Assembly (NCBI GenBank): GCA_031270845.1
Contig: JAISXF010000067.1
Span: 1 to 35,320 of the forward strand
DNA: 35,320 bases
DNA from: Prevotellaceae bacterium
Lineage (GTDB): Bacteria > Bacteroidota > Bacteroidia > Bacteroidales > UBA932
Direction: 5' to 3'
Of this stretch, positions 1 to 35,320 are shown piece by piece; position 1 is the first letter of the stretch; each line of letters opens with the position of its first letter. The translations under genes were made by a program, and so were the position numbers. The notes beneath the pieces were generated by a model. It ran no database searches. It saw nothing but the letters and a program-made list of their open reading frames with translations, and had not been told where the DNA came from.

Positions 1-1
1 A

Positions 2-1201
2 CTATCTCGCGTGGGAGGTCTCAACCATTCTCAAACAGCAAACCACCGGGGAGGACTGCTTGGGAAAATAGATGCCTCACTTAACCAAAAACTGCAAAAG
101 GTTAAGTGGGGCGAGTTTACAATAGGCAGTTTGTTTGAAGTCGTGGGAACAAAATCGTTAGATAGTAATGCTATTACTTTTACAAAAAAGGGAATAAATT
201 TTGTTGGTAGAACATTTGAAAACAATGGAATTCAAGGAAAAATTGAAAAGCAAGATTTTGAACCTAATAAGCCATTTTCCATTACAGCAACAGTTATTGG
301 CAATTATAAATATGTAAAATATCAAAAAGAGCATTATTATTGTTCTCAAAATATCAACAAATTAACTCCAAAATTTGAAATGAGTGAAAATGTTGCTTAT
401 TTTATGATAACGAATATTTATAAATTTGTTTCTCAATATAACGGACAACAAGGTGGTTATAAATTAGAAGATATGAAAAAATTTAAAATCCACCTTCCCG
501 TTGACCAAAACAACCAAATAAATTTTGCTTTTATGGAATCATTTGTCGCTGAACTGGAAGTTCAGCGTGTCGCTGAACTGGAAGCCTACTTAAACGCTAC
601 TGGATTGACCGATTACACGTTGACCGAAGACGAACAAAAGGCGTTGGAAAGGTTTGAAAAAGGGGAAGTGGAGTTTGAGGAAGTGAATATTATTGATTAT
701 TTTACAATTAAAAATTCAGGCAACATTTTAGCAAAGGACATTGTAGAAAACAGTGGCAATATTCCGTATTTGTCTGCTTCAAAAGAAAATAACGCAGTAA
801 GTTCTTATATTTTATATAACGAAAAATTTATTGATAAAGGAAATTGTGTGTTTATAGGTGGAAAAACTTTTGTTGTAAGTTATCAAGAGAAAGATTTTTT
901 CTCGAATGACAGCCATAATTTATCTTTATATTTGATTGAAAGAGAAAAACAAAACAGATTTACAAATTTATGTTTTGCAACTTGCATAAACAAATCATTA
1001 AGTCCTTTGTATTCTTGGGATAATTCAATCAGCAAAGCAAAAATCAAAAAAGACAAAATTTCATTACCTACCACCGCCACCCACCCCGATTACGCTTTTA
1101 TGCAGACCTTAATTTCGGCGGTTCAGAAGTTGGTAATCGCCGATGTAGTGCGGTATGCCGACAGAAAGATAGCGACGACGAAGAGCCTTTTAGACGTTTA
1201 G
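2..1201 (+). CDS. Type I restriction-modification specificity subunit (HsdS-like), 5' end truncated by window edge
   Basis: Frame is open to the left edge (ORF track starts at GTG 11). Two target-recognition-domain-like halves joined by the helical spacer 'ELEAYLNATGLTDYTLTEDEQKALERFEKGEVEFEEV', typical of HsdS proteins. Confidence 0.8.
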   Translation, partial: LSRVGGLNHSQTANHRGGLLGKIDASLNQKLQKVKWGEFTIGSLFEVVGTKSLDSNAITFTKKGINFVGRTFENNGIQGKIEKQDFEPNKPFSITATVIGNYKYVKYQKEHYYCSQNINKLTPKFEMSENVAYFMITNIYKFVSQYNGQQGGYKLEDMKKFKIHLPVDQNNQINFAFMESFVAELEVQRVAELEAYLNATGLTDYTLTEDEQKALERFEKGEVEFEEVNIIDYFTIKNSGNILAKDIVENSGNIPYLSASKENNAVSSYILYNEKFIDKGNCVFIGGKTFVVSYQEKDFFSNDSHNLSLYLIEREKQNRFTNLCFATCINKSLSPLYSWDNSISKAKIKKDKISLPTTATHPDYAFMQTLISAVQKLVIADVVRYADRKIATTKSLLDV

Positions 1202-1273
1202 ACATTAGACTTTGAGACATTAAACAACGTCTCAAAATCTCTCATCTCCTCGTTTGCTTACGACAGCATCCGG

Positions 1274-1531
1274 ATTGTCGAAGACAGAAACTCAATTGTC
1301 GAAGACAGAAACTCAATTGGCGAAGACAGAAACTTGATTGGCGAAGACAGAAACTTGATTGGCGAAGACAGAAACTTGATTGGCGAAGACAGAAACTTGA
1401 TTGGCGAAGACAGAAACTTGATTGTCGAAGACAGAAACTTGATTGTCGAAGACAGAAACTTGATTGGCGAAGACAGAAACTTGATTGGCGAAGACAGAAA
1501 CTTGATTGGCGAAGACAGAAACTTGATTGTC
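1274..1531. repeat. 21-bp tandem array, about 12 copies (ATTGGCGAAGACAGAAACTTG)
   Basis: Direct count of 'GAAGACAGAAACT' every 21 bp; variants ATTGTC/ATTGGC and CTCAATT/CTTGATT. Confidence 0.97.
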
Positions 1532-1548
1532 GACTACCGTCGGGAGTA

Positions 1549-1580
1549 TTTGCATTTTTTATCTAAAATCTATACCTTTG
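1549..1580 (+). promoter_or_regulatory. Bacteroidota-type promoter TTTG-N20-TACCTTTG for the LysE gene
   Basis: TTTG at 1549-1552 and TACCTTTG at 1573-1580, 10 nt before ATG 1590. Confidence 0.75.
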
Positions 1581-1589
1581 CACACGATT

Positions 1590-2234
1590 ATGGATACAGG
1601 ATTTTTTAAAGGAATATTAGTGGGACTGGGTGCGTCCATTCCCTTAGGCCCGATAGGCGTTTTGGTCGTACAGCGAACTATCAGCAAGGGGCGTAATTCG
1701 GGCTTTATTTCCGGTCTCGGCGCCGCTACGGCCGATACTATTTTTGCTGCTTTGGCCGTACTCAGCCTGGCCTTTGTACAACGCATCTTCGATGCGAACG
1801 AAGCGTATTTTCTTCTCTTTGGCGGATTGCTGGTGGCGGCCATCGGGCTGTCGGTTTACCTGACCAATCCTATCAAACAGCTTCGGCGCAAAAGAGGCGC
1901 CACGCATTCGTTTGAAGACTATATTTCGGTCTTCCTGCTTACGCTTTCCAACCCCGGCGCTACGTTTCTGATGCTGGCGCTCTTTGCGCTGGTTGGGGTA
2001 GATGTCGATAAGCAGTCGGGGGCATTGAATATTGTGATTGTCTTATGGGGCGTGGTAATAGGCGCGGCGGCGTGGTGGTTTTTGCTGAGCTGGCTGATCA
2101 GTCATTTTCGCGATCGCTTCCGCATCCGGCAATTGTGGTATATCAACCGGATTGCAGGCATTGTGATTATGGTACTCGGCATCATTTCCGTTTTCGGCGG
2201 GCTGGAACGTCTGCTGCTGCCGTTGCTGCATTAA
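1590..2234 (+). CDS. LysE family translocator
   Basis: MDTGFFKGILVGLGASIPLGPIGVLVVQRTISKG... multi-pass, LysE/RhtB-like. Start chosen after the promoter; the ORF-track start at 1527 lies before the promoter. Confidence 0.85.
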   Translation: MDTGFFKGILVGLGASIPLGPIGVLVVQRTISKGRNSGFISGLGAATADTIFAALAVLSLAFVQRIFDANEAYFLLFGGLLVAAIGLSVYLTNPIKQLRRKRGATHSFEDYISVFLLTLSNPGATFLMLALFALVGVDVDKQSGALNIVIVLWGVVIGAAAWWFLLSWLISHFRDRFRIRQLWYINRIAGIVIMVLGIISVFGGLERLLLPLLH

Positions 2235-2236
2235 AA

Positions 2237-2262
2237 AACGGGAGCTACTTCCAGCTCCCGTT
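2237..2262. terminator. Hairpin AACGGGAGCT-acttcc-AGCTCCCGTT between convergent genes
   Basis: Perfect 10-bp inverted repeat preceded by an A-run and followed by TT; bidirectional placement. Confidence 0.8.
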
Positions 2263-2294
2263 ATCATTCAATTGCCCATCATCGTTCGACGTTG

Positions 2295-3839
2295 TTAGAC
2301 GATAATTTTATCCCCGTTTTTATCAAACCATTGATGCTCCAGTAGCGCGTAGGAGTTTATGGCTTTTATCCGCAGGCGGCAGTTGTTTTTCCATGCCCAC
2401 CGGCGGCGGCGTGAAATAAGGCCGCTCTTCAGGTATATTGCCATATAAGGATGCAACTTCAGCGTCAAATCTTTGATTTTCTTTTCCTGCGTCAGATAAA
2501 CCAGCTGGTTTTGCAGCATCTCGTCGAAGAGGATAGACGGCACTATCTTCCCTGTTCCCCGACAGGCCGGGCATTGCTCGTTGTTATTGATTTGCGTTGC
2601 CGGCCGCACACGCTGGCGGGTCATCTGCATCAATCCGAACTTCGACAAAGGCAGGATATTATGCCTCGACCGGTCGTTTTCCATCAACGAGCGCATGTGG
2701 ACAAACAGTTTATTACGGTTATCCGGCTTATCCAGATCAATAAAATCGACAACGATGATGCCGCCGATGTCACGCAAACGCAATTGCCGTACCACTTCGG
2801 TCGCCGCTGCTATATTGACTTCCAGCGCCTGTTCTTCCTGCGTTTTATCGCCGCGCGTCCGGCCGCTGTTGACATCTATCACATGCAACGCTTCGGTCTG
2901 CTCCATAATCATATAGGCGCCATTCCGCAACGATACGTATTTCCCAAACGAACTGCGAATTTGTCTCGATACATTAAAACGCTCGAATATAGGGTCGCGA
3001 CCGGTATAAAGTTTCACGATTTTTTCCTGCTCCGGCGCAATCGATCCGACGTATTCCTTTATTTCTTCGTACAGCGAGTTATCGTTGACATGTATATTAT
3101 TATAGGTAACATTCAGCATATCGCGCAGGATTGCCGATGTGCGGTTAATTTCACTAACTAATAACTGCGGCGGGCGCGAGGTACGAATTTTATCGGCGCA
3201 CGATTCCCAGCGTTTAATCAACGCATTGAGTTCCGGCGCCAGCGTCGCCGTCTTTTTCCCTTCGGCCACCGTGCGTACAATCACGCCGAACCCCGGCGGG
3301 ATAATGCTGCGCACAAGCCGCTCCATCCGTTTACGCTCTTCGCGCTGTTCGATTTTTTGGGAAATGGATATTTTATCGGAAAACGGGAGAAGCACCAGGT
3401 TACGACCGGCGATTGAAATCTCCGCCGTCAAGCGCGGGCCTTTGGTCGATATGGATTCTTTAACAATCTGTACCAAAATGGCCTGTCCCTGTGTAAGAAC
3501 ATCGGTAATTTTACCTCCTTTCGGCAGAACTTGGTCACTAGATTTCGGCGCGGTTACAGTCGGGCGTTGGTTAAGCTGCGCTTTTTTCACATAACCGTTC
3601 AAGACATTGAAGTGAAGCCCCAAATCGAAATAATGCAGGAACGCATCCTTCTCGTCGCCCACGTCAACAAATGCAGCATTCAAGGAAGGCAGAATCCGTT
3701 TGACCTTCCCTAAATATATATCGCCCACCGAATAATTACTGGATGTATTTTCTTTTGTAAGCTCAACTAATCGCCTGTCTTCCAGTAATGCTATAGCTAT
3801 TTCCGACGTTGTAACGTCTATAATCAGCTCTCTTTCCAT
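2295..3839 (-). CDS. rng: Ribonuclease E/G family protein (RNase G)
   Basis: S1-like N-terminus 'SVGDIYLGKVKRILPSLNAAFVDVGDEKDAFLHYFDL'; 'GAYMIMEQTEALHVIDVNSGR'; 'CPACRGTGKI' zinc-link motif. Confidence 0.93.
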   Translation of the reverse strand: MERELIIDVTTSEIAIALLEDRRLVELTKENTSSNYSVGDIYLGKVKRILPSLNAAFVDVGDEKDAFLHYFDLGLHFNVLNGYVKKAQLNQRPTVTAPKSSDQVLPKGGKITDVLTQGQAILVQIVKESISTKGPRLTAEISIAGRNLVLLPFSDKISISQKIEQREERKRMERLVRSIIPPGFGVIVRTVAEGKKTATLAPELNALIKRWESCADKIRTSRPPQLLVSEINRTSAILRDMLNVTYNNIHVNDNSLYEEIKEYVGSIAPEQEKIVKLYTGRDPIFERFNVSRQIRSSFGKYVSLRNGAYMIMEQTEALHVIDVNSGRTRGDKTQEEQALEVNIAAATEVVRQLRLRDIGGIIVVDFIDLDKPDNRNKLFVHMRSLMENDRSRHNILPLSKFGLMQMTRQRVRPATQINNNEQCPACRGTGKIVPSILFDEMLQNQLVYLTQEKKIKDLTLKLHPYMAIYLKSGLISRRRRWAWKNNCRLRIKAINSYALLEHQWFDKNGDKIIV

Positions 3840-3890
3840 TCAATAGTAAATGCACAAATTTTACGCACAATAAACACATTATAACAAAAC

Positions 3891-3925
3891 CAACCCGATA
3901 GAAACAAATTCATCGGGTTGTTTTT
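3891..3925 (-). terminator. Hairpin CAACCCGAT/ATCGGGTTG, probably terminating the micro-ORF/HU side
   Basis: Perfect 9-bp inverted repeat 3891-3899 and 3912-3920, with T-rich flanks on both strands. Confidence 0.65.
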
Positions 3926-3953
3926 GCTAACCACACATATTACGTCTTATGCG

Positions 3954-4046
3954 TTATCTTTTCTTTTTATGACGATTCTTACGAAGACGTTTTTTGCGTT
4001 TATGCGTAGACATTTTATGTCTTTTTCTTTTTTTTCCGCTCGGCAT
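3954..4046 (-). CDS. 30-aa highly basic protein MPSGKKRKRHKMSTHKRKKRLRKNRHKKKR, resembling the small Bacteroidota AURKAIP1/COX24-domain (ribosome-associated type) protein
   Basis: Manual translation of the minus strand from ATG (4046-4044) to TAA (3956-3954). Composition and sequence match the tiny Lys/Arg-rich protein commonly found in Bacteroidota; absent from the ORF track because of its length. Confidence 0.85.
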   Translation of the reverse strand: MPSGKKRKRHKMSTHKRKKRLRKNRHKKKR

Positions 4047-4066
4047 AAATCTGTGTGTTCAATTAA

Positions 4067-4357
4067 TTATTTTACTTTCACATTTGTTTTCACCCGATTA
4101 CTAAACACTTTCGCCGGTTTGAACGCCGGGATGTTATGTTCGGGGATCACCAATGTCGTGTTTTTGGAAATATTGCGAGCTGTTTTCTTCGCACGCTTTT
4201 TCACAATAAAACTTCCGAAGCCGCGCAAATATACATTCTTGTTGCTCGACAACGAATTTTTTACTACTTCCATAAACGTTTCTACCGTCCTTTGGACGTT
4301 TACTTTTTCAATGCCAGTACTTTTGGCAATTTCATTAACAATGTCTGCTTTTGTCAT
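4067..4357 (-). CDS. HU/IHF family DNA-binding protein
   Basis: MTKADIVNEIAKSTGIEKVNVQRTVETFMEVVKNSLSSNKNVYLRGFGSFIVKKRAKKTARNISKNTTLVIPEHNIPAFKPAKVF; classic HU/IHF fold signature. Confidence 0.95.
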   Translation of the reverse strand: MTKADIVNEIAKSTGIEKVNVQRTVETFMEVVKNSLSSNKNVYLRGFGSFIVKKRAKKTARNISKNTTLVIPEHNIPAFKPAKVFSNRVKTNVKVK

Positions 4358-4403
4358 AATTTTTTAATTTTAATTAGTTTCTTTATTTTAACAAATTTGA
4401 ATG

Positions 4404-4433
4404 CAAAAGTACAATAATTTTTTGACATACAAA
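4404..4433 (-). promoter_or_regulatory. Bacteroidota-type promoter for the HU gene (TTTG-N18-TACTTTTG)
   Basis: Minus strand: TTTG at 4433-4430, TACTTTTG at 4411-4404. Confidence 0.6.
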
Positions 4434-4571
4434 AAAATATTTGCCAAAAAACAAAATATTTTTCAACATTTTTTATTTTGCCTGTTTATTTCATCTTTTT
4501 ATACTGGGGTATCCGGCCATACACCTATTATATATATGGTGTAATTTTCGTTCTTTCATCAAATCTAAAAA

Positions 4572-5038
4572 TAACAAATGTAAATATATTAATATACAAA
4601 TGTAATAATTATTGGTAATAATCCTTTCGGTTTACAAATGTAGCAATCCGCGTCTGACAAGATTTTTATTACATTTGTAAATCGTCCATAATTATACAAA
4701 TAATATACTTAAAATCAGTGATTTTAAAATTTTACTTATTCTGCTGTTTGCAATAAATTCTGCACAGTTAGCCTTCTTACCCCTAACGGATTGATAAAAT
4801 ACTTTTTCTAAAAGCAAAAACACTTAAAACCCACTACTTTTTGCATATTTATATGAAGGATAGCTATCATTTATGGCTTCCTATAGTTAATGCGTTTTTT
4901 TACGGTTATATTCAATCGAATAATGATTAGTTTGCCGGATTAGGCATTTGCAGGTATTACAAATGTAAATTATACGCTGATTACAAATGTAAACTAAATT
5001 ATGCTTACATTTGTATCTTTAAAAGTTTACAAATATGA
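4572..5038. promoter_or_regulatory. Eight TTAC-N4-GTAA operator-like sites upstream of the XRE regulator
   Basis: Sites at 4572, 4594, 4632, 4669 (inverted), 4957, 4981, 5005 (inverted) and 5027, close to TTACAAATGTAA. The last overlaps the ATG at 5035. The proximal four are spaced 24/24/22 bp. Confidence 0.8.
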
Positions 5039-5472
5039 CAGAGCGATTATCTCAATTTTTAAAGGCAGAGCAACTCACTGCTGCTAATTTTGCCGACCAG
5101 ATAGGCGTACAGCGTGCCGGCGTATCACATATCCTGTCGGGGCGCAATAAGCCCGGCTGTGATTTTCTGGAGAAATTTATTAAGCGGTTTCCGGCAGTAA
5201 ATATCGAGTGGTTTATTACCGGCAAGGGGAAAATGTACAAGGAGCAAGTCATGCCCGAATTGTTTGGGACGCCGGCAGACATTCAGCCCCGCCTTTCGGG
5301 TACGTCCGAAGAGCCGGAACCGCCTGTGGCGACAACTCCTCTCCCGCCCTATTGCACGAAAGCCGCCACGCAGCTACCGGATGAGGCAATGGAAAAAAAT
5401 ATAGAGAAAGTAATTATTCTTTATTCGGACAATACGTTTAGCGCGTACTCGCCAAACCCGTCCTCCTTATAG
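5035..5472 (+). CDS. XRE/HTH family transcriptional regulator
   Basis: [71 protein letters not shown]_3 pattern. Confidence 0.85.
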
Positions 5473-7224
5473 CGCGCTCTTTAAATACAGCTCTTTCATT
5501 TGCACCTCGTCGATTTTTGAGGGGGCGTCGAGCATGACGTCGCGGCCGGTGTTGTTTTTGGGAAATGCAATGTAATCGCGGATGGTTTCCTGCCCGCCGA
5601 AGAGGGCGCACCAGCGGTCGAAGCCAAAGGCTATGCCTCCGTGCGGCGGGGCGCCATACCGAAAGGCATTGATAATAAACCCGAATTTGTAGTTCGCTTC
5701 TTCCTCGCTAAAGCCTAATACTTCAAACATGCGCCGCTGCACGTTCGAATCATGGATGCGAATAGAGCCGCCGCCGATTTCGACACCGTTCAGCACAAAG
5801 TCGTAGGCATTGGCATTCACTTGGGCGATGGCGTGGCGGTCGGCAGCATAGAATTTCGGTAAATCTTCGGGTTTGGGCGACGTAAAGGGGTGGTGCATGG
5901 CATAGAAACGCTGCGTTTCGTCGTCCCATTCAAGCAGGGGGAAGTCATATACCCAGAGCGGCGCAAAGACATTGTTCGGGCGCAGGCCCAAGCGGTTGCC
6001 CATCTCAATACGCAGGGCGCCCAACATTTCCTGTGTTTTCTTTTTATCGCCCGACAGGAGCAAAATCAAATCGCCTTGCGAGGCGCGGCATTGGTCGGCT
6101 ATGGCGGCTAAGTGGTCGGGGGTATAGAATTTATCGATGCTCGATTTTATTCCGTCGGTTGTCCGGCGAATATAAACCATGCCTTTGGCTCCGATTTGCG
6201 GGCGTTTGACCCATTCGGTCAATTCGTCGAGCTGCTTGCGCGTATAGTCGGCGCAGGCCGGTACACAAATGCCGCCGATGTACGGGGCGCTGTCGAATAC
6301 TGCGAAGTTTTTTCCTTTCACGGCATCGGTGAGGTCGCTGATGCGCATGTCGAAGCGGATGTCGGGCTTGTCGGAGCCATAGTAGTTGATGGCGTCGGCG
6401 TAGCTCATACGCGGAAAGGCCGTGGTCCATTCCATTCCCAATACGGATTTGAAAAGGTGCTTCGCCAGCCCTTCAAAGGTTTGTAGAATGTCTTCGCGTT
6501 CGACAAAAGCCATTTCGCAGTCGATTTGGGTAAATTCCGGCTGGCGGTCGGCGCGCAGGTCTTCGTCGCGGAAGCAGCGGACGATTTGGAAATAGCGGTC
6601 GTAGCCGGCGACCATTAATAATTGTTTAAATGTTTGGGGGCTTTGCGGGAGGGCGTAAAATTCGCCGGGGTTCATGCGCGAAGGCACCACAAAATCGCGG
6701 GCGCCTTCGGGGGTCGATTTGATTAAAAACGGAGTTTCTATTTCCAAAAACTGCTGGCTGTCTAAATAGCTGCGTACTTCCTGAGCCATTCGGTGGCGTA
6801 GCCGGATGGCTTGTTGCAGAGGCGCACGGCGCAGGTCGAGGTAGCGGAAGCGGGCTCGCAGTTCTTCGCCGCCGTCGCTGTCGTCTTCGATGGTGAATGG
6901 CGGCGTGTCGGCGGGGTTCAGGACGGCAATGGCGGCAGTAGCTATTTCGATGTCGCCGGTAGCGATTTTCGGGTTTTTGTTGCTTCGTTCGACGACCGCG
7001 CCGGTTACTTGCAGAACAAATTCACGCCCCAGCGCGGCGGCGGTTTCGCGTACAGCGGCCGGCGACTCGTCATTGACCGTTAATTGCGTAATTCCGTAGC
7101 GGTCGCGCAGGTCGATAAATGTCATGCCGCCAAAGTTGCGGATACGCTGCACCCATCCGGCCAGCGTTACTTGTTGTCCTTTGTGTTGCAGGCGGAGTTC
7201 GCCGCAGGAGTGTGTTCTATACAT
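5467..7224 (-). CDS. aspS: Aspartyl-tRNA synthetase
   Basis: [48 protein letters not shown] ... class II aaRS motifs '[18 protein letters not shown]' and 'GIAFGFDRW'. Start set at 7224, 26 nt after the -7 motif at 7257-7250. Confidence 0.95.
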
Positions 7225-7249
7225 CGGTATGCTTTTTTTAAAATTAGCC

Positions 7250-7257
7250 GCAAAGGT
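7250..7257 (-). promoter_or_regulatory. -7 element TACCTTTG of the aspS promoter
   Basis: Exact TACCTTTG on the minus strand upstream of MYRTHS. Confidence 0.6.
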
Positions 7258-7280
7258 AGTCATTTTTGATTTACGGGCTG

Positions 7281-7865
7281 TCAGCAAATCCGCATTTTCA
7301 ACATTTCCGTCCCGTTGAGCGAAGCGCGCAGCTCGTCGCCGGCGTGGAGGGTGGCGGTAGCAAGGGAGGTCTGCAGGAAAAGGTAATCGCCCATGCGGAA
7401 GGTGAGGAACTGCGAGACGTGGGCAATGGCCTCTTCGACGGAATGCCGGAAGCAGGACGCATCGGCGCAGCGAAGTTCGCCGTTGAGCGATAACCCGAAG
7501 CGGCATTGCCCGATGGCGCCGAGGCCGGCAAGGGGGATAAATTCCGCACCCAGAGGGGCGGCAAAGTCGAACGCACGGGCGCAATCCTGCGGCAATCCCT
7601 GCCTCGCGCACTGCGCGAGGAGGTCGTGCGCCGTCATCGACAGACCGAGGCCGACGGCATCGAAATAGCGGGCGGCAAACGCAGCCCGAATGCTGCGTCC
7701 CAGGCGGCTTATGCGAAACACCAGCGCCAGCCCGGCGCGCAGGTCATGCGTAAAATCGGGATGAAAAAACGGATGTCCGCTCCGCAGCAAGGCCGTATCG
7801 GGCTTAAGGTAGAATACGGGCGCCGGTACCGGTTTTTCCGAATGGGCTATAAAAATCAATTTCAT
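7281..7865 (-). CDS. Fumarylacetoacetate hydrolase family protein
   Basis: [27 protein letters not shown]...; '[15 protein letters not shown]', '[11 protein letters not shown]', '[24 protein letters not shown]'; FAH-family order. TACCTTTG at 7903-7896 lies upstream. Confidence 0.8.
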
Positions 7866-8061
7866 TAGACGTTAGACTTTTTATTTTTCCAGCTGCAAAG
7901 GTATGCTTTTTAATTAGGAATTGTTTCTCTTTCTGCCGGTGCTGCTCGAGAGCCCGGACGTGCGTTTCATCGTCTTCATGCGCGTTACGCTGCTCTTTGA
8001 TGTTCCGCGTCCATGCGATATAATTCGCATCCTTTACCGGCTGTATGCTACCCATAGTCAA
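7804..8061 (-). CDS. Uncertain small ORF (charged hypothetical protein)
   Basis: MTMGSIQPVKDANYIAWTRNIKEQRNAHEDDETHVRALEQHRQKEKQF...; overlaps the promoter and 5' end of the FAH-family gene. Confidence 0.25.
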   Translation of the reverse strand: MTMGSIQPVKDANYIAWTRNIKEQRNAHEDDETHVRALEQHRQKEKQFLIKKHTFAAGKIKSLTSNEIDFYSPFGKTGTGARILP

Positions 8062-8121
8062 TTGGTTTTAAAATTAATACTTTTGTTTACAAGATGCCCG
8101 TGATGAACCAAAAGACACGTA

Positions 8122-8163
8122 CCTTCCGTTATCCTTAACGAGCCTTCCGTTATCCTTAACGAG
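8122..8163. repeat. Two copies of the 21-bp unit CCTTCCGTTATCCTTAACGAG (same unit as the 18.7-kb array)
   Basis: 8122-8142 and 8143-8163 identical; unit also found in 18702-18955. Confidence 0.95.
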
Positions 8164-8172
8164 CGGCTCGCT

Positions 8173-8273
8173 GAAAGTTGAAAGTTGAGAGTTGAAAGTT
8201 GCCTGCGGCAGGTACAATAAATATGGTTACTCGCCTGTCGCCATTTTCAACTCTCAACTCTCAACTCTCAACT
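8173..8273. repeat. Inverted heptamer microsatellite arms (GAAAGTT/GAGAGTT ... AACTCTC)n
   Basis: 8173-8201 GAAAGTTGAAAGTTGAGAGTTGAAAGTTG; 8245-8273 TTTCAACTCTCAACTCTCAACTCTCAACT. Confidence 0.9.
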
Positions 8274-8303
8274 AAAAAAAGGGCGAACACACCGGTTCGC
8301 CCT
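8274..8303 (-). terminator. Rho-independent terminator GGGCGAAC/GTTCGCCC for the SusE/F-like gene
   Basis: On the minus strand an 8-bp stem is followed by T7. Confidence 0.8.
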
Positions 8304-8348
8304 TTTTGTCTTTACGTCTATTGTCTAAAAGTCTATGTTCTTTCGTAA

Positions 8349-10142
8349 TTATTGCGCCGTGAAGCTAAGGGAAAACTTTTGTCCGCTTTTGGGCGTAACG
8401 GTGTAGTAGTAGCCGTAACGCGGCGCGTCCTTGTTTACATCAAAGCCGCTCTTCAGGTTTACGGTTACTTTGTGGTATCCTTCTACGACCGGCAGTATAA
8501 TATTCGCAACCCCGACGCCGTAGGCGATGGAGGGGTCGTCAAAATCTTCGGCAAAGAAAAGCGTCTTGTCGCCTTCTTCCGTAGATGGCGGATAGGCATA
8601 CAGTTGGACATCGCCGCCCCAGGGGTAGATGTAGAAGGTGGCTTCAAAGGTATTGTCTGTCCCTGCCTTTTTGTAGAGGGTCAGGGCGGTGTTGACATCC
8701 CATACGCTACGCGGGTCGGCGGGGTATTTGAGCCAGCTCCAGCCGTTGAGGTAAATGGCATTGGGGTAGCCGGTGTTTTCGCGGATGTATATGTGGCCGG
8801 AGAAGGCATCGACAGAGACATAGTACGCCCCGGTTGACTGCACAAATTGCCACGAGGTATTACCGCCACCGACGAATACATCGGGGTCGGAAAAGGCGGT
8901 CGCGAGATTGACGCCGGTGGCCGACACGGTTTGGTCTTTGGTCAGGTTGAGCGTGCCTTCATAGACAAAATAATTGCCGGCTTTCAGGGCGAGGGGCGCT
9001 TCGGCAAATACGATGCTGTTTGAGCGTTCGATGCCGTTCACTAAGATTTTCCCGTTCTGGTATTCGAGCGATCGGGTGGCGTCGTAGAGGCGGACGGAGG
9101 TAATGCCCGTAGCATCGGCCATGACGCGGATACTGATGGTGCCGCCGGTGGTAACGACAAAGCTGTTGGCTTTGTTATCGGCGGCGGTGATGATATTCGT
9201 TCCGTTAAACAGAATATACAGCTCCTGTCCGGCTTTTTTGAAGCGGAACTGTCCGGCTACGATATTGCCCCACATATCGTCTTCGGCATTGCCGGTGCCG
9301 GAGCTTGGGGGCGTCCAGTCCCAGCGTTTGAGCGCCCCCGACGAGTAGCCGGTCATGCGCATTTTAGTGCGTTCGGTTGTGATTTCGCCGTCGGCCCAAT
9401 GCCCCGAAATGGTGCCTAATATATACAGCACATCGGTGTCCATCGGCTGCCACTGCTGGGAGTTGCCCAGGGTGAGGTTGAACGACACAGGGTCGAAGGT
9501 AATTTTGAAAAATGCGTCCTCGCTTTTGCCGAAGACGATGTCGCCCTCGGCCATAGCTTTGATGGCCTCGCCTTCGCGCCCCCAATAAAGCCCGGTGCGG
9601 TCTTGGGAGGTGTATATTTTGCCGGTGGCGCCGGCGGGCACGAAGTCTTCAAATTCAAATACGCTGCCGGTTTGGGTCATCGAATAAATCGTGTTGTTGA
9701 TGACGATGTAGAGGTCGGCAAATACCGGCACGGTTACGTTCGACAGCCGCGTATCGGCGCTGGTGAGCTGGTTTGCGCTGTTGCGGACGGTGAGCGACAC
9801 GGTTACGTCGCCCGCGGTGGCATTCGGCGGGAGCGGGATGGCAAACTGTTCGCTGACGCTGAATGTTTTTCCGGTAAGCATATTTGTTTTTTCGTACAAA
9901 TCGCCCCCGGCATTGCTGATTTTAACGGTGTAGGAGCGCAGTCCCGCGTCGTCGGACAGGTCGGCGGTGAGGGTTATCGCATCGCCGTATTTGAGATTGT
10001 CCGTCGGCGATACGGATACATTGTCGATGCGTGCTTTGCCGGCGCTGTCATCGCCCGGCTCGTCTTTGCTACATGCGGCTACTGCCGCCGTCATTATTAC
10101 TGCAAGTAAGAATGACCATTTAAGTTGGTGTACTTTTTTCAT
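8349..10142 (-). CDS. SusE/SusF-like surface glycan-binding lipoprotein
   Basis: MKKVHQLKWSFLLAVIMTAAVAACSKDEP lipobox; repeated beta-domain segments 'YILGTISGHWADGEI', 'YLNGWSWLKYPADPRSVW'; adjacent to SusD/SusC. Confidence 0.65.
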   Translation of the reverse strand: MKKVHQLKWSFLLAVIMTAAVAACSKDEPGDDSAGKARIDNVSVSPTDNLKYGDAITLTADLSDDAGLRSYTVKISNAGGDLYEKTNMLTGKTFSVSEQFAIPLPPNATAGDVTVSLTVRNSANQLTSADTRLSNVTVPVFADLYIVINNTIYSMTQTGSVFEFEDFVPAGATGKIYTSQDRTGLYWGREGEAIKAMAEGDIVFGKSEDAFFKITFDPVSFNLTLGNSQQWQPMDTDVLYILGTISGHWADGEITTERTKMRMTGYSSGALKRWDWTPPSSGTGNAEDDMWGNIVAGQFRFKKAGQELYILFNGTNIITAADNKANSFVVTTGGTISIRVMADATGITSVRLYDATRSLEYQNGKILVNGIERSNSIVFAEAPLALKAGNYFVYEGTLNLTKDQTVSATGVNLATAFSDPDVFVGGGNTSWQFVQSTGAYYVSVDAFSGHIYIRENTGYPNAIYLNGWSWLKYPADPRSVWDVNTALTLYKKAGTDNTFEATFYIYPWGGDVQLYAYPPSTEEGDKTLFFAEDFDDPSIAYGVGVANIILPVVEGYHKVTVNLKSGFDVNKDAPRYGYYYTVTPKSGQKFSLSFTAQ

Positions 10143-10207
10143 GATTGTTTTAATTTTAGATATTGTTCTTTGGATTTTAATGCTTGCCGTTATTCATCGT
10201 TCATCGT

Positions 10208-11557
10208 TCATAGTTCATAGTTCATAAATAGGTTATTGTATCCGGTCTCGGCTTCCCAGACGCTCTCGTTGGCCAGGCGGATGGAATAGTCGGGGTTGCC
10301 GTAGAGCGTTTCGACGGCGTCGGGCAGGTGGAGGTAGAGGACGTACTCGCCGGCAGGCATGTTGGCGGGGAGGGTGGCCGAGACATTGATTTCGCGTTCC
10401 GCGTTGGGAACCCAGCGGCGGGGGTCGGCGTCGGTGGGCAGGATGATGCGCTCACCCGACACGGTGTGCTTCAGTATCAGCTCTGCCTTCCGGGCGTTGT
10501 ACGGGGGTGCGAAGCCGACATTACGAAGGGTGATGCGTGCGGCGATAGTTCCGCCCGGTACGATGCCGGTGCTGTATTCGCCGCGGATAAGTACAAGGCG
10601 GTAGCCCATTTCCCGGATGATTTTATCCATGTACCCGCCGGCGACCCAGCCGTCGTTGACGCCGCGGTAATAGTCTTCGTTGAGGAACGAAAATCGGAGG
10701 CGCCTCATCTCGTCGCAGGCACGGGGGCCATCGGCGGGGTCGATACCCGAAGGCGGGCATGTTTCGCCGCCAATAGGCACAAAGAGGCACTCTCGGCTGA
10801 GGTAAGTTTTGTCGGCTTCGACGTCGATGTATGTTCCGTAGTCGTTGGCGCTGGCTAAGAAGCAGTCGTTATGGTGGGCGATGCGGGCTACGGGCTGTCC
10901 GCTGAAGGCTTCTTCCTGCGTGAGGGGGGTTGTGCGCTGGCAAAATTCCTGCTTGTAGGCCGGTGTGCGCACCTGCACCGTCCTGCTTGCGGGCAGGGCT
11001 TCGAGGAGGCTGCTGAGCACCTGGTGCCGCGCGCTGGCGGTATTGAGGCCGTTCGACGAGAAATGCCATTCGCCCCAGGCGCCGATAAATCCGGCCTGGA
11101 CAACGGCAATCACATCGGCATTCTTTTCAAACAGCGGTTTGAGCTGACCGATATGCTGAACGACGACGGAAAGCGGGGCATCAGGCTCGTCGGCCGCGCT
11201 ACTGTAGGCAAAGCGAACAATGCACTTGGCGCCGCCGCGCCGGACAACAGCCATATCGTTGTCGAATGCCGTCAGTGCCTGCGCCGAGAGCGGGGCGTTG
11301 CGGAAATTCTTCAGGTAGAAAGAACGGAGCAGCAGCGTGATGTTGCGTTCGCGGTGCTGCCTCAGGGTGGCTTCGGAGAGCGACGGGCCGAAGCCCATCT
11401 GACATTCGGAATGTTTGTAAAAGCCCCGTTCGGGATTGGGGAACAGGTCGTTGCTTGCGATATAATCGACCGTCGTGCGCACCTCAGAGGGGTCAACAGG
11501 CGTGGAGCACATCGTCAGGCCAAAGAGCGCAATAAGGATTATGGGAAACTGTTTCAT
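10208..11557 (-). CDS. DUF4874/DUF4832 domain lipoprotein
   Basis: Lipobox LTMC; 'NPERGFYKHSECQMG', 'IAVVQAGFIGAWGEWHFS', 'RLRFSFLNEDYYRGVNDGW', C-terminal 'ITLRNVGFAPPYNAR' typical of DUF4832. Confidence 0.8.
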   Translation of the reverse strand: MKQFPIILIALFGLTMCSTPVDPSEVRTTVDYIASNDLFPNPERGFYKHSECQMGFGPSLSEATLRQHRERNITLLLRSFYLKNFRNAPLSAQALTAFDNDMAVVRRGGAKCIVRFAYSSAADEPDAPLSVVVQHIGQLKPLFEKNADVIAVVQAGFIGAWGEWHFSSNGLNTASARHQVLSSLLEALPASRTVQVRTPAYKQEFCQRTTPLTQEEAFSGQPVARIAHHNDCFLASANDYGTYIDVEADKTYLSRECLFVPIGGETCPPSGIDPADGPRACDEMRRLRFSFLNEDYYRGVNDGWVAGGYMDKIIREMGYRLVLIRGEYSTGIVPGGTIAARITLRNVGFAPPYNARKAELILKHTVSGERIILPTDADPRRWVPNAEREINVSATLPANMPAGEYVLYLHLPDAVETLYGNPDYSIRLANESVWEAETGYNNLFMNYEL

Positions 11558-11593
11558 TCTGGATTTTTGATTTTTGATAATGGATTATTGATT

Positions 11594-13129
11594 CTACTGC
11601 GCATATCCGGGGTTCTGCTTCACCATTCCTTTTCCATCGACGATTACGGAGAGGGGCAACGGGTAGAGGTATTTGTATTTTGCGGCGTAGGGAGCGACGT
11701 TGTTGTTGAGTTCCATGACGCGGTCGTAGAGGAGGTCGAAGCGGATAAGGTCGGCGCGGTACTGTCCGCTTTCGCACCAAAATTCGTGGCTTCGTTCGGT
11801 GAGCAGCTGGGAGATAAAGGCGTCTTTGGAGGGGAAGTCGGCGAGGGATTTAGGCGTCAGGCGGGCGCGGAGCCGCACGTCGTTCATCCGGTCGACGGCT
11901 TCCTGCGTAACGCCGCCGCCGGGTTTCATCACGATGGCTTCGGCCAGCGAGAGCAGGATTTCGGGGTATCGGAAGATGACAATATCGAGGTTACTTACCC
12001 CGCTGCTGACTGGGACGGCTGGGTCGATTTCGTATTTCTGCGGGATAGGTCCGAGGTCGATATATGCGCTCGGGTTCGCGCGGTTGTAGGTTTGTCCCTC
12101 ATAGGTATATTCGGCGAGAAGGTATGTTTTGCGGGTGTCGCTGGGTTCAAAGGAATCGTAGAACCACCAGGTGCTTTGCGAGGTTGCCCAGCCCTTGATA
12201 ATAAAATCGGATTCGGGCGGCAGCACCATCATGTGCCACTGCCCGACGTTCGGGCCTGCGACCGATGTAGGGATAATGAAGATATACTCCGGGTTGCTGG
12301 TGTTCATACCGGCAAACTCGAACAGCGAGGGATAGTGATCGACTAACGAATACCAGCGGGCGTCGATAATTTCGCGCGCCAGCGTTTCTATTTTATTATA
12401 GTATGCTTTGTCGTGCACCGTTTCGTGCAGGTAGAGGCGGATGAGGAGGGTTTTGGCCAGTCCCTTGCTGAATCGTCCGTAAACGGCATCGGGGGGCGCG
12501 GGCAGGTATTGGGCGGCAAAGAGCAGGTCTTCTTCGATGAACCGCACCATGTCGTCGTTCGAGAGCCGGGGGAGGGATACTTCGGTGAGGGGGTCGCCCA
12601 GGACTTCGATGGGAGCAATAATCAGCGGGCCGAACATGTCGAAGAGGATATAGGAAAGATACCCGCGTGCACAGCGGACTTCAGCAAGGTAGCGGTCTTT
12701 GAGCGCCCGACTGACGCTGCTTTTTTCGATGGCATCCATCACGATGGTACAGCGGCTGATTTTGTTATGAAATCCGTCGGAACCGCTCCACGCGCCGGGG
12801 CGCACGTAGAAGAAGCTCGTTACGTCGATGTGGGTTTCGTTGTACGATAATTCGGAACACATTTTTTGCGCGCCGTATTTGCCGGTTAAAATCTCCGTGC
12901 AGCAGTCGTTGACAAGCATCTGCCCGCGTTCGGAGTTGGTGTTGATGCCGTCCCACCAGCTGCCGCGCAGCGGGTAATAGCACGACATGACAAGCGCTTC
13001 GAGGTCGGCTTCGGTTTTGGGAAATACCGACGGGTTGATTTCGGAATAATTGAGCGGTTCGAGGTCGCCGCAACTGCCGGCGGCCGATAGCAGCAGGATA
13101 AGGATGATGGTATGAAATGTTGTTTTCAT
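11594..13129 (-). CDS. RagB/SusD family nutrient uptake outer membrane lipoprotein
   Basis: MKTTFHTIILILLLSAAGSCGDLEPLNYSEINPSVFPKTEADLEALVMSCYYPL ... 'DIVIFRYPEILLSLAEAI' ... 'LTERSHEFWCESGQYRADLIRF'. Confidence 0.95.
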   Translation of the reverse strand: MKTTFHTIILILLLSAAGSCGDLEPLNYSEINPSVFPKTEADLEALVMSCYYPLRGSWWDGINTNSERGQMLVNDCCTEILTGKYGAQKMCSELSYNETHIDVTSFFYVRPGAWSGSDGFHNKISRCTIVMDAIEKSSVSRALKDRYLAEVRCARGYLSYILFDMFGPLIIAPIEVLGDPLTEVSLPRLSNDDMVRFIEEDLLFAAQYLPAPPDAVYGRFSKGLAKTLLIRLYLHETVHDKAYYNKIETLAREIIDARWYSLVDHYPSLFEFAGMNTSNPEYIFIIPTSVAGPNVGQWHMMVLPPESDFIIKGWATSQSTWWFYDSFEPSDTRKTYLLAEYTYEGQTYNRANPSAYIDLGPIPQKYEIDPAVPVSSGVSNLDIVIFRYPEILLSLAEAIVMKPGGGVTQEAVDRMNDVRLRARLTPKSLADFPSKDAFISQLLTERSHEFWCESGQYRADLIRFDLLYDRVMELNNNVAPYAAKYKYLYPLPLSVIVDGKGMVKQNPGYAQ

Positions 13130-13141
13130 TCTTTTATTTTT

Positions 13142-16100
13142 TTAAAATTTAATATCAAGTCCAAAGGTAAATGTACGGGCGTTGGGGTAGGCTGCGGCAT
13201 AGACGTCGGTCTCGGGGTCAAGCCCCGTGTAGGGCGTGAGGATAAACAGGTTGTTGGCATCGGCATAGAGGCGGATGACGGGCGCGAATTTTCCCAGCAC
13301 CGTAATCTTCGGCAGCGTATAGCCGATAGCGATGCTTTGCAGGCGGAGAAACCAGGCGTTCTGGAGGAACCAGTCGCCCCGGCCGTATTGCGACCAGCCG
13401 TAGAACGAGCTTGGCCGCGTGGTCGAGGGCTTATCGGGCATCCAGCGGTCGCGCAGTGTCCGCAGGCCATTGTATCCATACTGGGCGATGCCGTCGGCCG
13501 AGGAGCCTAAGACAATAAACGTCAGGTCTTCCATTGACCGCCCGAAGAGGCCGTTTATATCAAAGCTGAAGTCGATGTTTTTCCACCGGAAGCGGTTCGA
13601 GAAGCCGATGATGCACGACGGGTCGGTGGAACCCATCAGGCGCGTATCGGCATCGTCGATGATGCCGTCGGGGGCGCCGGTGAGGAGAAACATGCCGTTT
13701 TCGACTATCGGGTCGCCGTACTCGTCGCGCCGGTAGCCGTTGATGTCGCGGATGACTAACTGTCCGGGCTTGAGGTCGGGCTGCGACGCCGGGGGCGCCT
13801 CGCCTACCTGCAGGATATGGTCGGCCACGCGCGAATACCGGGCGCGTATCGGGTCATCGACCTGTTCGTACACCGCCGGCTTCCATTCGGCCGTCCGTTC
13901 GAGCCAGCGGTCGCGGTAGGTCGAGAAGGTAAAATCGGTTGACCACGCAAAGTTGTCGGTGTCGATATTCTTTGTATTGACGGTAATCTCCAGTCCGCGG
14001 CTTTGCGTCCGTCCGATATTGGCTATCACGCGGCTGATGTCATGGTAAATATTCAGCGACTTGTAATTTAGCAGGTCGGATACGATGCGGTTGTAAAATT
14101 CGACCGACATCGAAAACCGGCCGCCGTAGAGCGCCACATCCAACCCGACATTAAACTCGGTGGTTGTTTCCCATTTCAGGTTAGGGTTCTCGAGGCGGCT
14201 TTGGAATACGCCGACGATTTGCGCGTCATCAATCGTATTCCAGGCCGGCGAGGCCGTGTAGGCGGCAAAGGCGTTTTCGACGATGGCGGAGTTGCCTGTC
14301 TGCCCGTAGCTGCCGCGCAGCTTGAGCATCGAGAGTGTCGAGCGGAGGCTTTCCATAAACGGCTCTTCGGAGATATTCCATGCCAGCGCAATGGAAGGGA
14401 AATAGCCCCACTTGTGGTTCCGGGCGAATACGCTGGCGCCGTCGGCGCGGAATGTGGCCGTGAGCAGGTAGCGGTCGAGCAGCGTATAGTTGATACGGGT
14501 AAAGAGCGATTTCATCTTATTTTCGTTGCCCCAGGACCAGAGTTGCTTCACGCCGACGCCCGCCCCCATGTTGTTATAGCCAAAGCCGTCGATAATAAAA
14601 TCGTTATTGCGCATGTCATGACCGTTACCAACTAAGCTTTCGAAGGATGCGCCGGCGAGGGCGCTGAAGCGGTGGATGTCGTTCCATGTTGCCGTATAGT
14701 TCACCGTGCCTTCGAGCAGGAACTGCTCGTTGAGGGTTTGATTGATGGTGGCGGTGCCGTTCGAGAGGCCTCCGTGGAGGGTCGATTTCGGCATGTAAGT
14801 CTTCCGGCTCTGGTAGGCGATGTCGGCGCCGGCAGCCAGTTTAATGCGCAATCCCTTCATCGGCTCTATCACCAGGTCGGTATTGGCGAGCAGGCGATCC
14901 ATCCGACCGTTGTCCTGCACATTGAGCAGCGAGTAAGCGTTCGGCTGGGTCGGCAGTTCGGGGTTAATCGGATAGTTGCCGGCCTCGTCGATAGCCTGAA
15001 TATGCGGCCCCATTTGCACGGCGGCACGCAGCAGCCCGGACTGTTCATTCCCTTTGTCGCCCAGTGCCCGGTTGTCGTTGTCGAGCCGCGTAGCGACGAT
15101 ATTGACCCCTAATTTTACATAATCATTAATAGCGTGGTCGAGATTGACCTTGCCGGTGTAGCGCGTAATGCTCGAATTTTTAATAATTCCGTCGTGGTCG
15201 AAATAATTAAACGAAACCAGATACTTTGTCCGCGTGCTGCCGCCCTGTATATTCACATTATGCTGCTGGATGCTGCCCAGCCGCGTTATCAGGCCGACCC
15301 AGTCGGTGCCTTCGCCGGCGGAAGCAATTTCGGTATCGGTATAGGGCAGCTTATATCTCACGCCGTTCTTGGGGAAATTCATCGCGTCTTGCAGCGACCG
15401 GTTGCCGTAGGGGGTAACGTCGTTGTCGAACATCCAGTAATCCCAGCTGGCGGTGTTTTTCTCGACCATCCATTCCTGCAGGTTATATAAATCAAAAATA
15501 TTGGAATGCTGCTGCACGCCGTACGACACGCCGTAATTAACCGTCGTTTGGCCTTCGGCGCCCCGTTTGGTTGTAACAAGCACCACGCCGTTGGCCGCAC
15601 GCGCGCCGTAGATGGCCGTAGCCGAGGCATCTTTCAGCACTTCGATGGAGGCAATATCGTTCGGATTTAAAAAATTCAACACGCTTTGCGTACCGCCGTC
15701 CAGGAGGATATTACCGCTGCCGGGCAGCCCGAGCTGGGCAATGGGAAAACCATCGACCACATACAGCGGCTGGTTGCTGGCATTTACCGACCCCGCGCCG
15801 CGGACAAGGATATTGAGTCCGCCACCGGGCTGGGCGCTGTTCTGGATAATCGACAGCCCGGCGGCCTTTCCTTTCAGCGCATGGCCTATCGACGCCGACG
15901 CCGTCATATTCACATCCGCCGCTTTGATAGACGACACCGCCCCGGTCATGTCGCGCTTGCGCACCGACCCGTAGCCAATCACGACTAACTCGTCGAGCTG
16001 CGTCGCCCCTTCCCGGAGCGTTACGTCGATGCGGGCACGGAGGTCGATTGCTTCAATCAGGTCGGCAAAGCCGATGTAGGAGAACTGCAACTGGGTGACG

Positions 16101-16585
16101 CCCTCGGGCAGCGTAATACGGTACGAGCCATCAATGCCGGTGAGCGCCGACTGCGTATGGCCGACAGCCGATACCGTAACCCCGACCAGCGGCTCGGCGT
16201 TGCCGTCGGTTACCATGCCGGTAATAGTGGTTTTCGGCCGTGGCGCTGCCGGCGCATTTTTCAACAGTATCGAAACCTGGTTCTCCTTAATTTCGTACGT
16301 TAAATTAGTAGCGGCAAAAATCCGCTCAAGCACCGCCGAAAGCGGCTCGGCATTGACCTCGATGCTGGCGGTCTTCAACAGCTCCGCCGGCACTTTGTCC
16401 GAATAAAAAAATACATAATTGCTCGTATTCTCAATACGCTGAAGAATACTCTTGATGGTTTGATCCTGAACTTTCAGGGTAATTTTTGTCTGCTGAGACA
16501 GCGCCGGTGCACTCACCAGGGCAAACAGCAATAAAAGCACGCAGCGCGCTTTTTTCAAAGAAAAGGGAATGGTTGTTTTGTTCAT
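13142..16585 (-). CDS. SusC/RagA family TonB-linked outer membrane protein with N-terminal STN domain
   Basis: STN domain 'KITLKVQDQTIKSILQRIENTSNYVFFYSDKVP', CarboxypepD_reg-like 'ITGMVTDGNAEPLVGVTVSAVGHTQSALTGIDGSY', plug 'VVIGYGSVRKRDMTGAVSSI'. Confidence 0.97.
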   Translation of the reverse strand: MNKTTIPFSLKKARCVLLLLFALVSAPALSQQTKITLKVQDQTIKSILQRIENTSNYVFFYSDKVPAELLKTASIEVNAEPLSAVLERIFAATNLTYEIKENQVSILLKNAPAAPRPKTTITGMVTDGNAEPLVGVTVSAVGHTQSALTGIDGSYRITLPEGVTQLQFSYIGFADLIEAIDLRARIDVTLREGATQLDELVVIGYGSVRKRDMTGAVSSIKAADVNMTASASIGHALKGKAAGLSIIQNSAQPGGGLNILVRGAGSVNASNQPLYVVDGFPIAQLGLPGSGNILLDGGTQSVLNFLNPNDIASIEVLKDASATAIYGARAANGVVLVTTKRGAEGQTTVNYGVSYGVQQHSNIFDLYNLQEWMVEKNTASWDYWMFDNDVTPYGNRSLQDAMNFPKNGVRYKLPYTDTEIASAGEGTDWVGLITRLGSIQQHNVNIQGGSTRTKYLVSFNYFDHDGIIKNSSITRYTGKVNLDHAINDYVKLGVNIVATRLDNDNRALGDKGNEQSGLLRAAVQMGPHIQAIDEAGNYPINPELPTQPNAYSLLNVQDNGRMDRLLANTDLVIEPMKGLRIKLAAGADIAYQSRKTYMPKSTLHGGLSNGTATINQTLNEQFLLEGTVNYTATWNDIHRFSALAGASFESLVGNGHDMRNNDFIIDGFGYNNMGAGVGVKQLWSWGNENKMKSLFTRINYTLLDRYLLTATFRADGASVFARNHKWGYFPSIALAWNISEEPFMESLRSTLSMLKLRGSYGQTGNSAIVENAFAAYTASPAWNTIDDAQIVGVFQSRLENPNLKWETTTEFNVGLDVALYGGRFSMSVEFYNRIVSDLLNYKSLNIYHDISRVIANIGRTQSRGLEITVNTKNIDTDNFAWSTDFTFSTYRDRWLERTAEWKPAVYEQVDDPIRARYSRVADHILQVGEAPPASQPDLKPGQLVIRDINGYRRDEYGDPIVENGMFLLTGAPDGIIDDADTRLMGSTDPSCIIGFSNRFRWKNIDFSFDINGLFGRSMEDLTFIVLGSSADGIAQYGYNGLRTLRDRWMPDKPSTTRPSSFYGWSQYGRGDWFLQNAWFLRLQSIAIGYTLPKITVLGKFAPVIRLYADANNLFILTPYTGLDPETDVYAAAYPNARTFTFGLDIKF

Positions 16586-16591
16586 ATACAG

Positions 16592-17803
16592 TTATTTTTT
16601 AGGATATAATATAATTGTTTTTGTATTCTTGTAACGATATTCAATGTTCATGTTTTTGGAAATGGTATGCAGTACCTTGTCGGGGTCGTCGAAGAGGACG
16701 AGCTTGCCGAAGCATTTTAAATGCGCCACCCGCGCGTCGCAGACAATCTCCCGGTCGTAATAGCGCGACAGGCGCGTGGCTAATTCTTCCAGCGACGTCG
16801 TATTGGTTTGAATCCAGCCATGCCGCCAGCAGGTATAATCCGTTACGTCCACATTATCGACCTGGTTGCCGCCGGCGCCGCCCGTCGAAAAACGCTGGTT
16901 CGGAAGCAGCCGCATCTTCTGCCGGCCGGCCGCCACAGCAACCGACCCCTCGACCAGCACCACCGCCTGCTCTATATCCGACGAATACGCAGAGACATTA
17001 AAGGCCGTGCCCAATACTTCGATAGTGAGCGCCGAGGATTTGACAACAAACGGCCGCGCCGGGTCTTTTTCCACTTCGATATAAATTTCCCCATCGACAT
17101 AAATTTCCCGTCTCTGCTCGAAGGAGGCCGGGAATATCAGTGTCGTCCCCGAATTGAGCCATACATGCGTGTTATCGGCCAGTATAATCGACGAGCGCCG
17201 GCCTTTTGGTACAATTAATTTATTTTGCTTCGTCTCGACAATCGGTTCCCGAATAAGCGCCCCGGCCACGCCGGCATCCTCGGTACGCACCGCAATAGCT
17301 CCCGACGCCATATAAGAAACCTGCGCATTGTTCGACAACACCATTGCCGAACGATCGACTATCAGCGTCACCTCACTGCTTTCCGGGAACGACGCTTCGT
17401 GGGCTACCGGCGCTTCTGCCGCCGGAGGATTGTCGTCCGGCGCGGGGGGAAGTAGCAGCGTGGCGCTCACAATAAGCCCCGCAACCGCCGCCGCCGCCCC
17501 CGAAACCCATAACGCCACACGCCGCCGACGCCGACGCGCCTTCTCCGCCCGGATTTGCCCCTGCAACAGCACCAGCCGCTCCATGATTTCATACGGCGGC
17601 AGGCGATAATCGTTGAGCTTGACATACCGCTTATAGAGCGCCACCGCTTCCCGCAGCGCCGGCTCTATCGCCGGCGAGTCGGCCACAACCGTCTGCCGGT
17701 ACGCCCCGTCGGAGTCCTCACCGAACATCTGCCACGTGAGGAACCCTTCGTCTTTTAAAAAATCAATCGCTGAAAAATGGCTGTATTTTGAACCCTGCAT
17801 CAT
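16592..17803 (-). CDS. FecR family anti-sigma regulator
   Basis: 'KLIVPKGRRSSIILADNTHVWLNSGTTLIFPASFEQRREIYVDGEIYIEVEKDPARPFVV' FecR; C-terminal DUF4974-like 'TTSLEELATRLSRYYDREIV'. Confidence 0.95.
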   Translation of the reverse strand: MMQGSKYSHFSAIDFLKDEGFLTWQMFGEDSDGAYRQTVVADSPAIEPALREAVALYKRYVKLNDYRLPPYEIMERLVLLQGQIRAEKARRRRRRVALWVSGAAAAVAGLIVSATLLLPPAPDDNPPAAEAPVAHEASFPESSEVTLIVDRSAMVLSNNAQVSYMASGAIAVRTEDAGVAGALIREPIVETKQNKLIVPKGRRSSIILADNTHVWLNSGTTLIFPASFEQRREIYVDGEIYIEVEKDPARPFVVKSSALTIEVLGTAFNVSAYSSDIEQAVVLVEGSVAVAAGRQKMRLLPNQRFSTGGAGGNQVDNVDVTDYTCWRHGWIQTNTTSLEELATRLSRYYDREIVCDARVAHLKCFGKLVLFDDPDKVLHTISKNMNIEYRYKNTKTIILYPKK

Positions 17804-17919
17804 TTATTTTTTTAATATAACAGATATACGAACGAGAATTCGTAATATACCCATCCTATTAAAAAAAATGCAAAATAAAAATGGAACGCGGCTACAAGTG
17901 CCTGACGGCGACAGCCCGT

Positions 17920-18525
17920 TCAATCCACAGAATACAGCAGGAATAAATAGATAAACAGCGGCAGCTGGTCATCCTTTAGCCGCTTGAGGGAGCGGGAGAC
18001 CAATTTCCGCGCCGAGGTTACGTTCATCCCCAGCAATTCGGCTATCTGGGCATAATCCATTTCCTCGATAAACCGGAGATAAATCACTTCCCGCTGCCGG
18101 GCGGTAAGTTTTGAAAGCAGGGCGTCGATTTTTTGTTTAATAATTTGCTTGTCATCGGCTCCTATCATCTCATCGAGCACGGTAGCGGAGAGCATGAAAT
18201 CCAACCCCGTACCGACAAGCGGAGTGGTCGCAGAAAACGACTTGGATTTATATAAATCGTACAATTTATTTTTAATCGACTTCAGCAAAAAATATTTGAA
18301 ATGAGCCAGCGACTCATATTCCTTTTCCATAAAATAGACCTTCAGGAACACATCCTGGACACAATCCTTCACCCATTCGCTCTCCGCACACAGGCCGCGA
18401 CCGTATGCGTACAAATCGTTGATGAACAACTGGTAAAAAAACGAAAATGCGTCGTCATCCCCTTCTTTGAATTTGCGAAAAAGCGTTTCCTGTTCCGGTG
18501 TAAATTTTAACATATACAATAGCAA
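17920..18525 (-). CDS. ECF RNA polymerase sigma-70 factor
   Basis: 'FYQLFINDLYAYGRGLCAESEWVKDCVQDVFLKVYF' sigma2; 'LTARQREVIYLRFIEEMDYAQIAELLGMNVTSARKLVSRSLKRL' sigma4. Confidence 0.93.
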   Translation of the reverse strand: MLLYMLKFTPEQETLFRKFKEGDDDAFSFFYQLFINDLYAYGRGLCAESEWVKDCVQDVFLKVYFMEKEYESLAHFKYFLLKSIKNKLYDLYKSKSFSATTPLVGTGLDFMLSATVLDEMIGADDKQIIKQKIDALLSKLTARQREVIYLRFIEEMDYAQIAELLGMNVTSARKLVSRSLKRLKDDQLPLFIYLFLLYSVD

Positions 18526-18542
18526 GTTTGGTTAATCCGCTG

Positions 18543-18550
18543 CAAAGGTA
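18543..18550 (-). promoter_or_regulatory. -7 element TACCTTTG of the ECF sigma gene, abutting the repeat element
   Basis: TACCTTTG on the minus strand immediately next to the ATTACGA microsatellite. Confidence 0.55.
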
Positions 18551-18557
18551 AAAATTA

Positions 18558-18670
18558 AATTACGAATTACGAATTACGAATGACGAGAACATGGACAATA
18601 GAACATGGACAATAGAACATGGACAATAGAACATGGACAATAGAACATGGACAATAGAACATAGACAATA
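18558..18670. repeat. Microsatellite arm: (AATTACG)3 followed by six 14-bp units GAACATGGACAATA
   Basis: 14-mers at 18587, 18601, 18615, 18629, 18643, 18657 (last is GAACATAGACAATA). Confidence 0.95.
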
Positions 18671-18701
18671 GACAATAGTGAGCCGCTCGCTGACCTTAAC
18701 G

Positions 18702-18955
18702 AGTCTTCCGTTATCCTTAACGAGTCTTCCGTTATCCTTAACGAGTCTTCCGTTATCCTTAACGAGCCTTCCGTTATCCTTAACGAGTCTTCCGTTATCC
18801 TTAACGCGCCTTCCGTTGAACTCAACGAGCCTTCCGTTGAACTCCACGCGCCTTCCGTTGAACTCCACGCGCCTTCCGTTGAACTCCACGCGCCTTCCGT
18901 TGAACTCCACGAGCCTTCCGTTGAACTCAACGAGCCTTCCGTTGAACTCAACTTT
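18702..18955. repeat. 21-bp tandem array, 12 copies, two subfamilies (CTTCCGTTATCCTTAACGAG / CTTCCGTTGAACTCAACGAG)
   Basis: Direct count of 'CTTCCGTT' every 21 bp. Confidence 0.97.
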
Positions 18956-18960
18956 CAACT

Positions 18961-18990
18961 AAAAAAAAGGGCGAACACATCGGTTCGCCC
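18961..18990 (-). terminator. Terminator hairpin GGGCGAAC/GTTCGCCC at the 3' side of sir2
   Basis: Stem followed by T8 on the minus strand; near-copy of the 8281 terminator. Confidence 0.75.
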
Positions 18991-19012
18991 CTACTGTCTT
19001 TACGTCTATTGT

Positions 19013-19720
19013 CTAAAAGTCTATGTTCTCAAAGTCCATGTTCTTTAGTTCATCGACTAATTTTTTCAGCCCGACAGTGGCCGGTTCTTTGATGTAGCGG
19101 ACATTTGGCACGCCGACCGGTACATCGTTCGGATCGACGATATACTTCGGCGTGCGCTTCGGGACATAATGAATAAGCCCCGCCGCCGGATACACCGCCA
19201 TCGAAGTGCCAACGACAATATAAATGTCGGCCTGTCCGCTAAGCTCGGCGGCGCGATCGATCATCGGCACCGCCTCGCCGAACCATACGATATGCGGACG
19301 CAGCTGCGCGCCCTGCGGGTCGGTCATACCTTCGGTCAGTTCCCAGCCGTCGATTTCGACGATATAATTTGGATCGATCGTGCTGCGGGCTTTTCGGAGT
19401 TCGCCGTGCAGGTGCAGCACGCTGGAAGAGCCGGCGCGCTCGTGCAGGTCGTCCACATTCTGGGTGATAATATGCACGTCGAAGGCTTGCTCGAGCCGAA
19501 CCAGCTCCCGGTGTCCGGCGTTTGGCTCTGCGGTTAGCAGCTGCTTGCGCCGCCGGTTATAGAAATCAAGCACGAATTTTCGGTTTTTGAGCCATCCTTC
19601 GTACGTGGCGACGTCTTCGATGCGGTGCTGTTCCCAGAGGCCTCCGCTATCGCGGAATGTATTGATGCCGCTTTCAGCGCTCATTCCTGCGCCCGATAAT
19701 ACTACCACTTTTTTTTTCAT
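19013..19720 (-). CDS. cobB: Sir2 family NAD-dependent protein deacylase
   Basis: 'KVVVLSGAGMSAESGINTFRDSGGLWEQ', 'IITQNVDDLHERAG', 'LRPHIVWFGEAVP'. Confidence 0.95.
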   Translation of the reverse strand: MKKKVVVLSGAGMSAESGINTFRDSGGLWEQHRIEDVATYEGWLKNRKFVLDFYNRRRKQLLTAEPNAGHRELVRLEQAFDVHIITQNVDDLHERAGSSSVLHLHGELRKARSTIDPNYIVEIDGWELTEGMTDPQGAQLRPHIVWFGEAVPMIDRAAELSGQADIYIVVGTSMAVYPAAGLIHYVPKRTPKYIVDPNDVPVGVPNVRYIKEPATVGLKKLVDELKNMDFENIDF

Positions 19721-19751
19721 ATATCCTGTTTATTTTGATGATGCCTTATGT

Positions 19752-21059
19752 TCACCGGTTCCATATTTTTTCCATGATTTGGAGGCTTTGTTCCGGCGTG
19801 AGCAGACCCTGTTTTTCGTGGCTGTTCTGGATAAAGATACAGTGTTCGATGGCGGCCTGACCGCGGACGATGTCTTCGGCGAGGGCATCGCAGCTTGGCG
19901 CACCGCAGGCGCCGCAGTCGATACCGGGCAGGGCGTTTTTCAGGGCGCGGGCTTTTTCCATTTTCTGCAGGGCTTTCGTAATATCCAAATCATACTTAAC
20001 CATCGACCGCGGGCGGATTTCGCCGACGTCGATTTGGCCGGCGAGGTATTGCCGGTAGTCGTCAACGGCGTCGTTTTCGCCGGTCTGGTCGCGGGCGTTG
20101 AGGCGGATACATTCGGCGGCCAGGAACCGGTTGTAGGGGGTGAGGATGCCGCCGGCGCAGCTCTCGTCGCAGGCGCGCAGTTCGAGGTAATCGACGCCGG
20201 CGATTTCGTCGTTTTCGAGCCGCTCCAGAAATTCCACCACGTTTTCAATTCCGTCGATGGCCAGCCCTTTGCCGTTGATGTGCCGGACTTCGCCGCCGGT
20301 GAGCGACCAGGTCATACCGCGCGCCGAGACCTGTGTTTCGCGCGTCGCGGGGCGTTCTTTCCCGCGTTGCCGGTACTCCTGCAGGACGCGGTTATACATA
20401 TAATGCATATTGATGACGCCGTCGATAGGCGACGCATAGCCGCCCACCGGCGCTTTGATGGAGGCGATTTTGGCGGCGCAGGGGGTCAGGTAGAAAAGGC
20501 CTATCTCGGCGGGGTCGATGCCTTGTCGGGCATACCGCTGGCGGAAATATTCGGTGGTTATTTCGAGCGGTTGTTTGAGCCGCAGCAGATGATTGACCAG
20601 CGCCGGAAATCGGATTTGTATCAGCCGTGTTACGGCGGGGCAGAACGAGGAAATCACCGGCCTGTCGTGCGTTTGGACGTAGCGGTTGATTTCGTCGATT
20701 AAAAAATCGACCCCGTGTTCCGCTTCGCGCACATCGGTAAAGCCGAGGTTGAGCAGGATGTCGATAATCTCCTGCCGCGATACGCCGGCGCCAAACTGCC
20801 CGATAAATATCGAGGGGATTAATAAAATGCGGCGCCGGTAATGGAAGATTTTCGTAAAATCGTCGTCCTCCACGACAATGGCGCGTGTCGGGCAGGCGCG
20901 GTGGCATTCGCCGCAGTCGATACACCATGCGGGATACAGCAGCGCTTTGCCGCCGTGGACGCGCAGGGCTTCCGTCGGGCACACTTTCATGCAGTGCGAG
21001 CAGCCGGTACATACGTCGTGCCGTATTTTCAGGGCATGGTGAAAGGCTTGCTGTTCCAT
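19752..21059 (-). CDS. [FeFe]-hydrogenase large-subunit-domain protein with 2x[4Fe-4S] ferredoxin N-terminus and C-terminal Cys-rich Fe-S domain
   Basis: 'CTGCSHCMKVCP', 'CIDCGECHRACP'; H-cluster-like segments 'SSFCPAVTR', 'TPCAAKIASIK', 'ELRACDESCAGG'; C-terminal 'CGACGAPSC'. Confidence 0.88.
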   Translation of the reverse strand: MEQQAFHHALKIRHDVCTGCSHCMKVCPTEALRVHGGKALLYPAWCIDCGECHRACPTRAIVVEDDDFTKIFHYRRRILLIPSIFIGQFGAGVSRQEIIDILLNLGFTDVREAEHGVDFLIDEINRYVQTHDRPVISSFCPAVTRLIQIRFPALVNHLLRLKQPLEITTEYFRQRYARQGIDPAEIGLFYLTPCAAKIASIKAPVGGYASPIDGVINMHYMYNRVLQEYRQRGKERPATRETQVSARGMTWSLTGGEVRHINGKGLAIDGIENVVEFLERLENDEIAGVDYLELRACDESCAGGILTPYNRFLAAECIRLNARDQTGENDAVDDYRQYLAGQIDVGEIRPRSMVKYDLDITKALQKMEKARALKNALPGIDCGACGAPSCDALAEDIVRGQAAIEHCIFIQNSHEKQGLLTPEQSLQIMEKIWNR

Positions 21060-21070
21060 ACTTTTACGGG

Positions 21071-21484
21071 TTATTGCAGGGCGACGGTAATGGTGAGCGT
21101 TGTGCCTTTCCCGACGACGGAGTCGATATCAAGCCGGTCGGCATTTTCGAGGATATTGGGCAGTCCCATGCCGGCGCCGAAGCCCATTTCGCGCACTTTG
21201 GGCGAGGCGGTCGAGAACCCCCGCTGCATGGCCTGTTCAATATCGGCGATTCCCGGTCCTTCGTCTTCGAGCCGCAGCCGTATCTGCTCCGGGTCGATGT
21301 CGGCGGTAATAACGCCGCGGCAGGCATGGGCTACGATATTGACTTCCGCCTCGTACAGCGCCACGACTACCCGTTTGGTAATGCCGGGGTCGATATTGAG
21401 CAGCTTCAGCGTTTTCTTTACCTGGCTCGCGGCATCGCCGGCGCGGGTAAAATCGCCTCCCTGTACGTGAAAAGTCAGTTGCAT
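21071..21484 (-). CDS. RsbW/HPK-like ATP-binding protein (GHKL ATPase)
   Basis: 'VVALYEAEVNIVAHACRGVITADIDPEQIRLRLEDEGPGIADIEQAMQRGFSTASPKVREMGFGAGMGLPNI' N/G1/G2 boxes. Confidence 0.88.
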   Translation of the reverse strand: MQLTFHVQGGDFTRAGDAASQVKKTLKLLNIDPGITKRVVVALYEAEVNIVAHACRGVITADIDPEQIRLRLEDEGPGIADIEQAMQRGFSTASPKVREMGFGAGMGLPNILENADRLDIDSVVGKGTTLTITVALQ

Positions 21485-21502
21485 CGTTGATTTCCGTTAG
21501 GG

Positions 21503-21847
21503 TTAATAAACCGGTTTTAATCCGGCGGAGTAAAGGATTCCGGCGGCTTTGAACATCGAAAAGGGGCTTTGGATAAGCGTCATGTCGTTATCGGCAGCCA
21601 GCTTCAGCATGTCGGGCGTCGCTTTTTTACGGCGGACAAAGAGGATGTATTGGGCGTCGGATATTTCGGCGGTGCGGATGGTCTGGATATTGGCGAGGCC
21701 GGTAATCAGTAAAAAGTTCGAGCGTTTTTGTGTCAGCACATCGCTCATCAGGTCGGAAGCAAAGCCGTATTCGATGACCTCCTGCGCCCGCTCTGCACCG
21801 CAGACAATCTCTCCGTCCACCAATCGGGCTATCTCTTGCAGCGTCAT
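21503..21847 (-). CDS. DRTGG-domain protein
   Basis: MTLQEIARLVDGEIVCGAERAQEVIEYGFASDLMSDVL...; typical neighbour of hydrogenase-type Fe-S proteins. Confidence 0.75.
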   Translation of the reverse strand: MTLQEIARLVDGEIVCGAERAQEVIEYGFASDLMSDVLTQKRSNFLLITGLANIQTIRTAEISDAQYILFVRRKKATPDMLKLAADNDMTLIQSPFSMFKAAGILYSAGLKPVY

Positions 21848-21895
21848 AACGGGGTTAGATGTGTTGCGGGGTTAAACATACGGTTTCGCCGGCTT

Positions 21896-22666
21896 TTACT
21901 GCGCAAAAAAGCGGTATATGATATAGCCCGCCTGCCGGTTTGGCGCAGCGACATCGACTTCAAAGCGCGACAGCCTCGCCATCGTCAGGGCGGCTTCCTG
22001 CAGGCAGCGGTCGTTCGACGAGGCGGCGGCGTCTGTCTTGGCCGATTTCACATACCCGCGCCTGTCGGCTTCGATAAGTACCTTTACATCGCCGCCGTTC
22101 TGGCACTGGTAGGCCGGCACGGGCAGCGAGAACGCTTTCCGGTTGCCGAGCTCGTACCGGATAACCGACGGCCCCTGATAAACGGCGGCAGTCGTCGCTG
22201 CCGGCCTGTTCGACGGGCGGGCGACATCGTCGGCGCCCTGCCTGTCGATCAACTGTTGCCGCGAGGCATTGAGCCTCTCCTGCACCGCCCGGGCTTCTTC
22301 GTTCAGCGCGTTGATGTTCGTATTGCGGTCGTCGCGCAGGGGCTGGTTGCGCAATGCGGCCACATTGACGGCCACGTTGCGCACTTCGGCGGCGCTGCGG
22401 GTACTGCGCGACGCGTCGATTTGCCGGTTTAAGGCGTTCTTCACCGCGAGGCGTTGCTGTTCCTGTCGCTGTTGGATTTCTTCGATGTCCGGCTCTGTAA
22501 AATCGAGCATAATGGACAATTCTTTAGTGCTGATGGAATATAATTTTGCAGAAAAGAGGATTATCAGTATCCCTAAATGAAATAATACCGTGCCGTAGCA
22601 GCCCGTACTGTGTTCACGGAAAAAACCGTGAAGCGTAAATTTCCGTTGCAATACCTTTAGCATCAT
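21896..22666 (-). CDS. TonB-like energy transducer family protein
   Basis: Start MMLKVLQRKF; single TM 'GTVLFHLGILIILFSAKLYSI'; C-terminal 'GDVKVLIEADRRGYVKSAKTDAAASSNDRCLQEAALTMARLSRFE', TonB_C-like. Confidence 0.65.
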   Translation of the reverse strand: MMLKVLQRKFTLHGFFREHSTGCYGTVLFHLGILIILFSAKLYSISTKELSIMLDFTEPDIEEIQQRQEQQRLAVKNALNRQIDASRSTRSAAEVRNVAVNVAALRNQPLRDDRNTNINALNEEARAVQERLNASRQQLIDRQGADDVARPSNRPAATTAAVYQGPSVIRYELGNRKAFSLPVPAYQCQNGGDVKVLIEADRRGYVKSAKTDAAASSNDRCLQEAALTMARLSRFEVDVAAPNRQAGYIIYRFFAQ

Positions 22667-22671
22667 TTCAG

Positions 22672-22744
22672 TGACCCCGGTGGGGGTCGAACCCACGACC
22701 CACAGATTAAGAGTCTGTTGCTCTACCAACTGAGCTACGGAGTC
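22672..22744 (-). tRNA. tRNA-Lys (anticodon CTT)
   Basis: GACTCCGTAGCTCAGTTGGTAGAGCAACAGACTCTTAATCTGTGGGTCGTGGGTTCGACCCCCACCGGGGTCA; cloverleaf complete; CCA not encoded. Confidence 0.96.
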
Positions 22745-22756
22745 TGAATGGAGGGA

Positions 22757-22764
22757 CAAAGGTA
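22757..22764 (-). promoter_or_regulatory. -7 element TACCTTTG for tRNA-Lys
   Basis: Exact TACCTTTG 13 nt upstream of the tRNA 5' end. Confidence 0.55.
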
Positions 22765-22881
22765 CATAAAATTTCTTTGTAAAATACCAAACAGCGATAA
22801 AGAAATTGCCTGCGGGGATGAAAATGGATGAAAAGGGGCAAAGGACTCCCCTGTCGGGGAATGGCCTGCCTGCCGCAGCTC

Positions 22882-23430
22882 CTAATTCCTGATGGAGTCC
22901 CCCGTGGCGTACCGGGGCGGTGGGGCCGACATGGTAGGGGAGAGGGTATGCGCCGGGCTGTGGTTGTCGGTTTCGGGGGGCAGGGTGTCGCCGGACGGTT
23001 TGAGGTCGGGTTCGGGGGTTTCCTGTTTTATTTCTTGCGCCGGCAGATGGTCGGCGTGCAGCGGTTCGGGCGGCTTTGCGGGGGGGATTTGATCGGGGGG
23101 GGACGGGGCGCTGTCGGGCGCACCGGCGGTTATTTCCGGCAGGGGCATTCCGGCGGGCGCCCGGTACCGGAGGTATAACAGCGTGCCGGAGGCCAGCAAT
23201 ACGGCTATGGCGGCGGCCATGAGTGTTCTCCACATTATCCGGTGCGTTTTTCGCGCCTGCTGTTCGGGTTCCAGGGCTTCCGCCAGCCTGCGGATGGCGT
23301 CGAGCTGCGCCCGGCAGTCGGGGCACGATAACAGATGCGCCTGAAAAACGGCTTCCTGCTCGTCGTTCATCCGGTTCATGAGGTAGTCCCGAATCTGTTC
23401 CCTTTCCGGATGGTTGCTGTGGTTAATCAT
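22882..23430 (-). CDS. Zinc-finger-type anti-sigma factor, single TM, Pro-rich C-terminus
   Basis: MINHSNHPEREQIRDYLMNRMNDEQEAVFQAHLLSCPDCRAQL (HxxxCxxC) then TM 'TLMAAAIAVLLASGTLLYL'. Confidence 0.75.
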   Translation of the reverse strand: MINHSNHPEREQIRDYLMNRMNDEQEAVFQAHLLSCPDCRAQLDAIRRLAEALEPEQQARKTHRIMWRTLMAAAIAVLLASGTLLYLRYRAPAGMPLPEITAGAPDSAPSPPDQIPPAKPPEPLHADHLPAQEIKQETPEPDLKPSGDTLPPETDNHSPAHTLSPTMSAPPPRYATGDSIRN

Positions 23431-24557
23431 CGTTGCTGAAGGATTGTTTTTAATTGTTTTACAATATTCTTTTTTATTCTTGTACATTCCTGCCTGAGGT
23501 TTTCGTTCAGGCGTTTTCGCTCGGCGTCCGAAAGCGCCGCGCCGTTATAACGTTCTTCAATAATTTCGTCGTACGAAAGGCCATTGACCGCTACGTCTAT
23601 CAACAGGAGTACTTTGTCGTGCCGTCCTTCGACCAAGCGCCGGTGGAGCGGATGGCGGGTGTCGAGCAGTATGAGGGCGGCCAGACGTGCCATTTCGTAT
23701 TCGTTTTCCACATCGCAGTCGATTGGCGCCGGGGCAGCGTCGTCGATATTTTCATCGGCAAACCGGAAGGCTCCGGCATCCAATTCGTCCGTCGCTTCGT
23801 TTTTTTTGTTTCGCCGGCAATATTCGTGCATTTTATTGACGCATATTCTGTACGCATAGTGGCGAAAGTGAACGGCGTCGTTAAACGCGACTTCCTGCAT
23901 CCGCACTTTTCGATTCAGCTCGACATAACTTTCGGTCGTTACCTCGTCTTTTGCGATGTCTCTATAGGTAGATGACCAGATTTTCGCTTTTGTGACATGG
24001 GATGCCAGTTTATTTAACAGTTCGCATACGCAATTCCAAAAATCGCTGTCGTTACGGCGCAGCTGTACAATGAACTGTTCGAACCGGAGCGGGTATATTT
24101 TCAGTGCCTCGTTCCAGAAGTAGCCTTTGAGTTCGTCGGGCGTAAAGAACGTCTTTGTTGAATGGTAAAATGGTTGGAAGAGGTCTTCGAGAAGCAGGGC
24201 GGTAAGGTAGAAGGGCAGGCTTTGCCGGGTTTTTATCACGGCATCCCAGTCGGATGCAGCCGACTGCTGCCGGAGGGTGTCGAGTTGCCGCTGGAGCCAT
24301 GTGCGGACAGTCCGTGCGAAAGGATTTTCAACGCCTTTTTCCTTTTGCCGCTCCACAAAACGGGCATACCCGATACGGGCATACAGGAGCGGGACGAGCT
24401 CCTTGCGAAGCCCTCGGATATTGCTTGCCGCGCTGTGCATCTGCGGTGTGAGGTCGGCAATAACCGTTTGCCGGAACGAAGGAGAAAAGCCAAGATACGA
24501 GAGTTCCTGTTTTTCCCATTCTTTCACTATAATTTCCGTTGCTGCCTGAGTAACCAT
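23427..24557 (-). CDS. Divergent sigma-70-like protein with about 220-aa N-terminal extension
   Basis: C-terminal half: 'NDAVHFRHYAYRICVNKMHEYCRRNKKNE' (sigma2-like) and 'HDKVLLLIDVAVNGLSYDEIIEERYNGAALSDAERKRLNENLRQECTRIKKNI' (sigma4/HTH-like). ATG at 24557 overlaps the preceding stop (TAATG). Confidence 0.6.
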   Translation of the reverse strand: MVTQAATEIIVKEWEKQELSYLGFSPSFRQTVIADLTPQMHSAASNIRGLRKELVPLLYARIGYARFVERQKEKGVENPFARTVRTWLQRQLDTLRQQSAASDWDAVIKTRQSLPFYLTALLLEDLFQPFYHSTKTFFTPDELKGYFWNEALKIYPLRFEQFIVQLRRNDSDFWNCVCELLNKLASHVTKAKIWSSTYRDIAKDEVTTESYVELNRKVRMQEVAFNDAVHFRHYAYRICVNKMHEYCRRNKKNEATDELDAGAFRFADENIDDAAPAPIDCDVENEYEMARLAALILLDTRHPLHRRLVEGRHDKVLLLIDVAVNGLSYDEIIEERYNGAALSDAERKRLNENLRQECTRIKKNIVKQLKTILQQR

Positions 24558-25513
24558 TACCGTAATGTTGCCCATGTTTCTTTGTCAATGCGGCTGCCGA
24601 TTATTTCTACTACTTTGGCCGCTACGGTCGATGCCATCAGGCCGCATTGCGGCAGGGGACGGCCGGAGGCGTGCGCATACAGAAAGCCGGCGGCATATAA
24701 ATCGCCGGCGCCGGTAGCGTCGATAGCCTGAGCGGGGCAGGCAGGGATGGTGTGCAGCGCCTCGCCGCACTGTATGAGCGATCCCTGTTCGCCGATTTTG
24801 ACGGCTGCAATCCGACAATACCGGCTCATTTCCTGTGCCGCTTCGAGGGGGTTCCGACCGGTAAAGGCCGCCGCTTCGGCTTCGTTGGCAAATACAATAT
24901 CGACGTAGTCTTGAATGATCTCTGAGAGGAAGTCTTTATGCGCCTCTACGACGTTGTAGCTCGCCAAATCGAGCGAGATAATCAGGCCTTTGGATTTGGC
25001 GAGACCGACCGCCCGCCGCACCAAATCGAGGTTTTGCACTAAATAGCCTTCGATATGAAAATAATCATACCCGTCGAACATTGCGGGGTTCAGGTCGTCG
25101 GGCACAAGTTCGATAGCGGCGCCCAGGTAAGTGGCCATTGTGCGTTCCGTGTCGGGCGTGATAAATACCGTGCAGCGGCCTGTGGCCTGCGGACTGTGTA
25201 ATAAGATCGATTGCAGGCCGTGCGCCCGCTGGTCGTCGGCAAACAGGCGCCCGAGCTCGTCGTTCCCTGTTTTCCCGATAAACGTACTTGGCATGCCGAG
25301 TTCTGCCGTACCGTTTAGCGTATTGGAGGTCGAGCCGCCGGCCACAATTTGCACTTCGCGCGTCCGGATTTCATTCCAGATATGGCTGCTGACAGTCTCA
25401 TCCACATGCTGCATACTGCCTTTCGGCAGGTTGAATTGCCGGAGTAATTCGTCACTCTCAAGCGGGGCTAAAATATCGACTAATGCATTGCCGATGCCTA
25501 TGATAGATTTCAT
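24557..25513 (-). CDS. PfkB family carbohydrate/adenosine kinase
   Basis: 'IIGIGNALVDILAPLESDELL', 'VAGGSTSNTLNGTAELG', 'IDATGAGDLYAAGFLYAHASG'. Confidence 0.92.
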   Translation of the reverse strand: MKSIIGIGNALVDILAPLESDELLRQFNLPKGSMQHVDETVSSHIWNEIRTREVQIVAGGSTSNTLNGTAELGMPSTFIGKTGNDELGRLFADDQRAHGLQSILLHSPQATGRCTVFITPDTERTMATYLGAAIELVPDDLNPAMFDGYDYFHIEGYLVQNLDLVRRAVGLAKSKGLIISLDLASYNVVEAHKDFLSEIIQDYVDIVFANEAEAAAFTGRNPLEAAQEMSRYCRIAAVKIGEQGSLIQCGEALHTIPACPAQAIDATGAGDLYAAGFLYAHASGRPLPQCGLMASTVAAKVVEIIGSRIDKETWATLR

Positions 25514-25574
25514 CTTCCTGTTTTTCTATTTTTTGATTATCCTTTCGTAATTTTCCACAAAAGTAGGAAACATT

Positions 25575-25605
25575 TTTGATATACGCTAAAAGAATTGTAC
25601 CTTTG
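25575..25605 (+). promoter_or_regulatory. Promoter TTTG-N19-TACCTTTG for tRNA-Pro
   Basis: TTTG 25575-25578; TACCTTTG 25598-25605. Confidence 0.7.
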
Positions 25606-25634
25606 CAGCCCCGCGTACGTAGCGATGGATATTG

Positions 25635-25711
25635 CGGAGTGTAGCGCAGTTGGCTAGCGCAGATGCTTTGGGAGCATCAGGTCGCAGGTTCGAGTCCTGT
25701 CACTCCGACCA
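25635..25711 (+). tRNA. tRNA-Pro (anticodon TGG), CCA encoded
   Basis: CGGAGTG...GATGCTTTGGGAGCATC...CACTCCGACCA; complete cloverleaf. Confidence 0.97.
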
Positions 25712-25725
25712 ATCATTTAGTATAT

Positions 25726-26304
25726 ATGAAAATGCTTTTTGCTACGGCCAATCAACACAAGGTCGATGAAGTGCAGCGCCTGCTGGGCGCCGCATTTGAG
25801 GTCGTCACACCGGCACAAACCGGCTATGCCGACGACATCCCCGAAACCGGCGACACACTGGAGCAGAACGCGCGGCAGAAAGCGCGTTTTATCTTTGAAA
25901 AATTCGGACAGCCGTGCTTTGCCGATGATACCGGATTGGAAATTGATGCCCTCAACGGCGCGCCGGGCGTATATTCCGCCCGCTATGCCGGCGACGAAAA
26001 GGATTCGGTGGCCAATATGCAGTTGGTTTTACAAAAACTGCACGGCGTAACCAACCGCGCCGCCCGCTTCCGCTGTGTGATTGTCCTGATTTTAGACGGG
26101 CGCGAATATGCCTTTGAAGGCCGCGTCGAGGGCGAAATCCTTACAGAATTACACGGCACGCAAGGCTTCGGCTACGACCCGATATTCCGTCCCGATGGCT
26201 ACCCGTGTACCTTTGCCGAAATGCCGGTAGAAGAAAAAAACCGCCTCTCGCACCGGGGCAAAGCCGTCGAACAATTAGTCAAATTTCTGGGAAATTACGC
26301 ATGA
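25726..26304 (+). CDS. rdgB: RdgB/HAM1 family non-canonical purine NTP pyrophosphatase
   Basis: MKMLFATANQHKVDEVQRLLG ... 'FADDTGLEIDALNGAPGVYSARYAG' ... 'GFGYDPIFRPDGYPCTFAEM' ... 'SHRGKAVE'. Confidence 0.95.
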   Translation: MKMLFATANQHKVDEVQRLLGAAFEVVTPAQTGYADDIPETGDTLEQNARQKARFIFEKFGQPCFADDTGLEIDALNGAPGVYSARYAGDEKDSVANMQLVLQKLHGVTNRAARFRCVIVLILDGREYAFEGRVEGEILTELHGTQGFGYDPIFRPDGYPCTFAEMPVEEKNRLSHRGKAVEQLVKFLGNYA

Positions 26305-26330
26305 TGTATCGAAATAATTATCAAAGGGCG

Positions 26331-26607
26331 TGCAGGACGAGAAAATCAACTGATTTTCTTTCGCCGCACCGAGCAGGACGAGAAAATCAACTGATTTTCT
26401 TTCCCCGCTCCGAGCGAGACGAGAAAATCAACTGATTTTCTTTCGCCGCACCGAGCGAGACGAGAAAATCAACTGATTTTCTTTCGCCGCTCCGAGCGAG
26501 ACGAGAAAATCAACTGATTTTCTTTCCCCGCTCCGAGCGAGACGAGAAAATCAACTGATTTTCTTTCCCCGCTCCGAGCGAGACGAGAAAATCAGGTGAT
26601 TTTCTGA
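26331..26607. repeat. 41-bp tandem hairpin array, 7 copies (core AGAAAATCA-AC-TGATTTTCT)
   Basis: Direct count of GAAAATCAactGATTTTC; perfect 9-bp arms in copies 1-6, GG loop in copy 7; flanking GAGCG...CGCTC. Confidence 0.97.
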
Positions 26608-26629
26608 TGCGATAGCCCTGAAAAAAAAA

Positions 26630-26661
26630 TTTGGCATTCTTCTTTTATCTTGTTACCTTTG
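26630..26661 (+). promoter_or_regulatory. Promoter TTTG-N20-TACCTTTG for the OmpA-family lipoprotein
   Basis: TTTG 26630-26633; TACCTTTG 26654-26661. Confidence 0.75.
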
Positions 26662-26682
26662 CGGTCTGTTAGAAAATTTAGG

Positions 26683-28683
26683 TTGAAAAAAAATACGTTA
26701 TATTTATTATGCATAGGGCTTCTGCTGACCTCCTGCAGCGTGGTAAGCCGCCTCAATAAGGCCGACCGGCTTTTTGAAGAAGGCGGCTATGCCAAAGCAG
26801 CCGGGATATACAAAAAGGCAGTACGGTCGAAAAAAGTACCGCCGGCGCGGGTCGAACCGGCCTATTTTAATTATACCGAATGCTACCGCCGGACAGGCAA
26901 ACCGCGCGACGCCGAGATGGCCTACAGTATATTTTTCCGCCGGCATAAAACGGCCGGCAATCCCGAACTGTACCTGCGCTACGGCCAGGCGCTGATGTCA
27001 AGCGAAAAATACGAACAGGCCAGGGAGCAGTTCGAACGCTATAAACAGGAACGCCCCGACGACCCGCAGGCCGACCTGGCGCTGGCATCGCTCGAATGGA
27101 TTGAAAACTATCCGGCCGACTCCCTCACATACGCCATCGAACCTGTACCGGCGCTGAACCAGACAGCCAACGATTTTGCCCCGGCCTTTGGCGCCGACGA
27201 CTACGAAACGATACTGTTTTCTTCCACACGCAAAACCGACAACACCGGCAAAAAAACCTATGACGTTACAGGCACATTGTACTCCGATATTTACTTCACC
27301 CGCCTTGCCCGCAGCGGACAATGGGATAAGCCGCGCAACCTGGGAAAAGAAATCAATACAAAGTTCGACGACGGAGCCGTGGCTTTCAACAGCGGCTATT
27401 CCACCTTATTTTTTACACGCTGCCTGAAAGTGAGACGCGAAAAAACGGGATGCCAAATTTATACCGCCCAGCGAAAAGCCGACGAATGGAGCGAACCGGA
27501 AAACCTTAGACTCGTACCCGACAGCATTACCGCGGCGCATCCGACCCTCTCGGCCGACGATTTGACCCTCTACTTCGTCTCGGATTTAGCCGGAGGCATG
27601 GGGCAAATGGACATCTGGAAAGTAACGCGCAACGGGCCTTCCGACGATTGGGGAGAACCGATTAACGCCGGCGCACAGATAAACACACAGGGCAATGAAA
27701 TGTACCCCTTTGCCCACTCCAACGGCACGCTGTACTTCGCCTCCGACGGGCATCCGGGATTCGGCGGGCTTGATATTTTCCGTGCGCTCCCCGACAGCCT
27801 CGCCGGGTGGAACATCGAAAACGTCGGTCGGCCGCTCAATTCATCAGCCGACGATTTTGCCATTATTTTTGAACGCGACAACGAGCGCGGGTATTTCTCC
27901 TCGCGCCGTACAATTCGAGGAAAAACACGCGGTGGCGACGACATATTCCGCTTTGCCCGCGATGTCAAACCGGTAGAATATTTCTTTGAAGGCGTAGTTC
28001 GGAACGGGCGCACGGGCAGCGTGCTGGGAAACGCCGAGATCCGCTTAATCGGAAGCAACGGCGCCATTTTGCGCAAACGTACCGAAGCCGACGGAATCGT
28101 CCGTTTTCGCGTAAATGCCGGATTGGATTATATCGCCATCGCATCGCTCCAGGGCTTCCTGAACGGCAAATTACGCTTCTCAAGCAAAGAATGGGAAAAC
28201 GGCCACACACACCGCGACACCTTCAACCTCACATCAACCGACCGTCCCATCGAAATCCCCAATATCTTTTTCGATTTCGGCAAGGCCACGCTGAGCGATG
28301 CCTCGCGCACCTCGCTCGATTCGCTGGTTTCTATTATGAAGGACAACGAACGGATTATCGTCGAACTGCGCGCCCATACCGACAACCGCGGCAGCGATGC
28401 CGCCAATATGGACTTGTCGCAACGCCGGGCGCAGTCGGTTGTTGATTATTTGATACAAAACGGCATCGACGAGGGGCGTCTGGAAGCCGTCGGCTTCGGA
28501 GAATCGGAACCCAAAACGGTTGATGAAGCCTTAGTCCGGCAACATTCGTTCCTGCGTGCCGGCCAGAAGTTGGACGAAAAATTTATTAACTCCATCAGTA
28601 ACGAAGCACAGCAGGAAATTTGCCACGCATTGAACCGCCGTACGGAAATGCAAGTTATCCGCAACGATTATGTAGCGGAATGA
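26683..28683 (+). CDS. PD40-repeat / OmpA-family peptidoglycan-binding lipoprotein, probable TTG start
   Basis: (M)KKNTLYLLCIGLLLTSCS lipobox; 'SADDLTLYFVSDLAGGMGQMDIWKV' PD40; 'IFFDFGKATLSDASRTSLDSLVSIMKDNERIIVELRAHTDNRGSDAANMDLSQRRAQSVVDYLIQNGI' OmpA C-terminus. Confidence 0.92.
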   Translation: MKKNTLYLLCIGLLLTSCSVVSRLNKADRLFEEGGYAKAAGIYKKAVRSKKVPPARVEPAYFNYTECYRRTGKPRDAEMAYSIFFRRHKTAGNPELYLRYGQALMSSEKYEQAREQFERYKQERPDDPQADLALASLEWIENYPADSLTYAIEPVPALNQTANDFAPAFGADDYETILFSSTRKTDNTGKKTYDVTGTLYSDIYFTRLARSGQWDKPRNLGKEINTKFDDGAVAFNSGYSTLFFTRCLKVRREKTGCQIYTAQRKADEWSEPENLRLVPDSITAAHPTLSADDLTLYFVSDLAGGMGQMDIWKVTRNGPSDDWGEPINAGAQINTQGNEMYPFAHSNGTLYFASDGHPGFGGLDIFRALPDSLAGWNIENVGRPLNSSADDFAIIFERDNERGYFSSRRTIRGKTRGGDDIFRFARDVKPVEYFFEGVVRNGRTGSVLGNAEIRLIGSNGAILRKRTEADGIVRFRVNAGLDYIAIASLQGFLNGKLRFSSKEWENGHTHRDTFNLTSTDRPIEIPNIFFDFGKATLSDASRTSLDSLVSIMKDNERIIVELRAHTDNRGSDAANMDLSQRRAQSVVDYLIQNGIDEGRLEAVGFGESEPKTVDEALVRQHSFLRAGQKLDEKFINSISNEAQQEICHALNRRTEMQVIRNDYVAE

Positions 28684-28732
28684 AAGGATGAAAAAAGGCG
28701 CTGCGCGCGTAGCGCTTTTTTTATCCTTTTTC
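28682..28732. terminator. Bidirectional terminator between convergent OmpA-like gene and radA
   Basis: GGATGAAAAAAGGCGCT ... AGCGCTTTTTTTATCC long imperfect stem flanked by A/T runs; overlaps the radA stop. Confidence 0.75.
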
Positions 28733-30094
28733 ATTTCGGAATACGGCGCGCAGCAGTTCGTCCATTTTGGATACCGCTATTATTTCCATGCTTTTTGTGG
28801 GGGGCAAGCCTTTTTGATTGTAGCGGGAAATAAATATCCGCTCGAATCCTGTTTTTTCCGCTTCGGCAATCCGCTGGTCAATGCGGGCGACGGGGCGGAT
28901 TTCGCCACTCAGTCCGACTTCCGCCGCAAAGCAATAGCGCGACGGTATCGGGATGTCGAAGTTCGACGAGAGGATGGCCGTTACCACCGCCAAATCGACT
29001 GCCGGATCGACCACTTTCAGGCCGCCGGCCATGTTCAGGAATACGTCTTTGATTGCTAACTTAAAACCCGCGCGCTTCTCCAGTACGGCCAGCAGCATAT
29101 TCATCCGGCGGACGTCGAACCCTGTCGCCGACCGCTGGGGCGTCCCGTAGGCGGCGCTGCTGACCAGCGCCTGGGTTTCTATCAGCAGCGGACGGATACC
29201 GTCGAGCGTTGCCGCTACGGCTATACCGCTCAGGGCGCTGTCGTGTTGCGTAATGAGTATTTCCGACGGGTTGCTTACTTCGCGCAGTCCGCTGCCCAGC
29301 ATTTCAAAGATGCCGATTTCGGCCGTTGAGCCAAAGCGGTTTTTGATACTGCGAAGCAGCCGGTAGGCATGATGCCCGTCGCCCTCGAACTGCAATACGA
29401 CATCGACAATATGCTCGAGCACCTTCGGGCCGGCGATGCTGCCGTCTTTCGTAATATGCCCGATAATAAAAATCGGGATGCCCGTCTGCTTGGCAAATTT
29501 GAGCAACTGCGCCGCGCATTCGCGGATTTGCGAAATGCTGCCTGCCGACGACTCCACCCGTTCGGAAAACAGCGTCTGGATGGAGTCGATGACCATAAAG
29601 CGGGGCTGTAGCTGCTGCGCCTGTGCCAGGATGTTCTCTAAGCAGGTCTCGCCTAAAATATAACAGTTACGGCCGTCGCCGCGAAGCCTGTCGGCACGCA
29701 GTTTGATTTGCTGCGCGCTCTCTTCGCCGGCCACGTACAGTGTTTTCAGCGACGGCGCATGCAAGGCTAATTGCAGGCTCAGCGTCGATTTGCCGATGCC
29801 CGGCTCGCCGCCGATAAGCACCAGCGACCCTGTTACCAGTCCGCCGCCCAATAGCCGGTTGACTTCCCCGTTTTCGATATTTAAGCGCGGCTGCTGCTCG
29901 AAGCTGATTTCATCGACCCGTTGCGCGACCGCTTTTCCCGACGAAAAAACATCGCCGTACGCTGCGCCGCCGCCCTTACTTACGACCTCTTCTACAAACG
30001 TATTCCATTCGCCGCACGACGGGCAGCGCCCTAACCATTTCGCCGACTCAAAGCCGCACTGCTGGCAGAAATACACGGTTTTTGTTTTTGCCAT
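28721..30094 (-). CDS. radA: DNA repair protein RadA
   Basis: 'YFCQQCGFESAKWLGRCPSCGEWNTFVEE' zinc finger; 'LIGGEPGIGKSTL' Walker A; 'KNRFGSTAEIGIFEM' KNRFG motif. Confidence 0.97.
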   Translation of the reverse strand: MAKTKTVYFCQQCGFESAKWLGRCPSCGEWNTFVEEVVSKGGGAAYGDVFSSGKAVAQRVDEISFEQQPRLNIENGEVNRLLGGGLVTGSLVLIGGEPGIGKSTLSLQLALHAPSLKTLYVAGEESAQQIKLRADRLRGDGRNCYILGETCLENILAQAQQLQPRFMVIDSIQTLFSERVESSAGSISQIRECAAQLLKFAKQTGIPIFIIGHITKDGSIAGPKVLEHIVDVVLQFEGDGHHAYRLLRSIKNRFGSTAEIGIFEMLGSGLREVSNPSEILITQHDSALSGIAVAATLDGIRPLLIETQALVSSAAYGTPQRSATGFDVRRMNMLLAVLEKRAGFKLAIKDVFLNMAGGLKVVDPAVDLAVVTAILSSNFDIPIPSRYCFAAEVGLSGEIRPVARIDQRIAEAEKTGFERIFISRYNQKGLPPTKSMEIIAVSKMDELLRAVFRNEKG

Positions 30095-30162
30095 GTTATT
30101 TGTTTTTTGTTATTCCATATATTATTTAAAGATGCAAAGCTACGAAAATACAGGCACATTAG

Positions 30163-30221
30163 GAACGATGAACGATGAACGATGAAGTATGAAGTATGAA
30201 GTATGAAGTATGAAGGATGAA
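30163..30221. repeat. Left 9-bp microsatellite arm (GAACGATGA/GAAGTATGA)n
   Basis: GAACGATGAACGATGAACGATGAAGTATGAAGTATGAAGTATGAAGTATGAAGGATGAA. Confidence 0.95.
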
Positions 30222-30231
30222 CTCGTTATTC

Positions 30232-30690
30232 GGGGAAAGTCTCTCCACGTCGTCGAGCGACTTTTTTTCCATAGGGGGAAAGTCTCTCCACGACGTGGAG
30301 CAACTTTCTCCCTATGGGGGAAAGTCTCTCCACGACGTGGAACGACTTTCTGCCTATGGGGGAAAGTCTCTCCACGTCGTGGAGCGACTTTCCCCCTATG
30401 GAAAAAAATTTCTCAGCGAAAAATTTCTCCGCATTGCTGAGACACTTTTTACATATGGTAGAAAGTCTCTCGACGTCGTCGAGCAACTTTTTACATATGG
30501 TAGAAAGTCTCTCGACGTCGTCAAGCGACTTTTTACATATGGTAGAAAGTCTCTCGACGTCGTCAAGCGACTTTTTACATATGGTAGAAAGTCTCTCGAC
30601 GTCGTCAAGCGACTTTCTACCTATTGCGAAAAATTTCTCAGCGAAAAATTTCTCAGCATTGCGGAGACACTTTCTACCTATTGCGAAAAA
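30232..30690. repeat. 42-bp hairpin array: 8 units of AAAGTCTCTCCACGnCGTGGAGCGACTTT type plus 2 units of a second hairpin type
   Basis: Manual alignment of ten units; see finding on compensatory changes. Confidence 0.95.
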
Positions 30691-30735
30691 TCTCACAGCC
30701 GTTCCGCTTAACCGCCTAACATAATCCCGATGCCG

Positions 30736-30797
30736 GTTCATAGTTCATCGTTCATCGTTCATACCTCATACTTCATACTTCATACTTCATACTTCAT
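30736..30797. repeat. Right microsatellite arm, inverted relative to the left arm (GTTCATCGTTCAT...CTTCATACTTCAT)
   Basis: Reverse complement ATGAAGTATGAAGTATGAAG...GAACGATGAACGATGAAC uses the same units as 30163-30221. Confidence 0.95.
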
Positions 30798-30808
30798 AAT
30801 TAATTTAG

Positions 30809-30816
30809 TACCTTTG
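30809..30816 (+). promoter_or_regulatory. -7 element TACCTTTG for the beta-eliminating lyase gene
   Basis: Exact TACCTTTG 23-30 nt before the start codon; no clear TTTG at -33. Confidence 0.5.
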
Positions 30817-30838
30817 CGGCCTTTTCTACCAAACAAGA

Positions 30839-32311
30839 ATGAAGATGAATAAAGAGAACACCGTTAAAATCAAATTTTACAATGGCGAGACCATCCCGCT
30901 GGAATTGCACAAGGCGCGGGTGGTTCAGAAATTAAACCTTGTGCCTGTCGAGCGCCGGCTGGAAGCGCTGCACGAAGGCGGCTTCAATACGTTCCGGCTC
31001 ACCACGCAGGACGTGTTCCTCGACATGCTCACCGATAGCGGCACCAACGCCATGAGCGACCGGCAGCTTGCGGCCATGATGCACGCCGATGACGCCTACG
31101 CCGGCTCGCAAAGCTTCTTCCGCCTCCAGCAGGCGGTCGAAGAGGTGCTGAAGAAAAAGTATTTCCTGCCGGTTCATCAGGGGCGTGCGGCCGAAAACGT
31201 GCTGGCGAAAGCCTATATTACGAAAAACGCCGGTCTGATTCCGATGAACTATCATTTCACCACCGCGCTCGCGCACATTACCCAATACGGCGGCCGGATT
31301 GTCGAGTTGCTTTACGACGAAGCGTACTGCATCGCCTCGGCGCATCCGTTTAAAGGCAATATGCACATCGAAAAGCTCGAAGCCGTCATCCGTGAACACG
31401 GGCGCGAGACGATACCGTTCATCCGCATGGAGGCCTCGACCAACCTGATAGGCGGGCAGCCGTTCTCGGTTCAAAACCTGCGCGAGGTGCGGCAAATCGC
31501 CGACCGCTACGGGCTGCGGGTCGTTCTCGATGCCAGTTTGCTCGGCGAAAACGCATGGCTGGTTATCCGGCGTGAGCCGGAGTTCGCGAATGCCACGATG
31601 GCCGAAGTCATTGCCGAAATAACGGGGCTCTCCGATATTGTATATTTCTCGGCGCGCAAGCTCAGCTCGTCGCGCGGCGGCGGCATCTGTACCAACGACC
31701 TGACGATATACCGCGAGCTCGAAGCGCTCATCCCCCTCTTTGAAGGCTTTTTGACCTACGGCGGCATGTCGGTGCGCGAAATTGAGGCGATGGCCGTCGG
31801 GCTGTACGAAACGCTCGACGAAACGATGATTTGCCAAAGCCCGCAGTTTATCGCCTGGTTGGTCGATTCGCTTACGGCCAAAGGCGTGCCGATGGTTACG
31901 CCGCCGGGCGTCCTCGGCGCGCATGTCGATGCGATGACAATGTGCGCGCATATCCCGCAAACACAATATCCGGCCGGTGCGCTCGCGGCGGCGTTCTACC
32001 TGATTTCCGGCGTCCGTGGCATGGAGCGCGGGTCGGTATCGAGCCAGCGCGACGCCAGCGGAAACGAAACCTATGCCGATATGGAACTGTTGCGGCTGGC
32101 CGTACCCCGGCGGGTTTTCACGCTCTCGCAACTCAAATATGTAGAAGACCGCTTGGTGTGGCTCCACGAAAACCGGCGCCTCATAGGCGGCTTAAAGTTT
32201 GTGTATGAACCGCCGGTACTGCGCTTTTTCATGGGCGGATTAGCCCCCGTTTCGGACTGGCCTGAACAGTTGATCGCCAAATTTAAGGCCGACTTCGGCG
32301 ATAGCCTGTGA
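30839..32311 (+). CDS. Tyrosine phenol-lyase/tryptophanase family (beta-eliminating lyase), divergent
   Basis: 'DVFLDMLTDSGTNAMSDRQLAAMMHADDAYAGSQSFFRL', 'PVHQGRAAENVL', 'HPFKGNMHIEKLE', 'LTYGGMSVREIEAMAVGL', 'RLAVPRRVFT', 'GLKFVYEPPVLRFF'. Confidence 0.88.
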   Translation: MKMNKENTVKIKFYNGETIPLELHKARVVQKLNLVPVERRLEALHEGGFNTFRLTTQDVFLDMLTDSGTNAMSDRQLAAMMHADDAYAGSQSFFRLQQAVEEVLKKKYFLPVHQGRAAENVLAKAYITKNAGLIPMNYHFTTALAHITQYGGRIVELLYDEAYCIASAHPFKGNMHIEKLEAVIREHGRETIPFIRMEASTNLIGGQPFSVQNLREVRQIADRYGLRVVLDASLLGENAWLVIRREPEFANATMAEVIAEITGLSDIVYFSARKLSSSRGGGICTNDLTIYRELEALIPLFEGFLTYGGMSVREIEAMAVGLYETLDETMICQSPQFIAWLVDSLTAKGVPMVTPPGVLGAHVDAMTMCAHIPQTQYPAGALAAAFYLISGVRGMERGSVSSQRDASGNETYADMELLRLAVPRRVFTLSQLKYVEDRLVWLHENRRLIGGLKFVYEPPVLRFFMGGLAPVSDWPEQLIAKFKADFGDSL

Positions 32312-32359
32312 TGAATGGTTAATGATAATTCAAATGTATAACTCCAAAAATAAAAAAGT

Positions 32360-33532
32360 ATGCAACCAACGCTTTATTCTTTCGTTTTAATAGCCGGGGC
32401 GCTGCTCTCGGCATGTGTACCGGGTGGCCGGACGGAGGTGCAACGGCTCGACAGGGCTGCCTTCGACACCACCGTCGCCGGCAAGCCGGTATCGCTCTAC
32501 ACCCTCGAGTCGGGCAACGGGCTGACCATGCAGGTTACCAATTTCGGGCTGCGGGTAGTATCGCTGTGGACGGCCGACAGGTACGGAAAGTACGACGATA
32601 TTGCCGTAGGATACGAGTGTATCGAACGGTATATTCACAACGACGGCGAACGGTTCCTTGGACCGGTGGTCGGGCGGTATGCCAACCGGATTGCCGGCGG
32701 GCGCTTCACGCTCGACGGGGTCGAATACCGTCTGCCGCAGAACAACAACGGCCAAACCCTGCACGGCGGCCTTAAAGGGCTTGATATGGTGGTCTGGGAT
32801 GTCGATAGCGTATCGACCAACGCCATCCGCTTTTCCTGTGTCTCGCCCGACGGCGACGACGGCTTCCCCGGCGCCCTGCGCATCACCGTAAACTACGCCC
32901 TCACCGCCGACAATGCGTTCGTGATAACCTACCGCGCCCAAACCGACAGGCCGACGGTGGTAAACCTCTCGAACCACGCCTTCTTCAACCTGAAAGGCGA
33001 AGGCAACGGCCCTGTTACCGACCATCTGCTGACGATTTACTCCGCCGCCATCACCCCGGTCGATAGCCTGCTGATACCTACCGGCGAAGTCATGCCGGTC
33101 GAGAACACGCCCTTCGATTTCCTTACGCCTGTCCGCATTGGCGACCGGATAGACAACAACCATCCGCAGTTGAAAAACGGGCGGGGCTACGACCATAACT
33201 GGATTCTCGGCCACGCCATTGATGCCGACGGACGCTGGCGGCGCGACGGGCAGCCCCTGCTCTCGGCGACCCTTTACGAACCGCTCAGCGGGCGGACGCT
33301 CGAGGTCTATACCGACCAGCCCGGCCTGCAGTTCTACAGCGGGAACTTTTTCGACGGCAAAACCGCCGGCAAATACGGCAAGCCAATCCGCTTCCGCGAA
33401 GCGCTGGCGCTCGAAACGCAGCATTTCCCCGACAGCCCCAACCATCCGCAGTTTCCTTCGACGCGCCTCAACCCGGGCGACGTGTACCGGCATGTGTGCG
33501 TGTATAAGTTCGGCATACGGCAGGAAGAATAA
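32360..33532 (+). CDS. Aldose 1-epimerase (galactose mutarotase) family lipoprotein
   Basis: 'LYTLESGNGLTMQVTNFGLRVVSLWTADRYGKYDDIAVGYE', 'GRYANRIAGGRFTLDG', 'LSNHAFFNLKGEG', 'LQFYSGNFFDG'; lipobox LLSAC. Confidence 0.95.
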   Translation: MQPTLYSFVLIAGALLSACVPGGRTEVQRLDRAAFDTTVAGKPVSLYTLESGNGLTMQVTNFGLRVVSLWTADRYGKYDDIAVGYECIERYIHNDGERFLGPVVGRYANRIAGGRFTLDGVEYRLPQNNNGQTLHGGLKGLDMVVWDVDSVSTNAIRFSCVSPDGDDGFPGALRITVNYALTADNAFVITYRAQTDRPTVVNLSNHAFFNLKGEGNGPVTDHLLTIYSAAITPVDSLLIPTGEVMPVENTPFDFLTPVRIGDRIDNNHPQLKNGRGYDHNWILGHAIDADGRWRRDGQPLLSATLYEPLSGRTLEVYTDQPGLQFYSGNFFDGKTAGKYGKPIRFREALALETQHFPDSPNHPQFPSTRLNPGDVYRHVCVYKFGIRQEE

Positions 33533-33543
33533 CAGGGAATAAA

Positions 33544-34545
33544 ATGCACCGCGAGGAATTCGACGAACTGTTTGCCATCCGCACGGCCGACGACTTCGAG
33601 CAGCGCTGCATGGACGTGTTCCGCCGGCAGGCCGAACAGTGTGCGGTGTATCGCACCTACATGGATTTGCTCGGCCTGCACCCCTCACACGTGCACGCCA
33701 GCGCCGGGATACCCTTCCTCCCCGTTTCGCTTTTTAAAACGCAACCCGTCGTATGCGGTGCGGCGGGCGCGGTGCAGGCGGTGTTTACCAGCAGCGGCAC
33801 CACCGGGGCGCAGCCCTCGCAGCATCATCTGCTCGACCTGCGGCTCTACGAACGCAGCTTTACCGCCGCTTTTACCCTCTTCTACGGAGCGCCGGCCGAT
33901 TATACGATACTGGCGCTGCTGCCGTCGTACCTCGAGCGGCAAGGCTCGTCGCTGGTTTATATGGTCGAGCAGCTGATGCGGCAAAGCCGGCGCCCCGACA
34001 GCGGTTTTTTTATGCACGACTTCGACGCGCTGCACCGGCAGTTGCAAACGCTCCGGCAGCGCCGCCGGCGTGTACTGCTTATCGGCGTAACCTACGCGCT
34101 GCTCGACTTTGCCGAACACTATCCGGTCGATTTCCCGACGCTGATTGTGATGGAAACCGGCGGTATGAAAGGACAACGCGCCGAGCTGCCGCGCGCCGAA
34201 CTGCACCGGCGGCTGTGCAAAGGCTTCGGCGTGCCTGAAATTCATTCGGAATACGGGATGACCGAGCTGCTTTCGCAGGCTTATTCGTCCGGTGGCGGCC
34301 TTTTTCGCACCCCGCCGTGGATGCAGGTACGTATCCGCGACCGCGCGGACCCGTTCGCCTCTGCACCCGATGGCGCCACCGGCGGCGTCAATATCGTCGA
34401 TTTAGCCAATATCTACTCCTGCGCCTTTATCGAAACGCAGGATTTGGGCAGGCGCCATGCCGACGGCGCCTTTGAAATTACCGGCCGCTTCGAGCAAAGC
34501 GACATCCGCGGCTGCAGCCTGATGTACGAAGGAGTTGTGCGTTGA
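33544..34545 (+). CDS. LuxE/PaaK-like acyl-protein synthetase family
   Basis: 'VFTSSGTTGAQPSQHHL', 'HSEYGMTELLSQAYSSGGGLFRTPPWMQV', 'NIVDLANIYSCAFIETQDLG'. Confidence 0.82.
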   Translation: MHREEFDELFAIRTADDFEQRCMDVFRRQAEQCAVYRTYMDLLGLHPSHVHASAGIPFLPVSLFKTQPVVCGAAGAVQAVFTSSGTTGAQPSQHHLLDLRLYERSFTAAFTLFYGAPADYTILALLPSYLERQGSSLVYMVEQLMRQSRRPDSGFFMHDFDALHRQLQTLRQRRRRVLLIGVTYALLDFAEHYPVDFPTLIVMETGGMKGQRAELPRAELHRRLCKGFGVPEIHSEYGMTELLSQAYSSGGGLFRTPPWMQVRIRDRADPFASAPDGATGGVNIVDLANIYSCAFIETQDLGRRHADGAFEITGRFEQSDIRGCSLMYEGVVR

Positions 34546-34752
34546 GAGTTGCCCGCTTGTCGTAACTTTCCACGCTCCACTAAAAAGCAGTATCTCTCGC
34601 GGGATGCACAGATGCGACAAATTAAAATACGTCCATTTGTTAATATTTATTTCATAGTTGAAAAAGATTTTTTACCTTTGCGTAATATTTGACTAAATCA
34701 ACAAGCCCACGATGACTGTGTATAACTTTTTTACAACATTCTATGAAGGCCC

Positions 34753-34783
34753 TTGCGCCGTAAGCAGAATTTCCGTAGCTTTG
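34753..34783 (+). promoter_or_regulatory. Promoter TTG-N20-TAGCTTTG just upstream of the (CAGCA)n tract
   Basis: TTG 34753-34755; TAGCTTTG 34776-34783. A second TACCTTTG lies at 34673-34680. Confidence 0.6.
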
Positions 34784-34800
34784 TGCTGCGCTGACGCATT

Positions 34801-34850
34801 CAGCACAGCACAGCACAGCACAGCACAGCACAGCACAGCACAGCACAGCA
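34801..34850. repeat. Pentanucleotide SSR (CAGCA)10
   Basis: Ten perfect 5-bp units. Confidence 0.99.
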
Positions 34851-34870
34851 CACCCTATTCTCAATTATAA

Positions 34871-35145
34871 GGTAGCGCACATGTGTAGCCGGTCTCCCGG
34901 AGCTTCCGGGGGAGCAGCGCACATGTGTAGCCGGTCTCCCGGAAGCTCTGGGGAAGCAGCTGCCTATGTCAGCTGGTCTCCCGGAAGCTCTGGGGAAGCG
35001 GCTGCCTATGTCAGCTGGTCTCCCGGAAGCTCTGGGGAAGCGGCTGCCTATGTCAGCCGGTCTCCCGGAAGCTCTGGGGAAGCGGCTGCCTATGTCAGCC
35101 GGTCTCCCAGAAGCTCCGGGAAAGCGGTCCCCTATGTCAGCCGGC
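34871..35145. repeat. 42-bp tandem hairpin array, 6 copies plus partial unit
   Basis: 'GGTCTCCC' at 34891, 34933, 34975, 35017, 35059, 35101: exact 42-bp period. Nested stems CAGCCG/CGGCTG and CCCGGA/TCCGGG (or TCTGGG). Confidence 0.97.
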
Positions 35146-35213
35146 CATAAAAAACTAAAATAAACACAATATATTTAGCAATTTAACAGTTTAACAATTT
35201 AAAAAAAACAATC

Positions 35214-35320
35214 ATGAAAAAATTACTTAGTCTTTATTTCAAACTGCTGCCTTTTGCAGCACATTTTGATTTTTTTACAAAACTTTCAGGGCTTCTGTCG
35301 GCAGCCGGAGCTGACCTCAA
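35214..35320 (+). CDS. 5' part of an ORF running off the window (MKKLLSLYFKLLPFAAHFDFFTKLSGLLSAAGADLK...), possibly DUF6261-like
   Basis: ATG at 35214 after an A-rich leader. N-terminal pattern resembles DUF6261-type Bacteroidales proteins, from memory only. Confidence 0.45.
   Translation, partial: MKKLLSLYFKLLPFAAHFDFFTKLSGLLSAAGADL

Follow-up and report, generated by a model that had tools for sequence, protein, structure and literature searches.

Between two genes of a Prevotellaceae genome lies an array of 42-bp hairpin units in which both sides of a stem base pair differ from one unit to the next. Does such a paired change mean that the dyad itself is maintained, beyond the linear repeat, and does it act as RNA or as DNA? 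The window, which is the whole stretch of DNA analysed here (35,320 nucleotides), contains the array at 30236-30697, where direct reading and TRF resolve eight 42/43-bp units and two 57-bp v units. The array is intergenic, with radA (minus strand) on one side and tnaA (plus strand) on the other:

28721-30094, minus strand: radA, with matches to AAA_25/KaiC-type ATPase, LapB-type zinc ribbon, ChlI and Lon_C; the name is a reading of these domains.
30134-30142, minus strand: putative -7 element of Bacteroidetes type, TAGCTTTGC, directed at radA and lying outside the element, from a motif scan.
30163-30221, plus strand: left heptamer arm (GAACGAT/GAAGTAT)n, 8.4 copies by TRF; inverted partner of 30737-30798, 86-90% complementary.
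30219-30235, plus strand: leader GAACTCGTTATTCGGGG, six exact matches in its own genome and none with the reversed control.
30236-30264, plus strand: dyad of u1, CTCCACGTCGTCGAG, the hybrid CTCCACG-T-CGTCGAG with C.C at pair 11.
30279-30391, plus strand: u2-u4, core of C-G type with GGGG spacers; dyads at 30279-30307, 30321-30349 and 30363-30391.
30420-30448, plus strand: dyad of v1, CTCCGCATTGCTGAG, CTCCGC..GCTGAG with a C.T mismatch, preceded by a 15-bp duplication of GCGAAAAATTTCTCA type.
30462-30616, plus strand: u5-u8, core of G-C type with GTAG spacers; 29-bp dyads starting at 30462, 30504, 30546 and 30588.
30645-30673, plus strand: dyad of v2, CTCAGCATTGCGGAG, CTCAGC..GCGGAG with an A.G mismatch; the v2 form is also present in the copy on contig C42.
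30698-30736, plus strand: tail GCCGTTCCGCTTAACCGCCTAACATAATCCCGATGCCGG, 39 bp, found eight times in the genome (six exact and two near copies).
30737-30798, plus strand: heptamer arm on the right, (TTCATAC)n, in inverted orientation to the left one (TRF).
30809-30817, plus strand: putative -7 element of Bacteroidetes type, TACCTTTGC, directed at tnaA and lying outside the element, from a motif scan.
30839-32311, plus strand: tnaA, with a Beta_elim_lyase match from which the name is read.

The order of the units is that of a draft assembly. Unit 1 measures 43 bp against the 42-bp period, and the v units reach 57 bp through the 15-bp duplication. Two open reading frames across the array (30217-30711 and 30226-30741; 164 and 171 aa) were rejected as repeat artefacts: the 43-bp unit shifts the frame, and no Pfam match exceeds the cut-off. 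The element has no coding capacity, as is expected of a MITE.

Along the array, 29-bp dyads (AAAGTCTCTC-core-GAGCRACTTT) take turns with spacers that form a second dyad, TTTCTAC-ATATG-GTAGAAA or TTTCCCC-CTATG-GGGGAAA, both arms of which differ between the unit types. Because the array is periodic and largely self-reverse-complementary, a palindrome axis recurs every ~21 bp. Periodicity and one reflection place the second axis at half the period by geometry; what has to be explained is the symmetry across the whole unit.

The exchange of C-G for G-C on both arms, reported in the first-pass annotation, can be read directly: u2 (30279), u3 (30321) and u4 (30363) carry CTCCACG...CGTGGA(G/A), whereas u5 (30462) is CTCGACGTCGTCGAG. 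Units u6-u8 are also of G-C type and end in CGTCAAG, with one inner-stem C.A mismatch each. For u2, the inner stem CTCCACG proposed earlier stands and the outer GACTTT does not, as the unit ends GAGCAACTTT and its outer stem is mismatched; u3 ends GGAACGACTTT. Direct reading also confirms u1 as a hybrid with a single C.C mismatch.

Its interpretation as a preserved intermediate is not supported: four copies (C40, which is the window copy, C74, C42 and C98) have the C.C hybrid next to the leader, and both parental arms exist. The hybrid is also the second unit in C42, and the copies on C67 and C55 start with a perfect C-G unit. Accordingly, a recombination junction or a unit passed on by descent describes u1 better than a step of compensation does. 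The two v units vary reciprocally, as had been noted, and their sequences were given correctly; the paired compensation seen in them falls away, each being mismatched, so that they are reciprocal hybrids. Perfect v-type dyads exist elsewhere in the genome, as CTCAGC..GCTGAG in C31 and C67 and as CTCCGC..GCGGAG in C74. As reciprocal recombinants, v1 and v2 fit recombination better than stepwise compensation.

The genome (G000; 2.01 Mb in 116 contigs, 85% complete) holds at least eight copies of the element, a lower bound because several are cut at contig ends. Besides the window copy, related arrays lie on C74, C42, C31, C55 (twice), C67, C58 and C98, and more distant ones on C39 (twice), C48 and C92. 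Leader and tail recur around units that differ, and in most copies heptamer arrays in inverted orientation lie beyond these ends, the left one resembling (GATGAAC)n and the right one (GTTCATC)n. This is the layout of a MITE with an internal minisatellite: dispersed copies sharing their ends around a tandem array. The copies on C74 and C42 are adjoined by promoter/hairpin sequence related to window 34801-35144, where a TAGCTTTG-type motif is followed by (CAGCA)n and then by a 42-bp array (GGTCTCCCGGAAGCTCTGGGGAAGC + CTGCCTATGTCAGC).

Units of one array mostly share their inner core and spacer type (in C40, those of one half do), and the two combine freely from array to array. The C-G core goes with GTAG in C55 and with GGGG in the first half of C40; the G-C core goes with GTAG in C74 and the second half of C40, and with GGGG in C42, C31 and C58. 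Uniformity within arrays and mixing between them amount to concerted evolution together with recombination. The C-G to G-C switch inside the window array lies where two modules meet, both similar to other copies, and TRF reports a period of 225 in two copies; the C40 array looks like a fused pair of modules.

Is the dyad maintained as such? We collected 58 units, of which about 35 (35-36) are distinct. At stem pair 11, C-G (16), G-C (29) and A-T (2) all occur, together with C.C (5), A.G (3), C.T (1), G.G (1) and G.T (1), and two-sided change is also found at pairs 9, 12 and 14. Over 36 distinct units, 83.7% of cells are paired, compared to 33-48% with a slid partner and 78.1% after shuffling. 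We then used a null in which the parsimony changes of each column are placed on random branches of the unit tree, the tree being an imperfect model for recombining units. Against this null, summed G is 106 versus 42 (9/2000) and extra pair types number 8 versus 4.1 expected (2/2000); pairs 9, 11 and 12 reach p values of 0.018-0.05, and the count of pairs changed on both sides is only borderline (101/2000). Pairing above slid partners, shuffles and the tree-based null indicates that the dyad is maintained between unit families, as the first-pass annotation had proposed. At the outer pairs 6 and 7, over half of the units have a mismatch, so that the unit is an imperfect palindrome with recurrent internal mismatch, as in REP/BIME elements.

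To place the array in its genome, we sampled 373 kb, made up of the window and of 338 kb taken from 20 contigs among C1-C26. This sample contains 157 tandem arrays (42 per 100 kb), mostly intergenic and dominated by periods of 7, 14, 21 and 42 bp, compared to 10-11 arrays per 100 kb in two genomes of the same family (G012, G019). The period is a multiple of 7 in 114 of the 157, and 94 of these 114 lie outside open reading frames of at least 150 aa, although such frames make up 87% of the DNA. The 21-bp period alone accounts for 37 arrays, against 16 for the remaining periods from 18 to 24. One congener (G001) is similar, with 42 arrays per 100 kb and 37 of 51 at multiples of 7; the pattern is weaker in other congeners, and the samples of G002, G004, G008 and G094 are small.

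Most arrays of about 42 bp (10/14, Fisher 7e-15) and about a third of those of about 21 bp (11/31, 1.5e-7) are significantly self-reverse-complementary, most of them unrelated in sequence; as some arrays are interrelated, these P values overstate independence. None of the few arrays in G012 and G019 is self-reverse-complementary. Across 31 arrays, 15.6% of paired positions (best axis) are polymorphic compared to 35.3% of unpaired positions, a difference matched by none of 1000 random axes. The effect is absent in a small congener sample (7 arrays, p 0.18).

The window contains further arrays. At 8172-8275, the core CCTGCGGCAGGTACAATAAATATGGTTACTCGCCTGTCGCC sits between (GAAAGTT)n and (AACTCTC)n, and similar cores on C54, C33, C101, C111 and C17 sit between (ATGAAGT)n and (ACTTCAT)n; in this core type the arm sequence varies and the arms remain reverse complements. 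An array of 41 bp at 26336-26605, with alternating dyads (AGAAAATCAACTGATTTTCT), is unrelated in sequence to the array at 30236-30697 and has axes every 20.5 bp. The 21-bp array at 18691-18952 passes from CGTTATCCTTAACG to CGTTGAACTCAACG, both palindromic, with CGTTGAACTCCACG between. In a congener, a 41-bp dihedral array, CCGTGCGTGCGGAAAGTGTCTCCCAATTTGGGGCGCGTTTT, occupies L077 1-380 (G008:C205). The G+C content is 0.30-0.32 in window 1-1000 and 4001-5000 compared to about 0.55 elsewhere; these parts are possibly foreign DNA.

TAnnTTTG is a promoter motif of Bacteroidetes. The window copy lies upstream of both flanking motifs of this kind, which suggests, as a reading of sequence, that the array is untranscribed. 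Together with the absence of an encoded protein and of an Rfam match (over the window, Rfam returns two tRNAs only), this position between outward promoter-like motifs favours a DNA-level explanation. Location between divergent promoters is not a rule for arrays: divergent gaps are under-represented among the sampled arrays (5/42 vs 19/51, three-class p = 0.02, with crude gene calls from longest open reading frames), and the window copy is an exception.

We therefore favour, at roughly an even chance, a dispersed, non-coding, MITE-like minisatellite whose dyads are kept at the DNA level. The element is built of inverted heptamer arms, a fixed leader, a minisatellite of 42-bp units and a fixed tail. 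Unit variants would spread inside an array by unequal exchange or gene conversion, and hybrids, among them u1, v1 and v2, would result from recombination that reshuffles these variants between copies. The dyads would persist at the DNA level while their own sequences drift, most likely because palindromic arms arise and are repaired by fold-back (hairpin) copying at replication, with help from the purging of copies inserted into genes. Several observations run against this reading. Outer mismatches at pairs 6 and 7 should be gone under simple hairpin-templated correction, which argues against a strong version of it. Furthermore, double-arm changes inside arrays are not in excess: genome-wide, 110 changes affect a single arm and 10 affect both, and compensated double changes number 8 versus 8.9 expected. 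Ongoing compensation inside arrays was not found in these counts, which comprise few events and give low power.

Because the mismatches at pairs 6 and 7 persist, a selected, protein-bound dyad stays a serious rival, even if we consider it unlikely. A dimeric DNA-binding protein would occupy each dyad, and axes of about 21 bp, or two turns, would put neighbours cooperatively on one face of the helix. Axis spacing of 20.5-21 bp in unrelated arrays, the clustering of periods at 21 and 42, the conservation of paired sites and a TAT or CTATG-like centre shared, by eye, by the second dyad of several 42-bp families are all consistent with such a lattice. The half-site sequences, however, vary between array families, which leaves no common recognition sequence; half-period axes follow automatically from periodicity and one reflection, and two-turn phasing does not accommodate the arrays of 7 and 14 bp.

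It is rather doubtful that the array is a neutral relic, an amplified ancestral palindromic unit whose inherited symmetry decays without maintenance. The predominance of one-armed changes within arrays and the many persistent mismatches are what decay would leave. Nevertheless, many palindromic arrays are unrelated in sequence, core changes between copies are two-sided and paired sites are less variable, an effect that a neutral simulation mimics only under extreme rate heterogeneity between columns (8/200).

The weakest alternative, and to us an improbable one, is a transcribed and folded array acting as terminator, stabiliser or regulator, with compensatory substitutions under selection: it would account for covariation at several stem pairs, for very stable folds (-257.6 kcal/mol on the plus and -268.0 on the minus strand; z = -21 and -18 against dinucleotide shuffles), for terminator-like sites on the plus strand (4 vs 1.1 expected) and for the higher frequency of sampled arrays in tandem and convergent gaps, the places where one expects read-through or 3′ ends, but it is opposed by the upstream position of the window copy, by promoter-like motifs near sampled arrays that point outward in 16 cases and inward in 3 (most arrays have none within 120 bp), by RNAalifold, which retains only three pairs, by the missing Rfam match and by a wobble bias that is strand-inconsistent between the two dyads. 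Wobble pairs in dyad A number 34 for the minus and 8 for the plus strand, and the spacer dyad leans the opposite way, one arm being simply more variable. The inference of an RNA strand was dropped for this reason, and the G.U asymmetry neither supports nor excludes RNA.

On the favoured reading, that of a MITE-like minisatellite, the copies would have moved. We infer mobility from copy dispersal alone, as synteny around radA is missing in the congeners that could be read, which leaves no locus for an empty-site comparison; the heptamer flanks mask any target-site duplication. Neither a Y1 transposase (PF01797; five control genomes positive) nor a DDE_Tnp_1 transposase (PF01609) was found in the 85% complete genome; as far as a genome of this completeness can tell, neither RAYT nor a PF01609 transposase is the mover. 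No terminal inverted repeats match a resident IS; the ends show a partial GAAC..TCGGG similarity (by eye) and the inverted heptamer arms.

Among the genome contigs searched, the unit pattern is missing from other species, and the array is missing from the phages and plasmids searched. One genome from another genus of the family carries a related two-unit array, GAAAGTCTCCCAACCTGGTTGAGAGACTTTCTGCTATGG (L180 1501-1567, G094:C58), alike in layout and different in core. Further weak model matches (L181-L184, L186 and L193) were set aside as single sites or chance.

The arrays may also belong to a genus-level system, a tentative idea that we hold unlikely: unrelated intergenic minisatellites with quantised periods (7, 14, 21 and 42 bp) and dyad symmetry, with axes every two helical turns in the 42-bp arrays, would be made and kept by undescribed copying or binding machinery. 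A single hairpin array leads to a testable genome-wide rule: here and in one congener or more, tandem repeats concentrate at periods that are multiples of 7 bp, and most 42-bp arrays in the genome are palindromic though many are unrelated. If fold-back copying is true, these arrays would be a natural record of the birth and upkeep of palindromes in bacteria; if they are protein-bound, they would form a new DNA-organising lattice. The array also shows that paired arm changes need not mean RNA compensation.

Several known repeats resemble parts of this element. Intergenic direct repeats of 7 bp, such as the TAACTGA repeats, have been described in Beggiatoaceae, in cyanobacteria and in some Bacteroidetes (PMC4679880); here the heptamers are others and bracket cores as inverted arms. 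REP/BIME elements are also short, intergenic, imperfect palindromes, grouped and regularly spaced (PMC2817692, PMC8266576), but BIMEs alternate REP orientation and associate with RAYT, whereas the element described here keeps one orientation and a fixed 42-bp period, in a genome where no Y1 transposase was found. The nearest described elements are MITE464/PgRS and BrickBuilt of Porphyromonas gingivalis (PMC4596501). PgRS consists of 41-nt tandem repeats with repetitive flanks in around 10-20 copies, with no match reported outside the species (PMC4596501). It shares with our element a Bacteroidales host, repetitive flanks and, going by the description of its 41-nt unit, tandem repeats of nearly the same size (PMC4596501); it differs in its IS5-like terminal inverted repeats (GAGACTGTTGCA / TGCAACGGTCTC), of which none was seen here, in a genome without a PF01609 match. 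BrickBuilt has a 23-nt unit, a non-repetitive leader and tail of up to ~300 nt and terminal inverted repeats, whereas our element has dyadic units of 42 bp between a leader of 17 bp and a tail of 39 bp, bracketed by heptamer arms. Nonetheless, it has the same leader-minisatellite-tail plan, is intergenic and stem-loop-forming, and is limited to its species and a close relative (PMC4596501).
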